From assembly GCF_021272185.1 (NCBI RefSeq), contig NZ_JAJSEC010000008.1:124001-188000 (forward strand): DNA of 64,000 nt, given 5' to 3'. Of this stretch, positions 1 to 64,000 are shown in pieces. The position numbers and the translations under genes were made by a program. This DNA comes from Roseivivax sp. GX 12232. GTDB lineage: Bacteria > Pseudomonadota > Alphaproteobacteria > Rhodobacterales > Rhodobacteraceae. The notes under the pieces are model-generated. The model had not been told where the DNA came from. It saw nothing but the letters and a program-made list of their open reading frames with translations, and did not search any database. Numbering within the stretch: position 1 is the stretch's first letter; each line of letters begins with the position of its first letter.

Positions 1-44
1 CCGATCTTGACGACGACCCGGGCCGCCTCGCTCAGGGCTGCCAT
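1..44 (-). CDS. proB: Glutamate 5-kinase, N-terminal fragment (cut by window edge)
   Basis: Only the first 14 or so codons are inside the window. They read [15 protein letters not shown], which fits the start of glutamate 5-kinase (the first enzyme of proline synthesis, phosphorylating glutamate), whose N-terminal phosphate-binding strand is typically RVVVKIGS. The ATG overlaps the last 13 bases of obgE, so the two are almost certainly translationally coupled; obgE-proB adjacency is common in this bacterial group. The identification rests on a very short stretch plus gene order. Confidence 0.6.
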
Positions 45-1084
45 CCGCCGCGCTCCTGCTCCTCGTCCTCGCGGTCCTCGCGGCGGCGCAGGGCGCGGGT
101 CTCCTCGACCTCGGCCTTGAGCGCGCGCAAGACGCCGGTTACCCCGTCGCCCGAGATGCCCGACATGGTGAAGACGCGGCACTGCGCGACCTCCTCGAGC
201 TCCTCGCGCAGGAAGGCGCGCTCTTCGTCGTCCATGGCGTCGACCTTGTTGAGGACGGTGATCCGCGGCTTGTCGGCCAGCCCCGCGCCATATTCCTCGA
301 TCTCGTTGATGATCGTGCGGTAATCTTCCAGGAGCGAGCCCGAGGTGCCGTCGACCAGGTGCAGCAGCGCCGCGCAGCGCTCCACGTGGCCGAGGAACAG
401 ATCGCCGAGCCCGCGGCCCTCATGCGCGCCCTCGATCAGACCGGGGATGTCAGCCACGACAAATTCCACGTTGTCGACGCCCACCACCCCGAGGTTGGGG
501 TGCAGCGTGGTGAAGGGATAATCCGCGATCTTCGGCCGGGCGTTGGAGGTCGCCGCCAGGAAGGTCGACTTGCCGGCGTTCGGCAGGCCCAGGAGCCCGA
601 CGTCGGCGATCAGCTTCAGCCGCAGCCAGAGCGTGCGTTCGACCCCGGCCTGGCCGGGATTGGCCCGGCGCGGCGCCTGGTTGGTGGCGCTCTTGAAGTG
701 GATGTTGCCCCAGCCGCCGTTGCCGCCGCGCGCGAGCTGCACGCGCTGGCCCAGCTCGGCCAGGTCGGCGATCACCGTCTCCTGGTCCTCGTCGAGGATC
801 TCGGTGCCGACCGGCACCCGCAACACGATGTCGCCGCCGTCGCGCCCGGTGCGCTGGCGGCCCATGCCCTGCTTGCCGTTCTCGGCGAAGTAATGCTGCT
901 GGTAGCGGAAATCGATCAGCGTGTTCAGCCCGTCGACGGCCTCGGCCCAGACCGAGCCGCCCGAACCGCCGTCGCCGCCATCCGGCCCGCCGTATTCGAT
1001 ATACTTCTCGCGCCGGAAGCTCGCCGCCCCCGCGCCGCCGGAGCCGGAGCGGATGTAGACCTTGCAGAGGTCGAGGAATTTCAT
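32..1084 (-). CDS. obgE: GTPase ObgE/CgtA
   Basis: A 350-aa Obg-family GTPase, an essential late 50S ribosome-assembly and stress GTPase of the cytoplasm. Residues 1-155 form the glycine-rich Obg fold, with [15 protein letters not shown] and the GGPDGGDGG turns. The G domain follows: G1 GLPNAGKST at 166-174, G3 DIPG at 212-215 and G4 NKVD at 279-282. The C-terminal tail is short, acidic and charged (about 325-350), as in other alphaproteobacterial Obg proteins. The ATG gives a full-length N-terminus starting [14 protein letters not shown], the family norm. The gene sits downstream of rplU-rpmA in the order rplU, rpmA, acetyltransferase, obgE, proB, a common bacterial neighbourhood. Confidence 0.97.
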
Positions 1085-1164
1085 CGGGGCGCCCCTTGAG
1101 TGATGCGTCAGAGGCGATACTGGACAACGCCCGGTCCCTCAAGTCCCGGGCGCGTCCACGCCTC

Positions 1165-1704
1165 TCAGTCGAGTTTTTTCAGATAGGTCCAGGTCGGCAC
1201 CGTGGCCTGCCGCGCGATGCAGAAGACCTCGGCATCGCCGATGTAGTCGAAGCCGCAGTTCACCAGCACCCGCGCCGAGGCGACATTGTCCTGGAAGACC
1301 GTGGCGAACATCGTGGCGTTCTGCATCGGGTTGGCCTCGACCAGCGCCTGCACGGCGTCCGAGGCGAGCCCGGTGTTCCAGAAGGCCGGCGCCACCCAGT
1401 AGCCGATCTCGGACTGGTTGCGGTCCATGCGCTTTAGCGCGATCACACCCATCAGCTCGGGCGCATCCATGCGCTGGCCGTCGATGGCCCAGATGTCCTC
1501 GGTCCGGTCGGGGGCCTGGGCGCGGGCGATATAGGCCTCGGCGGCGCCCGGCGGATAGGGATGCGGGATCGCCCCGGTCATGCAGGCCACGCGCTTGTCC
1601 CCGGCGTAAAGCTCGATCAGGCCCTGATCCGAGCGGCGCAGCGGGCGCAGCTGGAACCGGTCCGTGTCGATGACGGGCTGGGCGAGGGTCTGGTCGAGGC
1701 TCAT
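1165..1704 (-). CDS. GNAT family N-acetyltransferase (RimJ/RimL type)
   Basis: A 179-aa single-domain acetyltransferase of the GNAT fold. The N-terminal strand RFQLRPLRRSDQGLIELY is typical of RimJ/RimL-like enzymes that acetylate protein N-termini or small amines. The central EIGYWVAPAFWNTGLASDA segment matches motif A around the acetyl-CoA pyrophosphate loop, although the canonical Q/RxxGxG/A is degenerate (NTGLAS). The ASARVLVNCGFDYIG segment is the motif B region. It lies between rpmA and obgE on the same strand; a good terminator separates it from rpmA. The substrate cannot be told from sequence. Confidence 0.85.
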   Translation of the reverse strand: MSLDQTLAQPVIDTDRFQLRPLRRSDQGLIELYAGDKRVACMTGAIPHPYPPGAAEAYIARAQAPDRTEDIWAIDGQRMDAPELMGVIALKRMDRNQSEIGYWVAPAFWNTGLASDAVQALVEANPMQNATMFATVFQDNVASARVLVNCGFDYIGDAEVFCIARQATVPTWTYLKKLD

Positions 1705-1845
1705 CGGGTTACTCCTCCGGGGGTCGGCGCCGCTCCTCCACGGCTACCGGGATGCCTTAGTATCTGGGTGCGGACGGGGCACATGTCATCGCCCTATCCG
1801 GGAAAAATGTCTTAACGCGTCCCGTCAGGTGCCTGATCCGGAACG

Positions 1846-1876
1846 AAAAAGGGGACCGGCGGTATCGCCGATCCCC
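1846..1876 (-). terminator. Rho-independent terminator of rplU-rpmA
   Basis: Read on the minus strand, a stem GGGGATCGGCG / CGCCGGTCCCC with one G-U pair and a 4-base loop (plus-strand 1851-1876) is followed by five Ts (1846-1850). It lies 28 bases past the rpmA stop, so it should end the two-gene ribosomal protein operon and insulate the acetyltransferase gene. Confidence 0.85.
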
Positions 1877-1903
1877 CTGCTTTTCGCTGCATGCCGGGTC
1901 GGC

Positions 1904-2173
1904 TTACTCAGCGGCCTCCGCCTTGGGAAGCACGGATACGAAGGTGCGGCCCTTGAACCCCTTGCGGAAGTTCACGGCGCCCTCGGTGGTCGCAAAGAGG
2001 GTGTGGTCCTTGCCGATGCTCACGCCCGCGCCGGGATAGAACTTCGTGCCGCGCTGGCGGACGATGATGTTGCCCGGGATGGCGCTCTGGCCGCCGTACA
2101 GCTTCACGCCGAGGCGACGACCGGCAGAGTCGCGACCGTTGCGGGAGGAACCGCCTGCTTTTTTGTGTGCCAT
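1904..2173 (-). CDS. rpmA: 50S ribosomal protein L27
   Basis: An 89-aa bacterial L27, a large-subunit protein reaching toward the peptidyl transferase centre. It begins [22 protein letters not shown], the invariant L27 N-terminus without the cleavable extension found in Firmicutes, and continues with the [15 protein letters not shown] core. Length matches the family. It lies 28 bases downstream of rplU and is followed by a strong terminator, so the two form a classical L21-L27 operon. Confidence 0.98.
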
Positions 2174-2201
2174 TGGTAAATCTCCTTGATCTTGCCGGCT
2201 C

Positions 2202-2852
2202 TTACGAGCGCGCCTTGGCCTCTTCGACCCACTCCGGCTTCACCTTCACCGCGTCGAAGCTGTCGACGTCGAGGGTGGCGAGCTGGGCGAAGGTCAGGAT
2301 GCCCGCTTCGTTCAGTTTCTTCTCGGCCGCGGGGCCGATGCCGTTGATCTCTTTCAGGTCGTCCTTCGCGCCTTCGGCGACGGCGGCCTTGGGCGCGGAT
2401 TTCTCCTGCGCCGCGTCGTTCTTCACGCGGGCCTTCATGTCGGCCTGCTCGGCACGGTTGGCGGTGTAGCGGCTTTCGCCTTCGCCGCGCGGCAGGACGC
2501 CGGCGCCGACCGCGGCCTTCACGCCCGACTTGTCCGCGCCCGAGGCGAGGATGTCGGTCACGCGGATCATCGTCAGCTGCTGACGGTGGCCCTTGGTGCG
2601 CTTCGACGAATGTTTCCGGCGGCGCTTCACGAAGTGGATGACCTTGTCACCCTTGATCTGGTCGACGATCTCGGCCTGCACGGCCGCGCCATCGACGAAG
2701 GGGGCGCCGACCGTCAGGTCATCGCCGCCCAGCATGAGAATCTCGTTGAACTGGACCTTGTCGCCAGCATCGGCCGCGAGCTTTTCGATCCGCAGGGTGT
2801 CGCCTGCCTGGACCTTGTACTGCTTGCCGCCGGTCTTCATCACCGCGAACAT
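2202..2852 (-). CDS. rplU: 50S ribosomal protein L21 with C-terminal helix-hairpin-helix extension
   Basis: A 216-aa protein. Residues 1-103 are ordinary L21 ([18 protein letters not shown], then [19 protein letters not shown]), the 23S rRNA-binding subunit protein. Beyond that is an extension of about 110 residues, alanine/lysine rich at first and ending in a helix-hairpin-helix-like segment ([17 protein letters not shown], about residues 169-186). Canonical L21 is 100-105 aa, so the protein is doubled in length. As I recall, such tails occur in Rhodobacterales L21; their function is not established. It is the first gene of the rplU-rpmA operon. Confidence 0.95.
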
Positions 2853-2963
2853 ACGCGTCTTCCTTGTCTTCTACCGCGTTCTTCGGCCCCGGGAGCACTC
2901 CCGGTCGTTCTGGGGTCGGACCCCGCCTCGAACAGCGCGCCCTGGCGGGCGTCGTTGGGTTTA

Positions 2964-2996
2964 AAAACGACAATCGGGGCCGTGGCCCCGTTGTCA
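2964..2996 (-). terminator. Terminator of the DUF2059 gene
   Basis: On the minus strand the stem GACAACGGGGCC / GGCCCCGATTGTC, with one bulged base and a 2-base loop, is followed by CG and five Ts (plus-strand 2964-2968). It lies 107 bases beyond the stop of the DUF2059 gene and upstream of rplU, so it should separate the two transcription units. Confidence 0.75.
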
Positions 2997-3102
2997 GAGC
3001 CCCGCGTATGCCGCCCTCGGCCCTGCATGTCAAGCGCCGCAGGGGCGTTGCGGGGGCTTTTTCGCCCGCGCGCGGGGGCGGGCCCGCAGGGCCCGGTCCG
3101 CC

Positions 3103-3921
3103 TCAGAGGTCGGTGCCTGCCATCTGCCCTGCCGCGGCCAGTCCCATGGCATAAGAGATGTCGTTATACATCTGGTTAAAGCCCGAGAAGAGCGCCCGGT
3201 TCAGCGCCCCGCCCTCGGGGCTTTCGGACATCTCCACATAGGCGCCCAGTTCCTCGGAGCTGAGCGGGCCATAGGCCATGAGCAGGTAGCCGTGCACCCA
3301 TTCCACCGTGTCGGCGCGCGTCTCTTCCTCCTGCCCCCAGATGTCGGACAGCATCTCGGCCTCGCCCATCTCCAGCGCGCCGCCGTCGGCCAGCCCCTCG
3401 TAGAAGGCGAAGGAGGCATTGAGCGCGCCCGAGACGTTCTGCTCCACCAGGTCGTTGACCTCGATGAAGCGCGAGACCTGCGCGAGCCGCGCGTCCTCGG
3501 TCCCGGCCAGCTCGGCGTAGCGGTCGCGGGCGGCCTCCTCGACCTCGCTGTCGAGCATGGCGCGGCGGGCCTCGATCTCGAGGGTCACCACCTCCTGCCC
3601 GAGGTCCGAGGAGAAGAAGTCGATCAGCGGCTCGATCTCCTCCGCCGTCAGCTCTTCGTCGAAGCCCGCGCGCACCGCGGCGCGCATGGTGCCCATGTCG
3701 TAGATCCGGTCGACCGCCTGGTCCCAGCCGCGGGTCGGCCCGCCGAACATCTCCTGCGCAAGCGTGTCGCCGTAGTCGAGCCCCTCGGCGCGCATGACCG
3801 TCAGCGTCTCCTCGATGCGCAGCGCCTCGAGGAGGTCGTCGACCGGCGCGGCGGCCAGCGGGGCGGCCAGCGGAAGGGTCAGAAGCGCGAGGGCCGCGGG
3901 GGCGAAGGCGCGTTGGCTCAT
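3103..3921 (-). CDS. DUF2059 domain-containing exported protein
   Basis: A 272-aa protein from the ATG that begins MSQRAFAPAALALLTLPLAA. The first 24 residues make a Sec signal peptide (cleavage probably after PLAAA), so it should be periplasmic. The remainder is almost entirely helical and acidic and carries the C-terminal helical segment typical of DUF2059 proteins (residues about 75-150, including the LIDFFSSDLGQEVV stretch). An in-frame start 35 codons upstream would destroy the signal peptide and is rejected. The biochemical role is unknown. The gene is monocistronic with its own terminator, upstream of tRNA-Ser on the other strand. Confidence 0.8.
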   Translation of the reverse strand: MSQRAFAPAALALLTLPLAAPLAAAPVDDLLEALRIEETLTVMRAEGLDYGDTLAQEMFGGPTRGWDQAVDRIYDMGTMRAAVRAGFDEELTAEEIEPLIDFFSSDLGQEVVTLEIEARRAMLDSEVEEAARDRYAELAGTEDARLAQVSRFIEVNDLVEQNVSGALNASFAFYEGLADGGALEMGEAEMLSDIWGQEEETRADTVEWVHGYLLMAYGPLSSEELGAYVEMSESPEGGALNRALFSGFNQMYNDISYAMGLAAAGQMAGTDL

Positions 3922-4067
3922 GGGGCTGTCCTTGTCATGCTGCCCTTCACAGATACGGCGCGCGGGGGCGTTTTCCAAGAACCCGCAGGGGGCAGTGAAA
4001 TTTTCCGCATTGCCCGGGTTGCACACCCCCGCAGCCTTCGTTACATCGCCGCCTCACAGACCCCCGC

Positions 4068-4157
4068 GGAGAGGTGCCGGAGTGGTCGAACGGGGCGGTC
4101 TCGAAAACCGTTGACCCTTCACGGGGTCCGAGGGTTCGAATCCCTCTCTCTCCGCCA
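4068..4157 (+). tRNA. tRNA-Ser (anticodon CGA)
   Basis: A 90-base class II tRNA. The acceptor stem GGAGAGG pairs with TCTCTCC, discriminator G is followed by an encoded CCA, and the T arm is GAGGG-TTCGAAT-CCCTC. The anticodon loop CTCGAAA gives anticodon CGA, reading UCG serine codons. The long variable arm around TTGACCCTTCACGGGGTCC is characteristic of tRNA-Ser. UCG is a heavily used serine codon in a genome this GC-rich. Confidence 0.95.
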
Positions 4158-4276
4158 CTATCCCTCCAGACAGACCACGTTTCTTCCCCGGCTTTCCGCC
4201 GAGGGCCATGGCCCTATGTGCCCGGCCCGGGCCACGCCTCGGCCACTGCGGCGGCATTTTTTCACCGCCGCACTTC

Positions 4277-4290
4277 TTGACATCTGTCAA
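4277..4290. promoter_or_regulatory. Candidate operator or -35 palindrome upstream of the TetR-RND operon
   Basis: TTGACA-TC-TGTCAA is a perfect 6-bp inverted repeat with a 2-base spacer, ending 21 bases before the ATG of the TetR-family gene. The left half doubles as a consensus -35 hexamer. Local autoregulators of RND pumps often bind such palindromes, so it is a natural candidate site for the product of the next gene. No clear -10 was seen. Confidence 0.45.
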
Positions 4291-4311
4291 AAAACTCCGA
4301 TTTCGCCTGCC

Positions 4312-4893
4312 ATGGACCCGCGCCGACACAGAACCCGGCTGCGCCTGCAGGCCGCCCTGCGCGCGCTTCTGGCCGAGAAGCCGCTTTCGACGATCTCGGT
4401 CGAGGCGCTGGCGCGCCGCGCCGGGACGACCCGCCAGAGCTTCTACAGCCATTACGGCGACCTGGCCTCGATGCTGGGCGACTACCTCGACGGGCTCCTG
4501 GCCGAGATCGAGCGCCGCAACCTCGAAATGTTCGGCGAGGGCGGCGATTGCCCCAGCTACGACGACCACCTGCGCAAGTTCACCCGGCTCTTCGGCGACC
4601 TCGACCGCGACGACCCGCGGCTGCATGCGCTTTTCGACGGGGTGCCGGGGCTCGCGCCCGAGGACCGCTTCGCCGAGCTGATCGAGACCCTGATGGGCCG
4701 GCTGCCCGCGGGCCCCGGCGTGCCCGACCCGCAGCTCCGGCGCATCGCCGCCCGCTTCTACACCGGCGCCTTCGTCGCCGTCTTGCGCGACTGGCTCCGC
4801 GCCCGGGAGCCGATCCCGCCGCACGAGCTGGCCGCCGCCTTCACATCGCTGGCCTTCGGCGGCTGGCCCGACGCCCCTCAGAGTGGAACCTGA
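4312..4893 (+). CDS. TetR/AcrR family transcriptional regulator of the adjacent RND pump
   Basis: A 193-aa one-component repressor. Residues 1-50 form the DNA-binding helix-turn-helix (STISVEALARRAGTTRQSFY, then the HYGDLASML start of helix 4), which is strongly conserved in TetR proteins. The rest is a helical ligand-binding and dimerisation domain without recognisable family features. The open frame continues far upstream, but the ATG at 4312 gives the normal TetR N-terminus MDPRRHRTRLRLQAALRALL. The stop is only 3 bases before the membrane-fusion gene, so it is first in an operon with the pump and probably autoregulates through the palindrome just upstream. Confidence 0.85.
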   Translation: MDPRRHRTRLRLQAALRALLAEKPLSTISVEALARRAGTTRQSFYSHYGDLASMLGDYLDGLLAEIERRNLEMFGEGGDCPSYDDHLRKFTRLFGDLDRDDPRLHALFDGVPGLAPEDRFAELIETLMGRLPAGPGVPDPQLRRIAARFYTGAFVAVLRDWLRAREPIPPHELAAAFTSLAFGGWPDAPQSGT

Positions 4894-4896
4894 CCC

Positions 4897-5979
4897 ATGT
4901 TGCATCGCCCCCTCCTCCGCCGGCTCCTGCCCCTTCTGCCCGCGCTTCTCCTGGATGCCGGCGCGCTCCAAGCCCAGACCGAGGCGCCCGAGGCCCCGCC
5001 GGTCCGGCCCGCCAAGATCATGACGCTGGGGGCCGATGCCGCCGCCATCTCGCGCGAGTTCTTCGGCCGGGTCGCCGCCAAGGAGACGGTCGAGCTGGCC
5101 TTCCAGGTCAGCGGCCAGATCGCCCGGCTGCCGGTCACCGAGGGCGAGACCTATGACGCGGGCACCCTGCTGGCCGAACTCGACCTCGAGCCGCTGGAGC
5201 GCAACGTGCGCCAGGCCGAGGTGCAGCTCAATAAGGCCCAGCGCGACCTCGACCGGCTCGAGAACCTCTCGAGCGCGACGGTCTCGGCGGTGCAGATCGA
5301 GGACGCCCGCACCCAGCGCGACCTGGCGCAGATCTCGCTGGAGAACGCCCAGAACAGCCTCGACGACGCCAGCCTGCACGCGCCTTTCGACGCGCTGATC
5401 GTGCGGCGGCTGGCGGCGGAGTTCGCCACCGTCTCGGCGGGCCAGCCGGTGCTGCGGGTCTCGGACATGTCCGAGATCCGGGTCGACATCGACGTGCCTG
5501 AGGTGCTCTTCCGCCGCGCCCAGGACACCGACAGCGTCGAGTTCCGGGCCAGCCTGCCCGGCCGCGACGAAAGCTTCGCGCTGATCCCGCGCGAGTTCGA
5601 GGCCGAGACCGCCGACGTCGGCCAGACCTACCGCACCACGCTGGCCTTCGCCGAGGACCCGGGCGACTACGTGCTGCCCGGCTCCTCGGTCACGGTCACC
5701 GCCGAGGCGCGCTATGCCGGGCGCAGCCAGATCGTCGTGCCCGCCACCGCGCTGGTCTACCAGCCCGACCGCAGCCCCACGGTCATGGTCTTCACCCCCT
5801 CCGAGGAGGACGCCGACCGCGGCACCGTGCGCCAGACCCCGGTCGAGATCGAGATCCGCGACGACGGCCAGGTGGTCCTGACCGAGGGCCCCGAGGCCGG
5901 CACCGAGATCGTCATGGCCGGCGCCTCGATGCTGACCGACGGCCAGCGCGTCCGCCGCTTCACCGGCATCGGGGAGTAA
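4897..5979 (+). CDS. RND efflux membrane-fusion protein (HlyD/AcrA family)
   Basis: A 360-aa periplasmic adaptor linking an inner-membrane RND pump to an outer-membrane channel. It has an N-terminal signal sequence (LLPLLPALLLDAGALQAQ), a barrel-sandwich half-motif around ETVELAFQVSGQIARLPV, a short coiled-coil hairpin (about 95-145, AEVQLNKAQRDLDRLENL) and the returning lipoyl half (LHAPFDALIVRRLA). Beta-barrel and membrane-proximal domains follow. It is shorter than AcrA because of a short hairpin. It starts 3 bases after the TetR gene and ends 4 bases before the pump gene. Confidence 0.92.
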   Translation: MLHRPLLRRLLPLLPALLLDAGALQAQTEAPEAPPVRPAKIMTLGADAAAISREFFGRVAAKETVELAFQVSGQIARLPVTEGETYDAGTLLAELDLEPLERNVRQAEVQLNKAQRDLDRLENLSSATVSAVQIEDARTQRDLAQISLENAQNSLDDASLHAPFDALIVRRLAAEFATVSAGQPVLRVSDMSEIRVDIDVPEVLFRRAQDTDSVEFRASLPGRDESFALIPREFEAETADVGQTYRTTLAFAEDPGDYVLPGSSVTVTAEARYAGRSQIVVPATALVYQPDRSPTVMVFTPSEEDADRGTVRQTPVEIEIRDDGQVVLTEGPEAGTEIVMAGASMLTDGQRVRRFTGIGE

Positions 5980-5983
5980 GCCC

Positions 5984-8900
5984 ATGTCCATCGCACGCGC
6001 CGCCATCGACCGGTCGCTCCTGACCTGGATGCTGATGATCGGCTGCCTCCTGGGCGGCCTCTGGGGCTTTGCCACCATGGGGCGGCTGGAGGATCCGGCC
6101 TTCACCATCAAATCCGCCGTGGTCTTCACCGAATACCCCGGCGCTTCCGCCGAACAGGTCGCCACCGAGGTCAGCGAGCCGCTGGAATCGGCGATCCAGC
6201 AGATGGCCGAGATCGACTTCATCACCTCGTCCAACAAGCCCGGGGTCAGCCGGATCACGGTGCAGATCGAATCGACCTACGACGGCACCGAGCTGCCGCA
6301 GATCTGGGACAAGCTGCGCAAACGGGTCGAGGACGCCCAGGCGCAGCTCCCGGGCGGCGCGGGCCCGAGCCGGGTCAACGACAACTTCGGCGACGTCTAC
6401 GGCATCTTCTACGGGGTCACCGCCCCAGGCTTCACCGACGCCGAGATCCACGACCTCGGCGATTACCTCCGCCGCGAGCTTCTGACCGTGGAGGGCGTCG
6501 CCGACGTGGCGCTGGCGGGCCTGCCCGAGGAACGCATCTTCGTGGAGCCCAACAAGGCGCTGATCACCAACCTCGGGCTGCCGCCCGGGGCCATCGCCCA
6601 GGCCATCTCGAACTCCAATGCGGTCTCGGACGCGGGCTCGGTCACGCAGTCCGGCCAGGAGGTGCGCATCGACGCCCCAGAGGGCTCGGGCACCGTCGAC
6701 GACATCCGCAGCCTGACCATCGGGGTCAACGGCGAGGTGGTCGAGATCACCGACTTCGCGCGGGTCTACCGCGACCGGGTGGCCGAACCCTCGACGGTGA
6801 TCCGCTTCGACGGCACCGAGGCCTTCACCCTCGGCGTCTCGGGCAAGGAGGGCGAGAACATCGTCGACGTCGGCCGCGCGGTCGACGCCAAGCTCGACGC
6901 GCTGGAGCCCGACATCCCGCTGGGCGTCAGCCTGCACCCGATCTACCAGCAGCACGTCGTCGTCGACGAAGCCTCGACGAGCTTCCTTCTGAACCTCGCG
7001 CTTTCGGTGTCGATCGTGGTGGTGGTGCTGGCGCTTTTCATGGGCTGGCGCGCGGCGGTCGTGGTGGGCAGCACGCTCCTGCTCACCGTCGTCGGCACGC
7101 TGTTCTTCATGGCCCTGGCCGATCTGCAGATGCAGCGGATCTCGCTCGGGGCGCTGATCATCGCCATGGGCATGCTGGTCGACAACGCCATCGTGGTGGC
7201 CGAGGGCATGCAGGGCGACATGGACCAGGGCAAATCCTCGCGCGAGGCGGCCTCGGATGTCGCGGGCAAGACGCAGATCCCGCTGCTGGGGGCGACCGTG
7301 ATCGGCATCATGGCCTTCGCGGGCATCGGCCTCTCGCCCGATGCGACGGGCGAGTTCCTCTTCTCGCTCTTCGCGGTGATCGGGATCTCGCTTCTGTTGT
7401 CCTGGGTGCTGGCGATCACCGCCACGCCGCTCATGGCCCATTACGTCTTCAAGCGCGGTTCGGGCGAAGGCGGAGATCCCTACGGCGGGCCGATCTTCCG
7501 GGCCTATGGCGCGGTGCTGCGCGGCGCGCTGCGGGTGCGCTGGCTGGTCATCGCCGGCCTCGTGGCGTTGACGGTGGTCTGCTACTGGGGCTTCGGCCAG
7601 GTGAAGCAGCAGTTCTTCCCCGACAGCAACACGCCGATCTTCTACGTCCACTACAAGCTGCCGCAGGGCGCCAGCATCAACCAGACCGCCGCTGACATGG
7701 AGGTGCTGGAGGGCTGGCTCGACGAGCGGGAGGACGTGGTCTCGGTCGCGACCTTCGTGGGCGGCGGGGCGACGCGCTTCATGCTGACCTATGCGCCCGA
7801 GGAATCGCTGCCGACCTACGGCCACCTGGTGATCCGCACCGAGGCGCTCGAGGACATCCCGCCCCTGCGCGACGCGCTCGAGGACTTCGGGCGCAGCGCC
7901 CTGCCCCAGGGCGAGTTCCGCACCGAGCGGCTGGCCTTCGGCCCCGGCGGCGGCGCGCCCATCGCGGTGCGCTTCTCGGGCGCCGACGCCAATGTCCTGC
8001 GCGAGCTGGCCGCCGAGGCCAGCGACCGGATGCGCGCGGCCACCGACCAGGTCCAGGACCTGCGCACCGATTGGCGCGAGCGCGAACTGGTGCTGCGCCC
8101 GGCCTATGCCGAGGCCCGCGCCCAGACCGCCGGGGTCGCCCGCGAGGACCTGGCCACCGCCTTCCTCACCGCGACCGATGGCGCCCGCGCGGGCGTCTAC
8201 CGCGAGGAGGACCGGCTGATCCCGATCCTGGTGCGGATGCCCGGCGGCTCGGAAACCGGCGCCGAACACCTGATCGACCAGGTGGTCTATTCGGAGGCCG
8301 CGCAGAGCTTCATCCCGGTCGAGCAGATCATCGACGGCTTCGACCACGGCGTCGAGGACACGCTGATCCAGCGCCGCAACCGGGTGCCCACGATCACCGT
8401 GGAGGCGGGCGTGCCCGCGGGCGTCAACGCCTCGGCGGTCTTCACCGAGATCCGCCCGGAGATCGAGGCCATGGAGCTGCCCGACGGCTACGCGATGGAA
8501 TGGGGCGGCGAGTTCGAAAGCTCGAGCGAGGCGCAGGAAAGCCTCGGCCAGCAGCTGCCCCTGTCGCTGATCATCATGGTGGTGATCTCGATCCTGCTCT
8601 TCGGGCGGTTGCGCCAGCCGCTGATCATCTGGCTCCTGGTGCCGATGGCGGTGAACGGCGTGGCGATCGGGCTCTTGGGGACAGGGCTGCCCTTCTCCTT
8701 CACCGCGCTTCTGGGGCTCCTGTCGCTCTCGGGGATGCTGATCAAGAACGGCATCGTCCTGGTCGAGGAAATCGACCTCACCCGCGCCGAGGGCCTGCCC
8801 TTCCGCGAGGCCATCGTGCGCGCCTCGACCTCGCGTCTGCGCCCGGTGGTGCTGGCGGCGGGCACGACGATCCTGGGGATGATCCCGCTCCTGTGGGACG

Positions 8901-9028
8901 CCTTCTTCGCCTCGATGGCGGTGACGATCATGGGCGGGCTCGGCTTCGCCTCGGTGCTGACGCTGATCGCGGCGCCGGTGGTCTATTCGCTGATGTTCCC
9001 CAAGGCCGACCGCGCGGCCCGGGCCTGA
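5984..9028 (+). CDS. RND family efflux transporter permease
   Basis: A 1014-aa inner-membrane, proton-driven drug/solute exporter. It has the duplicated RND architecture: TM1 near 15-35, a large periplasmic loop, a TM2-6 block at about 335-465 with the proton-relay motif GMLVDNAIVVAEG near 395-407, then a second loop and the C-terminal TM block from about 860. That block includes SGMLIKNGIVLVEEID and LRPVVLAAGTTILGMIPLL. The sequence resembles the shorter VexF/multidrug subgroup more than AcrB. No outer-membrane factor is encoded nearby, so an unlinked TolC-like channel must be used. Last gene of the tetR-MFP-RND operon. Confidence 0.95.
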   Translation: MSIARAAIDRSLLTWMLMIGCLLGGLWGFATMGRLEDPAFTIKSAVVFTEYPGASAEQVATEVSEPLESAIQQMAEIDFITSSNKPGVSRITVQIESTYDGTELPQIWDKLRKRVEDAQAQLPGGAGPSRVNDNFGDVYGIFYGVTAPGFTDAEIHDLGDYLRRELLTVEGVADVALAGLPEERIFVEPNKALITNLGLPPGAIAQAISNSNAVSDAGSVTQSGQEVRIDAPEGSGTVDDIRSLTIGVNGEVVEITDFARVYRDRVAEPSTVIRFDGTEAFTLGVSGKEGENIVDVGRAVDAKLDALEPDIPLGVSLHPIYQQHVVVDEASTSFLLNLALSVSIVVVVLALFMGWRAAVVVGSTLLLTVVGTLFFMALADLQMQRISLGALIIAMGMLVDNAIVVAEGMQGDMDQGKSSREAASDVAGKTQIPLLGATVIGIMAFAGIGLSPDATGEFLFSLFAVIGISLLLSWVLAITATPLMAHYVFKRGSGEGGDPYGGPIFRAYGAVLRGALRVRWLVIAGLVALTVVCYWGFGQVKQQFFPDSNTPIFYVHYKLPQGASINQTAADMEVLEGWLDEREDVVSVATFVGGGATRFMLTYAPEESLPTYGHLVIRTEALEDIPPLRDALEDFGRSALPQGEFRTERLAFGPGGGAPIAVRFSGADANVLRELAAEASDRMRAATDQVQDLRTDWRERELVLRPAYAEARAQTAGVAREDLATAFLTATDGARAGVYREEDRLIPILVRMPGGSETGAEHLIDQVVYSEAAQSFIPVEQIIDGFDHGVEDTLIQRRNRVPTITVEAGVPAGVNASAVFTEIRPEIEAMELPDGYAMEWGGEFESSSEAQESLGQQLPLSLIIMVVISILLFGRLRQPLIIWLLVPMAVNGVAIGLLGTGLPFSFTALLGLLSLSGMLIKNGIVLVEEIDLTRAEGLPFREAIVRASTSRLRPVVLAAGTTILGMIPLLWDAFFASMAVTIMGGLGFASVLTLIAAPVVYSLMFPKADRAARA

Positions 9029-9032
9029 ACCT

Positions 9033-9074
9033 CCGGCGGGCGCTCCAAGACCGGGGAGCCCGCCGGTTCGTTTT
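9033..9074 (+). terminator. Terminator of the RND operon
   Basis: A strong hairpin, CCGGCGGGC...GCCCGCCGG extended inward by CTCC/GGAG with a 2-base bulge (9033-9066), followed by TTCGTTTT (9067-9074). It begins 4 bases after the pump stop codon. Confidence 0.8.
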
Positions 9075-9226
9075 CCTCTCTTGCGCGGCTTCGGGGCCTG
9101 CCCCGGAACCCGCGCCGGAAATTATGCAAGGTTGCGCGCCGGGCCACCCGGCCCGCCCCGCACCCTGAATTTCACCGCAAAACCCGCTTCTCCCCTTGCC
9201 TCTCCGTCCGCGCGAGGCATAGTCTG

Positions 9227-9238
9227 ACGCTGCAGCGT
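9227..9238. promoter_or_regulatory. 12-bp perfect palindrome at the presumed tup operon promoter
   Basis: ACGCTGCAGCGT is a perfect palindrome located 19 bases before the TTG start of the permease gene. It is just downstream of a possible -10 (CATAGT, 9218-9223), so a bound protein would cover the transcription start. It may be an operator; no molybdate/tungstate regulator gene is visible in the window. Confidence 0.3.
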
Positions 9239-9257
9239 TTTCGGGAGGCGGGAAATT

Positions 9258-9965
9258 TTGCAAGGCATCGCAGAGGCCATATCCCTCGCGCTGGAGCTTG
9301 TGCTGCGCGCCGATGCCGACCTTCTGGAGATCGTCGTCCTCTCGCTGCGCGTCTCGCTCACCGCGACGCTCACCGCCTGCCTGATCGGCCTGCCGCTCGG
9401 CGCGCTCCTGGCCGTGGCGCGCTTTCCCGGCCGCCAGGCCGCCATCGTCGTGGTCAATGCTCTCATGGGGCTGCCGCCGGTGGTCGTGGGGCTGCTGGTC
9501 TACCTGCACCTCTCGCGCGCGGGCCCGCTGGGCTTCCTGGGCCTTCTCTACACCCCAAGCGCCATGATCATCGCCCAGACCATCCTGATCGCCCCGATCG
9601 TGACCGCGCTGTCGCGGCAGGTGCTCGAGGACCTGCACGGCGAATACGCCGAGCAGTTCCGCTCGCTCTGCCTCAGCCGCAGCCAGATGGTCGGCGCGCT
9701 TCTCTGGGACGGGCGGTTCTCGCTGATGACCGTGGCGCTGGCGGGCTTCGGCCGCGCCGTGGCCGAGGTCGGCGCGGTGATCGTCGTGGGCGGCAATATC
9801 GACCATCTCACCCGGGTGATGACCACCGCCATCGCGCTCGAGACCTCGCGCGGGGACCTGGCGCTGGCGCTGGCGCTCGGCATGGTGCTCCTGGTCATCG
9901 CGCTCGGGGTCAATGCCGCCGTCCAGGGGGTCCGCATCAACGCCGCGAGGCACGCCCATGTCTGA
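9258..9965 (+). CDS. tupB: Tungstate-type ABC transporter permease
   Basis: A 235-aa integral inner-membrane permease of the ModB/TupB class with about five to six TM segments. It includes the VSLTATLTACLIGLPLGALL opening and the EAA-type loop SLCLSRSQMVGALLWDGRFS near residue 140. It starts at TTG, chosen because GGGAGGCGGG lies at the right distance upstream and no ATG is available. Its last 8 bases overlap the ATPase gene. The binding-protein gene completes the cassette. The TupA-like binding protein indicates tungstate (possibly also molybdate) import for molybdo/tungsto-enzymes. Confidence 0.85.
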   Translation: MQGIAEAISLALELVLRADADLLEIVVLSLRVSLTATLTACLIGLPLGALLAVARFPGRQAAIVVVNALMGLPPVVVGLLVYLHLSRAGPLGFLGLLYTPSAMIIAQTILIAPIVTALSRQVLEDLHGEYAEQFRSLCLSRSQMVGALLWDGRFSLMTVALAGFGRAVAEVGAVIVVGGNIDHLTRVMTTAIALETSRGDLALALALGMVLLVIALGVNAAVQGVRINAARHAHV

Positions 9966-10728
9966 CGCCGCCATCCTGCCCTTCGAGCGCGCCGAACCCA
10001 GCGCGTCCCTGCCCCGGCCGATCTTTCCGCTCGCGGTGCGCGGGCTGGCGCTCAGCTACGGCGCGACGCAGGTGCTGGCGGGGGTGGACCTCGATCTGGG
10101 CGCCCGCGGCTGCACCGTGGTCATGGGGCCGAACGGCGCGGGCAAGAGCCTGCTTCTGAAGCTCCTGCACGGGCTCATCGCGCCCAGCGGCGGGGTGATC
10201 GACTGGGCCGGGCAGAGCCCCTCCGAGGTCACCCGCCGCCAGGCGCTGGTCTTCCAGCGCCCGGTGCTGCTGCGCCGCTCGGTCGGGGCCAATATCGACT
10301 TCGTGCTGAAGGCGCGCGGCTTGCCCCGGGCGACGGTGCGCGAGCGCCGCACGGCGCTTCTGGCCCATGTCGGGCTGGCCGAGAAGACCGACCTGCCCGC
10401 CCGGCGCCTCTCGGGCGGCGAGGCGCAGCGGCTGGCGCTCGCCCGCGCGCTCGCCACCGAGCCCGAGGTGCTGTTTCTCGACGAGCCGACCGCCAGCCTC
10501 GACCCCGCTTCGGCGCTGGCCATCGAGGAGATCGTGACCCGCGCCCGCGACCTCGGGACCCGGGTGATCTTCGTCACCCATGACGTGGGCCAGGCCCGGC
10601 GCCTGGCCGATGACGTGGTCTTCCTGCACCGGGGCCGCGTCGCCGAGCACCGCCCCGCCGAGGCCTTCTTCGCCGCGCCCCGTTCCGAGGCCGCCGCCGG
10701 CTACCTCGCCGGCCGTATCGTCGTCTGA
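9958..10728 (+). CDS. tupC: Tungstate-type ABC transporter ATP-binding protein
   Basis: A 256-aa ABC ATPase that powers the importer at the cytoplasmic face. Walker A GPNGAGKS lies near residue 57, the Q-loop region is RRQALVFQRPVLLRRSV, the signature is LSGGEAQRLALARAL, Walker B VLFLDEPTASLD and the H-loop VTHD. The ATG overlaps the permease stop region (ATGTCTGA), indicating translational coupling. No C-terminal MOP/TOBE domain is present, unlike ModC, which fits the TupC type. Confidence 0.88.
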   Translation: MSDAAILPFERAEPSASLPRPIFPLAVRGLALSYGATQVLAGVDLDLGARGCTVVMGPNGAGKSLLLKLLHGLIAPSGGVIDWAGQSPSEVTRRQALVFQRPVLLRRSVGANIDFVLKARGLPRATVRERRTALLAHVGLAEKTDLPARRLSGGEAQRLALARALATEPEVLFLDEPTASLDPASALAIEEIVTRARDLGTRVIFVTHDVGQARRLADDVVFLHRGRVAEHRPAEAFFAAPRSEAAAGYLAGRIVV

Positions 10729-10770
10729 CCACCTGTTTCCTTTGCCCCTCGACCCCCAGGGAGATTGCCC

Positions 10771-11589
10771 ATGTTCACCCGCCCCCTCGGCGCCCTTTGC
10801 GCCGCGCTCTGCCTCGCCGGTCCCGCCTTTGCCCAGGACGACCGGATCATCGTGCAATCGACGACGTCCACAGCGAATTCAGGGCTTTACGACCACATCC
10901 TGCCGCGCTTCGAGGCGGCGACCGGGATCCGCGTCAGCGTGGTCGCCGTGGGCACCGGCCAGGCGATCCGCAACGCCGAGAACTGCGACGGCGACCTGCT
11001 CCTGGTGCACGCCAAACCCGCCGAGGAGGCCTTCGTGGCCGCGGGCCACGGCAGCTGGCGGCGCGACCTGATGTACAACGATTTCGTCATCGTCGGCCCC
11101 GAGGCGGACCCCGCCGGGATCGCCGGGACGCAGGACGCCGAGGCGGCCCTGGCCCGGATCGCCGAGGCCGGGGCGCTCTTCGCCTCGCGCGGGGACGACA
11201 GCGGCACCCACAAGAAGGAGATGGCGCTTTGGTCCGCGTCGGGCGTCTCCCCCGAGGGCGCCTCGGGCACCTGGTACCGCGAGACCGGCTCGGGCATGGG
11301 TGCGACGCTCAACGCCGCGGTCGGCATGGGGGCCTATACGCTGACCGACCGGGCGAGCTGGATCAGCTACGAGAACCGGCAGGACTTCGCGGTGCAGGTC
11401 GAGGGCGACGCGGATCTCTTCAACCAATACGGCGTGATCCCGGTGAGCGCCGCGCATTGCCCCTCGGTGAAGGCGGAGGCGGCGGAGGTCTTCGCGGGAT
11501 GGCTGTTGTCGGACGAGGGACAGGCCGCGATCGCCGGGCACGAGGTGGCGGGGCAGCAGTTGTTTTTCCCCAACGCTGGGGCGGAGTGA
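10771..11589 (+). CDS. tupA: Tungstate ABC transporter substrate-binding protein
   Basis: A 272-aa periplasmic binding protein. The signal peptide is MFTRPLGALCAALCLAGPAFA. The mature N-terminus carries the TupA anion-binding signature VQSTTSTANSGLYDHILP followed by VVAVGTGQAIRNAENCDGD and LLLVHAKP, all hallmarks of tungstate-specific TupA/WtpA-like proteins rather than ModA. The ATG at 10771 is preceded by CAGGGAG; a TTG two codons earlier is less likely. It is the third gene of the tup operon, 42 bases after the ATPase. Confidence 0.9.
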   Translation: MFTRPLGALCAALCLAGPAFAQDDRIIVQSTTSTANSGLYDHILPRFEAATGIRVSVVAVGTGQAIRNAENCDGDLLLVHAKPAEEAFVAAGHGSWRRDLMYNDFVIVGPEADPAGIAGTQDAEAALARIAEAGALFASRGDDSGTHKKEMALWSASGVSPEGASGTWYRETGSGMGATLNAAVGMGAYTLTDRASWISYENRQDFAVQVEGDADLFNQYGVIPVSAAHCPSVKAEAAEVFAGWLLSDEGQAAIAGHEVAGQQLFFPNAGAE

Positions 11590-11626
11590 GCGGGCGGTTT
11601 TCGTAGGGTTTTGGGTGCGTCGGGAC

Positions 11627-11709
11627 TGAGTGCATCGGTTGTTGGGTGCATCTTGGCGGGGGAATGGATTCATCCTGACGGGGCAGTGGGTGCATCCTAA
11701 CGTGTGTCA
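11627..11709. repeat. Degenerate short tandem repeats (GTGCATC-containing)
   Basis: Four imperfect units of about 17-22 bases built on GGGTGCATC / GGATTCATC follow one another between tupA and repeat copy A. No coding frame or hairpin is convincing, and no terminator with a T-run was found after tupA. Confidence 0.4.
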
Positions 11710-11881
11710 TCTCGTGGGGGCTTGGCGGCGGGCGTCGGTTCGCGGTGGCATGGCGGCGGCCTGACGGGTTGAGCGCCCTGCCCCGCTGAGCACAGAGCCA
11801 CGTTGCGGCCTAGGACCCCGAGACCCGGTGCAGCCCTGTGAACTCCGTCGGCCTCCCGGCCGAAAGCCCACCCTCTCAGCA

Positions 11882-12046
11882 AGGGCGCGCGCCGGACCGG
11901 GGGCCGGCGCTTCTGACCTTCGAGCGATGCGCTTTATCCGGGCAAGGTCAGGACGAAAGACGAACTAGGTACGCCATCCCAAGGAGCGCCGGCCCAAGGG
12001 GCCGGTCCGGCGCGCGCCCGGCACCTTCGGTGCTGTTCGGGCGCAA
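11882..12046 (+). repeat. Structured 165-bp repeat, copy A
   Basis: One of three copies in the window. It starts with GGGCGCGCGCCGGACC and ends with a small hairpin whose GCGCCCG/CGGGCGC outer stem encloses GCACC-TTC-GGTGC. The long arms of about 28 and 34 bases are inverted complements. The inner 80 bases contain a second stem, CTGACCTT/AAGGTCAG, around the conserved GCGCTTTAT. Dispersed, non-coding and strongly palindromic, it resembles a REP/MITE-like element. The flanking 12047-12244 holds nothing recognisable. Confidence 0.8.
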
Positions 12047-12244
12047 GGGGGTGGGCTGGCCCCTGCCGCCGCGCGCCGGGGGCTAGGTAGCTTGTGCTCC
12101 GGCACTGCCCGTCTCACTCCAAAGGCACACCGGCGACACCCGCGAGACATGCACGCCAGACCGGCTTGCCCGGCGCCGCAGCCGCCTTGCCAAGCCAAGT
12201 GCCTCACATACTGTGCCAACAGCCCCCTCCCCCCCACAAATTCG

Positions 12245-12272
12245 TTGACCGACCGGACGGTCTATGTATTCT
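12245..12272 (+). promoter_or_regulatory. paaIKR promoter with TetR-type operator
   Basis: A -35 TTGACC (12245-12250) and a -10 TATTCT (12267-12272) are 16 bases apart. Between and over them lies GACCGACCGGACGGTC (12247-12262), a 16-bp inverted repeat with one mismatched pair. Palindromes of the form ACCGACCGGTCGGT are typical operators of TetR-family regulators such as PaaR. The position implies repression of paaI-paaK-paaR and autoregulation by the TetR gene at the end of this operon, relieved by phenylacetyl-CoA. Confidence 0.7.
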
Positions 12273-12313
12273 ACCGCCGCCGGAAGAGGAGCCGGCGACA
12301 GGGAGGAGTTAGC

Positions 12314-12763
12314 ATGTCGGACGCCGATCCGGACGCGCTCGCGCGCGCCTGCGCCGAGGCGATGTGGCAGGAGGACCACGCGAGCCGCGGGCTCGGCATG
12401 GAGATCACCGCGATCTCCGCCGGCCGGGCCGAGATCGCCATGACCCTGCGCCCGGAGATGGCCAACGGCCATGGCATCGCCCATGGCGGCTTCATCTTCA
12501 CCCTCGCCGACACCGCCTTCGCCTTCGCCTGCAACGGCTATGACGACGTGACCGTCGCCCAGTCGAACAGCATCACCTATCTCGCGCCCGGCCGGGTCGG
12601 CGACCGGCTGATCGCCCGCGCCCGCGAGATCGCCCGGCCCGGCCGCTCGGGCCTCTACGACGTCACCGTGACCCGCGCCTCGGACGGCGCAAGGATCGCC
12701 GAGTTCCGCGGACAGTCCCGGGCCTCCGGCAAGCCGCTTCTGCCCAAGGGAGACCAGAGATGA
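12314..12763 (+). CDS. paaI: Hydroxyphenylacetyl-CoA thioesterase PaaI
   Basis: A 149-aa hotdog-fold thioesterase. The motif GHGIAHGGFIFTLADTAFAF (about residues 53-72) contains the HGG turn and catalytic acid of PaaI enzymes. In the phenylacetate pathway it hydrolyses stalled CoA thioesters to recover CoA. The ATG has a strong GGGAGGAG site 5 bases upstream. Its stop overlaps the paaK start (ATGA), so the two genes are coupled. First gene of the paaI-paaK-paaR operon. Confidence 0.93.
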   Translation: MSDADPDALARACAEAMWQEDHASRGLGMEITAISAGRAEIAMTLRPEMANGHGIAHGGFIFTLADTAFAFACNGYDDVTVAQSNSITYLAPGRVGDRLIARAREIARPGRSGLYDVTVTRASDGARIAEFRGQSRASGKPLLPKGDQR

Positions 12764-14067
12764 CCGACCTGACCCCGCCCCGCGAGATCCTCGACCCGAT
12801 CGAAGTGGCGAGCCGCGACGAGATCGCCGCCCTGCAGCTCGAGCGCATGCAGCGCTCGCTGGCCCACGCCTACCAGAACTCGCCCTTCTACCGCGCCAGG
12901 TTCGACGCGGCGGGCGTGCATCCAAGCGATCTGAAATCCCTCGCCGATCTCGGCAAGTTCCCCTTCACCACAAAGCAGGACCTGCGCGACACCTATCCCT
13001 TCGGCATGTTCGCCGTCCCGCGCGAGCGCATCGCCCGGCTGCATGCCTCCTCGGGCACCACCGGCAAGCCCACGGTGGTGGGCTACACCGAGGGCGACCT
13101 GAAGGTCTGGTCCGAGGTCGTGGCCCGCTCGATCCGCGCCTCGGGCGGGCGCCGCGGCGACATCTGCCACGTCGCCTATGGCTACGGGCTCTTCACCGGC
13201 GGGCTCGGGGCGCATTACGGCGCCGAGACGCTCGGCTGCACCGTGGTGCCGGTCTCGGGCGGCATGACCGAGCGGCAGGTGACGCTGATCACCGACTTCA
13301 AGCCGCGGATCATCATGGTCACGCCCTCTTACCTTTTGTCGATCCTCGACGAGTTCCGCCGCCAGGGCCGCGACCCGCGCGAGAGCTCGCTCGAGATCGG
13401 GATCTTCGGCGCCGAGCCCTGGACCAACGCCATGCGCGCCGAGATCGAGGAGGCCTTCGGCATGCATGCGGTCGACATCTACGGGCTCTCCGAGATCATC
13501 GGCCCCGGCGTCGCCAATGAATGCGTCGAGACCAAGGACGGGCTGCACATCTGGGAGGACCACTTCTACCCCGAGATCATCGACCCCGAGACCGGGGCGG
13601 TGCTGCCCGACGGCGAGCTGGGCGAGCTGGTCTTCACCACGCTGACCAAGGAGGGCCTGCCGATCGTGCGCTACCGCACCCGCGACCTCACCCGGCTCCT
13701 GCCCGGCACCGCGCGCTCGATGCGGCGCATGGAGAAGGTCACCGGGCGCTCGGACGACATGATCATCCTGCGCGGCGTCAACGTCTTCCCGACCCAGATC
13801 GAGGAGCAGATCCTGAAGTGCGAGGGCCTCGCCCCGCATTTCCAGATCGAGCTGACCCGCGCCGGCCGGATGGACAACATGACCGTTCACGCCGAGGCCC
13901 TGCCCGAAGCCGCGACCGAGGACGGCCAGGCCGCCTCGCGCGCGGCGCTCGCCCATCACATCAAGTCGGTGGTCGGCATCTCGGCCGAGGTCCAGGTGCA
14001 CCGCCCCGGCGGCGTCGCCCGCTCCGAGGGCAAGGCCAAGCGCGTCGTCGACAACCGGGAGGGCTGA
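12760..14067 (+). CDS. paaK: Phenylacetate-CoA ligase
   Basis: A 435-aa adenylate-forming enzyme that activates phenylacetate with ATP and CoA, the entry step of the pathway. The P-loop-like motif is ASSGTTGKPTVVGYT (about residues 94-108). The central HVAYGYGLFTGGLGAHYG and the adenylate motif YGLSEIIGPG are conserved, and the C-terminal RSDDMIILRGVNVFPTQIE hinge and swing segment is intact. Length is normal for PaaK (430-440). It overlaps paaI by 4 bases and ends 1 base before the regulator gene. Confidence 0.96.
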   Translation: MTDLTPPREILDPIEVASRDEIAALQLERMQRSLAHAYQNSPFYRARFDAAGVHPSDLKSLADLGKFPFTTKQDLRDTYPFGMFAVPRERIARLHASSGTTGKPTVVGYTEGDLKVWSEVVARSIRASGGRRGDICHVAYGYGLFTGGLGAHYGAETLGCTVVPVSGGMTERQVTLITDFKPRIIMVTPSYLLSILDEFRRQGRDPRESSLEIGIFGAEPWTNAMRAEIEEAFGMHAVDIYGLSEIIGPGVANECVETKDGLHIWEDHFYPEIIDPETGAVLPDGELGELVFTTLTKEGLPIVRYRTRDLTRLLPGTARSMRRMEKVTGRSDDMIILRGVNVFPTQIEEQILKCEGLAPHFQIELTRAGRMDNMTVHAEALPEAATEDGQAASRAALAHHIKSVVGISAEVQVHRPGGVARSEGKAKRVVDNREG

Positions 14068-14068
14068 G

Positions 14069-14668
14069 ATGGCCCGCCCCCGCGCCGAGGACTTCGACGC
14101 CAAGCGCCACGGGCTCCTGCTCGACGCCGCGCGAGTCTTCGCCACACAGGGCATGGACAAGGCCTCCATGGCGCAGATCGCCGCCGAGGCGGGGGTCTCC
14201 AAGTCCTTGCTCTATCACTATTATCCCTCGAAGGACGCGCTGATCTTCGCGATCATCCACGACCACCTCGAGGCCCTCGACGCGGCCCTGGCGGCGGCGA
14301 CCGACCCCGCCGCAGCCCCCGAGGTGCGGCTCGAGACACTGATCGCCGCGGTGCTCGAGGCCTACCGCGGCGCCGACCATCAGCACCAGGTGCAGATCAA
14401 CGCGGGCCAGGTGCTCTCGGGCGAGGACCGCGCGCGCATCCTGGCGCTGGAACGCCGCATCGTCGGGCGCTTCGCCGAGGTCCTGGCCGAGCTGCGCCCC
14501 GATCTGACCGAAGGCGCGCCGCCGCGGCTGAAGGCGGTGACCATGTCGCTCTTCGGGATGCTGAACTGGGTCTACCTCTGGTTCCGCGACGACGGCCCGC
14601 TCAGCCGCCGCGACTACGCGCGGATCGCGACGGACCTGATGCTGGGCGGGCTGCCGGGGCTGCGCTAG
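14069..14668 (+). CDS. paaR: TetR family regulator of phenylacetate genes (PaaR type)
   Basis: A 199-aa TetR repressor. The HTH lies at residues 25-55 (MAQIAAEAGVSKSLLYHYY). It has the SLLYHYYPSKDALIFAI turn and a helical effector domain ending with LFGMLNWVYLWFRDDGPLS, typical of the PaaR/FadR-like TetR subgroup that binds acyl- or aryl-CoA. It is translationally linked to paaK (1-base gap) and should bind the GACCG/CGGTC palindrome in front of paaI. That the ligand is phenylacetyl-CoA is inferred from family and context. Confidence 0.85.
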   Translation: MARPRAEDFDAKRHGLLLDAARVFATQGMDKASMAQIAAEAGVSKSLLYHYYPSKDALIFAIIHDHLEALDAALAAATDPAAAPEVRLETLIAAVLEAYRGADHQHQVQINAGQVLSGEDRARILALERRIVGRFAEVLAELRPDLTEGAPPRLKAVTMSLFGMLNWVYLWFRDDGPLSRRDYARIATDLMLGGLPGLR

Positions 14669-14747
14669 GCGGGGGTTGCTTGCGCGGTGTGCTTGGGGCC
14701 GGGCGGTGGTGTTTGCGGGGTGGCTGCGCTTTTGCATTTTTGGGTGT

Positions 14748-14781
14748 GGGGGGCTCTGCCCCCTCTTCGGGCCTGCGGCCC
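14748..14781. repeat. Pair of GC hairpins, REP-like intergenic motif
   Basis: GGGGC-TCT-GCCCC and GGGCC-TGC-GGCCC lie side by side, followed by CCCCCGAGGGTATTTGGAC. I recall similar strings of hairpins scattered between genes in Rhodobacteraceae genomes, but cannot confirm this here. It lies between the convergent paaR and paaZ genes and may act as a bidirectional transcription barrier. Confidence 0.45.
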
Positions 14782-14897
14782 GAATTCACCCCCGAGGGTA
14801 TTTGGACAAGCTGAAGGGCAAGAGGGCGGCGCGCTTCGGGCCCGCGGGGGGCGCGGGCTTTGGGGTGTGGAGGCGGCGCGGTTTTTTGAGCGGATTG

Positions 14898-15000
14898 GCG
14901 CGGGAGGCCGGGCGCGCCTTTTCCGGTGGGCGGCGCGGAGGCCGCGGGCGCGCCTCGTTGCGGGCGCGGGAGGCCGAGCGCGCCTTTTCCGGTGGGCAAG
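14898..15000. repeat. Two direct repeats with 66-bp period
   Basis: The 35-base segment starting GCGCGGGAGGCCG and ending CCTTTTCCGGTGGGC occurs at 14898 and again at 14964 with a single substitution (G/A). The intervening sequence is GC-rich and itself repeats GGCCGCGGGCG. The convergent intergenic space between paaR and paaZ (14669-15029) holds nothing else recognisable. Confidence 0.6.
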
Positions 15001-15029
15001 CGCGAGGGCCGCGGGCGGCGCCCATCACC

Positions 15030-17090
<2,061 letters not shown>

Positions 17091-17142
17091 GTGTCCTCCC
17101 TGTCCCTGTCGGCGCGCGCCCTGTCCCGGGCGCCCGGAAATG

Positions 17143-18216
17143 TCAGGCGTCGTACGTCAGAACCACCCGGTCCGAGAGCGGCAGGCACTGGCAGCTCAGC
17201 ACGTAGCCCTCGCGCAGCTCGTAATCCTCGAGCGCGTGGTTGGTCCGCATCTCGACCTCGCCCTCGAGCACCTTGGCGCGGCAGGTCGAACAGACCCCGG
17301 CCTGGCAGGAGAAGGGCGCGTCGATGTCTTCGGAGAGCGCGGCGTCGAGGATCGCCGTGCCGTCGCGCGGCATGGTGAAGCGCCGCGTGGTGCCGTCGAG
17401 CGTCAGCTCCACCTGCGTGCCCGCGCCGTTGCCCGCCCGCGCCGATGTCGGCGGTGTCTTGGCCCGGCCGGGCTGGGCCGCGGCGAACAACTCGAACTTG
17501 ATCTGCGCGTCACTCAGCCCCGCCGCGCGCAGGCTCTCGGCGATGGTCAGCATCATCGGCTCGGGGCCGCAGATGAAGGCCATGTCGACCGAGGCCGCGT
17601 CGATCCAATGGGTGAAGAGCGCCTGCATCTTCTCGGCGTCGACCCGGCCCGAGAAGAGGTCGATCTCCTGGCTCTCCTCCTCGAGGACATGGATCACCGA
17701 GAAGCGCCCGAGGTGGCTGTTCTTCAGGTCCTCCAGCTCCTCGCGGAACATGATCGTGCCGATCCGGCGGTTGGCATAGACCAGCGTGACCCGCGCGCCC
17801 GGCTCGCGGGCGAGCACGGTCTTGATGATCGACAGGACCGGGGTGATGCCCGAGCCGCCGGCGAAGAAGAGGTAGCTCTTCTCGGCCGCGGGATCGAGCG
17901 GGGCGTGGAAGCGGCCGGCGGGCGGCATGGCCTCGAGCGTGTCGCCGGGCTTGAGGTTGTCGTTGGCCCAGCTCGAGAAGGCGCCGCCGTCGACGCGCTT
18001 GATGCCGACCCGCAGGACACCCTCGTCGAGGCCCGCGCAGATCGAGTAGCTGCGGCGCAGCTCCTCGCCGTCGAAGTCGCGGCGGAAGGTCAGATATTGC
18101 CCCTGGATGAAGTCGAAGGCCGCCTGGTCGTCGGCGCGGGGACGCAGCGTGACCACCACCGCGTCGCGGGTGGTGCGGGTCACATCGATCACGTCGAGAG
18201 GATGGAAACGAGCCAT
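17143..18216 (-). CDS. paaE: 1,2-phenylacetyl-CoA epoxidase reductase subunit
   Basis: A 357-aa NADPH-dependent reductase that feeds electrons to the PaaABC di-iron oxygenase. The FAD domain contains RRSYSIC (54-60). The NAD(P) domain contains GGSGITP (120-126) and ICGPEPM (215-221). The C-terminal plant-type [2Fe-2S] ferredoxin has Cys304, Cys309, Cys312 and Cys342. The frame is open further upstream, but the ATG at 18216 gives the usual start MARFHPLDVIDV with a GAGGTGCC site. It lies 13 bases after paaD. Confidence 0.96.
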   Translation of the reverse strand: MARFHPLDVIDVTRTTRDAVVVTLRPRADDQAAFDFIQGQYLTFRRDFDGEELRRSYSICAGLDEGVLRVGIKRVDGGAFSSWANDNLKPGDTLEAMPPAGRFHAPLDPAAEKSYLFFAGGSGITPVLSIIKTVLAREPGARVTLVYANRRIGTIMFREELEDLKNSHLGRFSVIHVLEEESQEIDLFSGRVDAEKMQALFTHWIDAASVDMAFICGPEPMMLTIAESLRAAGLSDAQIKFELFAAAQPGRAKTPPTSARAGNGAGTQVELTLDGTTRRFTMPRDGTAILDAALSEDIDAPFSCQAGVCSTCRAKVLEGEVEMRTNHALEDYELREGYVLSCQCLPLSDRVVLTYDA

Positions 18217-18229
18217 GCCGGCACCTCGC

Positions 18230-18775
18230 TCAGATGCACTTGAAATAGTCGAAGGGCTCAAGGCAGTCGGTGCAGCGCCAGGCCGCCTTGCAGGGGGTGG
18301 AGCCGAAGCGGCTGACCTCCTCGGTGCGGGCCGAGCCGCAGCGCGGACAGGCCGGGGAGGCATTGCCGCCGCCCGCAAGCCGCGCCGCGCGGGCCGCGAG
18401 GCGGCCGTCGCTGGCCGTGCCGTCGATCGGCGGCGCGATGCCATAGGCGCGGAGCTTCTCGCGGGCCTCCGCGCCGATCCAGTCGGTGGTCCAGGGCGGG
18501 GAGAGCTGTCGCTCGACCCGGAGCGAGGCCACGCCGCGCTCGGCCAGGTGCCGCTCGATCTCCATCTCGATGACCGAGGTGGCGGGGCAGCCGGAATAGG
18601 TCGGCGTCACGCGCACGACCAGGGTGCCCTCCTCCCAGGCGACGTCGCGGACGATGCCGAGATCGGTGATCGAGATCACCGGGATCTCGGGGTCGGGCAC
18701 CTCCGAGAGCCAGTCCCGCACCAGGGCGGGATCGGGGCGCGGGGCGGCGCTGTCCGTGGTCCGGGGCGCGGTCAT
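18230..18775 (-). CDS. paaD: Phenylacetyl-CoA epoxidase maturation subunit PaaD
   Basis: A 181-aa protein with an N-terminal MIP18/DUF59-type fold (SEVPDPEIPVISITDLGIV, then PTYSGCP with Cys63), like iron-sulphur maturation factors. It ends with a zinc-ribbon-like tail: Cys143, Cys146, Cys168, Cys171 and also Cys162 and Cys180. Its role in assembling the epoxidase metal centres is known from family work. The start ATG lies 2 bases from the paaC stop, so the two are tightly linked. Confidence 0.93.
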   Translation of the reverse strand: MTAPRTTDSAAPRPDPALVRDWLSEVPDPEIPVISITDLGIVRDVAWEEGTLVVRVTPTYSGCPATSVIEMEIERHLAERGVASLRVERQLSPPWTTDWIGAEAREKLRAYGIAPPIDGTASDGRLAARAARLAGGGNASPACPRCGSARTEEVSRFGSTPCKAAWRCTDCLEPFDYFKCI

Positions 18776-18777
18776 GC

Positions 18778-19584
18778 TCACCACTCCGCGCCCGGGTAGG
18801 CGCGCTGCAGGAACTGCATCTCGGCCAGCAGGAAGCCCAGGTGTTCGCTGTGGCGCCCCTTGCGGCCGCCGTTCTGCACATCGGCGCGGCCCTCGGGGCG
18901 CTCCAGCGTCGCCTCGCGCAGGGTCTCGTCGAGGATCTCCTGCCAGGTGGCGGAGACGGCTGCCATGTCGGGCACGAGCCCCGCCTCGACCAGCGCGGCA
19001 TCGCCCGGCGCGGGCTGGCAAAGCTCGCCCGCATAGGGCCAGAGCCGCTCCAGCGCGGTCTGCATCCGGGCGTGGCTTTCCTCGGTGCCGTCGCCGAGGC
19101 GGATCACCAGGTCCTGGCTGCGCTCGAGGTGATAGGCCACCTCCTTGCGCGCCTTGGCGGCGATCTCGGCGAGCCGCGGGCTGGCGCTTTCGGAAAGCGC
19201 GTGCAGCATCGGCAGGTGCCAGGCGTCGAAGAGGAACTGCCGCATGGTGGTCACCGCCATGTCGCGGTTGGGCAGCTCCACCAGCAGCGGATTGCGGAAG
19301 CGCAGGGCGTCGCGCAGATAGGCCAGATCGTCGGCTGAGCGGCCCTGCCCTTCGACCTCGCCGGCGAGCGCCAGCCACATCTCGGCATGGCCGATCAGGT
19401 CAAGCGCGACATTCGCCAGGGCAATATCCTCTTCGAGCGCGGGCGCCTTGCCGCACCACTCCGAGAGCCGGTGACCGAGGATCAGCGCCCCGTCGCCCAG
19501 CCCGCAGAGCCAGTCGAAGGCGGCATCGCGGTGCTCGGGGGCAAAAAGCGGATCGCCCGGGCGCGGGTCAGCGGCGCCCGCCAT
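18778..19584 (-). CDS. paaC: 1,2-phenylacetyl-CoA epoxidase structural subunit PaaC
   Basis: A 268-aa ferritin-like helical protein that pairs with PaaA in the epoxidase core and lacks its own catalytic centre. Conserved PaaC segments include LGDGALILGHRLSEWCGKAP, ALDLIGHAEMWLALAG and ARKEVAYHLERSQDLVIRLG. The ATG shares one base with the paaB stop (TGATG), indicating coupling. A longer upstream frame was rejected because it would run through paaB. Confidence 0.95.
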   Translation of the reverse strand: MAGAADPRPGDPLFAPEHRDAAFDWLCGLGDGALILGHRLSEWCGKAPALEEDIALANVALDLIGHAEMWLALAGEVEGQGRSADDLAYLRDALRFRNPLLVELPNRDMAVTTMRQFLFDAWHLPMLHALSESASPRLAEIAAKARKEVAYHLERSQDLVIRLGDGTEESHARMQTALERLWPYAGELCQPAPGDAALVEAGLVPDMAAVSATWQEILDETLREATLERPEGRADVQNGGRKGRHSEHLGFLLAEMQFLQRAYPGAEW

Positions 19585-19868
19585 CACATGTGCCCCACGT
19601 CGTCGGGAATGTCGTAGAAGCTCGGGTGGCGGTAGGGCTTGCTTTCCGCCGGGTCGAACATCGGGCCCTTCTCGGACGGCGCCGAGGAGGTGATGTCGGC
19701 CGAGCGCACCACCCAGATCGACACGCCCTCCTTGCGGCGGGTGTAGACGTCGCGGGCGTTGCGGATCGCCATCTCCGCGTCGGGCGCATGCAGCGAGCCG
19801 ACGTGGCGGTGGTTCAGCCCCTGGCTGCCACGGATGAAGATTTCCCAGAGGGGCCATTCCTTGGACAT
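19584..19868 (-). CDS. paaB: 1,2-phenylacetyl-CoA epoxidase subunit PaaB
   Basis: A 94-aa small subunit that bridges PaaAC dimers. It begins MSKEWPLWEIFIRGSQGLNH and contains HVGSLHAPDAEMAIRNARDV and SIWVVRSADI, all highly conserved in PaaB. Length matches the family (about 95). Located 26 bases downstream of paaA and overlapping paaC by one base. Confidence 0.96.
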   Translation of the reverse strand: MSKEWPLWEIFIRGSQGLNHRHVGSLHAPDAEMAIRNARDVYTRRKEGVSIWVVRSADITSSAPSEKGPMFDPAESKPYRHPSFYDIPDDVGHM

Positions 19869-19894
19869 GCTGTCGCTCCCTTGTCGCGCCGGGC

Positions 19895-20887
19895 TCACTC
19901 GGCCGCGGTGGCCTGGCCGGCGCGCCGCGCGGCCCGTTTCTCGGCATAGGCGCTGAGCCCGTCGCGGAACCAGGCGCCCTCGTCCCAGGCGGTCTGCCGC
20001 GCCTCGAGCCGCTCCTGGTTGCAGGGGCCGTTGCCCTTGAGCACCTCGAAGAACTCCTCCCAGTCGGGCTCGGAGAAGTCGTAATGCCCGCGCGCCTCGT
20101 TCCAGGCCAGGTTCGCGTCGGGCACGGTGAGGCCCAGGAACTCGGCCTGGGGCACGGTCTCGTCGACGAACTTCTGGCGCAGCTCGTCGTTGGTGTTCAT
20201 CTTGATTTTCCAGCGCATCGACTGGGCGGAATGCACGGAGTCCTTGTCCGAAGGGCCGAACATCATCAGCGCCGGGCCCCAGAAGCGATCGAGCGCATCC
20301 TGCGCCATTTCCTTCTGTTCGGGCGTGCCCTGGGCCATCTTCATCATGATCGCGAAGCCCTGCCGCTGGTGGAAGCTCTCTTCCTTGCAGATGCGGATCA
20401 TCGCGCGGCTGTAGGGCCCGTAGGAGGTCCGCTGCAGCGGCACCTGGTTCATGATCGCCGCGCCGTCGACCAGCCAGCCGACCGCGCCCATGTCGGCCCA
20501 GGTCAGCGTCGGGTAATTGAAGATCGAGGAGTATTTCATCGCCCCCGAGAGGAGCTTTTCCGTCAGCTCGTCGCGGCTGACGCCCAGCGTCTCGGCGGCG
20601 GAATAGAGATAGAGGCCATGTCCCGCCTCGTCCTGCACCTTTGCGAGCAGGATTTGCTTGCGCTCGAGCGTCGGCGCGCGGGTGATCCAGTTGCCCTCGG
20701 GCAGCTGGCCGACGATCTCGGAATGGGCGTGCTGGCCGATCTGGCGGATCAGCGTCTTGCGGTAGCCCTCGGGCATCCATTCCTTGGGCTCGATCTTCTC
20801 GCCGGCGTCGATGCGGGCCTGAAAGGCCTGCTCTTCCGGGGTCGGCTCTCCCTCGGTGGGGTCGGATTTCACCATCTGGGCATACAT
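19895..20887 (-). CDS. paaA: 1,2-phenylacetyl-CoA epoxidase catalytic subunit PaaA
   Basis: A 330-aa di-iron oxygenase subunit that epoxidises the aromatic ring of phenylacetyl-CoA. Ferritin-like helices carry the expected Glu/His ligands, for example in [13 protein letters not shown] (near 85-97) and the later [16 protein letters not shown] segment. The length agrees with E. coli PaaA (309) plus a short C-terminal tail. First gene of the minus-strand operon, with a well-formed promoter 33 bases upstream. Confidence 0.97.
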
Positions 20888-20920
20888 GGCGCACCTCCTC
20901 TGATGCGGATCTGCCGATGT

Positions 20921-20948
20921 TATATACCGATTAAAGCATCACAGTCAA
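20921..20948 (-). promoter_or_regulatory. Promoter of the paaABCDEZ operon
   Basis: Minus-strand -35 TTGACT (plus 20943-20948) and -10 TATATA (plus 20921-20926) are 16 bases apart, close to the sigma-70 consensus and upstream of paaA. Within the spacer is TGTGATGC, resembling half of the TGTGATTC-type PaaX site known from E. coli. The GACCG/CGGTC palindrome present at paaI is not found here. Confidence 0.7.
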
Positions 20949-20965
20949 ATGTGGCATCTCAACAT

Positions 20966-20985
20966 TGCCGTGATGTTTCACGGCA
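20966..20985. promoter_or_regulatory. Perfect 8-bp inverted repeat at the 3' end of paaX
   Basis: TGCCGTGA-TGTT-TCACGGCA is a perfect palindrome with a 4-base centre. It spans the stop codon of paaX, about 20 bp upstream of the paaA -35 box. It could be an operator for the paaABCDEZ promoter or the 3'-end hairpin of paaX mRNA; no T-run follows in the paaX direction. Confidence 0.45.
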
Positions 20986-21853
20986 GGGCGGCCTCGCGGC
21001 GCAGCCCGCCGAGCCTTGCGCGGGTGGCCTCGGTCTCGGGCGGCAGGAGGCCGTGGCGGTCCTCGAGCCGGGCACCGATGCAGCGGTCGGCCTCGGGGCA
21101 GAGCGCCAGGTAGGCCGAAACGAAGAGCCGCCGGGCCGCCGCCCCCTGCCAGCCTTCGGGCAAGGCGCCCTCGGGCAGGCGCGGATCGGCCAGCGCCGCC
21201 TGGCGGTAGTCATGCACCAGCCGCAGCCGCAGAAGGAGCGCCCCCTGCCCTTCGGCCGGGGCTTCCGCCAGCGCCTCGGTCACGCCGGACCAGGCCTCGG
21301 CGAAGGCGCGGTAGGCGGCATCCGCCTCGTCCAGGGACCAATGCGCGGCGCCGAAGTCGCGCAGCCCCTGCCCCTGCGAGACCGGGGCGGCGGACATCAC
21401 GAGCCCCGCCGGCCGCTCTACCTCCGCGCGATCGGGCGCGGCCCAGACGGTGCCGCCGATGCGCGCCCAGGGGGCCGGCAAATCCCTTTCGCCAAAGGCC
21501 ATGAGCCAGCCCAGCGGCTGCGGCGGCGGGGCGTAGATCAGCCGGTCGGCCCCGGCAAATTCCGCCTCCGCGCCCGGAGTCAGCCGGTAGTGCGAGACCC
21601 GGCCGACGCGGGTGCCCTCGAGCCGCTCGGCGCCCACCAGCCGCGAGACCGCGGTGCGCACCAGCGTCTCGCTCAGCCCGGCCTGGCGGCCCAGGGCGAT
21701 CAGGCTGCGCATGGAGACCGTGCCGCCACGCGGCGCGACCGCGTCGCCGTAGATCGTCACCAGGTAGCCGGTGGCGCGCGGCACGGGGCCGTCGAGATAG
21801 CGCCGCAGAGGCTGCGGCAGCGGGTCCGAGGTATGGTCGAGGCGTTTCGTCAT
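20978..21853 (-). CDS. paaX: PaaX family transcriptional repressor
   Basis: A 291-aa protein with the PaaX layout: an N-terminal winged helix (GTVSMRSLIALGRQAGLSET, then LVRTAVSRLVGAERLEG), a central domain and the PaaX C-terminal helical domain (LRLRLVHDYRQAALADPRLPE, ARRLFVSAYLALCPEADR). PaaX proteins repress phenylacetate genes and are released by phenylacetyl-CoA. The gene lies directly upstream of paaA on the same strand. Having both a PaaX and a TetR-type PaaR in one locus is unusual. Confidence 0.88.
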   Translation of the reverse strand: MTKRLDHTSDPLPQPLRRYLDGPVPRATGYLVTIYGDAVAPRGGTVSMRSLIALGRQAGLSETLVRTAVSRLVGAERLEGTRVGRVSHYRLTPGAEAEFAGADRLIYAPPPQPLGWLMAFGERDLPAPWARIGGTVWAAPDRAEVERPAGLVMSAAPVSQGQGLRDFGAAHWSLDEADAAYRAFAEAWSGVTEALAEAPAEGQGALLLRLRLVHDYRQAALADPRLPEGALPEGWQGAAARRLFVSAYLALCPEADRCIGARLEDRHGLLPPETEATRARLGGLRREAALP

Positions 21854-21989
21854 GGCACGCCATTGTAGCTCTTTGCGAAATGACTGTCATGTCAAATGCG
21901 CGTTTCACAACCCTCGCGCGAAGCCGCTGGCCACCCCCGCCCGCGGCGCTATCTCCTTCAAAAGTCGACGCGAACCCGGAGTGTCATCC

Positions 21990-23411
21990 ATGTTCGAGAG
22001 CTTCACCGCCGAGACGCTGGCGCGCTTCCAGTTCGCCTTCACGGTGTCCTTCCACATCATCTTCCCGGCCTTCTCGATCGGGCTGGCGAGCTTCCTGGCG
22101 GTCCTGAACGTGCTCTGGGTGCGCAGCCGCAACCGGGTCTATCTGAACCTCTTCGACTACTGGAAGAAGATCTTCGCCGTGGCCTTCGGCATGGGCGTCG
22201 TCTCGGGCATCGTGATGTCCTACCAGTTCGGCACCAACTGGTCGGTCTTCTCGGACCGGACCGGGCCGATCCTCGGCCCGCTCATGGCCTACGAGGTGCT
22301 CTCGGCCTTCTTCCTCGAGGCGGGCTTCCTCGGCATCATGCTGTTCGGCCGCGAGAAGGTCGGCGAGAAGCTGCATCTCTTCGCCACGCTCATGGTGGCA
22401 TTCGGCACGCTGATGTCGGCGACCTGGATCCTGTCGGTCAACTCCTGGATGCAGACCCCCGCGGGCTACAGCATCGCCGAGAACGGCCAGTTCGTGCCCG
22501 AGAGCTGGCTGGCGATCGTCTTCAACCCCTCTTTCCCCTACCGGCTCGTGCACATGGTGCTGGCGGCCTATCTCACCACCGCCTTCGTGGTCGGCGGGGT
22601 CGGCGCGCTGCATCTTCTGCGCAAGAGCGCCGACGCCGAGGCACGCAAGATGTTCTCCATGGCGATGTGGATGGCGGTGCTGGTCACCCCCGTGCAGATC
22701 CTCGCGGGCGACTTCCACGGGCTCAACACCCTGGAGCACCAGCCGCAGAAGGTCATGGCCATGGAGGGGCATTACCACAGCTACCCCGAGGGCGCGCCGC
22801 TGATCCTTTTCGGCATCCCCAACCCCGAGGAGAAGCGCGTCGATTACGCCATCGAGGTGCCGCAGCTCTCCTCCTTGATCCTCAAGCACGAATGGGGCGC
22901 GCCGATGGACGGGCTCGACACGATCCCCGAGGACGAGGAGCCGCCGGTGGCCATCGTCTTCTGGTCCTTCCGGGTCATGGTGGCGATCGGCTTCGCCATG
23001 CTGGCGGTCGGGCTCTGGAGCCTCTGGGCGCGGCGGCGCGGGCGGCTCTACGAGGACCGCGCGCTCCTGCGGTTGATGCTGCCCATGGCGCCCTCGGGCT
23101 TCGTCGCGGTCTTGGCGGGCTGGATCACCACCGAGGTCGGGCGCCAGCCCTACACGGTCTACGGGCTCTTGCGCACCTCGGACAGCCTCGCGCCGGTCGA
23201 CGCGCCGGCGGTGGCGACCTCGCTCCTGGCCTTCATCGTGGTCTATTTCTTCGTCTTCGGGGCGGGCACCTTCTACATCCTGCGGCTCATGGGCAAGGAG
23301 GTCGGCGAAAGCAGCGCCGAGATCGACGACGGCCCGACCCGCACCGCCGGGATCACCCCGGCCAACCAGCTCCGCCCCGACGCCTGGGCGCCAGGCGGCG
23401 CGGGCAAATAG
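21990..23411 (+). CDS. cydA: Cytochrome bd quinol oxidase subunit I (CioA-like)
   Basis: A 473-aa membrane subunit carrying haems b558, b595 and d and the quinol site of a terminal oxidase. His22 (TVSFHIIFPAF), His188 (FPYRLVHMVL) and Met330 (FWSFRVMVAIGF) are the likely haem ligands. The Q-loop is short, and the GRQPYTVYGLLRT segment is typical of the cyanide-insensitive CioA branch. The ATG at 21990 gives MFESFTAETLARFQFAF. Followed after 10 bases by cydB. No FNR-type TTGAT-N4-ATCAA box was seen upstream. Confidence 0.95.
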   Translation: MFESFTAETLARFQFAFTVSFHIIFPAFSIGLASFLAVLNVLWVRSRNRVYLNLFDYWKKIFAVAFGMGVVSGIVMSYQFGTNWSVFSDRTGPILGPLMAYEVLSAFFLEAGFLGIMLFGREKVGEKLHLFATLMVAFGTLMSATWILSVNSWMQTPAGYSIAENGQFVPESWLAIVFNPSFPYRLVHMVLAAYLTTAFVVGGVGALHLLRKSADAEARKMFSMAMWMAVLVTPVQILAGDFHGLNTLEHQPQKVMAMEGHYHSYPEGAPLILFGIPNPEEKRVDYAIEVPQLSSLILKHEWGAPMDGLDTIPEDEEPPVAIVFWSFRVMVAIGFAMLAVGLWSLWARRRGRLYEDRALLRLMLPMAPSGFVAVLAGWITTEVGRQPYTVYGLLRTSDSLAPVDAPAVATSLLAFIVVYFFVFGAGTFYILRLMGKEVGESSAEIDDGPTRTAGITPANQLRPDAWAPGGAGK

Positions 23412-23421
23412 GGAGGGCGCG

Positions 23422-24423
23422 ATGTTCGATCTTGCCAATATCTGGGCCGCGCTCATCGCCTTCGCGGTGCTGACCTATGTGATCCTCGACGGTTTCGACC
23501 TCGGGATAGGGATCCTCTTTCCCTTCGCCCGCGGCGAGGAGGACCGCGACGTCATGATGAACTCGGTCGCCCCGGTCTGGGACGGCAACGAGACCTGGCT
23601 GGTCCTGGGCGGCGGCGGGCTCTTCGCGGTCTTCCCGCTGGCCTATGCGGTGGTCATGCCGGCGCTCTACATCCCGATCATCGTCATGCTCTTGGCGCTG
23701 GTCTTCCGAGGCGTGGCCTTCGAATACCGCTGGAAGACCAAGCGCTGGAAACACGTCTGGTCGGTCTGCTTCTCGGCGGGCTCCTACGTGGCGACCTTCA
23801 CCCAAGGCGTGGCGCTCGGCGCGCTCGTGCAGGGCATCGAGGTCGAGGGCCGGGCCTATGGCGGCGGCTGGTACGACTGGCTGACCGCTTTCTCGCTGCT
23901 GACCGGCGTCGCGCTGGTGGTCGGCTACGCCCTTCTCGGCGCGACCTGGATCAACATGAAGACCACCGGCCCCCTGCAGGAGGCCAACCGCCGCGCCGCC
24001 AAGCCCCTGGCGCTGGTGCTCCTGGCGCTGATCGCCTTGGTCTCGGTGCTGACGCCCTTCCAGGACGCGGTCTATTTCGACCGCTGGTTCAACTTCCCCG
24101 CCTCGGCCTGGACGGTGCTGGTCCCCGCGATCCTGCTCGCGGTCAGCTACAAGCTTTTCGCGGGACTCAGGAACCGCGAGGACGTCTCGCCCTTCCTGAT
24201 GGCCAATGCGCTCTTCGTGACCTGTTTCATCGGGATCGGGATCAGCTTCTACCCGCACATCGTGCCGCCCGGGCTGACCATCGAGGAGGCCGCCGCGCCG
24301 GACTCGAGCCTGGCCTTCGCGCTGGTCGGCGCGGGCATCCTGGTGCCGATCATCCTGGCCTATACCGCCTATGCCTACTGGGTGTTCCGCGGCAAGATCG
24401 ACGCCAGCTCGGGCTACCACTGA
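23422..24423 (+). CDS. cydB: Cytochrome bd quinol oxidase subunit II
   Basis: A 333-aa integral membrane partner of CydA, stabilising the haem centres. The N-terminal AVLTYVILDGFDLGIGILFP is the CydB hallmark, followed by VWDGNETWLVLGGGGLFAVF. There are eight to nine TM segments. It is shorter than E. coli CydB (379), as in CioB proteins. Its TGA overlaps the ATG of a small downstream gene by one base. Confidence 0.95.
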   Translation: MFDLANIWAALIAFAVLTYVILDGFDLGIGILFPFARGEEDRDVMMNSVAPVWDGNETWLVLGGGGLFAVFPLAYAVVMPALYIPIIVMLLALVFRGVAFEYRWKTKRWKHVWSVCFSAGSYVATFTQGVALGALVQGIEVEGRAYGGGWYDWLTAFSLLTGVALVVGYALLGATWINMKTTGPLQEANRRAAKPLALVLLALIALVSVLTPFQDAVYFDRWFNFPASAWTVLVPAILLAVSYKLFAGLRNREDVSPFLMANALFVTCFIGIGISFYPHIVPPGLTIEEAAAPDSSLAFALVGAGILVPIILAYTAYAYWVFRGKIDASSGYH

Positions 24424-24551
24424 TGGCGCGGGAGCGCCCCGAGGACCCTCGCCCCCGCTGGCAGCGCTACGCCTGGTTCGCCGGGCTTTGGCTCGCCTCG
24501 GTCGCGGTGCTGGCAGCGGTCGCGGCGCTGATCCGGCTGGTGGCGGTCTGA
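24423..24551 (+). CDS. Small DUF2474-like membrane protein of the cyd operon
   Basis: A 42-aa frame beginning MARERPEDPRPRWQRYAWFA with a single TM segment (about 19-41, FAGLWLASVAVLAAVAALIR). The ATG shares a base with the cydB stop (TGATG). Small one-TM proteins (CydX, CydY, or DUF2474 in the Cio branch) are known accessory subunits of cytochrome bd. The charged proline-rich N-terminus followed by RYAWFAGLW resembles DUF2474. Assignment rests on position, topology and remembered family appearance. Confidence 0.75.
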   Translation: MARERPEDPRPRWQRYAWFAGLWLASVAVLAAVAALIRLVAV

Positions 24552-24554
24552 GCC

Positions 24555-25157
24555 CTAGCCCTGGGGCGCGATGCCCTCCCAGAGCGCAAAATCCGCGGCG
24601 CACTTGCGGCGCAGCTTGGCCTCGATCTCCGGGCTGAGCGCCAGGTCGCGGCGCGGCGAGACGTTTTCGCGCGGCAGATCGAGGCTGATCCCCAGCCGGT
24701 CCTCGAGGAAGGCCACGATCCGGCCCTGGTCCTCGTAGCGGAAGAACCGCGTGACCTCGGTGCCGTTGGGCCGGGGTTCGACGAACTTCGCCTGGCTGCC
24801 GACACTGGCGAAGGGCGGGCGTTCGCCCCGGCAATAGGCGTCGACGAAGGCGTCGAAGGACAGATCCCGGGTCGAGACCCGCTTTCCGTCGAGAAAGGGC
24901 CGCTGGCGGTAGCGATACCAGGAGCCCAGCCAGGAGATCGGCTCGCGGATCACCGCCACGACCTCCATCTCCTCGGCGCCCATCTTGGCGAACATCGGGC
25001 GGAAGAAGCGGTTGTAGCGGTAGACCGGCGCGTGTTTCAGCTCGGGCGGATCGCTGACCACCATGCCCGCATGGGGCCCGAGCGCGCGCGCATAGGCGGT
25101 GCTGCCCGTCTTCGGAACGGCCAGCATCACCAGCCGCGCTTTCCAGAATACCAGCAT
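24555..25157 (-). CDS. Sulfotransferase-fold protein
   Basis: A 200-aa protein with both PAPS-binding signatures of sulfotransferases: the 5'-phosphosulfate loop AVPKTGSTAYARAL (residues 13-26; Lys16, Ser19, Thr20) and the 3'-phosphate segment VIREPISWLGSWYRYR (69-84; Arg71, Ser75). Related alphaproteobacterial proteins have, as I recall, sometimes been labelled gamma-glutamyl kinase in databases, which this sequence does not support. Acceptor substrate unknown. Convergent with the cyd operon (3-base gap) and divergent from recA. Confidence 0.75.
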   Translation of the reverse strand: MLVFWKARLVMLAVPKTGSTAYARALGPHAGMVVSDPPELKHAPVYRYNRFFRPMFAKMGAEEMEVVAVIREPISWLGSWYRYRQRPFLDGKRVSTRDLSFDAFVDAYCRGERPPFASVGSQAKFVEPRPNGTEVTRFFRYEDQGRIVAFLEDRLGISLDLPRENVSPRRDLALSPEIEAKLRRKCAADFALWEGIAPQG

Positions 25158-25236
25158 CGCCGGCCCGCCTCTCCTGCCTGTGCCGCTAAACTACTTGTTA
25201 ACCCCGAAGCCCGAAAGTTCGACCTGTGGAATTTTC

Positions 25237-25265
25237 TTGAAATGTTCTCCTTTTGACCTCATAAC
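25237..25265 (+). promoter_or_regulatory. recA promoter
   Basis: A -35 TTGAAA (25237-25242) and a -10 CATAAC (25260-25265) are 17 bases apart. Transcription should start close to 25272, inside the LexA-type box that follows. Confidence 0.6.
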
Positions 25266-25270
25266 ATCGA

Positions 25271-25285
25271 GAACAAGAGGTGAAC
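25271..25285. promoter_or_regulatory. LexA (SOS) box of recA
   Basis: GAACAAGAGGTGAAC is an exact GAAC-N7-GAAC (GTTC-N7-GTTC) site, the LexA recognition sequence established for Rhodobacter and other Alphaproteobacteria. It overlaps the predicted transcription start of recA, the expected position for repression. Confidence 0.9.
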
Positions 25286-25341
25286 GACGCAGTCATTGCC
25301 GCCCGCTTCGCGGTGTGGAATAAGGACGGAAAGGCAAGCAA

Positions 25342-26406
25342 ATGGCAGACCTACTCTCCATGGACAGCAAGCGTACGGCAGACAAGCAGAAGGCCCTCGA
25401 TTCGGCGCTCGCGCAGATCGAACGGCAGTTCGGCAAGGGCTCGATCATGAAGCTCGGCGGCGAGAACGCCATGCGGGACATCTCGGCGACCTCGACGGGG
25501 TCGCTGGGGCTCGACATCGCGCTCGGCATCGGCGGGCTGCCCAAGGGCCGCATCATCGAAATCTACGGTCCCGAATCCTCGGGCAAGACCACGCTGACGC
25601 TGCACTGCGTGGCCGAGGAACAGAAGACCGGCGGCGTCTGCGCCTTCGTCGACGCCGAACACGCGCTCGACCCGCAATACGCCAAGAAGCTGGGCGTCGA
25701 CCTCGACGAGCTGCTGATCTCGCAGCCCGACACCGGCGAACAGGCGCTCGAGATCACCGACACGCTGGTGCGCTCCGGCGCGGTCAACATGGTCGTGGTC
25801 GACTCGGTCGCGGCGCTGACGCCCAAGGCCGAGCTCGAGGGCGACATGGGCGACAGTTCGGTCGGCGTGCAGGCCCGCCTGATGAGCCAGGCGATGCGCA
25901 AGCTCACCGGCTCGATCGCGCGGTCGAACTGCATGGTGATCTTCATCAACCAGATCCGCATGAAGATCGGCGTGATGTTCGGCTCGCCCGAGACGACGAC
26001 CGGCGGCAACGCGCTGAAGTTCTACTCCTCGGTGCGGCTCGACATCCGCCGCATCGGCGCGATCAAGGACCGCGACGAGGTGGTCGGCAACGCCACCCGC
26101 GTGAAGGTCGTGAAGAACAAGGTCGCCCCGCCCTTCAAGCAGGTCGAGTTCGACATCATGTATGGCGAGGGCATCTCCAAGACCGGCGAGCTGATCGACC
26201 TTGGCGTGAAGGCCGGCGTGGTCGAGAAATCCGGCGCCTGGTATTCCTACGGCGACGAACGCATCGGCCAGGGCCGCGAGAACGCGAAGAATTTCCTCAA
26301 GGAAAACACCGCGGTGGCCTATGATATCGAGGACAAGATCCGCGCCGCCCATGGGCTGGAGTTCCACATGGCCGACGAGGACAAGGACGAGGTGATGGAG
26401 GGCTGA
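25342..26406 (+). CDS. recA: Recombinase RecA
   Basis: A 354-aa DNA strand-exchange ATPase and SOS co-protease. Walker [10 protein letters not shown] lies at 76-84, Walker [12 protein letters not shown] near 150-160, and the DNA-binding loops [18 protein letters not shown] and [18 protein letters not shown] are complete. The acidic C-terminal tail ([10 protein letters not shown]) is present. Regulated by the SOS box upstream and followed by its own hairpin terminator. Confidence 0.99.
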
Positions 26407-26438
26407 ACGCCCGGGCCATGGCCTCTCAGGAAGTGCTG

Positions 26439-26470
26439 CGGGCGTCCCCTTGGGGCGCCCGTTGTCGTTT
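26439..26470 (+). terminator. Probable recA terminator
   Basis: CGGGCGTCCCC-TT-GGGGCGCCCG forms a stem with one bulged T (26439-26461), followed by the moderately T-rich TTGTCGTTT. Confidence 0.65.
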
Positions 26471-26954
26471 CGGAGGGCGAGGCGGGGCGCGCTGTGTCGG
26501 CGGCGGCTGGAGGGGCACCTGCCCAAAGACCGCGCTCTGCGACCAATGTCTCAGGCAAATGGGGGCCTTCCACGCCCGGGGTGAGGAAATCCCCCATTGC
26601 CCCTGACGCGCGCGTAACGCAGGGTAAGGGCAGCCGGCGGGCCCCGGGTCTGGCGCGGCACGGGTGCACGGCGCGGCCCCCCGGGCCGCAAGAAGCCGCA
26701 TCACGCCCGGGTGCCGCCGGCCGCTTCTCCGAGATTTTGGTTTGGAGTGGGCCCCGTTTGGGTGCGGACCCGAGCGCAGATTTCCTGTGGTCCCGAAGCC
26801 CGGCTTCGCATGGCCCCCGAGGCGCAGCCTTTACCCGATCTTGGCCGCCCGCCCCCCTCGCAAGCGCCGCTTACCGCCCGCAGCCCGTGGACAGCCGCGC
26901 AACCCGGCGCTACACCTCGGCCAACCTGCCACACCGCACCAACAAGAGCCGCGA
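26471..26954. other. Intergenic region between recA and alaS
   Basis: About 480 bases without a supportable gene. It contains the alaS promoter by necessity, but no clear -35/-10 pair, T-box-like structure or repeat could be recognised. A GC-rich stretch with runs such as CGGCCCCCCGGGCCG may fold locally. Confidence 0.4.
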
Positions 26955-29612
26955 ATGCCAAGCCTCAACGATATCCGCTCCACGTTCCTCAGCTACTTCG
27001 AGAAACAGGGGCACACGGTGGTGCCCTCCTCGCCGCTGGTGCCGCGCAACGACCCGACGCTGATGTTCGCCAACTCGGGCATGGTCCAGTTCAAGAACCT
27101 CTTCACCGGGGTCGAGACGCGCGACTACACCCGCGCCACCACCTCGCAGAAATGCGTGCGCGCCGGGGGCAAGCACAACGACCTCGACAACGTCGGCTAC
27201 ACCGCGCGCCACCACACCTTCTTCGAGATGCTCGGCAACTTCTCCTTCGGGGATTACTTCAAGACCGAGGCGATCCCCTTCGCCCACGAGCTGATCACCC
27301 GCGAGTTCGGCATCGACCACAAGCGGCTCCTGGCCACGGTCTACCACACCGACGACGAGGCCTTCGAGCTCTGGAAGAAGGTCGGCATCCCCGAGGACCG
27401 GATCATCCGCATCGCCACCTCGGACAACTTCTGGCAGATGGGCCCGACCGGCCCCTGCGGCCCCTGCACCGAGATCTTCTACGACCACGGCGACCACATC
27501 TGGGGCGGTCCGCCGGGCTCACCCGAAGAGGACGGCGACCGTTTCATCGAGATCTGGAACATCGTCTTCATGCAGAACGAGCAGTTCGAAGACGGCACCA
27601 TGCGCGAGCTCGACATGCAGTCGATCGACACCGGCATGGGGCTCGAACGGATCGGCGCGCTTCTGCAGGGCAAGCACGACAACTACGACACCGACCTGAT
27701 GCGGGCGCTGATCTGCGCCTCGGCCGAGACCACCTCGACCGAGGCCGACGGGCCGGGCAACGTGCATCACCGGGTGATCGCCGACCACCTGCGCTCGACC
27801 TCCTTCCTGATCGCCGACGGGGTGATGCCCTCGAACGACGGGCGCGGCTACGTGCTGCGGCGGATCATGCGCCGTGCGATGCGGCACGCGCATCTCCTGG
27901 GCGCCAAGGATCCGGTCATGTTCCGCCTGGTGCCGGCGCTGGTCCGCGAGATGGGCGCCGCCTACCCCGAGCTGCACCGCGCCCAGCCCTTGATCGAGGA
28001 GACGCTGAAGCTCGAGGAGACGCGCTTCCAGCAGACGCTCGACCGCGGGCTGAAGCTGCTCGACGACGAGCTGGGCAAGCTCGACGAGGCCGAGGCCCTG
28101 CCCGGCCAGGCGGCCTTCAAGCTCTACGACACCTACGGCTTCCCGCTCGACCTGACCCAGGACGCGCTGCGCGAAAAGGGCCGCAGCGTCGACACCGATG
28201 GTTTCGACGCCGCCATGGCCGAGCAGAAGGCCAAGGCCCGCGCCGCCTGGTCGGGCTCGGGCGAGGCCGCGGATGCCGCGATCTGGTTCGACCTCGCCGA
28301 CCAGCACGGCACCACGGATTTCCTCGGCTATGACACCGAGACCGCCGAGGGCGTGGTGCTCGACATCGTCAAGGAGGGCGCCGCCACGGCCTCGGCCGCC
28401 AAGGGCGAGACCGTGCAGCTGGTGCTGAACCAGACGCCCTTCTACGCCGAGGCCGGCGGCCAGGTCGGCGACACCGGCGAGGTGGTGACCGAGGGCGGGA
28501 CGGCCCGGATCACCGACACCCGCCAGGTCGCGGGCGTGGTCATCCATTTCGCCGAGGTCACCGAAGGCGAGATCGCCCGCGGCGCCGCGGCCAAGCTCGA
28601 GGTCGACCACGCGCGCCGCACCAAGATCCGCGCCAACCATTCGGCCACGCACCTTCTGAACGAGGCGCTGCGCCGGACGCTGGGCGATCATGTCGCGCAG
28701 CGCGGCTCGCTGAATGCGCCGGACCGGCTGCGCTTCGACTTCAGCCACGCCAAGGGGCTGACCGAGACCGAGATCGCCGGCGTCGAGCGCGAGGTGAACG
28801 ACTACATCCGCCAGAACACGGCCGTCGAGACGCGCATCATGACGCCCGACGACGCCCGCGCCATGGGCGCCCAGGCGCTTTTCGGCGAGAAATACGGCGA
28901 GGAGGTCCGCGTGGTCTCCATGGGCCGCCAGGACGGGTCCGGCAAGGGCACCGACGGGGCGACCTATTCGATCGAGCTTTGCGGCGGCACCCATGTGGGC
29001 CGCACCGGCGAGATCGGGCTTTTCGTGGCGCTCGGCGACAGCGCGTCCTCCTCGGGGGTGCGGCGCTTCGAGGCGCTGACCGGCCAGGCGGCGCTCGATT
29101 ACCTGCGCGGCCAGGACCGGCTGGTGAGCCGGCTCTCGGGCGAGCTGAAGACCTCGGCGGGGGATCTGCCCGACCGGCTGAAGGCGCTGCTCGACGAGCG
29201 CAAGGCGCTGCAGAACGAGGTCGCCCAGCTCAAGCGCGAGATCGCCATGGGCGGCGGTGACGGTTCGGGCGGGATCGAGCCGCGCGAGGTCGCAGGCGTG
29301 AAGTTCCTCGCCCAGACCCTGACCGGCGTCTCCGGCAAGGACCTGCGCCCGCTCATCGACGAGCACAAGCGCCGGCTCGGCTCGGGCGCGGTGCTGCTGG
29401 TGACCGAGAGCGACGGCAAGGCCGCGGTGGCCGCGGGCGTGACCGACGATCTGACCGGGCGGGTCTCGGCGGTGGACCTGGTGAAGGCCGCGGTCGGCGC
29501 GCTTGGCGGCAAGGGCGGCGGCGGCCGTCCGGACATGGCCCAGGGCGGTGCCGCCTCGGCCGAAAAGGCCGATGAGGCCATAAAGGCGGCGGAAGCCGTG
29601 ATCGGAGGATAA
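26955..29612 (+). CDS. alaS: Alanine-tRNA ligase
   Basis: An 885-aa class II synthetase charging tRNA-Ala. The N-terminus is [20 protein letters not shown], followed by the class II core (motif 2 area [20 protein letters not shown]). The editing domain has zinc ligands HSATH near 561 and the CGGTH motif near 675, and the C-terminal C-Ala domain is alanine/glycine rich. The frame is open much further upstream, but the ATG at 26955 gives the conserved start. The following DUF1330 gene begins 1 base after its stop. Confidence 0.98.
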
Positions 29613-29613
29613 G

Positions 29614-29919
29614 ATGCCCGCACTCTGGATCGCCCATGTGCATGTGACCGACGCCGAGGCCTACGGCAAATACGCCGAGCTGGCCGGCCCCGCGATTGCC
29701 GCCCACGGCGGGTCCTTCGTGGCGCGCGGCGGCAAATACGTCGTGCTCGAGGGCAACAAGACCCGCGACGGCGCCGACCGCGAGCGCCACGTGGTGGCGC
29801 GCTTCCCCTCGGTCGAGGCGGCGGAGAGCTGCTACCGCTCCGAGGCCTACCAGGAAGCGCTGAGCCACGCCCGCGACGCCTCCGAGCGCGACCTGCTGAT
29901 CCTGGAGATCCCGGAGTAA
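29614..29919 (+). CDS. DUF1330 domain-containing protein
   Basis: A 101-aa dimeric alpha-beta-barrel (ferredoxin-like) protein of DUF1330. The typical segments are AHVHVTDAEAYGKYAELAGP, AHGGSFVARGGKYVVLEG and VARFPSVEAAESCYRSEAYQ with the DUF1330 W/YRS-xxYQ signature. No enzymatic role is established for the family. ATG 1 base after alaS with GGAGGA upstream, so it is co-transcribed with alaS. Confidence 0.88.
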   Translation: MPALWIAHVHVTDAEAYGKYAELAGPAIAAHGGSFVARGGKYVVLEGNKTRDGADRERHVVARFPSVEAAESCYRSEAYQEALSHARDASERDLLILEIPE

Positions 29920-29959
29920 GGGGTTGGGGCCGCTGCGCCGCCCTCAACCCGCACAACAG

Positions 29960-30124
29960 AGGGCGCGCGCCGGACCGGGGGCCGGCGCTACTGAGCTCTG
30001 AGCTGCGCGCTTTATCCCAGCAAGCTCAGGGCTAGGGCTGATCCAAGCACGCCACTCCAAGGAGCGCCGGCCCATCGGGCCGGTCCGGCGCGCGCCCGGC
30101 ACCTTCGGTGCTATTCGGGCGCGA
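29960..30124 (+). repeat. Structured 165-bp repeat, copy B
   Basis: Same element and orientation as the copy at 11882. The outer arms and the terminal GCGCCCG...CGGGCGC hairpin are conserved. The inner stem is CTGAGCT/AGCTCAG here instead of CTGACCTT/AAGGTCAG, so both sides changed together. It lies downstream of the DUF1330 gene and beyond the 3' end of the convergent typA. Confidence 0.8.
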
Positions 30125-30331
30125 GTGGCCGCAATTGGGCATGGTGTTTCTCAGACCAAGCGTTTGCACCGGTCGCGGTCTTGGCTTGTGGCTCGAGAAA
30201 GTCAGGGCCATAGCCAGCACATTCTCCCCGGCCTGAGCGGCACCCCCCAAACGAAAACGCAGCCACCAGGTGGGGGCGCCTCCGCCAGTTCCGTCAATCC
30301 AACCCCCGGGCGCCCTGCCCGGCCCGGCGCC

Positions 30332-32149
<1,818 letters not shown>

Positions 32150-32226
32150 GGGGAGTCCGTCTCGATTTGTGTGGTTGCGCGCGGCCTATCGCTGGGAGGG
32201 CCAAAAGGCCAGCCCTATTCGCAGAA

Positions 32227-32339
32227 GGGGCGGTTTGGGGGGCTGGGCTGGGGGAGTGGGTGGTTTGGGGGGATGTGCTGGGTCCGGGGGGTGGGCGGTT
32301 AGGTGATGTGCTGCACCTGGGGGTTGGGCGGTTTGGGGG
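32227..32339 (+). repeat. G-run-rich degenerate repeat upstream of typA
   Basis: Imperfect units of GGGCGGTTTGGGGGG and GGGGGATGTGCTG recur with at least eight runs of three or more G on the plus strand. It is non-coding in any convincing way and has potential to form G-quadruplex on the plus strand. It lies 80-190 bases upstream of the typA start codon. Confidence 0.5.
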
Positions 32340-32650
32340 CTTTTGGGTGCACAGTGTCGGAGAGGCGCGCGGCGCGGTTGCGGGTCGATGTCCGATCCGG
32401 CGGCGGATGGGTGTCCGGTCCAGTGGCGGATAGATGTCCGGGCGAGCGGCGCGGCCAAGGTTGAAGGGCAGCGGAACTGGCGGGCGAGGGCCAAGCGGTC
32501 GCGGAATTGCAGTGAAGAACACTCTCGGCCCGCCATCTCGGGCACTTCTCCGAGTGGTGAAGAACGCCCGCAAGATACCCATAGCCCTTTCCCAACCGAG
32601 CCCACTAGCCCCGGCATGCACAACCGCGCGCCCAGCCCGACCCGCCCCCA

Positions 32651-32816
32651 CTTGCGCCCGAATAGCATCGAAGATGCCGGGCGCGCGCCGGACCGGCCCC
32701 TTGGGCCGGCGCTCTTGTGGGCGAAGCGCATAGATCGCCGCTAGCCCTGACCTTGTTGAGATAAAGCGCCTCGCTCAAAGGGCAGCAGCGCCGGCCCCCG
32801 GTCCGGCGCGCGCCCT
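32651..32816 (-). repeat. Structured 166-bp repeat, copy C (inverted)
   Basis: The reverse complement reproduces copies A and B from AGAGGGCGCGCGCCGGACC to TTCGGGCGCAAG. The terminal small hairpin reads GCATC-TTC-GATGC instead of GCACC-TTC-GGTGC, a compensated double change. The inner stem has one mismatch (CTGCCCTT against AAGGTCAG). It lies upstream of typA, opposite in orientation to copy B. Confidence 0.8.
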
Positions 32817-32921
32817 CTGGTGGGGAGGGTGTGAGGGCGGCGGGTGGGGCTTCCGGGGTATCCGCGAAAAGACGGAGCATTGCGCCTGGGGGATCCGTGG
32901 CGGCAGTCCACGCTCGCGCCC

Positions 32922-33090
32922 GGACTCCACCAGAGGCCCGTCGGCAAACCGGGCACCACCAGAGGCCCGTCGGCACACCGAGCACCACCAGAGGCCGGTC
33001 AGCACACCGGCGACCACCAGAGGCCGGTCACACCGGACACCACCAAAGGCCCATCAGCAAACCCGACAGCAGCGGAAGCCTGTCAACACG
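32922..33090. repeat. Degenerate 29-bp tandem repeats
   Basis: Five to six head-to-tail units with consensus GCACCACCAGAGGCCSGTCRGCACACCGG, decaying rightwards into 25-26 base versions. There are no spacers, so this is a minisatellite-like array. The frames through it give Trp/Gly-rich or Pro/His-rich repeats with no start signal, so coding is unlikely. The rest of the 32150-33225 gap contains nothing else recognisable. Confidence 0.6.
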
Positions 33091-33225
33091 ACAGCCCCAT
33101 CAGCACGACGAACCGCACCAGCGGACCGCCCCACCCTCCCCAAGAAATGGGGGCGGCAGCCGCAGCCCCCGCCCCTCTCTCTCAAATCTGCCAACGGACA
33201 CACAACCAGCGCCCGCCGCGCGGCC

Positions 33226-34581
33226 TCACCCGTAGACCAGCCTCGGCAGCCAGATCACCGCCTCGGGGAAGAACATGCAGATCGCCAGGCCCACGATCTG
33301 CAGGAACAGGAAGGGCAGCGCCGCCTTGAAGATGTCGGTCATCGGGATCTCCGGGGGCGCCACGCCGCGCAGGTAGAAGAGCGCGTAGCCGAAGGGCGGC
33401 GACAAAAAGCTCATCTGCATGTTCACGAGGTAAAGCACCCCGAACCACAGCACCAGGTCGTCGGGGCTGTCGAGCCCGAAGGCCTGCGCCCCGAGCGCCT
33501 TCACGATCGGCACGAAGATCGGCACGCAGAGCAGCAGGATGCCCACCCAGTCGAGGAACATCCCCAGCGCCACCAGCAGGATCTGCATCAGGATCAGGAT
33601 GCCCCAAGGCCCGAGACCCGTCGCCGCCAGCGCGTCCTGCACGAACTGCTGGCCGCCCTCGAGCACGTAGAGCCCGACGAAGATGGTCGCGCCGAACATG
33701 ATCCAGATCACCATGGCGCTGGCCTTGAGCGTGGTCAGCGAGGCCTCGCGGATGGTCTGCCAGTCGAGCTTGCGGTGGATCGCCGCGACGATGAAGGCGC
33801 CGAAGGTGCCGATGCCCGCGGCCTCGACCGGGGTGGCGACGCCCGAGAAGATCACCCCCAGCACGATCACGATCAGCGCGATGGGCGCCGACATGTTGCC
33901 CAGAAGGCGGATCTTCTGCCGGGTCGGGATGCGCTCCTCGATGGGGATCGGCGGGCCGACCTGCGGGTTGATGTAGCTGCGCACCACCACGTAGACGATA
34001 TACATCCCCGACAGGATCATCCCCGGGATCACCGCCCCGATGAACAGCTCGCCCACCGATTGCTCGGCGACCACCGCGTAGATGATCGCCAGGATCGACG
34101 GCGGGATCAGGATGCCCAGCGTGCCGCCGGCCATGATCGAGCCCATGGCGATCTTCGGGTCGTAGCCGCGCTCGAGCATGGCCGGAAGCGCGATGATGCC
34201 CATGGTCACCACCGCCGCCCCGATCACGCCGACCATGGCCGCGAGCACCGTCGAGGCCAGGATCGTCGCCGCCGCGAGGCCGCCCTTCACGCCGCCCAGC
34301 ACCTTGTAGATCACGTCGAACATGTCGTTGATGATCCCCGCCCTCTCGAGCATGGCGGCCATGAAGATGAACAAGGGGATCGCCGAGAGCTGGTAGTTCG
34401 TCATCAGCGGGAAGATCCGCGAAGGCACGATGTTCAGCGCCCGCTCGTCGCCCAGCACAAACAGGAAGACGCAGGCCAGGCCGCCGGTGACGAAGGCCAG
34501 CGGCAGCCCCGCCATCAGCAGCGCCAGGAGCGAGCCGAACATGATCAGGGTGAGCCACCCGATTCCGATCTCAATTCCCAT
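33226..34581 (-). CDS. dctM: TRAP transporter large permease (DctM family)
   Basis: A 451-aa integral membrane protein with about 12 TM segments, the sodium-driven transport subunit of a TRAP importer. Characteristic features are the N-terminal GSLLALLMAGLPLAFVTGGL, the MAGGTLGILIPPSILAIIYAVVAEQSVGELF stretch (about 150-180) and the C-terminal NMQMSFLSPPFGYALFYLRG. It is 3 bases downstream of the small-subunit gene and last of the dctPQM operon. DctM variants of this type usually pair with long DctQ proteins. Confidence 0.93.
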   Translation of the reverse strand: MGIEIGIGWLTLIMFGSLLALLMAGLPLAFVTGGLACVFLFVLGDERALNIVPSRIFPLMTNYQLSAIPLFIFMAAMLERAGIINDMFDVIYKVLGGVKGGLAAATILASTVLAAMVGVIGAAVVTMGIIALPAMLERGYDPKIAMGSIMAGGTLGILIPPSILAIIYAVVAEQSVGELFIGAVIPGMILSGMYIVYVVVRSYINPQVGPPIPIEERIPTRQKIRLLGNMSAPIALIVIVLGVIFSGVATPVEAAGIGTFGAFIVAAIHRKLDWQTIREASLTTLKASAMVIWIMFGATIFVGLYVLEGGQQFVQDALAATGLGPWGILILMQILLVALGMFLDWVGILLLCVPIFVPIVKALGAQAFGLDSPDDLVLWFGVLYLVNMQMSFLSPPFGYALFYLRGVAPPEIPMTDIFKAALPFLFLQIVGLAICMFFPEAVIWLPRLVYG

Positions 34582-34584
34582 GGA

Positions 34585-35895
34585 TCAGGCCTCCCCGCGC
34601 ACGAGGGTGCGGACGTCTTTGGACAGTTTCGACACGCCCTGGAGCACCAGGAGCACGGCGCCGACCACCATCACCCATTTCATGGGCCACAAGGGCACCT
34701 CCCATTCGTTGAAGGAAATCTCGCCCCAGCGGATGTTGGGGTCGGTCCATTGCGACAGCGACCACCCCGAGAGCATCTCGGTCGTGGCGATCTCGCCGCG
34801 CGCCCAGCTGCTGATCAGCCCGTTGCCCGAGGGCACGGCGATGGCGTCCATCGCGAAGATGTAGCTGGTCGCCAAGAGCGTGCCGGCGAAGATGAAGAAG
34901 AAGATCGAGGTCAGCAGGTCGACCACCGCCTTCCGCCGGGTCGAGAGCTCGGCGTAGAAGATGTCCACCCGGACGTGCTGTTCGGTCAGCATCGCGTAGG
35001 AGCCCGCGATGAGATACTGCATGCCGAACATCAGATACATCGCCTCATGCGCCCAGTTGGTCGGCGCGTTGAAGACGTAGCGCGAGATCACCTCGAAGTA
35101 GTAGACGAAGACCGCGATCACCGCCCAGTAGGCGGTGAACTCGCCGGCATAGAGGCAGAGCCGGTCGATCCAGTTCGAGGCGTAGCGCGCGTCGTCCTCC
35201 ATGACGCCGATGCCCGCCTCCTGCAGCTTGCGGTCGTTCTCGGAGAGCGTGTCGTCGGGCAGCTGCGCATTGGCCTTGGAGACCAGGCGCGGCAGAAGCA
35301 GCGCATCGAGCAGGATCAAGGCCAGGAGCAGGTAGAAGGCGTAATCCGCCACCTGGTTCCAGAACAGCCGGTCACCGCGCGCGGCGCTCAGCGGCGCCTC
35401 GAGCTCGGTCAGCGCGACGCCGGCCTCGTCGATCCGGGCCTGGCCCTGTTCGATGGTCCGCTCGGCGCGCTCGACCCGGCGCTCGGCGGCGCGTTTCTGG
35501 AAGGAGCCCTCCTCGGCGGCCTCGAAATCCGCCCGGTAGCCCGCGATCTCCGAGCGCGCCTCGGAGACGCGTTCTTCCTCGCGCTCGAGCGTGCGCAGCG
35601 CGACGCGCTCCTCGTTGGCGTAGTTCGAGACCTCGGTGCGCGCCTCCTGGCCCTGGCCGTTGGCGAAGAGGATCGCCAGGAAGATCGGCAGGAAGATGAA
35701 GCCCAGGAGGTTCTTGAGGTAGAACCTGTGCAGCCCCAGCATCCCGCCGGTCACCAGGATCATGTAGCCCAGCGGCAGCGAATAGGTCTTGCGTTGGACC
35801 TTGGGGCGCCGCGCCAGCGACATGGCGATGAGCGGGAAGACGATCAGCCCCACCCAGTAAAGCCAGTGCGGCAGCGTGAAACTCAGATCGGGCAT
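34585..35895 (-). CDS. dctQ: TRAP transporter small permease with N-terminal TM2-like and coiled-coil extension
   Basis: A 436-aa protein, more than twice the usual DctQ length (about 170-200). Residues 5-75 are three hydrophobic segments including GGMLGLHRFYLKNLLGFIF, the signature of a TM2 domain. Residues 80-165 form a charged heptad-rich coiled coil (EREEERVSEARSEIAGYRAD). A TM segment follows, and residues from about 240 form the ordinary DctQ four-TM unit with VISRYVFNAPTNWAHEAMYL. The start ATG is MPDLSFTLPHWLYWVG. The extension's role is unknown; it may gate or tether the transporter. Confidence 0.85.
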   Translation of the reverse strand: MPDLSFTLPHWLYWVGLIVFPLIAMSLARRPKVQRKTYSLPLGYMILVTGGMLGLHRFYLKNLLGFIFLPIFLAILFANGQGQEARTEVSNYANEERVALRTLEREEERVSEARSEIAGYRADFEAAEEGSFQKRAAERRVERAERTIEQGQARIDEAGVALTELEAPLSAARGDRLFWNQVADYAFYLLLALILLDALLLPRLVSKANAQLPDDTLSENDRKLQEAGIGVMEDDARYASNWIDRLCLYAGEFTAYWAVIAVFVYYFEVISRYVFNAPTNWAHEAMYLMFGMQYLIAGSYAMLTEQHVRVDIFYAELSTRRKAVVDLLTSIFFFIFAGTLLATSYIFAMDAIAVPSGNGLISSWARGEIATTEMLSGWSLSQWTDPNIRWGEISFNEWEVPLWPMKWVMVVGAVLLVLQGVSKLSKDVRTLVRGEA

Positions 35896-36004
35896 GGAAT
35901 GTCCCTTGTTGTTGTCGCGCGATCGCCCCTCGGACACGGGGCATCCGCCCGGCGCGGGGCAACGCGCCGGGCGGCTCTCTGGGGGCGGCCGGGCCGCGCC
36001 CGGC

Positions 36005-37102
36005 TCAGAGGTCCAGCGTCAGACCGTCGGTCAGCGCCGGGTCGACATAGCCGAGCGAGCCGGACTGCATGTAGTCGAGCTGGATCTTGAAGACCCGCGC
36101 CGCGTTCGGATCGCGGTTGGCATAGTCGAACCAGATCGGCACGGCGACCTCGGTCATCAGCGCCACGTCGTCCTGGCTGAGGCGGGTGACCTCGGTGCCG
36201 TCGGCCTCGAACTTCTCCCAGGCCTCCTGGTCGGCCTTCTGGATCGCCGCGTGGTGCATGTCGGAATAGACGTGGGTCTCCATCTCGACGAATTGCTGCA
36301 TCTCGGGCGAGAGCGCGTTCCAGGCGTCCATGCCCACGGTGATGTCCATGAGGTCGACCGGCTGGTAGAGCGACATGAAGCCCGGCGGGCCCATGACGAT
36401 GTAGTCGGTCACCTGGCTGAAGCCGAGCGCGTAGTTCACCGCCGGGCCCACGTAGTCGGCCACGTCGATGGTGCCCTTCTCCAGCGCCGGGAAGATCTCC
36501 GAGCCCGGCAGAACCGTGGTCTCGGCTCCGATCTCGGTGAAGACCTCCGCCACCATGCCGCCCGGCAGGCGCATCTTGCGGCCGGCGAAATCGTCGATCG
36601 AGCGGATCGGCACCTTGGAGTGGATGATGTTCGGCCCGTGGTGCACGGGGCCCACGAACATCATGTTCTGTTCGGCGAAGAGCTCGCGCGCGATCTCGAG
36701 CCCGCCGAGGCCGTAGTAGAAGACGTCCCATTCGTGCGGGTTGCGCAGACCCAGCGGATAGGAGGTCAGGAAGGTGGCCGCCGGCACGATGCCCTGGCCG
36801 TAGATGGTGAAGGGGTTGATCGCGTCCAGAACGCCGTTCTTCACCGCGTCGTAAAGCTGGAAGTCGCCCACGACGTCATTGGCGCCGAAGGGCTGGAAGG
36901 CCAGCTCGCCGCCGGACTTCTCCTGGATCGTGGCGCACCAGTCCTTGAAGATCTGCAGGCCGGCCCCGCCGGGCCAGGAGGTCTGGATCTTCCAGGTGGT
37001 GCCATGCGACGCGGCTGACGCGACATGCGGCGCGGCAAGCGTCGCCGCCCCCGCCCCTGCAATCGTGCGCAGCGCGGAGCGCCGTGTTGTGATGGTCTTC
37101 AT
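36005..37102 (-). CDS. dctP: TRAP transporter periplasmic solute-binding protein (DctP family)
   Basis: A 365-aa DctP-type receptor. The N-terminus MKTITTRRSALRTIAGAGAA looks like a twin-arginine signal, with cleavage near ASA at 30-32. The mature part has WKIQTSWPGGAGLQIFKDW and the substrate-anchoring segment GRKMRLPGGMVAEVFTEIGA, whose Arg normally binds a carboxylate, then IFPALEKGTIDVADYVGPA. This resembles the TakP-like 2-oxoacid group, so a carboxylic acid substrate is probable. Start ATG follows GGGAGGAC; that Shine-Dalgarno sequence lies in a possible hairpin. Confidence 0.9.
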   Translation of the reverse strand: MKTITTRRSALRTIAGAGAATLAAPHVASAASHGTTWKIQTSWPGGAGLQIFKDWCATIQEKSGGELAFQPFGANDVVGDFQLYDAVKNGVLDAINPFTIYGQGIVPAATFLTSYPLGLRNPHEWDVFYYGLGGLEIARELFAEQNMMFVGPVHHGPNIIHSKVPIRSIDDFAGRKMRLPGGMVAEVFTEIGAETTVLPGSEIFPALEKGTIDVADYVGPAVNYALGFSQVTDYIVMGPPGFMSLYQPVDLMDITVGMDAWNALSPEMQQFVEMETHVYSDMHHAAIQKADQEAWEKFEADGTEVTRLSQDDVALMTEVAVPIWFDYANRDPNAARVFKIQLDYMQSGSLGYVDPALTDGLTLDL

Positions 37103-37108
37103 GATGTC

Positions 37109-37135
37109 CTCCCAAGATATTCTTGCTTTTGGGAG
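37109..37135 (-). promoter_or_regulatory. Leader hairpin that could mask the dctP ribosome binding site
   Basis: In the dctP transcript CUCCCAA and UUGGGAG form a 7-bp stem around a 13-base loop; the right arm contains the Shine-Dalgarno GGGAG, six bases before the AUG. Whether this regulates translation is untested. The remaining intergenic sequence to 37444 holds no other recognisable element. Confidence 0.4.
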
Positions 37136-37444
37136 GAGAAGGGACATGCGTCACGCGCGCCGCTCAGGCGCGGCGCGGGCCCGCAGGAACCATCGACCGT
37201 CTGGTCGGGCTGCGACCCTCCTCCCGCAGCCAAGGCTAGGGGTTGCGACAGTCGCGGCAAGGAATTTCGTAGCTGCGGCGCGGCGTTACCGCTCTCAATC
37301 GGGGGCCTTTGGCGGGGGAATTTGGGTTCCAGTTGGGGAAGGTTGGCGGGGTAGGTTTTGCCGTGCGCCGGACACGCATTCGGTGGGTCGCACCAAGTTT
37401 TCCACGCAAAGCGCCCTGCCCTCACACTCCGCTCAGCGCGGGCT

Positions 37445-38986
37445 TCAGCCCTGCTCCGAGAGCTGCCGCGCAAGCGCCAGGTCGCCCGCGATCTCGGCCT
37501 CGGCGCGGGCCTGGGCGTCGCGTTCGCGCAGGCGCAGCACGTAGGAGGGATGCCAGGTCACCAGAAGCTCGGTGCCGTCGGCCAGCGTCTCGACCCGGCC
37601 GCGCCGCCGCGACAGCGCCCCGCCCTGCCCGGTCAGCGCCTCGGCGGCGGTGGCACCCATGGCCAGCACCACCCTGGGGCGCACGAGCTGGCGTTCGAGG
37701 TCGAGCCACCAGCGGCAGGCCTCGACCTCGCCCGCATCGGGGCGCTGGTGGATGCGCCGCCGCCCGCGCGGGGTGAACTTGAAGTGCTTGACCGCATTGG
37801 TGACGAAGGCCGCCGAGCGCTCCACCCCGGCGCGCGCCAGGCTCCGGTCGAAAACTGCGCCCGCGGGCCCCACGAAGGGCCGCCCCGCGAGGTCCTCGCG
37901 GTCGCCGGGCTGTTCGCCAACGATCATCAGGGGCGCGCCGACCGGCCCTTCGCCGGGCACCGCCTGGGTGGCGTGACGGCAGAGCCCGCAGCGGGCACAG
38001 GCGCCGACCTCCTGCGCGAGCGTCGCCACCGGCCCTTCGGGCGCGGGCTTGGCCAGCACCCGGGCGGCATGGTCGCGCAGCGCCAGCGCGCGGCGGTCGG
38101 GCGCGGCGGCGGGGGCGGCCTCGGCCATGGCACGCACCCGCGCCTCGGCTCCGGCGACAAGCCCCGGGATCAGCTCGGCCTCGGGCAGGTTCTTCCAGTA
38201 TTTCTTGGGCATTTCCGCGCACATGGCCTTCACCATGAGCCGCGCGGGATTGAAGATCGAGGCGTAGTAGGTGCGCCAGAGATCCTCGGTCGCATCCTCG
38301 GGCGGAGGACGGGTCTCGCCGGTCTCCTCGAAGCTGAGGCGGCCATTTTCGAAGCGGGCGGTCAGATGCGGGGTGGCGATGACCCAGTCCATGTCGCCGA
38401 AGCGCTTGGCGAAGAAGGGCGCGCCGCGTTCGAGGCAGGGATGCTCGGGCTCGAACCAGGCGGCGAAGGCGCGGCGCGGGCCCCGGGCGGGCAATTCGCG
38501 GAAGCGCACGAAGGCGTGCATCTTGTGCACGTCGCGGCCCACGGATCTCGCCGCCTCAAGCGCCCAGCGCACGTCCCGGTCGGAGCGGTCGCCCCAGGCC
38601 GCGCGGCCCGCCGAAAGCGCCAGCACCAGCCGGTAGGCCCGGGCGAAGCGTTCGGGGTCGGAATGGCAGAGCGCCGCTTCGATGGTGGCGATGGCGGCCT
38701 TGGGCAGGCGCAACTCGCGCGACGGGTCGGACGAAGGGGTGGCCGTGGCTGAGGCTGCCCCAGCCGCGCCGTCCCCGGCCGCAAACAGGCCGTCGCTCAT
38801 CCCGGCAACCGGCGCGTCACCGGCCCCGGCCCCTCCATCCCCCGCCGCATCCGCGAACAGATCCGGCGCCGCCTCGCCCACCGACCAGACCAGGTCCTCG
38901 GGCGCGACACCGGCCCGTGCGAGCGCCCGCGCCTCGCGGCGCCAGGCGGCCACCGTGCCGACCCGGGGCAGAACCACCCGCCGCAT
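37445..38986 (-). CDS. udgX: DUF4130-UdgX fusion: uracil-DNA glycosylase family protein linked to radical SAM
   Basis: A 513-aa two-part protein. Residues 1-290 correspond to the DUF4130 (TIGR03915-type) module that travels with a radical SAM protein; it is interrupted by a low-complexity Gly/Ala linker at about 45-88. Residues 320-513 are a UdgX-type family 4 uracil-DNA glycosylase. The FeS cysteines are Cys330, Cys333 (or Cys336) and Cys424, the motif GEQPGDREDLAGRPF starts at 357, and the UdgX loop RRRIH has His413, equivalent to the His that bonds covalently to the uracil site. HPSYVLR begins at 479. It shares one base with the upstream radical SAM gene. Confidence 0.92.
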   Translation of the reverse strand: MRRVVLPRVGTVAAWRREARALARAGVAPEDLVWSVGEAAPDLFADAAGDGGAGAGDAPVAGMSDGLFAAGDGAAGAASATATPSSDPSRELRLPKAAIATIEAALCHSDPERFARAYRLVLALSAGRAAWGDRSDRDVRWALEAARSVGRDVHKMHAFVRFRELPARGPRRAFAAWFEPEHPCLERGAPFFAKRFGDMDWVIATPHLTARFENGRLSFEETGETRPPPEDATEDLWRTYYASIFNPARLMVKAMCAEMPKKYWKNLPEAELIPGLVAGAEARVRAMAEAAPAAAPDRRALALRDHAARVLAKPAPEGPVATLAQEVGACARCGLCRHATQAVPGEGPVGAPLMIVGEQPGDREDLAGRPFVGPAGAVFDRSLARAGVERSAAFVTNAVKHFKFTPRGRRRIHQRPDAGEVEACRWWLDLERQLVRPRVVLAMGATAAEALTGQGGALSRRRGRVETLADGTELLVTWHPSYVLRLRERDAQARAEAEIAGDLALARQLSEQG

Positions 38987-40218
38987 CAGATCAGCGACAG
39001 CTGCTCGGGCGGCGGGGCGAAGCGGGCGCGCAGGTGCTCGGCCTCGAGCAGGCCGCGCGGGCTCCAGCCGGCGCAGGTGATGAAGGGCTGCGCCTTCTTC
39101 ATCACCGCGCCCATGGCCTTGAGGTGTTCGTAGCGCACCAGCCCCCGCCGCCGAGCCGAAAGCACCCGCCCCACGGTCTTGGTGCCGAAGCCCGGCACCC
39201 GCAGCAGCTCCTCGCGGCTGGCGCGGTTCACGTCGACCGGGAAGTGCTCCCGATGGGCCAGCGCCCAGGCGGTCTTGGGGTCGATGTCGAGGTCGAGCAT
39301 CCCCGAGGCGCCGCCGATCTCCTCGACCCCGAAATCGTAGAAGCGCAGGAGCCAGTCGGCCTGATAGAGCCGGTGTTCGCGCAAGAGCGGCGCGGGCTTC
39401 AGGGGCAGCGCCTTGGCCGGGTCGGGGATCGGCGAGAAGGCCGAGTAATAGACCCGGCTCAGCCCGTAGCTTGCGTAGAGATCCGAGCTTTGCGTCAGGA
39501 TCGTCCGGTCGTTGGCCGCATCCGCCCCGACGATGACCTGCGTCGACTGGCCGGCGGGCGCGAAGCGCGCGGGCCGCTTGCCGCGCCAGCTCCGCCCGCT
39601 GCGGCTGTCCTCGCGCTTCATGCGCACATCGGCCATGGAGCGCTTGATCCCGCCCGCGTCCTTCTCCGGCGCGAGGTCCTTCAGCGAGGTCTCGGTCGGC
39701 ATCTCGATGTTGATCGACAGCCGGTCGGCGTAGCGCCCGGCGGCGTCGATCAGCTCGGGGCTGGCGTCGGGGATGGTCTTGAGGTGGATGTAGCCGCGAA
39801 AGCCCTCCTCCTCGCGCAGCTTCCGGGCGATGCGCACCATGTCGGCCATGGTGTCGTCGGGCGAGCGGATGATGCCCGAGGACAGGAACAGCCCCTCGAT
39901 GTAGTTGCGGCGGTAGAACTCTACCGTCAGATGCACGACCTCCTCGACCGAGAAACGCGCGCGCTCCACCCGGCTCGAGGCGCGGTTGATGCAATAGGCG
40001 CAATCGTAGATGCAGAAGTTCGTCATCAGGATCTTCAGAAGCGAGATGCAGCGCCCGTCCGGGGCATAGGCGTGGCAGATGCCCGAGCCGCCCGAGGAGC
40101 CGAGCCCGCCGCCGTCGCGGCTGTCGCGCCGCTCGCCCCCCGATGACGCGCAGGAGGCATCGTATTTCGCCGCATCGGAAAGGATCGCGAGTTTTTCGGA
40201 AAGTGACCGCTGTGCCAT
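38986..40218 (-). CDS. Putative DNA modification/repair radical SAM protein
   Basis: A 410-aa radical SAM enzyme of the UDG-linked type (TIGR03916). The cluster motif is CIYDCAYC with Cys69, Cys73 and Cys76. A Ser/Gly-rich insertion sits at about 24-46. The C-terminal part (from about 320) has helix-hairpin-helix character (VNRASREELLRVPGFGTKTV), suggesting DNA binding. The reaction is unknown. It is first in a two-gene operon with the DUF4130-UdgX gene (TGATG overlap). The ATG is only 2 bases from a LexA-type box and has no Shine-Dalgarno, so a leaderless transcript is likely. Confidence 0.9.
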   Translation of the reverse strand: MAQRSLSEKLAILSDAAKYDASCASSGGERRDSRDGGGLGSSGGSGICHAYAPDGRCISLLKILMTNFCIYDCAYCINRASSRVERARFSVEEVVHLTVEFYRRNYIEGLFLSSGIIRSPDDTMADMVRIARKLREEEGFRGYIHLKTIPDASPELIDAAGRYADRLSINIEMPTETSLKDLAPEKDAGGIKRSMADVRMKREDSRSGRSWRGKRPARFAPAGQSTQVIVGADAANDRTILTQSSDLYASYGLSRVYYSAFSPIPDPAKALPLKPAPLLREHRLYQADWLLRFYDFGVEEIGGASGMLDLDIDPKTAWALAHREHFPVDVNRASREELLRVPGFGTKTVGRVLSARRRGLVRYEHLKAMGAVMKKAQPFITCAGWSPRGLLEAEHLRARFAPPPEQLSLI

Positions 40219-40220
40219 GT

Positions 40221-40235
40221 GTTCACTTTATGTTC
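40221..40235. promoter_or_regulatory. LexA-type (SOS) box overlapping the promoter of the radical SAM-UdgX operon
   Basis: GTTCACTTTATGTTC is an exact GTTC-N7-GTTC site. On the minus strand it contains the -10 hexamer CATAAA (plus 40227-40232); a -35-like TTGCTT (plus 40249-40254) lies 16 bases upstream. LexA bound here would block RNA polymerase. Transcription would begin at about 40218-40220, at or next to the ATG. Confidence 0.8.
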
Positions 40236-40298
40236 CGGCCTGCGGGCAAAGCAAGCGCCCAAGCGATCACGGCTGCGTTTCAGCGCCCGGATGCGGCG

Positions 40299-40979
40299 TC
40301 AGGTCGCGACCCGGGCGCGGTTCAGCGCCAGATCGGCGATGCGGTGGAAGCGGCCCAGCCCGTCCTCGCCGAGAAGCGTCACCGCGCCCATGGTGGCGGG
40401 TCTGCCGAGAACCGGGGCGAAATGCGCCCGGGCGCGGGTCTCGATGTCCTCGGGGCCGCGCGCGCCGGAGAGGGTCAGATGCGGGCGGAACTCCTCCATC
40501 ACGTAAGGATAGCCCCAGGTCGTCAGGTTGGCCTCCTGCGTCGGGCTGAGCCCCCGGCCCCGGCGGCGGGCGAGCTCCTCGGCGGCGGGCAGCGCGCGGA
40601 AGGGATCGAGGCCGCGCACGAGCGTGGCCGCGAGCTCCGAGATGCCCTCGGTCCGGCTGGGCTGCAGGGTCCAGATCCGGCCCAACTGGCGCAGTTCGAG
40701 CGTGCCGAGATCGACCGTCTCGGCAGCCCCGGCCAGGCTTTCGAGCTGCGCCAGAAGTGCGACCTCATCCTCATCCGGCGCCAGGTGGAACGGCGGCTTC
40801 AGCGTCGCGTGGAAGCCGTAGCGCTTGGGCCCCGGGGCCTTGATCTGCGGCGGGTCGATGCGGCGCGCGTGGCGCGCGTCCCAGCCGAGCCAGCTTGCGC
40901 CCAGCTCGCCCAGTTGTCCGTCCGGCAGCCAGTAGACGGCATAGCGTTGCCAGCCCGATGAGGTCCCCGAAGAGGTCAT
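40299..40979 (-). CDS. DUF1045 / 2H phosphoesterase-superfamily protein
   Basis: A 226-aa protein with two H-x-T-L motifs of the 2H phosphoesterase fold: HATLKPPF (residues 57-64) and HLTLSG (about 166-171). DUF1045 proteins are found in some phosphonate-utilisation operons and are related to 2'-5' RNA ligases and cyclic phosphodiesterases. No phn genes are near, so the function is open. Monocistronic, downstream of the sit-type transporter genes on the same strand after a 99-base gap. Confidence 0.82.
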   Translation of the reverse strand: MTSSGTSSGWQRYAVYWLPDGQLGELGASWLGWDARHARRIDPPQIKAPGPKRYGFHATLKPPFHLAPDEDEVALLAQLESLAGAAETVDLGTLELRQLGRIWTLQPSRTEGISELAATLVRGLDPFRALPAAEELARRRGRGLSPTQEANLTTWGYPYVMEEFRPHLTLSGARGPEDIETRARAHFAPVLGRPATMGAVTLLGEDGLGRFHRIADLALNRARVAT

Positions 40980-41078
40980 TGCGCACTCCCATGCTGCGTG
41001 GCCCCTGCCGGATCGCTCCCGGGGGATTCGCGCGGAAAGCCTAGCACAGCCCCGCTTGGGCGCGGAGCCATGCGCCCC

Positions 41079-41906
41079 TCATAACGTCTGCCGCCGGACC
41101 TGCAACTGGCGCCGCAGGAAGGCGGCGATGAAGAGGATCGTCAGGATCAGCACGATCGTCGGCGCCGGCGCGGAGTCGATGAAGAACGAGGCGTAAACCC
41201 CTGCCACCATGGAAAAGATATTGACCGCCACCGCGACCAGCAGCATCCGCCGGAAGGTCCGCGCGACCAGGAAGGCGATGGCCCCCGGCGCGATCAGAAG
41301 CCCGATCGCCAGGATCAGCCCGGCCGCCGACAGCGTGGCCACGATGCTCAAGGAAAGGGCAGCCAGGAGACCGTAGTGCAGAAGCCCCACGCGCAGCCCG
41401 CTGGCCCGCGCCTGGGCCGGGTCGAAGCTTTGCAAAAGCAGGTCCTTCCACTGCAGCCCGATCAGCACCGCGATGCCCGCCGAGATCGCCCCCGCGGTCC
41501 AGAGCTCGCGGGTCTCGACCCCCAGCATGTTGCCGAAGAGCACGTGATCGAGGTGCATGTTGGTCTCAACCGAGACGTAAAGCACGATCCCCAGCCCGAA
41601 CATGCCCGAGAAGACGACACCCATGACGGTGTCCTCCTTCACCCGGCTGTTGCCCGAGAGGTAGCCCGTCGCCAGCGCGCAGATCATCCCCGCCACGAAG
41701 GCCCCGAGGATCAGCGGCAACCCGAAGATATAGGCCAGCACGATGCCCGGCAGGACCGCGTGGCTCACCGCGTCGCCCATCAGCGCCCAGCCCTTGAGCA
41801 CCAGGAAACAGGAGAGCATCGCCGTGGGCACCGCCACGATCACCCCGATCAGGAAGGCGTTCTGCATGAAGGGGAACTGGAAGGGCAGAAGGGCTGTCTC
41901 GATCAT
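41079..41906 (-). CDS. sitD: Manganese/iron-type ABC transporter permease (second)
   Basis: A 275-aa inner-membrane permease of the ABC-3 (zinc/manganese) family with eight or nine TM segments. The start [20 protein letters not shown] and the conserved LKGWALMGDAVSHAVLPGIV are typical of SitD/MntD. The GLILAIGLLIAPGAIAFLVA segment lies near the substrate pathway. Its ATG overlaps the stop of the first permease gene by 4 bases. The two permeases probably act as a heterodimer. Confidence 0.88.
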   Translation of the reverse strand: MIETALLPFQFPFMQNAFLIGVIVAVPTAMLSCFLVLKGWALMGDAVSHAVLPGIVLAYIFGLPLILGAFVAGMICALATGYLSGNSRVKEDTVMGVVFSGMFGLGIVLYVSVETNMHLDHVLFGNMLGVETRELWTAGAISAGIAVLIGLQWKDLLLQSFDPAQARASGLRVGLLHYGLLAALSLSIVATLSAAGLILAIGLLIAPGAIAFLVARTFRRMLLVAVAVNIFSMVAGVYASFFIDSAPAPTIVLILTILFIAAFLRRQLQVRRQTL

Positions 41907-42766
41907 GCCTCGACCTCCTTCAGGGCCGCGCGGGCCTTGGCGCGGGCGGCAAGCCGCCCGTGTTTCGGGGCGAAGACGAAGACCAGAAGGAAGATCAGCG
42001 TCTGCAAGGTGACGATGATCCCGCCGGTCGCGCCATCGAGGAAATAGCTGATGTAGGCGCCGAAGAAGCTGGTGCCCGCGCCGATCACCACCGAGGTCGC
42101 GATGAGCCGCGGAAAGCGGTCGCAAAGCAGATAGGCCGTGGCCCCGGGCGTCACCACCATGGCGATCACCAGGAAGGCGCCGACGGTCTGCATCGCCGCC
42201 ACCACCGAGGCCGAGAGCAGCACGAAGAACACCCCCTTCAGAACCCCGGTGTTGAGCCCGATGGTCCGCGCGTGGGTCTCGTCGAAGAAGGTGACCATGA
42301 GGTCCTTCCAGAGGACCAGCAGCACCGCCAGCGACACCAGCCCGATGATCGCAAGCTGCAGCGTGTCGCCCGGCGTGATCGCCAGGATATTGCCCATGGT
42401 GATGGTCTGCACCGAGATCGACATCGGGTTGATCGAGACCAGGAACAGCCCGAGCCCGAAGAAGGAGGTGAAGATCAGCCCGATGATCACATCGACCTTC
42501 AGCCCCGAGCGGTCCGACAGGAAGAGCATCGCCGCCGCCGCGAGCCCGCCCGCGATGAAGGCGCCAAGCGCGAAGGGCAGCCCAAGCATGTAGGCGCCGG
42601 CGACGCCCGGGACGACCGAATGCGAAAGCGCGTCGCCGATCAGCGACCAGCCCTTGAGCATCAGGAAGGAGGACAGGAAGGCGCAGACCGCGCCCACGAG
42701 GGCCGAGACCCACATGGCGTTGGTCATATAGCCGTAGGTGAAGGGCTCATACAGCGTCGAGATCAT
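41903..42766 (-). CDS. sitC: Manganese/iron-type ABC transporter permease (first)
   Basis: A 287-aa ABC-3 permease beginning [20 protein letters not shown], with [20 protein letters not shown] parallel to the partner permease and the conserved [20 protein letters not shown]. It overlaps the ATPase gene by 4 bases and the second permease by 4 bases, so expression is coupled. Paired unequal permeases point to the SitABCD/MntABCD subtype for manganese or iron rather than ZnuABC, which has one. Confidence 0.88.
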
Positions 42767-43656
42767 TCCCGCGGCTCCCGGGTCCGGGTCTTGTCGCCGT
42801 ATTGCACCAGCGGGCGCTCGTCGTCGGTGAAAATGGTGACGCTGCGGGCGTCCTCGTCCTCGTGCAGGGTCTCGCCGCCGAGGGTGAAGTGCCGCAGCAC
42901 GCCCCCGAAGGCCGCCTCGAGGTTCTTGCGGGTGAAGACCTTCTCGGTCGGTCCATGCGCCAGGACCGTGCCCTTGACCAGCACCGTGCGGTCGCAGAAC
43001 TCGGGCACCGACCCGAGGTTGTGGGTCGAGACCAGCATGACCCGGCCTTCCTCCTTCAGCGCGCGCAGAAGCGCCACGATCTGCTCCTCGGTCTTCACGT
43101 CGACGCCGGTGAAGGGCTCGTCGAGCAGGATCACCTGCCCTTCCTGCGCCAGCGCGCGTGCGAGGAAGACGCGCTTGCGCTGCCCGCCCGAGAGCTCGCC
43201 GATCTGGCGGTGGCGCAGGTCGGTCAGGTTGACCCGCTGCAGCGCCGCTTCGACCGCCGCGTGATCGGCCGGGCGCGGACGCCGCAGGATCCCCATGTGC
43301 CCGTAGCGGCCCATCATCACCACGTCCTCGACCAGCACCGGGAAGGACCAGTCGACCTCCTCGGCCTGGGGGACATAGGCCACGAGGTTGCGCTTCAGCG
43401 CCGCGCGCACCCCCATGCCGAGGATGCGGATCTTGCCGCGCGCCGCCGGCACGAAGCCCATGATCGCCTTGAACAGCGTGGATTTGCCCGCGCCGTTCAC
43501 GCCGACAAGCGCTGTGACGGTGCCGCGCGGGATGGTGAAGCTCGCGTCGGTCAGCGCGGTATGGCCGTTGCGGTAGGTGACGGTCACATGCGCTACGTCG
43601 ATCCCTTCCGCCAGCTCTGGCGGGCGGGTCTCGGTGATCGCCTGGTCGTCGCGCAT
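42763..43656 (-). CDS. sitB: Manganese/iron-type ABC transporter ATP-binding protein
   Basis: A 297-aa ABC ATPase. Walker A is GVNGAGKST (about 52-60), the Q-loop segment [20 protein letters not shown] is characteristic of metal-type transporters, the signature is [15 protein letters not shown], Walker [13 protein letters not shown] and the H-loop STHN. A charged C-terminal tail follows. Separated from the upstream binding-protein gene by 66 bases containing a hairpin. Confidence 0.9.
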
Positions 43657-43683
43657 GGGGGCCCTTTCCTTGGTCCAGAACAG

Positions 43684-43713
43684 AAATAAGGCCCGCCGGT
43701 CATCCGGCGAGCC
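43684..43713 (-). terminator. Hairpin between sitA and sitB (attenuator or mRNA-stabilising)
   Basis: Read on the minus strand, GGCTCGCCGG-ATGA-CCGGCGGGCC (plus 43690-43713) is followed by TTATTT. It follows the binding-protein stop codon by few bases. Such intercistronic hairpins usually let the binding protein be made in excess over the membrane parts. Confidence 0.6.
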
Positions 43714-43722
43714 CTCTTAGGC

Positions 43723-44619
43723 TCAGTCGCCCGCGCCGGTCAGCCCTTCGACCACCGTGCGCGAGGTCACCTCGAGCAGGTCGAGGTATGTGGGCACCGG
43801 CCCGTCGGGCTCCGACAGCGAGTCCACGTAGAGGACGCCGCCGAAATCCGCCCCGGTCTCGCGCGCCACCTGTTCGGCGGGCCGGGTGCTGACGGTGCTT
43901 TCGCAGAAGACCACCGGGATGTCGTGCTCGCGGACCCCGTCGATCACCGCGCGGACCTGCTGGGGCGTGCCCACCTGGTCGGCGTTCATCGGCCAGAGGT
44001 AAAGCTCCTTCAGGCCGAAGTCGCGGGCGAGGTAGCTGAAGGCGCCCTCGCAGGTGACAAGCCAGCGGTCGTCCTCGGGGACTTCCTCCAGCGCCTCACG
44101 GAGCGGCCCGATGGTGTCGCGCAGCTCCTCCTTGTAGGCGGCGGCATTGGCGGCATAGGTCTCGGCGTTCTCGGGGTCGGCCTCGGAGAGCGCCTCCTCG
44201 ATATTGTCGATGTAGATCAGCGCGTTCTCGAGCCCCATCCAGGCGTGCGGATTGGGCGCGCCCTCGTAGGCGCCGCTCTGGATCGAGATCGGATCGATGC
44301 CTTCGGAGACGGTGACCGAGGGCACGTCGCCCAGGTTGGTCAGGAACTGCTCGAACCACAATTCGAGGTTCATCCCGTTCCAGAGGATCAGGTCCCCGTC
44401 CGAGGCACGCACGATGTCCCCCGGCGTCGGCTCGTAGCCGTGGATCTCGGCGCCGGGCTTGGTCACCGAGACCACCTCGGCGGCATCGCCGGCGACATTT
44501 CCGGCCATGTCGGCGATCACCGTGAAGGTCGTGACCACCTTGAGTTTGTCCTGCGCCTGGGCCCCGCCCGCAAGGGTCGCCGCGAGAGCGGTGGCCAGCC
44601 AGAGGGATCTCTTCGTCAT
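43723..44619 (-). CDS. sitA: Manganese/iron-type ABC transporter periplasmic binding protein
   Basis: A 298-aa cluster A-I (TroA/PsaA-like) metal receptor. Signal peptide MTKRSLWLATALAATLAGGAQA. The four metal ligands expected for Mn/Fe proteins are His60 (GAEIHGYEPTPGD), His125 (NPHAWMG), Glu191 (TCEGAFSYLA) and Asp266 (YVDSLS). The GYEPTPGD version and absence of a His-rich loop favour Mn/Fe over Zn. First gene of the operon, divergent from the Fur-family regulator; two palindromic boxes lie between them. Confidence 0.92.
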   Translation of the reverse strand: MTKRSLWLATALAATLAGGAQAQDKLKVVTTFTVIADMAGNVAGDAAEVVSVTKPGAEIHGYEPTPGDIVRASDGDLILWNGMNLELWFEQFLTNLGDVPSVTVSEGIDPISIQSGAYEGAPNPHAWMGLENALIYIDNIEEALSEADPENAETYAANAAAYKEELRDTIGPLREALEEVPEDDRWLVTCEGAFSYLARDFGLKELYLWPMNADQVGTPQQVRAVIDGVREHDIPVVFCESTVSTRPAEQVARETGADFGGVLYVDSLSEPDGPVPTYLDLLEVTSRTVVEGLTGAGD

Positions 44620-44655
44620 CGCACTGCCTTTCCTGCTTGCTTGCCCCTCTCTAGA

Positions 44656-44698
44656 TGCAAATAATTCGCAATGTCAAACTTTTTGCGAGTGGTTCGCA
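44656..44698. promoter_or_regulatory. Two palindromic metalloregulator boxes between sitA and the fur-family gene
   Basis: Box 1, TGCAAATAATTCGCA (44656-44670), and box 2, TGCGAGTGGTTCGCA (44684-44698), are 15-bp inverted repeats with TGC/GCA ends, centred 28 bp apart. On the minus strand a consensus -35 TTGACA (plus 44672-44677) lies between them, and box 1 fills the -35/-10 spacer of the sitA promoter. They resemble the TGCAATT-type sites of the manganese regulator Mur in rhizobia. Confidence 0.7.
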
Positions 44699-44722
44699 GA
44701 AAAACTTGAGCCCGGTCGCGGC

Positions 44723-45166
44723 ATGCTTCATGGTTCGGCCATGGCCTCGGATTTCTACAGCAGTGAAGGCGATGCGATCCTGCGCGAAGCGGGCTTGCGG
44801 GTGACCCGGCAGCGGCGCGCCATCGTGCGCGTGCTCTTCGAGGCCGAGGACCACCCGGACGCCGAACAGGTGCTCGGACGCGCGCGCGACAAGGACGCCA
44901 GCGTCAGCCAGGCGACCGCCTACCGCACGCTCGCGGCGCTGGCCGACAAGGGCCACCTGCACCGCCATACCTTCGACGGCGGGGTGACCCGTTACGAGCT
45001 TGCGAGCCGCCCGCACCACGACCACATGATCGACGTGGAGACCGGCGAGGTCATGGAGTTCGTCTCGGAAGAGATCGAGCGGCTGCAGAAGAAGATCGCG
45101 GCCGAACACGGCTACGACATCGTCGCGCACCGCCTGGAGCTTTACTGCAAGCGGCGCCGGCGCTGA
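44723..45166 (+). CDS. Fur-family metalloregulator (Mur/Fur-like)
   Basis: A 147-aa (or 141-aa if the ATG at 44741 is used) Fur-family repressor. The winged helix is LREAGLRVTRQRRAIVRVLF followed by QATAYRTLAALADKGHLHRH. The metal-binding region is SRPHHDHMIDVETGEVMEF. The C-terminal CxxC zinc pairs of many Fur proteins are missing (one Cys, in LELYCKRRRR), as in alphaproteobacterial Mur/Fur. It is divergent from the sit-type operon and probably represses it when manganese or iron is sufficient. Neither candidate start has a clear Shine-Dalgarno. Confidence 0.88.
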   Translation: MLHGSAMASDFYSSEGDAILREAGLRVTRQRRAIVRVLFEAEDHPDAEQVLGRARDKDASVSQATAYRTLAALADKGHLHRHTFDGGVTRYELASRPHHDHMIDVETGEVMEFVSEEIERLQKKIAAEHGYDIVAHRLELYCKRRRR

Positions 45167-45369
45167 GGCGCGGGGTGTGCCGCTAGGCGTGGGCACAGAG
45201 GCCCGGTTGCGTGGGGCAGCGCGTGGGCATCTTCAGAGATAGAAGAACCGAGAAACGCCCGCCGTAGCGCATCGCGACGGGCGCAGGCTGTCACCAAATC
45301 ACAGCAAACCGGTTCACGGGGCGCGATCCACGCCCCCTGCCCGCCCGCCACCTCAGGCGCGCCCGGCCC

Positions 45370-46695
45370 CTAGTTCGCCAGCGTCCGGTCGATCGCCCGG
45401 GCGAGCTTGCCGACGAGCTCGTCGATCTGCGCCTCGGAGATGATGAAGGCCGGCGCCAGGAGGATGTGATCCCCGTGCCGCCCGTCGATCGTGCCGCCCG
45501 CGGGATAGCAGATCAGCCCTTCGTCCAGCGCCGCCGCCTTGATCTTGGCGTTGACCTTGCGCGCCGGATCGAAGGGCGCCTTGGTGCCCCGGTCGGCGAC
45601 CAGCTCGATGCCGCGGAAGAGCCCCCGGCCCCGGATGTCGCCGACATGCGGGTGCTGCCCGAACTGCGCCTCGAGCGCGGCGACCAGCTGCTCGCCCCGC
45701 GCGCGCACCTGCGGCAGGAGATTGCGGTCGAGGATCGCGCTCAGGACCGCGCGGCCCGCCGCGGCGGCCAGCGGGTGGCCGTGGTAGGTATGGCCGTGCT
45801 GGAAGGAGCCCGACCCCTGGGCGATGGCCTCGTGCACATGCGCGCCGCAGAGCATCGCGCCGATCGGCATGTAGCCGGCGCCCAGCCCCTTGGCGATGGT
45901 CACGATGTCCGGGGCCACCCCGTCCTGTTCGCAGGCAAAAAGCGTGCCGGTCCGGCCCATGCCGCACATCACCTCGTCGAGGATCAGGAGCACGCCGTGG
46001 CGGTCGCAGATCTCGCGGATGCGCTTGAAATAGCCCGGCGCGGCGGGCACCGCGCCGGCGGTCGCGCCCACGACCGGCTCGGCGATGAAGGCCATGACGC
46101 TCTCGGGGCCGAGGCGCTGGATTTCCTCTTCCAGCTCGTCGGCGGCGCGGCGGCCGTAGGCCTCGAGGCTCTCGTCCTCGGCGCGGTGGCGGTATTCGTA
46201 GCAGGGCGCGATATGCGTGGTCTCGACCAGAAGCGGCGCGTATTTCTCGCGCCGCCAGGCGTTGCCGCCGGCGGCCAGCGCGCCCAGCGTGTTGCCGTGG
46301 TAGCTTTGCCGCCGGGCGATGACCCGGTGCCGCCCGCTCTCGCCGCGTTCGAGGTAATACTGCCGCGCGAGCTTGATCGCCGCTTCCACCGCCTCGGAGC
46401 CGCCCGAAAGCAGGTAGACCTTATCGACCCCCTCGGGCGCATTGGCGGCCAGGAGGTCCGCCAGCCCCTCGGCGGGCTCGGAGGTGAAAAAGCCGGTATG
46501 GGCGAAGGCCAGCCGGTCGAGCTGTTCGTGGATCGCCGCGCGCACGTCCGGGTCGGAGTGCCCGAGGCAGGAGACCGCCGCCCCGCCCGAGCCGTCGAGA
46601 TAGGCGCGGCCCTGGCTGTCGTAGAGATAGCAGCCCTCGCCGCGCTCGGCGGTGGCCAGCTGGGCCGAGGAGCGGCCGAAGACATGCCCGCCCAT
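45370..46695 (-). CDS. Class III aminotransferase (PLP-dependent)
   Basis: A 441-aa omega-aminotransferase-type enzyme of the cytoplasm. PLP sites are the GGSEAVEAAIK phosphate loop (about 98-108), Asp240 in LLILDEVMCGMGR and Lys269 in VTIAKGLGAGYMP. Length and motifs are complete. It follows the universal stress gene by 3 bases in the TAXI-TRAP operon, so the transported solute is likely an amine or amino acid, or one made during its breakdown. The exact substrate is undetermined. Confidence 0.9.
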   Translation of the reverse strand: MGGHVFGRSSAQLATAERGEGCYLYDSQGRAYLDGSGGAAVSCLGHSDPDVRAAIHEQLDRLAFAHTGFFTSEPAEGLADLLAANAPEGVDKVYLLSGGSEAVEAAIKLARQYYLERGESGRHRVIARRQSYHGNTLGALAAGGNAWRREKYAPLLVETTHIAPCYEYRHRAEDESLEAYGRRAADELEEEIQRLGPESVMAFIAEPVVGATAGAVPAAPGYFKRIREICDRHGVLLILDEVMCGMGRTGTLFACEQDGVAPDIVTIAKGLGAGYMPIGAMLCGAHVHEAIAQGSGSFQHGHTYHGHPLAAAAGRAVLSAILDRNLLPQVRARGEQLVAALEAQFGQHPHVGDIRGRGLFRGIELVADRGTKAPFDPARKVNAKIKAAALDEGLICYPAGGTIDGRHGDHILLAPAFIISEAQIDELVGKLARAIDRTLAN

Positions 46696-46698
46696 GGC

Positions 46699-47127
46699 TC
46701 AGTGATCCCTGACGACGTAGACCGAGCGCTTGGCGTGGCGCACCACCCGCGCGGTGTTCGGGCCCAGCAGGTAGTCGGCCACATCCGGCGTCTGCGCCGC
46801 CATGACCACCACGTCGACATCCAGCCGCTCGGAGGCGCGCAGGATCTCGTCGTAGACCCGGCCATGGGTCACATGCGGATGCACCTCGATCCGGCCGGGC
46901 ACATTGTCGTTGACCCAGCTCGTGAGCTTCTCGCCCACCTCGTGCAGGGCGCGCTTCTCGAACTCCTGGTCGAAGAAGCTGCCGACCACCGACATCCCGA
47001 AGTCGGGGATCACGGTCAGCACGTGCAGGGTCATATTGGCGCCGCCAAGCTCGATGGCGGCGGGCAGCGCCTTGGCCCAGCTCGGCTGGGACGACAGGTC
47101 GATCGGCAGGAGGACGGATTTCGGCAT
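46699..47127 (-). CDS. Universal stress protein (UspA family)
   Basis: A 142-aa UspA-fold protein with the start KSVLLPIDLSSQPSWAKALP and the ATP-binding-like end LLGPNTARVVRHAKRSVYVV (G-2x-G-9x-S/T pattern only partly kept). UspA proteins are often encoded with TRAP transporters and, in the ectoine TeaABC system, TeaD binds ATP and modulates transport. Here it sits 10 bases after the TRAP permease and 3 bases before the aminotransferase. Confidence 0.88.
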   Translation of the reverse strand: MPKSVLLPIDLSSQPSWAKALPAAIELGGANMTLHVLTVIPDFGMSVVGSFFDQEFEKRALHEVGEKLTSWVNDNVPGRIEVHPHVTHGRVYDEILRASERLDVDVVVMAAQTPDVADYLLGPNTARVVRHAKRSVYVVRDH

Positions 47128-47137
47128 GGTCGTTTCC

Positions 47138-49774
47138 TCAGAAGGCCGGCTTGGTCTGGCGGTGGCGCTGCAGCAGGATCACCAGACCCAGAAGCAGAAG
47201 CGCCGGTATGTAGAAGATCTGCGCCGGAAGCCGGTCCTGCGGGACCTGCACCTCGGCCAGCCGCACCGGGTCATCGGCGTAGAAGTCGAAGTCCGAGAGC
47301 TTCTCGGCGGTGGCGGTGCCGAACATCGGCTCGTCGAGCCGCACGGTGTCGCCTTCCGGGAAGAGCATCAGCCCGGAGTTGTCGATGCGCTCCTGCGCGG
47401 TCGCGCCCTCGGCGTTCATCACCAGCGTGGTCTCGGCGGTCTCGCCGGTGTTGAAGTCCGGCCCTTCGACGCGCAAGCGGATGCGGGTGCCCTCGTCAAG
47501 CTCGCCCAGCGTCTGTTCGAACTGCGCCGGCGGCACCTCGCGGAAGGGGCTCTGCACCATGTCGAGCCAGACGTTCGGCACGAAGAGCGTGAAGGCCACC
47601 AGAAGCAGCGCCGCGCTCTCATAGATCCGCGACCGCGCCAGGAAGTAGCCCTGGGTCGCGGCGGCGAAGAGCAGCATGGCGAAGGTCGCGGTCACGAAGA
47701 CGAAGACCGCCTGCAGGATGCCCGCCGTCGTCCCGAGATCGACCCCGTAGAGGATCAGCGTCGGGTTGAAGATGAAGAGGAAGGGCAGCGCCACGGTCCG
47801 CAGGCTGTAGAAGAACGCCGTGAAGCCGGTGCGGATCGGATCCCCGCCCGAGACCGCCGCGGCGGCGAAGGAAGCGAGGCCCACGGGCGGCGTCACATCG
47901 GCCATGATGCCGAAGTAGAAGACGAAGAGATGCGCCGCGATCAGCGGCACGATCAACCCTTCCTGCGCGCCGAGCGACACCACCACAGACGCCATGAGCG
48001 AGGAGACCACGATGTAGTTCGCCGTGGTGGGCAGCCCCATCCCGAGGATCAGCGAGAAGAGCCCCACGAGGATCAGCATCACGATCAGGATGCCGCCCGA
48101 GAGCTGCTCGACGAGGCCCGCAAGCTCGGTGCCGATCGGGGTCTTGGTGACGGTGGCCACGATGATGCCCGCCGCCGCCGTGGCGACGCCGATGCCGATC
48201 ATGTTGCGCGCGCCCGCGATCAGACCGTCGCGCAGGTCGGTGAAGCCGTTCTTCATCTCGCTCGCCACCTCGCCGCCGAGGCCGCGGAACAGCGCCTTGA
48301 GCGGGCGCTGGGTGACGATGATGAAAAGCATCAAGGACGTGGCGTAGAAGGCTGATTTCGCGGGACTTTGCCGCTCGACCATCAGGAACCAGACGAGCAC
48401 CAGGATGGGCAGCACGTAGTGCAGCCCGGTGGCATAGACCTCGCCCACGGTGGGCAGCTTGATGTTGGGATCATTGGGGTCGTCCTCCTCGAGGTCGGGG
48501 CGCCTGGCCGCGACCGACAGGAGGCCCAGGTAAACCAGCCCGAGAAGCGCCATCATCACCACGCCGGTCAGATCGCCGAGGCCCGCGCGCAGCGCGCCGA
48601 CCAGGTAGATCAGCGCGGTGAAGCCCGCGCCGGCGATGGCGAAGCCGATGAAGAACTTCACGATCATGCCGAGGAAGCTCTTGCTCTCGCCCAGCGCCGG
48701 CATGTCCTTCTTCAGCGCCTCGAGGTGCACGATGTAGACCAGCGCGATGTAGGAGATCACCGCCGGGATGAAGGCGTGCTTGATCACCTCGATGTAGGAG
48801 ATGCCGATGAACTCGACCATGAGGAAGGCCGCGGCGCCCATGACCGGCGGCATGATCTGGCCGTTGACCGAGGAGGCGACCTCGACCGAGCCGGCCTGTT
48901 CGTTGGAAAAGCCCACCCGCTTCATCAGCGGGATGGTGAACGTGCCGGTGGTCACCACGTTGGCGATCGAGGAGCCCGAGATCAGGCCGGTCATGGCCGA
49001 GCCGACCACCGCCGCCTTGGCCGGGCCGCCGCGCAGGTGGCCGAGGCCCGCGAAGGCCAGCTTGATGAAGTAGTTGCCCGCGCCCGCCTTATCGAGCAGC
49101 GAGCCGAAAAGCACGAAGAGGAAGACGAAGGCCGTGGAGACGCCCAGCGGGATGCCGAAGACCCCTGCGGTGTCGAGCCACTGCGCGTTGATCAGCGCGG
49201 TGAAGCTCAGGCCCTCGTGTTCGATGAGCTCGGGGATCAGCCAGCCGGTGCCCATGTAGGCGTAAAGCAGGAAGAGCGAGCCGACGATGGTCAGCGCCGG
49301 GCCCAGCGCCCGGCGCGAGGCCTCGAGCAGGATCAACAGGCCCGCGGCCCCGATGACCACCTGCGTCGGCGTCGGCAGGCCCGAGCGCGCGGTCATCGCC
49401 AGGTGATCGGAGAAGAGGAAGATGTAGAAGGCGCAGAAGCCCCCGCCGAGCGCCAGGATCCAGTCGACCACCGGGATGTGGCCGCGGGGCGAGCTCTTGA
49501 AGGCGGGATAGGCCAGGAAGGCCAGGACGATGGCGAAGGTCAGGTGGATCGGCCGGGTCTCGGAGGAGTTCAGCACCGGCACGTATTGCGCGAACCAGAG
49601 CTGCGGCTGCGCGATCCAGAGCTGGAACAGCGACCAGGCCAGCGCCAGGCCGGCGATCAGCTTGGCGAGGTTGGGGTTGGTCGGCGCCCGGGCGCCGCTG
49701 TCGGTGCTGGCGACAAGATCCTGAAGTTCCTCGTCGCTGAACTGGCGGCCTTCACCCTTCGGATTGTCCGACAT
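47138..49774 (-). CDS. TAXI-type TRAP transporter fused 4TM/12TM permease
   Basis: An 878-aa fused TRAP permease joining DctQ-like and DctM-like parts. Hydrophobic segments begin near 60. The TRAP core includes PPVMGAAAFLMVEFIGISYI, GMGLPTTANYIVVSSLMASV and the DVTPPVGLASFAAAAVSGGD segment. A periplasmic-looking DUF3394-type C-terminal region precedes the last TM. The ATG at 49774 is preceded by GAGGGAA; an upstream ATG at 49840 is rejected. Works with the TAXI binding protein 112 bases upstream. Confidence 0.92.
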   Translation of the reverse strand: MSDNPKGEGRQFSDEELQDLVASTDSGARAPTNPNLAKLIAGLALAWSLFQLWIAQPQLWFAQYVPVLNSSETRPIHLTFAIVLAFLAYPAFKSSPRGHIPVVDWILALGGGFCAFYIFLFSDHLAMTARSGLPTPTQVVIGAAGLLILLEASRRALGPALTIVGSLFLLYAYMGTGWLIPELIEHEGLSFTALINAQWLDTAGVFGIPLGVSTAFVFLFVLFGSLLDKAGAGNYFIKLAFAGLGHLRGGPAKAAVVGSAMTGLISGSSIANVVTTGTFTIPLMKRVGFSNEQAGSVEVASSVNGQIMPPVMGAAAFLMVEFIGISYIEVIKHAFIPAVISYIALVYIVHLEALKKDMPALGESKSFLGMIVKFFIGFAIAGAGFTALIYLVGALRAGLGDLTGVVMMALLGLVYLGLLSVAARRPDLEEDDPNDPNIKLPTVGEVYATGLHYVLPILVLVWFLMVERQSPAKSAFYATSLMLFIIVTQRPLKALFRGLGGEVASEMKNGFTDLRDGLIAGARNMIGIGVATAAAGIIVATVTKTPIGTELAGLVEQLSGGILIVMLILVGLFSLILGMGLPTTANYIVVSSLMASVVVSLGAQEGLIVPLIAAHLFVFYFGIMADVTPPVGLASFAAAAVSGGDPIRTGFTAFFYSLRTVALPFLFIFNPTLILYGVDLGTTAGILQAVFVFVTATFAMLLFAAATQGYFLARSRIYESAALLLVAFTLFVPNVWLDMVQSPFREVPPAQFEQTLGELDEGTRIRLRVEGPDFNTGETAETTLVMNAEGATAQERIDNSGLMLFPEGDTVRLDEPMFGTATAEKLSDFDFYADDPVRLAEVQVPQDRLPAQIFYIPALLLLGLVILLQRHRQTKPAF

Positions 49775-49886
49775 GCGCGTTCCCTCGTCCCATCGGCCCA
49801 GAAGGTCCGGGCCCGTCGCGGGCCCGGACCTGTCGGTCATTGTCGCGGGGCCCCCGCCTAAAGCGGCAGGGGCACCCCGGTCCTTG

Positions 49887-50858
49887 TTATTCGATCAGAC
49901 CGGCTTCGCGGAAATATTTCTCGGCGCCCGCGTGCAGCGGTGCGGAGAGACCGTCATTGGCCATTTCCTCGGGCACGAGGTTGGCGAAGGCCGGGTGCAG
50001 GCCCTTGAACTGGTCCATGTTCTCGAAGACCGCCTTGACGACCTCGTAGACCACTTCGTCGGCCACCTCGGCCGAGGTCACGAAGGTGGCGCCGACGCCG
50101 AAGGTCACGGTGTCCTCGTCGTTGCCGCGATACATGCCGCCGGGGATGGTGGCCTGGCGGTAGTAGGGGTTGGCCTCGATCAGCGACGCGGTGGCGTCGT
50201 TGTTCACCTCGACCAGCACGCTGTCACAGGCGGTGGTCGCCTCCTGGATGGAGCCGGAGGGGTGGCCGACGGTGTAGACCATGGCGTCGATGTTGTTGTC
50301 GCAAAGCGCCTGGCTCTGTTCCGCTGCCTGCAGCTCGGAGGCCACGGCGAAGTCGTCCATCGACCAGCCCATCTCTTCCATCAGCACTTCCATGGTGCCG
50401 CGCTGGCCGGAGCCGGGGTTGCCGACGTTGACGCGCTTGCCCTCGAGGTCCTCGAAGCTCTCGATGCCTGCGTCGGCGCGGGCCACGACGGTGAAGGGCT
50501 CGGGGTGGACCGAGAAGACCGCGCGCAGGTCTTCGAAGGCGCCCTGCTCTTCGAACTGCGAGGAGCCGTTGAAGGCGTGATACTGCCAGTCGGACTGCGC
50601 CACGCCGAACTCGAGCTCGCCGCCGCGGATGGCGTTGATGTTGTAGACCGAGCCGCCGGTCGACTCGACGCCGCAGCGGATGCCGTGCTCGGAGCGGCCG
50701 CGGTTCACCAGGCGGCAGATCGCGCCGCCGGTCGGGTAGTAGACGCCCGTGACGCCGCCGGTGCCGATGGAAATGAAGGTCTGGTCCTGCGCCGTGGCGG
50801 CAGTTGCGCCGAAGGCGGTAGCGGCGGCCATGACGGCGCCGAACATAACTTTGGTCAT
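49887..50858 (-). CDS. TAXI family TRAP solute-binding protein
   Basis: A 323-aa periplasmic receptor. Signal peptide MTKVMFGAVMAAATAFGATA with cleavage at ATA-Q. Family marks are FISIGTGGVTGVYYPTGGAI and VNVGNPGSGQRGTMEVLMEE. TAXI proteins generally bind glutamate/glutamine-like or other small carboxylates; the particular ligand is unknown. First gene of the operon SBP, permease, Usp, aminotransferase, and divergent from the RpiR regulator. Confidence 0.92.
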   Translation of the reverse strand: MTKVMFGAVMAAATAFGATAATAQDQTFISIGTGGVTGVYYPTGGAICRLVNRGRSEHGIRCGVESTGGSVYNINAIRGGELEFGVAQSDWQYHAFNGSSQFEEQGAFEDLRAVFSVHPEPFTVVARADAGIESFEDLEGKRVNVGNPGSGQRGTMEVLMEEMGWSMDDFAVASELQAAEQSQALCDNNIDAMVYTVGHPSGSIQEATTACDSVLVEVNNDATASLIEANPYYRQATIPGGMYRGNDEDTVTFGVGATFVTSAEVADEVVYEVVKAVFENMDQFKGLHPAFANLVPEEMANDGLSAPLHAGAEKYFREAGLIE

Positions 50859-50909
50859 GTCAATCTCCCTGTGCGTTCCGAGAATCGAAACTCGTATGGC
50901 TAAGGGAAA

Positions 50910-50949
50910 CAATTCATTGCAATTGGTCAAGCCGACAATACAAATGTAT
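50910..50949. promoter_or_regulatory. Candidate RpiR operators in the divergent promoter region
   Basis: CAATT-CATTGC-AATTG (50910-50925) and ATACA-AA-TGTAT (50938-50949) are perfect inverted repeats in an AT-rich island between the TAXI binding-protein gene and the RpiR gene. A TTGACC-like minus-strand -35 (rc of plus GGTCAA 50925-50930) adjoins the first. Confidence 0.4.
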
Positions 50950-51002
50950 CCCCAGACGCAGCCAGGGGATCGGAGGACGCGCTGACCGGCCAACCCGCCA
51001 CA

Positions 51003-51851
51003 TTGGACGACCTGCGCCGCGCCCTGCGGGCGGTGGCGGCCTCGGGCGCGCCCCGGGTCGCGGACCTCGCGCATTGGCTGTCGGACCAGCCCGAGGAGAT
51101 CGCCTTCAACTCGGTCCGGGGGCTGGCCGACCGCTCGGGCGCCAATGCCAACACGGTCGTGCGGCTGGCCCATGCGCTGGGGTTCGGCGGCTACGACGCC
51201 TGCCGCTCGGCCTTCCAGGACGCGCTGCGCCACGGCGGCGACATCTACGGACGGCGGGCCGACAAGCTGCACGGCCGCCCCGGCCCCGCCGCTTTCGAGG
51301 CGCTGCGCGAGGCGGCGCATCGCAACCTCGCGACCGTCTTCAGCGACGAGACCCGCGAGGCGGTGGAACGGGCCGCCGAGCTGATGATCGGCGCGCGGCG
51401 CATCCATGTGATCGGCGTGCGGAGCTGTTTCGCCATCGCCGATTACCTGGTCTACACGCTGCGGATGGCGGTCGAGAACGTCGGCCCGCGCACCGGCGCG
51501 CCGGGCGACATCCGCGACCAGATCGCCGGCACCGGCCCCGAGGACGCGGTGCTGTCGATCACCTTCCCGCATTACTCGATCGAGACGGTGGCCGCCCACG
51601 AGCTGGCGCGCCAGCGCGGCGCCCGGACCATCGCGGTGACCGACGGGCCCGGAGCGCCGACGGCGCGCGGGGCGGATGTGCTGCTCTGTCCGGGCATGCA
51701 CGGCCCGCAGCCCCTGCCGAGCATGATCGCCGCCTTTGCCCTGACCGAGGCGCTGACCGCGGCAATGATCCTGCGCTCCGAGGGCGCGCATCGGAACGTG
51801 GCGCGCTTCGAGCAGCGGCTGATGGAGGCCGGCGCCTACTGGCGCGGGTGA
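51003..51851 (+). CDS. MurR/RpiR family transcriptional regulator
   Basis: A 282-aa regulator from a TTG. The N-terminal HTH_6 domain (about 1-75) contains FNSVRGLADRSGANANTVVR and LAHALGFGGYDACRSAF. The C-terminal SIS domain (about 105-240) contains RRIHVIGVRSCFAIADYLVY, SITFPHYSIETVAAHELARQ and the IAVTDGPGAP turn. SIS domains usually sense phosphosugars. No ATG is available in frame. A CTG at 50982 has GGAGGA 4 bases ahead and could be the real start. Probably controls the divergent TAXI-TRAP operon. Confidence 0.85.
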   Translation: MDDLRRALRAVAASGAPRVADLAHWLSDQPEEIAFNSVRGLADRSGANANTVVRLAHALGFGGYDACRSAFQDALRHGGDIYGRRADKLHGRPGPAAFEALREAAHRNLATVFSDETREAVERAAELMIGARRIHVIGVRSCFAIADYLVYTLRMAVENVGPRTGAPGDIRDQIAGTGPEDAVLSITFPHYSIETVAAHELARQRGARTIAVTDGPGAPTARGADVLLCPGMHGPQPLPSMIAAFALTEALTAAMILRSEGAHRNVARFEQRLMEAGAYWRG

Positions 51852-52077
51852 GCGGGGGCGGGTTCTCTCGAATGGTGGCAAGCGCGAGCTGGTTTGGGCG
51901 CGCCCAGATGTCTCGAGCGACGGAACTGGCGTGAGCGGGGTCACATGGCTTCGATGAGATGGATCGCCGCGGGGCGGAGACGTCGCTTAGGGGCAGCGCC
52001 CCGGTTGCGCCGCTAGCCATGACCGCAGACGAGGAGCCCCCGTCACGCGCCGCAGGCGCCTCACCGCCCTGCCCCGC

Positions 52078-53370
52078 TCAGTCCCCCGGCGCCCCCGGCG
52101 CCTCCGGCGCGGGCAGCACCGTACCCTCGCAGGAGCCGAAGCCGATGCGATAGGCCCCCTCGCACCAGCCGCGCAGGGTCACGCTGTCGCCGTCCTGCAG
52201 GAAGCCGCGTTTCTCTCCGCCCAGATCCAGCGGGTCGCGCCCGTTCCAGGTCATCTCGAGGAGCGAGCCGCAGCTCTCCGGGCTCTCGCCCGAGATCGTG
52301 CCCGAGCCCAGAAGGTCCCCCGGCCCCATGGCGCAGCCCGAGAGCGCGTGATGCGTGAGCTGCTGGGCGGCGGAATAATACATGCCGCGGTAGTTCGTCC
52401 GGCTGACCGTCACCGGCGTGCCGCCCGCCGGCGCCAGGTCGATCTCCAGGCGGATGTCGAAGTTGTTCGGCGTCGCCTCCTGAAGGTAGGGCAGCAGCTC
52501 GCGCTCGCGCGGCGGCGTCGGGCAGCGGTAGGGCTCCAGCGCGTCGCGCGTCACCACCCAGGGGCTGATCGAGGTGCCGAAAGCCTTGGCCTGGAACGGC
52601 CCGAGCGGCTGGTATTCCCAGACCTGGATGTCGCGCGCCGACCAGTCGTTCAAGAGCACGTAGCCGAAGATCATCTCGTAGGCCTCGGCGGTGCTGACCG
52701 GCTGGCCCATGGGATTGCCGGTGCCGACCAGCGCGCCCAGTTCCAGCTCGATGTCGAGCCGCGCCGAGGCACCGAGCCGCGGGGCGTCATCCTCGGGGCC
52801 CTTGAGCTGGCCCAGCGGGCGGCGGATCGCCGTGCCCGAGACCACCACCGTCGAGGCGCGCCCGTTGTAGCCGATGGGAATGTGCAGCCAGTTCGGCGTC
52901 AGCGCGTTCTCGGGGTCGCGGAACATGCTGCCGACATTGGTGGCATGCTCCTTCGAGGCATAAAAATCGGTGTAGCTGCGCACGAAGACCGGCAGGTGCA
53001 TCTGGGCGGCGGCCTGCGGCACCAGCGCCGCCTCGAGGGGCGCGCGCAGGCGTTCCTCGACGCCCGCCTCGAGCAGCCCCGCGATCTGCCGGCGGGTCTC
53101 GGTCCAGACCTCGGGGCCCAGCGCCATGAAGGGGTTCAGCACGCCCTGGTCGAAGACCGCCGTCTCGCCGCCCGGGCGCACCAGCCCCACCGCCTCGAGC
53201 GCGGTCAGATCGAGGATCGCCTCGCCGATGGCCACGCCGATCCGCACCGCCCCGTCGCCGGTCGAGAAGGCGCCGTAAGGCAGGTTCTGGATCGGGAAGT
53301 CGCAGGCCGGATCATTGGCGCTGTCGACCCAGGACCGGCGGGCGGGATCGTGGGTGTCGTCTTGGGCCAT
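52078..53370 (-). CDS. fahA: Fumarylacetoacetase
   Basis: A 430-aa enzyme splitting fumarylacetoacetate to fumarate and acetoacetate, the last step of tyrosine/homogentisate catabolism. The N-terminal FAH domain (NLPYGAFSTGDG) is followed by the catalytic half with VRSYTDFYASKEHATNVGSM, containing the Asp metal ligand and the catalytic His. ELELGALVGTGNPMGQPV and NDWSARDIQVWEYQPLGPFQ (metal-binding Glu/Asp) follow. Length is normal. No hmgA, maiA or hpd gene is in the window, so the pathway is split. Confidence 0.95.
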   Translation of the reverse strand: MAQDDTHDPARRSWVDSANDPACDFPIQNLPYGAFSTGDGAVRIGVAIGEAILDLTALEAVGLVRPGGETAVFDQGVLNPFMALGPEVWTETRRQIAGLLEAGVEERLRAPLEAALVPQAAAQMHLPVFVRSYTDFYASKEHATNVGSMFRDPENALTPNWLHIPIGYNGRASTVVVSGTAIRRPLGQLKGPEDDAPRLGASARLDIELELGALVGTGNPMGQPVSTAEAYEMIFGYVLLNDWSARDIQVWEYQPLGPFQAKAFGTSISPWVVTRDALEPYRCPTPPRERELLPYLQEATPNNFDIRLEIDLAPAGGTPVTVSRTNYRGMYYSAAQQLTHHALSGCAMGPGDLLGSGTISGESPESCGSLLEMTWNGRDPLDLGGEKRGFLQDGDSVTLRGWCEGAYRIGFGSCEGTVLPAPEAPGAPGD

Positions 53371-53467
53371 CTCTGTCCTCGCGGGGGTTGGGGGTGTGGG
53401 GGGCTCAGGCAGGAGGTGTCGCGCGGCGGCGCCTGGTCCAAGGTCTCCGCCGCGCGCGGGCGTCTTG

Positions 53468-54373
53468 TCAACCGCCGGCCCGGGCCTCGCGCCAGACGAT
53501 GAAGATGCCGCTGGCGATGATCACCGCCGCGCCCGCGTAGGTGAAGCCGTCCGGCACCTCGCGCCAGATCAGCCAGCCGAGCAGCGTCGCCCAGATCAGC
53601 GCGGTATAGTCGAAGGGCGCGACCACCACCGCCTCGGAGAGCCGGAAGGCCTGGGTCATCATGGTCATGCCCGCCGTGCCGAAGACCGCCACCCCGGCGA
53701 AGAGCCAGAGGTCTCCGGGGGCCACAGGCTGCCAGACGAACAGGCTTGCGATCCCGCTCAGCACCGCGCCCATGCCGACGAGGTAGAGCATCATCGTCCA
53801 GACGCTTTCGCGCGGATCGACCCAGCGGGCGCTGATCATCAGGACCGCGTAGACGAAGGCCGTGGCCAGCGGATAAAGCGAGGCCGGCTGGAAGGTGGCG
53901 CTGCCCGGGCGCACCACGATCAGCACGCCGAGAAAGCCCACCAGCACCGCCGACCAGCGCTTCCAGCCGACCTCCTCGCCGAGAAACAGCGCCGAGAGCG
54001 CGGTGATGAAGACCGGCGCCGCGAAGATCAGCACCGTGGCCTCGGCCAGGCCCAGGTGCCTCAGCCCGGTGAAGAACAGATAGGCCGCGACCACCCAGAG
54101 GAGGCCGCGCACCAGATGCGCCCCCGGCCGGTGGGAGCGCAGCGCCGCCCGCCCGCCGAGGCCCAGCGCGATGACCACCGCGATGGGCAGCGCGATGAGG
54201 TTGCGCAGGAACAGGATCTGCACCGCCGAATAATCGGCGGTGAGGGTCTTTCCGAAGGCGTCGTTCACGCTCAGGCAGGCGACGCCGATGCACATGAGCG
54301 CGATGCCCCGCGCGGCGCTGGGGCGGGCCGCGGCCTGTGCCGCCGCGGCCTGCCGGGCGCCCGCCCGCGTCAT
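53468..54373 (-). CDS. EamA-family (DMT) permease
   Basis: A 301-aa membrane protein with ten predicted TM helices in two EamA halves (about 25-155 and 170-295). Typical sites are ALMCIGVACLSVNDAFGK, FLRNLIALPIAV, FITALSALFLGEEVGWKRW and the repeat-two LLGWLIWREVPDGFTYAGA. DMT proteins of this kind export amino acids or metabolites; the substrate is unknown. The ATG overlaps the stop of the putP-like gene by 4 bases. Confidence 0.88.
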   Translation of the reverse strand: MTRAGARQAAAAQAAARPSAARGIALMCIGVACLSVNDAFGKTLTADYSAVQILFLRNLIALPIAVVIALGLGGRAALRSHRPGAHLVRGLLWVVAAYLFFTGLRHLGLAEATVLIFAAPVFITALSALFLGEEVGWKRWSAVLVGFLGVLIVVRPGSATFQPASLYPLATAFVYAVLMISARWVDPRESVWTMMLYLVGMGAVLSGIASLFVWQPVAPGDLWLFAGVAVFGTAGMTMMTQAFRLSEAVVVAPFDYTALIWATLLGWLIWREVPDGFTYAGAAVIIASGIFIVWREARAGG

Positions 54374-55827
54374 TCCGCCGGCATGGCGCGGAACTCGCCC
54401 TGTTCGCGGGTCATCAGGCTGACCGCGACGATCGCCGCGAAGGCCGCGAGGAAGCCGGGGATGATCTCGTAGATGCCGGTCGCCGCCGCGAGGCCCGTCC
54501 AGATCCAGAGCATCACCACGCCTGCGCCGGTCACGAGCCCCGCGACCGCGCCCGCGCCGGTCATCCGCCGCCAGGTCAGCGAGAGGATCACCAAGGGACC
54601 GAAGGCCGCGCCGAAGCCCGCCCAGGCGTTGGCGACAAGGCCCAGCACCTGGCTCTCGGGATCCGCCGCGATCAGCGCCGCGACGATGCCGACGGCGGCC
54701 ACGGCAACCCGGCCCACGGTCACGATCTCGCCTTCGCTGGCCTCCTTGCGCAGGAAGAGCCGGTAGAAGTCCTCGGCCAGCGAGGAGGAGGAGACCAGGA
54801 GCTGGCTCGAGACCGTCGACATGATCGCCGCCAGGAGCGCGGCGAAGAGGAAGCCCGTCACCAGCGGGTGGAACAGCATCTCGGCGAGCACGATGAAGAT
54901 CGTCTCGGAATCCTCGACCGCGATCTCGTTGCGCTCGATATAGGCGCGCCCGAGGATGCCGACGCCCACCGCGCCGATCAGCGAGAGCCCCATCCAGGTC
55001 ATCGCGATGTTGCGGGCGGTCGAGACCGCGGCCACCGATTTCACCGCCATGAAGCGCACGATGATATGCGGCTGGCCGAAGTAGCCGAGCCCCCAAGTCA
55101 CCGCCGAGAGGAAGCCGATAAAGGTCAGCCCGCCGGTCAGCGACAGGAAGTTCGGATCGACCTCGGAGAGCGTCGCCGCCGCCTGGTCGGTGCCGCCGCC
55201 GTCACCGGCATACAGCACCACGAGCGGCATGATCACCAGCGCCAGCATCATGATGCAGCCCTGCACGAAGTCGGTCAGGCTCACCGCGAGGAAGCCGCCG
55301 ACCACGGTGTAGACCAGCACGATCCCCAGCGTCAGCCAGACGCCGGTGAGATAGCCGCCGTCGAAGGCGCTCTGGAAAAGCTTGCCGCCGGCCACCAGGC
55401 CCGAGGCGGTGTAGACGGCGAAGAAGATCACGATGATCACCGCCGAGACGAGCCGGAGCGCCGTCGCCTGGGTCGGGAAGCGGTTGGCCAGGAAGGACGG
55501 GATGGTCAGCGCGTTGTCGTAGCGCTCGGTCTGCTCGCGCAGGCGCGGGGCGACGACGATCCAGTTGATCAGCGCGCCGACAAAAAGGCCGATGCCGATC
55601 CAGGCCTCGATGAGGCCGGTGGCGTAAAGTGCGCCGGGCAGGCCCAGGAGGAGCCAGCCGCTCATGTCGGAGGCGCCGGCCGACAGGGCCGCGACCGCGG
55701 GCGGCAGGTTGCGCCCGCCCAGAAGGTATTGTTCGGAATTGGAGGTGGACTTGCGATAGGCATAAAAGCCGATGCCCAGCATCAGCGCGAAATACGCGAT
55801 GAGGCTGATCCAGACGCCGATTTGCAT
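54370..55827 (-). CDS. putP: Sodium/proline symporter (PutP-like)
   Basis: A 485-aa sodium:solute symporter with 13 TM helices. PutP-specific stretches are YLLGGRNLPPAVAALSAGAS, DMSGWLLLGLPGALYATGLI (the sodium/proline site in TM2) and SLTDFVQGCIMMLALVIMPL. LVSSSSLAEDFYRLFLRKEA also fits PutP. The next gene on the strand is an EamA permease coupled by a 4-base overlap. Regulated by unknown means; LysR gene is divergent upstream. Confidence 0.92.
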   Translation of the reverse strand: MQIGVWISLIAYFALMLGIGFYAYRKSTSNSEQYLLGGRNLPPAVAALSAGASDMSGWLLLGLPGALYATGLIEAWIGIGLFVGALINWIVVAPRLREQTERYDNALTIPSFLANRFPTQATALRLVSAVIIVIFFAVYTASGLVAGGKLFQSAFDGGYLTGVWLTLGIVLVYTVVGGFLAVSLTDFVQGCIMMLALVIMPLVVLYAGDGGGTDQAAATLSEVDPNFLSLTGGLTFIGFLSAVTWGLGYFGQPHIIVRFMAVKSVAAVSTARNIAMTWMGLSLIGAVGVGILGRAYIERNEIAVEDSETIFIVLAEMLFHPLVTGFLFAALLAAIMSTVSSQLLVSSSSLAEDFYRLFLRKEASEGEIVTVGRVAVAAVGIVAALIAADPESQVLGLVANAWAGFGAAFGPLVILSLTWRRMTGAGAVAGLVTGAGVVMLWIWTGLAAATGIYEIIPGFLAAFAAIVAVSLMTREQGEFRAMPAE

Positions 55828-56062
55828 GAAATATCCCTTTCTTCGCTCCGTGCCTTGGGGACAGGGCGTCCCGGGGCCACAGGTAATCCGCGGACGCTAG
55901 CAGACATGGCCCGGGGGTAAACCCGCAGGCCGCTTGTGGCGGGCTTTGGCGTTGAAAAGACGGGGGAAACGGGGGCGGCCGGGGTGTCGCCCCGGGGGAG
56001 CGTCCCGCCGCCACGGCTTGCGCATCCCGCCGCTTCGGCGAAAGCTGCGCGCGGGAGGAGCC

Positions 56063-57001
56063 ATGAACTTACGACAGTTGGAATATTTCATCGCCATCGC
56101 CGAGGAGGGCTCGGTCTCGGCCGCCTCGCAGAAGCTGAACGTCGCGCAGCCCTCGCTGTCCCAGCAGATCAAGAAGCTCGAGGACAGCCTCGGCGTGCAG
56201 CTTCTCGAACGCTCCTCGCGGGGGGTGACGCTGACCGAGGCCGGGCTTCTGGCGCTCGACCGGGCCGAGCTGATCCTGCAGACGGTGGAGCGCGCGCGCT
56301 CGGACATCCGGCAGATGGGCTCGGACCCGGCGGGCGGGGTCAGCTTCGGGCTGCCCTCCTCGGTCTCCATGGTGCTCTCGGTGCCCTTGGCCGAGACCGT
56401 CCGCGCCGAGCTGCCGCTGGTGCGGCTGCGCGCGGTCGAGGCGATGTCGGGCTTCATCCAGACCTGGCTCGCCGACCAGGAGGTCGACCTGGGCATGCTC
56501 TACGACGTCTCGGGCGTGCGGCACCTGACCTATCGCGCCATCGTCTCGGAAGAGCTGCACTTCTTCTCGGCGCCCGATGCCTGGCCTTTCCGCAGCCGCG
56601 CGGGCGCGCCGGTGCCGATGGCGGATCTCGCCAAGGTCGACCTGGTGCTGCCCTCGAAGACCCATGGACTTCGGGCGCTGATCGACCGGGTGACCCGCGC
56701 GCATGGGGTGCACCTCGACGTGGTGACCGAGATGGACGCGCTGAGCCAGATCAAGACGCTGGTCTCGCGCGGGTCGGGCTACACGGTGCTGGCACCGGCA
56801 GCGGCGCTCGACCGGGTGGAACGGGGCGAGCTCCTCATGGCGCCGATCGTCGATCCGGCGATCAGCCGCTCGGTCTACCTGGTGCACAACCCGGCCAAGC
56901 CGCAGACCCGCGCCGCCCAGGCGGTCGAGGAGGTCACCATGGAGGTGGTCCGCGACCTCGTGCGCCGCGGCATCTGGCGGGCGGAGCAGATCGACCCATA
57001 G
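56063..57001 (+). CDS. LysR family transcriptional regulator
   Basis: A 312-aa LysR regulator. The HTH is MNLRQLEYFIAIAEEGSVSA, SQKLNVAQPSLSQQIKKLED and LGVQLLERSSRGVTLTEAG, and the effector domain is complete (about 90-300). The fine pattern (VEAMSGFIQTWLADQEVDLG) resembles Nac/Cbl-like or amino-acid-catabolism LysR proteins. ATG preceded by GGGAGGAG. It is codirectional with the aldehyde dehydrogenase 129 bases downstream and divergent from putP; it may control either. Confidence 0.9.
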   Translation: MNLRQLEYFIAIAEEGSVSAASQKLNVAQPSLSQQIKKLEDSLGVQLLERSSRGVTLTEAGLLALDRAELILQTVERARSDIRQMGSDPAGGVSFGLPSSVSMVLSVPLAETVRAELPLVRLRAVEAMSGFIQTWLADQEVDLGMLYDVSGVRHLTYRAIVSEELHFFSAPDAWPFRSRAGAPVPMADLAKVDLVLPSKTHGLRALIDRVTRAHGVHLDVVTEMDALSQIKTLVSRGSGYTVLAPAAALDRVERGELLMAPIVDPAISRSVYLVHNPAKPQTRAAQAVEEVTMEVVRDLVRRGIWRAEQIDP

Positions 57002-57008
57002 ACGAAAC

Positions 57009-57021
57009 CTATGGGCGATAG
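57009..57021. promoter_or_regulatory. Possible LysR-type site ahead of the aldehyde dehydrogenase
   Basis: CTATGGGCGATAG has matching CTAT/ATAG arms around a 5-base centre, similar to LysR recognition boxes. It lies about 110 bases ahead of the aldehyde dehydrogenase start. Weak evidence. Confidence 0.25.
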
Positions 57022-57129
57022 CGACGAACCGTCTTTCCGCCCGTCCCGCCGCCTCCCTATCGTCGCGGCAACCGGCCCTGCCGGCGCTGTGCGCCGCGCG
57101 GGCCGCTCACGCGAGGGAGGAGAACGGCC

Positions 57130-58608
57130 ATGAACGTTCAGAACGACGCGCGGGGGGCCTCGGTCACGGCCGCCTCGGACGGTATATTCATCGACAATGG
57201 CTGGCGGGCCTCGGCCTCGGGCAAGACCCTGGCGGTGCTGGCCCCGGCCACCGGCCGCGAGATCACCCGCATCGCCGATGGCACCGCCGCCGACATCGAC
57301 CTGGCGGTCGAGGCGGCGCGCCGCGCCTTCGAGGGCGCCTGGGGCGGCCACAGCGCCACCGAGCGCGGCCGCATCCTGCAGCGGCTGGCCCAGATCATCA
57401 CCGAGAACGAGGACGAGCTGACCGCGCTCGAGGCCACCGACACCGGCAAGCCGATGAGCCAGGCGCGCGGCGACGTGCGGGCCTGCGCGCGCTACTTCGA
57501 GTATTACGGCGCCGCCGCAGACAAGGTGCACGGCACGCAGATCCCCTTCATGCAGGGCTATCTCGCGGTGACCGAGCACCTGCCCTACGGCGTGACCGGG
57601 CATATCATCCCCTGGAACCTGCCGGCGCAGATGTTCGGGCGGACCATCGCGCCGGCGCTCGCCATGGGCAATGCCTGCGTGCTGAAGCCCGCCGAGGACG
57701 CCTGCCTCTCGCCGATCCGGCTTTGCGAGCTGGCCGCCGAGGCGGGGCTGCCGCCGGGCGCGCTGAACTGCGTGCCGGGCCGGGGCGAAAGCGCGGGCGC
57801 GGCGCTCTCGGGCCATCGCGGCATCGACTACATCTCCTTCACCGGCTCCCCGCAGGTGGGCGAACTGGTGCAGATCGCGGCGGCCAAGAACCACATCGGC
57901 TGCACGCTGGAGCTGGGCGGCAAGAGCCCGCAGGTGATCTTCGAGGACGCCGACCTCGACGCGGCGATCCCGGTCATCGTCACCGCGATCACCGTCAACG
58001 CCGGGCAGACCTGCTCCGCCGGCAGCCGCGTGCTGGTGCAGGAAGGGCTGAAGGACGCGCTTCTGGAGCGCCTGGCCGCGGCCTTCTCGGAGGTGGTCGC
58101 CGGCCCGCCCGAGGCCGACTGCAAGCTCGGCCCGCTGGTCAACGCCACCCAGAAACGCCGGGTGGAGCGCTTCTTCTCGCAGGCCGAGGCCGACGGCATC
58201 CCGATCGTCGCCGAGGGCAAGATCGCGCCCGGCGCCGACCCCGAGGGTTATTTCGTCGTGCCCCGCGTCTACGGGCCGGTGCCGCATGACAACGTGCTGA
58301 GCCAGGAAGAGGTCTTCGGGCCGGTCCTGTCGGTGGTGACCTTCCGCGACGAGGCCGAGGCCATCGAGAAGGCCAATGACACCGACTACGGGCTGGTCGG
58401 CGCGGTCTGGTCCAAGGACGGCAGCCGCGCGATGCGCGTGGCGCGCCGGATCGTGGCGGGCCAGGTCTTCGTGAACGGCTACGGCGCCGGCGGCGGGATC
58501 GAGCTGCCCTTCGGCGGCATGAAGAAATCCGGCCACGGGCGCGAGAAGGGCTTCGAGGCGCTCCTGGATTTCTCGACCACCCGGACGCTGGTGGTGAAAC
58601 ACGACTGA
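57130..58608 (+). CDS. NAD(P)-dependent aldehyde dehydrogenase
   Basis: A 492-aa ALDH-superfamily enzyme oxidising an aldehyde to its acid. Catalytic residues are Asn163 (PWNLPAQ), Glu261 (LELGGKSPQV) and Cys295 (AGQTCSAGSR); SFTGSPQVGEL carries the cofactor loop and FGGMKKSGHGREKG is the C-terminal signature. The MN start follows GGGAGGAG. The family does not fix the substrate; a LysR gene lies directly upstream. A good terminator follows. Confidence 0.93.
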   Translation: MNVQNDARGASVTAASDGIFIDNGWRASASGKTLAVLAPATGREITRIADGTAADIDLAVEAARRAFEGAWGGHSATERGRILQRLAQIITENEDELTALEATDTGKPMSQARGDVRACARYFEYYGAAADKVHGTQIPFMQGYLAVTEHLPYGVTGHIIPWNLPAQMFGRTIAPALAMGNACVLKPAEDACLSPIRLCELAAEAGLPPGALNCVPGRGESAGAALSGHRGIDYISFTGSPQVGELVQIAAAKNHIGCTLELGGKSPQVIFEDADLDAAIPVIVTAITVNAGQTCSAGSRVLVQEGLKDALLERLAAAFSEVVAGPPEADCKLGPLVNATQKRRVERFFSQAEADGIPIVAEGKIAPGADPEGYFVVPRVYGPVPHDNVLSQEEVFGPVLSVVTFRDEAEAIEKANDTDYGLVGAVWSKDGSRAMRVARRIVAGQVFVNGYGAGGGIELPFGGMKKSGHGREKGFEALLDFSTTRTLVVKHD

Positions 58609-58633
58609 GGCTTTCGACCCTCTCCCTGAGCTG

Positions 58634-58664
58634 CGCGCCGGTCCCTCGGATCGGCGCGTTTTTT
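58634..58664 (+). terminator. Terminator of the aldehyde dehydrogenase gene
   Basis: CGCGCCGGTCC-CTC-GGATCGGCGCG forms an 11-bp stem with one G-T pair, followed by six Ts (58659-58664). It begins 26 bases after the stop. Confidence 0.93.
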
Positions 58665-58864
58665 GTGCCGGGAGGTAGGGCAAGCGGCGGGCTACGGAGC
58701 GGTGCGCGTTGAAGGTGAGGTCGGGATTTCAGAAAGCGCCCCACCCCGTCTTTGACTTAATATCAGAGACTTGGCGGCACACCTTCATCCTGACTGCGCG
58801 GCACTGTCAGCGCCGCGCCCTTCCCCGCACAGCCCTCTCACGCCGCTCCCGCACACCCACCACA

Positions 58865-58896
58865 CAACAAAAGGGCCGCCCCGCGGGACGGCCCTT
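58865..58896 (-). terminator. Terminator of the liv-SDR operon
   Basis: On the minus strand AAGGGCCGTCCC-GC-GGGGCGGCCCTT (plus 58871-58896) is followed by TTGTTG with more Ts; it starts 24 bases after the SDR stop codon. The region 58665-58864 between this and the convergent ALDH terminator holds nothing recognisable. Confidence 0.8.
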
Positions 58897-58919
58897 CCGG
58901 CAGAATATGCAGCCAAGGC

Positions 58920-59669
58920 TCAGACGCAGCGACCGCCGTCGACCTCCATGACCGTGCCGGTCAGGAACTCCGCCTCGTCCGAGGCCAGGAAGGCCGCCGC
59001 ATTGGCCACGTCGCGCGGCTCGGAGAGCCGGCCCATGGGCACGCTGGCGATGAACTTCGCGCGGTTCTCGGGCGTGTCGGGCAGCCCCATGAAGTTCTCC
59101 AGAAGCGCCGTCACGCCCATCACCGGGGCCAGCGCGCAGACCCGGATGTTGTCGGGCGCCAGCTCCACCGCGAGCGACTTGGTCATGATGTTGGCCGCAC
59201 CTTTCGAGCTGTTGTACCAGGTCAGGCCCGGACGCGGGCGGATGCCGGCGGTCGAGGTCACGTTGATCATCACGCCGCCGTCGCCCTCGCGCCAGCGCGG
59301 CACGATCGACTTGGTCATGTGGAAGATCGACATCACGTTGACGTCGTAGAGCTTCCGCATGGTGGCCTCGTCGGTCTCCATCAGCGGCGCGTTCTTGTTC
59401 GACCAGCCGGCGTTGTTCACGATGACGTCGATCCGGCCGAATTCCTCGGTGACGCGGGCCACGGCGGCCTCCACGTCCTCGGCCTTGGAGACGTCGCAGG
59501 TCACCGCGATGGCGCCGTTGCCAATCTCGCCGGCAACGCGCTTGGCGCCCTCGGCGTTCATGTCGACGATGGCGATCTTGGCGCCCTCGGCCGCGAATTT
59601 CTGCGCGATGCCTTCCCCGAAGCCCGAGGCGGCCCCGGTCACGAGGCAGATTTTGTCCTTCAGTCGCAT
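58920..59669 (-). CDS. SDR family NAD(P)-dependent oxidoreductase
   Basis: A 249-aa classical short-chain dehydrogenase. Cofactor motif TGAASGFGEG (11-20), NNAG (85-88), catalytic Ser139, Tyr152 and Lys156 (YNSSK), with a C-terminal LTGTVMEVDGGRCV closure. An Asp36 after the second strand (IAIVDMN) indicates NAD(H) preference. It is 12 bases after livF, so it belongs to the ABC operon and probably acts on the imported compound or a breakdown product. Confidence 0.92.
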   Translation of the reverse strand: MRLKDKICLVTGAASGFGEGIAQKFAAEGAKIAIVDMNAEGAKRVAGEIGNGAIAVTCDVSKAEDVEAAVARVTEEFGRIDVIVNNAGWSNKNAPLMETDEATMRKLYDVNVMSIFHMTKSIVPRWREGDGGVMINVTSTAGIRPRPGLTWYNSSKGAANIMTKSLAVELAPDNIRVCALAPVMGVTALLENFMGLPDTPENRAKFIASVPMGRLSEPRDVANAAAFLASDEAEFLTGTVMEVDGGRCV

Positions 59670-59681
59670 GTCTCTCTCCTG

Positions 59682-60350
59682 TCAGGCGGCTTGGTGTTCG
59701 GCCTCCGCGATCTCGCCGCGCTCGATGACGAGCGTGCGGCGCGCGAAGGATTTCAGAAGCGCGGGGTTCGACTCGGTCACGATCACCGTGACCTCGGGAT
59801 CGACCTCGCGCAGGCGGCCCAGCGCCTCGCCGTAGCGCTGCGCCAGCGCCGGGGCGAGGCCCTGGAAGGGTTCGTCGAGCATCAGCAGCCGGGTGCCGAG
59901 CATCAGCGCCCGGCCGAGGGCCACCATCTTGCCCTGCCCGCCCGAGACCGCGCCCGCCGGGCGGTCGGCCATCTCGCGCAGTTCGGGCAGGACCCGGTAG
60001 ACCTTGTCGAGCCGCGCGGCCTGGGTGTCGGGGTCGAGCTTGGCGACCTCGCCCGGCAGGCGGATGTTTTCTTCCACGGTGAAGCCCGAAAACAGGCGGC
60101 GGTCCTCGGGGGCGTAGCCGATGCCGAGGCCGGGACGGCGCGAGGCGCGCATCCTGGTGATGTCCTCGCCGCCGATCAGGATCTGGCCTTTCACGTCGGT
60201 GAAGCCCATGACGCTGCGCAGCGTGGTGGTCTTGCCCGCGCCGTTGCGGCCGATCAGGGCCACGGTCTCGGAGGGGGCGATCTTCACGTTGAGCCCGCGC
60301 AGGATCGGGACATTGCCGATATGCACGTCGGTATTGCGGAACTCGAGCAT
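59682..60350 (-). CDS. livF: Branched-chain amino acid-type ABC transporter ATPase LivF
   Basis: A 222-aa ABC ATPase: Walker A GRNGAGKTT (about 34-42), signature AVSGGQGKMVALGRALM, Walker B LLMLDEPFQGLAP and the loss of the usual H-loop His replaced in VIVTESNP (Glu-Ser after Thr). It starts with LEFRNTDVHIGNVPILRGLN. TGATG overlap with livG. Paired with LivG as the heterodimeric motor. Confidence 0.9.
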   Translation of the reverse strand: MLEFRNTDVHIGNVPILRGLNVKIAPSETVALIGRNGAGKTTTLRSVMGFTDVKGQILIGGEDITRMRASRRPGLGIGYAPEDRRLFSGFTVEENIRLPGEVAKLDPDTQAARLDKVYRVLPELREMADRPAGAVSGGQGKMVALGRALMLGTRLLMLDEPFQGLAPALAQRYGEALGRLREVDPEVTVIVTESNPALLKSFARRTLVIERGEIAEAEHQAA

Positions 60351-61102
60351 CAGGCGGCCTCCTCTCCGATCACGTCGCGGATCACGTCGGGGTGGGCCAG
60401 GATTTCCTCGGGGGTGCCGCGGAGCTGCACCTCGCCGGAGTTCCAGACCGCCACCTCGTCGGCGTAATTCTTCACGATGCCCATGTCGTGTTCGACGAAG
60501 ACCGCGGTCACCGCGGCCTGCGACAGCGCGGCCACGAGGATCTCCATGATCTCGAATTTCTCCGAGCTGGCGACGCCCGAGGTGGGCTCGTCCATGAGCA
60601 GGAGCCGGGGTTTCAGCGCCAGCGCCACGGCGATGTCGATCAGCTTGCGCTGCCCCTCGGAGAGCTCCACGACCGGACGGTCGGCCACATCGGCGCAGCC
60701 CACCAGGTCGAGCAGCTCCAGCATCTCGCGGCGCTCGGGCTGGGCACCCATCGACAGAAGCGGCGACTGCCGCCCCTCGCGGGCCGAGACGGCGATCATC
60801 AGGTTCTCCAGCGCCGTGTGCTCGGTGAAGAGCTGCGGGATCTGGAAGGCGCGGGCGACGCCCCGCCGGACGATCTTGCGCGGCGGCAGATGGGTGACCT
60901 CCTCGCCGCGGAAGAAGACCTGCCCCTTGGTCGGCTTGATCCAGCCGGTGCAGATGTTGAGGAAGGTGGTCTTGCCCGCGCCGTTCGGCCCGATGATCGC
61001 GAGGTTGCGGCCCTCGGCGATGGTCAGGTCGACATGGTCGGCGGCCACCACGCCCCCGAAGCGGATCTCGAGCCCGCGGGCTTCCAGAAGCGGCGTCGTC
61101 AT
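60350..61102 (-). CDS. livG: Branched-chain amino acid-type ABC transporter ATPase LivG
   Basis: A 250-aa ABC ATPase of the LivG type. Walker A GPNGAGKTT (about 38-46), then FLNICTGWIKPTKGQVFFRG, signature LSEGQRKLIDIAVAL, Walker B LLLMDEPTSGVASSE and H-loop VEHDMGIV. The C-terminal VIRDVIGEEAA resembles the usual LivG end. It overlaps the livM gene by 4 bases and livF by 1 base. Confidence 0.92.
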   Translation of the reverse strand: MTTPLLEARGLEIRFGGVVAADHVDLTIAEGRNLAIIGPNGAGKTTFLNICTGWIKPTKGQVFFRGEEVTHLPPRKIVRRGVARAFQIPQLFTEHTALENLMIAVSAREGRQSPLLSMGAQPERREMLELLDLVGCADVADRPVVELSEGQRKLIDIAVALALKPRLLLMDEPTSGVASSEKFEIMEILVAALSQAAVTAVFVEHDMGIVKNYADEVAVWNSGEVQLRGTPEEILAHPDVIRDVIGEEAA

Positions 61103-62103
61103 GTGCGGGCCTCCTTGGTTTGCACGGCGGCTTGCGCGGAGGTCTTCTCCTCGCGCGCGGCGGCGCGGCGCGGCGAGATGCGGTCCATCAGCGCGCCGTA
61201 GATGCCCATCAGGCCCGAGGGCGCGAAGAGGATGATCGCCAGCAGGAAGGCCCCGAGCACGAGCTGCCAGACATCGGCGGCGAAGGCCGCGGCGTAGATG
61301 CGGACCACCTCGTAGGCGATGGCGCCGGCGACCGCGCCGGGGATCGAACCGACCCCGCCCAGGACCGCGATGAAGACCATCTCGCCCGAGCGGATCCAGT
61401 AGGCATAGGCCGGGGTCACGATGCCCTGGGCGGTGGCGACCAGCACGCCGCCGAGCCCGCAGAGCACCGCCGAGAGGATGTAACCCTTTAGGAGCGTCGC
61501 CTGGGCCGAGATGCCGAGGTATTCCAGCCGCGTCTCGTTGGTCTTCACGGTCTGGAACAGCTGCCCCACCGGCGAGCCGAGCCAGCGCGTGGCGAACCAG
61601 CCGAGCCCCAGCGTCAGCGCCAGCGCCAGGTAGTAGAGCAGAAGCTCGAAGGGCGCGCGGTCGAGCGCCAGGCCCAGGACCTCGGGCCGGGCCAGCCGCA
61701 GGCCGTCGGCGCCGCCGGTCAGGTGGTAGAACTTCTCGAGCACCGACCAGAAGATCATCGAGAAGGCGAGGTTCAGCATCCCGAAGAAGATCCCCCGGTA
61801 GCGCACCACGAAGAGCCCCACGAGCAGCCCCGAGACCGCCGCGCCGGCGGCTCCCACGAAGAGCAGCAGGAACAGGTCGTCGAGGTTCGAGGCCGCCGCG
61901 AAGGCCGCGGCATAGGCGGCGATGCCGAAGAACAGCGCGTGGCCGAAGCTGACCTGGCCCGCGCGCAACAGGAGCGTGACGCCCATGACCGCGATGCCCT
62001 TGGCCAGGGCCAGGGTCATCAGCACCTGGAGCGAGGGCGCCAGCATCGGCACCAGCGCCAGGGCGAGGATCGCGAGCACGGGAATGAGGATGCGGATCTG
62101 CAT
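61099..62103 (-). CDS. livM: Branched-chain amino acid-type ABC transporter permease LivM
   Basis: A 334-aa integral membrane permease with eight to ten TM segments. Recognisable are LLLRAGQVSFGHALFFGIAA (the conserved GQVSFG patch), YRGIFFGMLNLAFSMIFWSV and AVLGGVGSIPGAVAGAIAYE (EAA-like loop). Transport of a small amino acid or related organic acid is presumed. It overlaps livG and follows livH by 11 bases. Confidence 0.92.
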   Translation of the reverse strand: MQIRILIPVLAILALALVPMLAPSLQVLMTLALAKGIAVMGVTLLLRAGQVSFGHALFFGIAAYAAAFAAASNLDDLFLLLFVGAAGAAVSGLLVGLFVVRYRGIFFGMLNLAFSMIFWSVLEKFYHLTGGADGLRLARPEVLGLALDRAPFELLLYYLALALTLGLGWFATRWLGSPVGQLFQTVKTNETRLEYLGISAQATLLKGYILSAVLCGLGGVLVATAQGIVTPAYAYWIRSGEMVFIAVLGGVGSIPGAVAGAIAYEVVRIYAAAFAADVWQLVLGAFLLAIILFAPSGLMGIYGALMDRISPRRAAAREEKTSAQAAVQTKEART

Positions 62104-62114
62104 GGCGGCCTCCT

Positions 62115-63020
62115 TCAGATCTTGCGGGCCGCGGGCGTGCCGAAGAGCCCCTCGGGACGCACCAGCAGGACGGCGAGCATGATGAGATAGGGCACGAGCA
62201 CCTGCAGCTCGGGCATGGCGTAGGTCGCGGCCGAGCGCCCGAGCCCGATCAGGAGCGCGGCAACCGCCGCCCCCTCGATCCGGCCCAGCCCGGCGGTGGC
62301 GACCACGGCGAAGCTCAGGACGATCATCTCGGCGCCGATGCCCGGCAGGACGCTGGTGGTCGGCGAGGCGAGCGCGCCGCCGAGCCCGGCGAGCGCGGCG
62401 CCCAGGACGAAGGTCATCAGGTAGACCCGATCGGCGTCGATGCCGATCGAGCGCGCGGCCTCGCGGTCCTCGGTCACGGCGGTGATCAGCTTGCCGGTCA
62501 GCGTGCGGCGCAGGAAGAGCCGCAGCCCGATCAGCGTCAGCAGCGCGACCACCGGCAGCAGGACCAGCTGGTAGCTGGTGTAATAGACCCCGAAGACCTG
62601 GATATTGCCCAGGAGCTGCAGCGCGGAGCTTTCGAAATAAGGCTGGTTGCCCCAGACCAGGCGCTGCACGTCCTCGAGGATCATGAAGACCGCGAAGGTC
62701 ACGAGAAGCTGCAGCACCTCGGACTTGGCGTAGATCCGGCGCAGGAGCAGCCGCTCGATCGGCGCGCCCAGAAGCACCCCCACCAGCGCGGCGGCGATCA
62801 GCATCAGCGGGAAGGCCAGGATCGGCGAATAGCCCGCCGCGACCACGGCCCCGCCGATCGAGGCGGTCAGATAGGCGCCGATCGCGTAGAGCGAGCCATG
62901 CGCCACGTTGAGGATGCGCAGGACGCCGAAGATCAGCGTCAGTCCCACCGCGACCATGAAGACCAGCGCGGCATAGGAGACGCCGTCGAAGACGGCGAGA
63001 AGGATCAATGACAGGTTCAT
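62115..63020 (-). CDS. livH: Branched-chain amino acid-type ABC transporter permease LivH
   Basis: A 301-aa integral membrane permease with about eight TM segments: GVSYAALVFMVAVGLTLIFG, VLRILNVAHGSLYAIGAYLT (LivH hallmark NxAHG) and the cytoplasmic LITAVTEDREAARSIGIDAD. It follows livK, separated by a 66-base gap containing a hairpin. Confidence 0.92.
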   Translation of the reverse strand: MNLSLILLAVFDGVSYAALVFMVAVGLTLIFGVLRILNVAHGSLYAIGAYLTASIGGAVVAAGYSPILAFPLMLIAAALVGVLLGAPIERLLLRRIYAKSEVLQLLVTFAVFMILEDVQRLVWGNQPYFESSALQLLGNIQVFGVYYTSYQLVLLPVVALLTLIGLRLFLRRTLTGKLITAVTEDREAARSIGIDADRVYLMTFVLGAALAGLGGALASPTTSVLPGIGAEMIVLSFAVVATAGLGRIEGAAVAALLIGLGRSAATYAMPELQVLVPYLIMLAVLLVRPEGLFGTPAARKI

Positions 63021-63050
63021 GTCGGGCCTAAGTCTGGGAACGTGAGAAGG

Positions 63051-63076
63051 CCCGGCCCCCGCAATGGGGGACCGGG
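63051..63076 (-). terminator. Hairpin between livK and livH
   Basis: On the minus strand CCCGGTCCCC and GGGGGCCGGG form a 10-bp stem with one G-U pair (plus 63051-63076). It is followed by CCTTCTC with few Ts; probably an mRNA 3'-end stabiliser or partial attenuator that raises livK expression. Confidence 0.55.
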
Positions 63077-63086
63077 CGGATGACGA

Positions 63087-64000
63087 TCAGTCGAAGGTCG
63101 TCGGTTCGATCTTCTCGACGAAGTCGGGGCTCAGCGCGCCGACCCAGTCGATGGAACTTTCGCCGACAGGGGTGGTCAGCTCGGCGCCGTCGAAGATCAT
63201 CATGTTCTCCAGCGTGGCGAAGGGATAGTCGCCGCTCTGCACCGTGGTGCCGATGAGCTGCGCCTCGACGCCCTGGTGGTCCCCCTCGCGGATGGTCACC
63301 GGACGGCCCATGCCCTGGAACTCGAGCCCCTCGTAGGCCGCGATCAGCTCCTGGTCGTTGGGCCAGCTGCCGCCGTTCTCTTCCATGGCCTCGGCATAGG
63401 CTGCCTTCAGGGCCTCGAAGGCCTGGACCATATGGAAGACCGAGTAGATCGGATAGGCGCCGGTCTCTTCCTTGAAGGACGACACGAAGCTGTCGAAACG
63501 CTCGGTGCCGACCATCTCGGGATGGGCGAAGTAGTGGTCACCGCGGCCGCCGACGATCACCCCGTCGGGCAGCGCCGGGCCAAGCGCCTCGAGCGAGCTT
63601 TCCGCCAGCGGCAGGACGAACTGCGACTGCTGGGTCAGCCCGCGCTGCGCGGCCTGCTGCACGAAGGTGTTGAGATCCCCGCCCCAGGAGGTCGAGAGGA
63701 TCACGTCCGGCCGGGTGGCCGAAAGCCGCGAGATCTCGGTCGAGAAGTCCGGCGCGCCGAAGGCCGGGAAGAACTCGCCCACCACCTCGACGTCGGGCTT
63801 CATCGCCTTGAGCGCGGTCGAGAAGATGTCCCAGCTGTCGCGGCCCCAGGCGTAGTCCTGGTTCACCACGGCGATGGTCTCGAAGTCGGGCTGGGTCTTC
63901 AGCAGGTAGAGCACGACCGCCAGCATCTCGGCGGTGGCGTGGCTCTGGGTGCGGAAGACGTAGTCGTAGTCGCCCTCCTCGAAGACCCGCTGCGTGCCGC
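63087..64000 (-). CDS. livK: Branched-chain amino acid-type ABC transporter binding protein (N-terminus beyond window)
   Basis: At least 303 codons of a periplasmic binding protein (peptide-binding type 1 fold, DUF/Peripla_BP_6). The frame is open from the right edge, reading GTQRVFEEGDYDYVFRTQSH, then FETIAVVNQDYAWGRDSWDI, STSWGGDLNTFVQQAAQRGL and the end VGALSPDFVEKIEPTTFD. The signal peptide is missing because the gene runs off the window; the ATG at 63926 is internal. It is the first gene of the livKHMGF-SDR operon. The ligand might be a branched-chain amino acid or an aromatic/aliphatic acid. Confidence 0.9.
   Translation of the reverse strand, partial: GTQRVFEEGDYDYVFRTQSHATAEMLAVVLYLLKTQPDFETIAVVNQDYAWGRDSWDIFSTALKAMKPDVEVVGEFFPAFGAPDFSTEISRLSATRPDVILSTSWGGDLNTFVQQAAQRGLTQQSQFVLPLAESSLEALGPALPDGVIVGGRGDHYFAHPEMVGTERFDSFVSSFKEETGAYPIYSVFHMVQAFEALKAAYAEAMEENGGSWPNDQELIAAYEGLEFQGMGRPVTIREGDHQGVEAQLIGTTVQSGDYPFATLENMMIFDGAELTTPVGESSIDWVGALSPDFVEKIEPTTFD

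Follow-up and report, generated by a model that had tools for sequence, protein, structure and literature searches.

A radical SAM and DUF4130-UdgX operon with a conserved LexA-type box in Roseivivax sp. GX 12232

A radical SAM gene followed by a gene for a DUF4130-UdgX fusion forms a two-gene operon on the minus strand of the stretch of Roseivivax sp. GX 12232 DNA analysed here (64,000 nucleotides, hereafter the window; operon at 37445-40218, Table 1), and this arrangement raises the questions of how the operon is controlled, which of its parts belong together and what its products may do. The stop codon of the radical SAM gene and the ATG of the fusion gene share one base (TGATG). A co-oriented DUF1045 gene terminates 80 bases upstream of the radical SAM gene. 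Both genes had been recognized in an earlier note made from the sequence alone, and they are indeed present: the TIGR families score above their curated cut-offs, with 577.7 bits against 343.5 for TIGR03916, and Pfam returned Radical_SAM, DUF4130 and UDG. The linked NCBIfam set TIGR03916/TIGR03915/TIGR03914 (rSAM_link_UDG, SAM_7_link_chp and UDG_fam_dom), all three members of which are found above cut-off, has the same architecture as the operon, and the names of two of the three families refer to their linkage. To this set, the present analysis adds a conserved leaderless-type promoter and the optional nature of UdgX.

SOS regulation has been reported for a COG1573-COG4277 operon in Bacteroidetes and, as cited in the same source, in Verrucomicrobia and Alphaproteobacteria (PMC8565304, in the part of its text at hand). 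There, as here, a UDG-family gene stands beside the COG4277 gene under LexA control, with the LexA motifs being different ones, namely GGA-N5-TCC and CTAA-N5-TTAG; the available text says nothing of how the promoter is laid out. We take COG4277 to be the radical SAM/HhH family of the window operon. For CAC3343-CAC3344 from Clostridium acetobutylicum, SOS regulation has been predicted on the basis of footprinting and expression clustering, and the available part of that text does not mention UdgX (PMC3828012). Neither the joint occurrence nor the SOS link can therefore be called undescribed, since the NCBIfam names carry the linkage and the SOS link is in print in these two papers.

Table 1. 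Features of the operon and the recA box used for comparison (window positions)
Feature	Position	Strand	Remarks
Radical SAM protein, TIGR03916 rSAM_link_UDG	38986..40218	-	ATG start, 410 aa
SAM cluster motif C69-X3-C73-X2-C76	39991..40014	-	Kept in 194/194 alignment rows
Cys23, Cys48, His49, Cys57, candidate auxiliary Fe-S ligands	40048..40152	-	Codons 23-57; 192 to 193 of 194 rows
Helix-hairpin-helix (HhH) region, about residues 327-358	39145..39240	-	Pfam HHH, HHH_3, HHH_5, all below cut-off
DUF4130-UdgX fusion	37445..38986	-	ATG start, 513 aa
TIGR03915/DUF4130 domain, residues 10-270	38177..38959	-	175.6 bits vs cut-off 112.25
UdgX domain TIGR03914, residues 272-505	37472..38173	-	309.5 bits vs cut-off 189.95
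R-loop RRRIH (409-413), nucleophile position His413	37748..37762	-	Sequence match to UdgX
LexA (SOS) box, GTTCACTTTATGTTC; gene strand GAACATAAAGTGAAC	40221..40235	-	GAAC-N7-GAAC form; ends 2 bases before ATG
-10-like hexamer TAAAGT	40225..40230	-	Within box, -12..-7 of ATG
-35-like hexamer TTGCTT	40249..40254	-	-36..-31 relative to A of ATG; 18 bases ahead of -10
recA box, for comparison	25271..25285	+	Same form as operon box; recA at 25342-26406, Pfam-confirmed

The LexA-type box and the promoter

The box upstream of the radical SAM gene, its counterpart at recA, its overlap with the -10 hexamer and its short distance to the ATG had all been pointed out before and are all seen in the sequence; operon box and recA box have equal orientation relative to their own genes. 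Likewise, we see no Shine-Dalgarno sequence upstream of the radical SAM ATG. Judged by its pattern alone, the box is neither enriched in the window (two occurrences versus 1.19 expected; two or more in 35 of 100 shuffles) nor above chance genome-wide (53 versus 47 for the reversed control). Its significance thus stems from position and conservation and not from the frequency of the pattern. When homologous promoters were compared, as the earlier note had proposed, all 76 named relatives that could be analysed proved to have the box in front of the radical SAM gene, and so did three of three further loci. The gap between box and ATG is exactly 2 bases in 61 of the 76 relatives and 2-4 bases in 73; with start codons called by a rule blind to the box, it is still 2-4 bases in 64. 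Among control ORFs, 5 out of 856 have a box within 60 bases, and 668,528 other bases contain 9 boxes in total. One locus sampled at the family level (L024) is an exception in that it lacks the box and carries an AGGAG-like site in its place. Several alphaproteobacterial families have the box 10-84 bases upstream, and the leaderless layout is thus not universal.

Loci from the class to which the window belongs have GAAC/GTTC-N7 in 51 of 51 cases and CTGT-N8-ACAG in none, while those from other classes of the phylum feature the exact E. coli-type LexA box CTGT-N8-ACAG in 19 of 28 cases and GAAC/GTTC-N7 in none. Inspection by eye of the nine other-class loci without an exact box revealed a one-base variant in five, a different palindrome in three and none in the last. 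A LexA-type box is present in 70 of the 79 phylum loci, and the radical SAM gene is accompanied by such a box in almost every sampled genome. No start could be read for loci L210 and L212. Among the motifs tested, Parabacteroides has one GGA-N5-TCC 200 bases upstream; none of them occurs within 250 bases upstream in Acinetobacter, and none was found in Fusobacterium. The genome under study contains one lexA gene (C37:89180), itself preceded by a box (C37:89132), and further boxes precede uvrA, the genes for a UvrD/PcrA-type helicase, ImuA-like and Y-family (ImuB-like) proteins, an error-prone DnaE gene and an MmcB-like gene. Several other genes with a box, e.g. a SnoaL-like one, have no known tie to the SOS response, as is to be expected if some boxes are chance occurrences. 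The conserved box in the relatives, its E. coli-type equivalent in other classes and the boxed lexA gene render the previously suggested LexA/SOS control of the operon a well-supported prediction from sequence.

The promoter elements are conserved as well. In 59 non-redundant homologous promoters, TTG begins at -35 in 45 and lies within -38..-34 in 51, the window's own TTG being one base away from the majority position. All 59 have TA at -12/-11, and 36 have T at -7. No other position between -60 and -18 reaches 0.4 bits in this set. Since the conserved spacing of -35 and -10 would put +1 at the AUG, a sigma-70-type promoter of the leaderless type is well supported by comparison, and the start at the AUG proposed in the earlier note fits this spacing. 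It is conceivable that the box is real and that the transcript nevertheless carries a leader, originating from a promoter further up and running through either DUF1045 or the intergenic stretch, with LexA at the start codon acting as a roadblock. The closeness of the co-oriented DUF1045 gene and the variable box distance in some families would agree with such a leader; the TTG and TA conserved at promoter spacing, with no further position of the -60 to -18 stretch reaching 0.4 bits, speak against it, and we regard this reading as quite improbable.

We consider it rather probable that the operon is repressed by LexA and induced by damage, with a leaderless first gene and products that act as a pair. 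In the undamaged cell, LexA sitting on GAACATAAAGTGAAC would cover the -10 element and block the start by RNA polymerase, a layout that is supported by comparison and to which binding is predicted. Upon DNA damage, RecA triggers self-cleavage of LexA. Transcription would then start at the AUG or no more than about two bases from it and yield an mRNA without leader or Shine-Dalgarno sequence, with the second gene probably being translated by coupling at TGATG. With the distance between box and ATG being fixed, a conserved leaderless SOS promoter lends itself to a direct test.

Constant and optional partners

DUF4130 is encoded in 84 of 84 genomes with the radical SAM protein, and the latter in 84 of 87 genomes with DUF4130. 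UdgX, in contrast, is absent or under its cut-off in 21 of the 84 radical SAM genomes, and a radical SAM protein above cut-off is missing in 15 of 78 genomes with UdgX. The complete set, in which a single reading frame joins DUF4130 to UdgX, occurs in 152 of 188 loci, whereas 31 of 188 combine radical SAM and DUF4130 without UdgX. On a tree of 164 rows, the UdgX state changes at least 11 times. Radical SAM and DUF4130 are the constant pair and UdgX is optional. The earlier note had suggested a repair pathway in which a radical SAM step and uracil trapping act together; these counts do not support the two as the core of a pathway. That the constant partner is DUF4130 and not UdgX changes the choice of proteins to be purified together.

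In its strong form, the joint pathway of the earlier note would place UdgX at the centre, with the radical SAM enzyme in its service; the latter might, for instance, release or process the His-deoxyribose crosslink formed at uracil sites. The frequent joint occurrence of the three parts would fit, as would the need for later resolution of UdgX-DNA adducts, for which RecA-dependent pathways have been suggested (PMC10359453, in the part of its text at hand). Weighed against the genomes in which either UdgX or the radical SAM protein occurs without the other above its cut-off and the loci with radical SAM and DUF4130 but no UdgX, we judge such a role very unlikely.

Some matches carry mobile-element labels. 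Those with the labels Acinetobacter phage and A. baumannii plasmid adjoin glyS/glyQ and look chromosomal; other phage-labelled matches stem from faecal samples and are without annotation.

Domains and possible chemistry

In the radical SAM protein, the nearly invariant N-terminal cysteines Cys23, Cys48 and Cys57, perhaps with His49, may bind a second cluster in addition to that of the SAM motif. The C-terminal HhH region gave weak profile matches to ComEA and RuvA (E 0.013-0.093). The best structural match listed after re-ranking is a lipoyl synthase (Z 17.0, 228 residues, 3.4 A), HydE is also among the best, and the RNA-acting enzymes RlmN and MiaB are among the matches listed. Most of the 50 matches listed from a library of viral folds belong to the general run of radical SAM or Fe-S proteins. 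In LipA, the auxiliary cluster motif C-X4-C-X5-C is located N-terminal to the SAM motif. The window protein shares 11% identity with LipA, its closest fold in the re-ranked list, but has a spacing of C23-X24-C48-X8-C57 and a C-terminal HhH region, unlike LipA. Membership in the LipA family is thus not claimed, and the likeness is one of fold. The extra cysteines and the LipA-like fold offer a concrete chemistry to test.

No spore photoproduct lyase (SPL) is among the 50 structural matches listed, which excludes nothing, and a search for an SplB-specific match among NCBIfam families returned TIGR03916 only. To our knowledge, three extra conserved cysteines are not a feature of SPL. These observations bear on the idea that the pair directly repairs a UV-type pyrimidine lesion. 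It would accord with the label of SplB-like photolyase given by Aravind et al. (PMC3765255), and SOS control would suit a lesion-repair enzyme, yet with lipoyl synthases and HydE as the best structural matches and with the additional cysteines we hold it to be unlikely. Modification of RNA or installation of a DNA modification, with SOS control reflecting a stress or defence role, appears distinctly unlikely: RlmN and MiaB among the structural matches and the NCBI name, which reads modification/repair, point in this direction, while the HhH region resembles those of DNA-binding proteins, the LexA-type box is widespread and the defence library PADLOC gave no match.

For DUF4130, a model of residues 1-272 (mean pLDDT 82.4) was compared with known structures. 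Several weak top Foldseek matches and a second aligner pointed to DHH-type folds, with a best Z of 7.2 in a range that the tool calls common, so that a RecJ/Cdc45-like fold is weakly suggested. Homology to RecJ finds no support in sequence, as hhalign against eight RecJ sequences gave 0.3% probability and the DHH catalytic motif is absent from the second protein of the window; a DHH triplet occurs somewhere in 7 of the 57 rows of the DUF4130 alignment (A2). A Pfam search extended to E 10, under filters that discard the majority of weak matches, returned DUF4130 alone. Each of Asp136, His154, Glu179, His182 and Asp231 is conserved in 55 to 57 of the 57 rows, an argument for a catalytic or metal site. 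Against it, the proteins from Parabacteroides and Acinetobacter, aligned at 18-19% identity, both lack Glu179 and His182, and the one from Parabacteroides has lost His154 as well.

Within the constant pair, the radical SAM enzyme would contact DNA via its HhH region, DUF4130 would most likely hold the damaged strand, and the radical step would be directed at a base or sugar that is damaged or unusual. UdgX as an optional third part could cap uracils of the same stretch by a bond between His413 and C1', judging from its family. Put together, we tentatively propose, as a possibility with a rather small chance of being right, that a lipoyl-synthase-like barrel with a second, N-terminal cluster carries out a radical reaction, which might be an atom insertion, on damaged DNA that DUF4130 presents as a RecJ/Cdc45-like strand clamp, with UdgX as optional uracil cap and expression from a leaderless mRNA. 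If true, DNA-repair chemistry of a new type would be run by a constant pair of SOS enzymes, produced immediately once damage occurs.

The UdgX domain matched the Mycobacterium smegmatis UdgX structure 6ajo over residues 319-506 (E 5.6e-47). Motif A (GEQPG) starts at residue 357, and His413 was correctly placed in the RRRIH loop by the earlier note. The cysteines of the UdgX part, given there as three Fe-S cysteines plus a fourth, are 330, 333, 336 and 424, but the fourth ligand is probably His401 (in TNAVKH) rather than Cys336, the position of which is occupied by Tyr in M. smegmatis UdgX. Family-4 UDGs have Cys at the position of His401. Motif B, HPSYVLR at residue 479, has Tyr at one position and otherwise fits HPS(S/A)(L/V)(L/V)R as given in the accessible text of PMC10359453; we take this as a minor departure, the family score being well above cut-off. 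Motif A and the RRIH R-loop are shared with M. smegmatis UdgX, which stands alone in the structures, whereas UdgX in the window is the C-terminal domain of a DUF4130 protein with its own version of motif B.

Genes of the operon and conservation of the LexA-type box

The earlier note had described a radical SAM gene and a DUF4130-UdgX fusion carrying an RRRIH loop with His413, an assignment borne out by NCBIfam, Pfam and alignment of the UdgX part; its observation on the operon and the upstream box was likewise right. The two genes overlap by one base (TGATG). Pfam recognizes Radical_SAM, DUF4130 and UDG domains in the encoded proteins, with HhH matches below cut-off. Crystal structures of UdgX from M. 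smegmatis align with the UdgX part (E 5.6e-47), which features GEQPG, TNAVKH and RRRIH with His413. Its motif B, HPSYVLR, differs at one position from the published form (PMC10359453).

Features of the operon and LexA-type boxes in the window
Feature	Position	Strand	Remarks
Radical SAM protein, 410 aa	38986-40218	-	TIGR03916 above curated cut-off (NCBIfam)
DUF4130-UdgX protein, 513 aa	37445-38986	-	TIGR03915 then TIGR03914, both above curated cut-offs (NCBIfam)
LexA-type box GTTCACTTTATGTTC	40221-40235	-	upstream of radical SAM gene
recA box	25271-25285		same orientation to its gene as the GTTCACTTTATGTTC box to the radical SAM gene

The bare box pattern is not rare (two in the window versus 1.19 expected; 53 genome-wide versus 47 for a reversed control) and many of the 53 matches must be due to chance. 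The box is taken as real because of its position and conservation, not its bare frequency. The check on homologous promoters proposed in the earlier note was made on the best 80 of at least 557 relatives found by scanning genome contigs; we take these 80 to be mostly Rhodobacterales and thus close relatives. Seventy-six were counted, leaving out L082 (contig edge) and L107-L109, which were missed by the anchor pattern and contain the box too. An exact box resides within 300 bases upstream in 76/76, and the gap between box and ATG is exactly two bases in 61 and two to four in 73, the exceptions being loci L056, L076 and L087. At 23 loci where more than one ATG lies in frame, the box may have helped in choosing the start; under a box-blind start rule the gap is still two to four bases in 64/76. 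Among other ORFs of the same loci a box is found within 60 bases in 5/856, and the other bases of these loci contain nine boxes in 668,528. The radical SAM family is matched in 27 of 149 genomes from the family of the window (26 above cut-off), a sample sharing some genomes with the relatives. The box is present at 19 of the 21 loci read there, all but L024 and the fragment L027, and is visible in the upstream sequence of the remaining six. Family member L024 features an AGGAG-like site before its ATG, as if it had departed from the SOS regulon.

Promoter layout and probable SOS control

TIGR03916 is matched in 99 genomes of a 398-genome phylum sample and exceeds the cut-off in 84, of which 79 were analyzed upstream, leaving out G000 (the genome of the window), G023 and G075, all three read separately, G258, and also G222, in which no ORF was found. 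With classes assigned by kinship code, the exact GAAC/GTTC-N7 box lies within 250 bases in 51/51 loci of the window's class and CTGT-N8-ACAG, the E. coli-type LexA motif, in 0/51; in other classes the exact CTGT-N8-ACAG is found in 19/28 and the alphaproteobacterial box in 0/28. By eye, the nine other-class loci without an exact motif comprise five whose motif deviates by a single base and ends in CCAG, three with another palindrome and one with nothing. The three palindromes (L159, L160 and L164, family code f46) share the sequence TCTCATCCAATGAGA, situated where the LexA box lies elsewhere. The conserved box and its CTGT-N8-ACAG counterpart in other classes thus support the SOS/LexA control that had been claimed, and SOS control of the operon in the window is well supported by this comparison.

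Removing near-duplicates from the 61 promoters whose box ends two bases before the ATG left 59. TTG starts at -35 in 45/59 and anywhere in -38 to -34 in 51/59, position -12 is T and position -11 is A in all 59, and T is found at -7 in 36/59. Outside the TTG region no position in -60 to -18 reaches 0.4 bits. The promoters were selected for an exact box at a two-base gap, so that only the letters at -35, -12 and -11 are independent of this selection. Judged from the alignment, the conserved letters fall where a sigma-70 promoter has its -35 and -10 elements when the spacer is 17 bases long and the A of ATG is +1. In the window the corresponding hexamers TTGCTT and TAAAGT begin at -36 and -12, leaving a spacer of 18. 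A purine occupies -2 in 57/59, so transcription may instead begin two bases upstream. The Shine-Dalgarno position is taken up by the box. Retention of -35 and -10 letters at promoter spacing thus gives good support to the leaderless promoter previously proposed, and transcription likely starts without a leader or almost so. The gap amounts to one to three bases in many families and 10-84 in others, and the layout is therefore common, not universal.

Constancy of the radical SAM-DUF4130 pair

All 84 radical SAM genomes of the phylum sample contain DUF4130. Conversely, 84 of the 87 DUF4130 genomes contain the radical SAM gene; the exceptions, G344, G360 and G430, share one genus code. UdgX exceeds its cut-off in 78 of the 398 genomes, is missing from 21/84 radical SAM genomes, and occurs without the radical SAM gene in 15/78. 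One of the 21, G529, contains a fused, degenerate UdgX-like part below cut-off, so the number lacking UdgX depends on the cut-off. At the locus level, all three parts with the fusion are found in 152/188, radical SAM and DUF4130 without UdgX in 31, the radical SAM gene alone, within the stretch covered, in four and an odd arrangement in one. Since the locus of the window is among the 188, some genomes are represented more than once and some stretches are short, absences are upper limits. Indeed, DUF4130 was found in genomes G222, G372 and G384 although their locus stretches showed none. In G372 and G384 the two genes are not adjacent but separated by about 3 kb; something has therefore been inserted between the constant partners. 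On a FastTree tree of 164 radical SAM rows (two truncated loci and fragment L027 removed, near-identical rows thinned, L183 scored as UdgX-lacking), UdgX switches between present and absent at least 11 times. The pair without UdgX annotated nearby is also found in a Parabacteroides record (outside the phylum) and an Acinetobacter record (within it). In L208 and L211, named as an A. baumannii plasmid and Acinetobacter phage MD-2021a, the operon adjoins glyS/glyQ and is chromosomal in appearance.

The operon is a known linked set. Part of it was covered by Aravind et al. 2013 (PMC3765255), LexA control has been predicted for a COG1573-COG4277 operon of Bacteroidetes (PMC8565304, citing earlier reports for Verrucomicrobia and Alphaproteobacteria) and for CAC3343-CAC3344 of Clostridium (PMC3828012), and an Acinetobacter radical SAM gene with the same name as the TIGR03916 gene is reported to be desiccation-induced (PMC13130816). 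In one open-access collection, which lacks most subscription journals, no paper had both UdgX and radical SAM, one had DUF4130, and neither the leaderless layout nor the constant pairing nor the extra cysteines came up in the passages covered. The value of our observations lies in the constancy of the promoter and of the radical SAM-DUF4130 pairing, and in a testable idea on a second cluster.

Clues to mechanism and further boxes in the genome

In the radical SAM protein the SAM cysteines are kept in 194/194 rows and Cys23, Cys48, His49 and Cys57 in 192 to 193. The folds that best match its AlphaFold2 model (mean pLDDT 83.0) are those of lipoyl synthases (Z 17.0 over 228 residues, 3.4 A, 11% identity) and HydE, while Foldseek itself ranks viperin, HydE and MiaB highest. 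In lipoyl synthase an auxiliary cluster sits N-terminally, immediately before the barrel, and by this analogy a second Fe-S cluster is a reasonable guess, on which the model is uninformative because residues 23-55 fall below pLDDT 50. The C-terminal part weakly matches segments of ComEA and RuvA (E 0.013-0.093).

For the DUF4130 model (pLDDT 82.4) the best fold matches are PAP phosphatase, RecJ and Cdc45 (Z 7.2 and below). Foldseek with this model returned no match under E 0.001, profile comparison gave no match to RecJ (0.3%), and the DUF4130-UdgX protein of the window contains no DHH motif. As the profiles fail to match and the motif is lacking, a strand-holding domain, suggested by the modeled fold, is a lead only. 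Since Asp136, His154, Glu179, His182 and Asp231 recur in 55 to 57 of the 57 rows from the phylum sample, DUF4130 may yet be catalytic.

The genome of the window contains one lexA (C37:89180) with a box at C37:89132. Among 16 box regions, boxes precede genes for UvrA, a UvrD/PcrA-type helicase, ImuA-like, Y-family (ImuB-like), error-prone DnaE and MmcB-like proteins, the ImuA and ImuB names stemming from weak matches and several genes being truncated at the edge of their stretch. In other regions the genes have no known SOS tie. The ImuA-like, error-prone DnaE and Y-family (ImuB-like) genes reside on separate contigs (L143, L145 and L147 on C22, C33 and C3), each with its own box, and the boxes before the first two are identical. 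In L139 (G000:C1:694600-698600) a stand-alone OB-fold protein of 138 aa (1987-2400, plus strand), with a match to the C terminus of error-prone DnaE, is preceded by a GTTCTATATTCGTTC box that ends two bases before its ATG. In L138 (G000:C1:588200-592200) the box GTTCACTTAATGTTC, nearly the same as that of the radical SAM gene, precedes a gene for a SnoaL-like domain.
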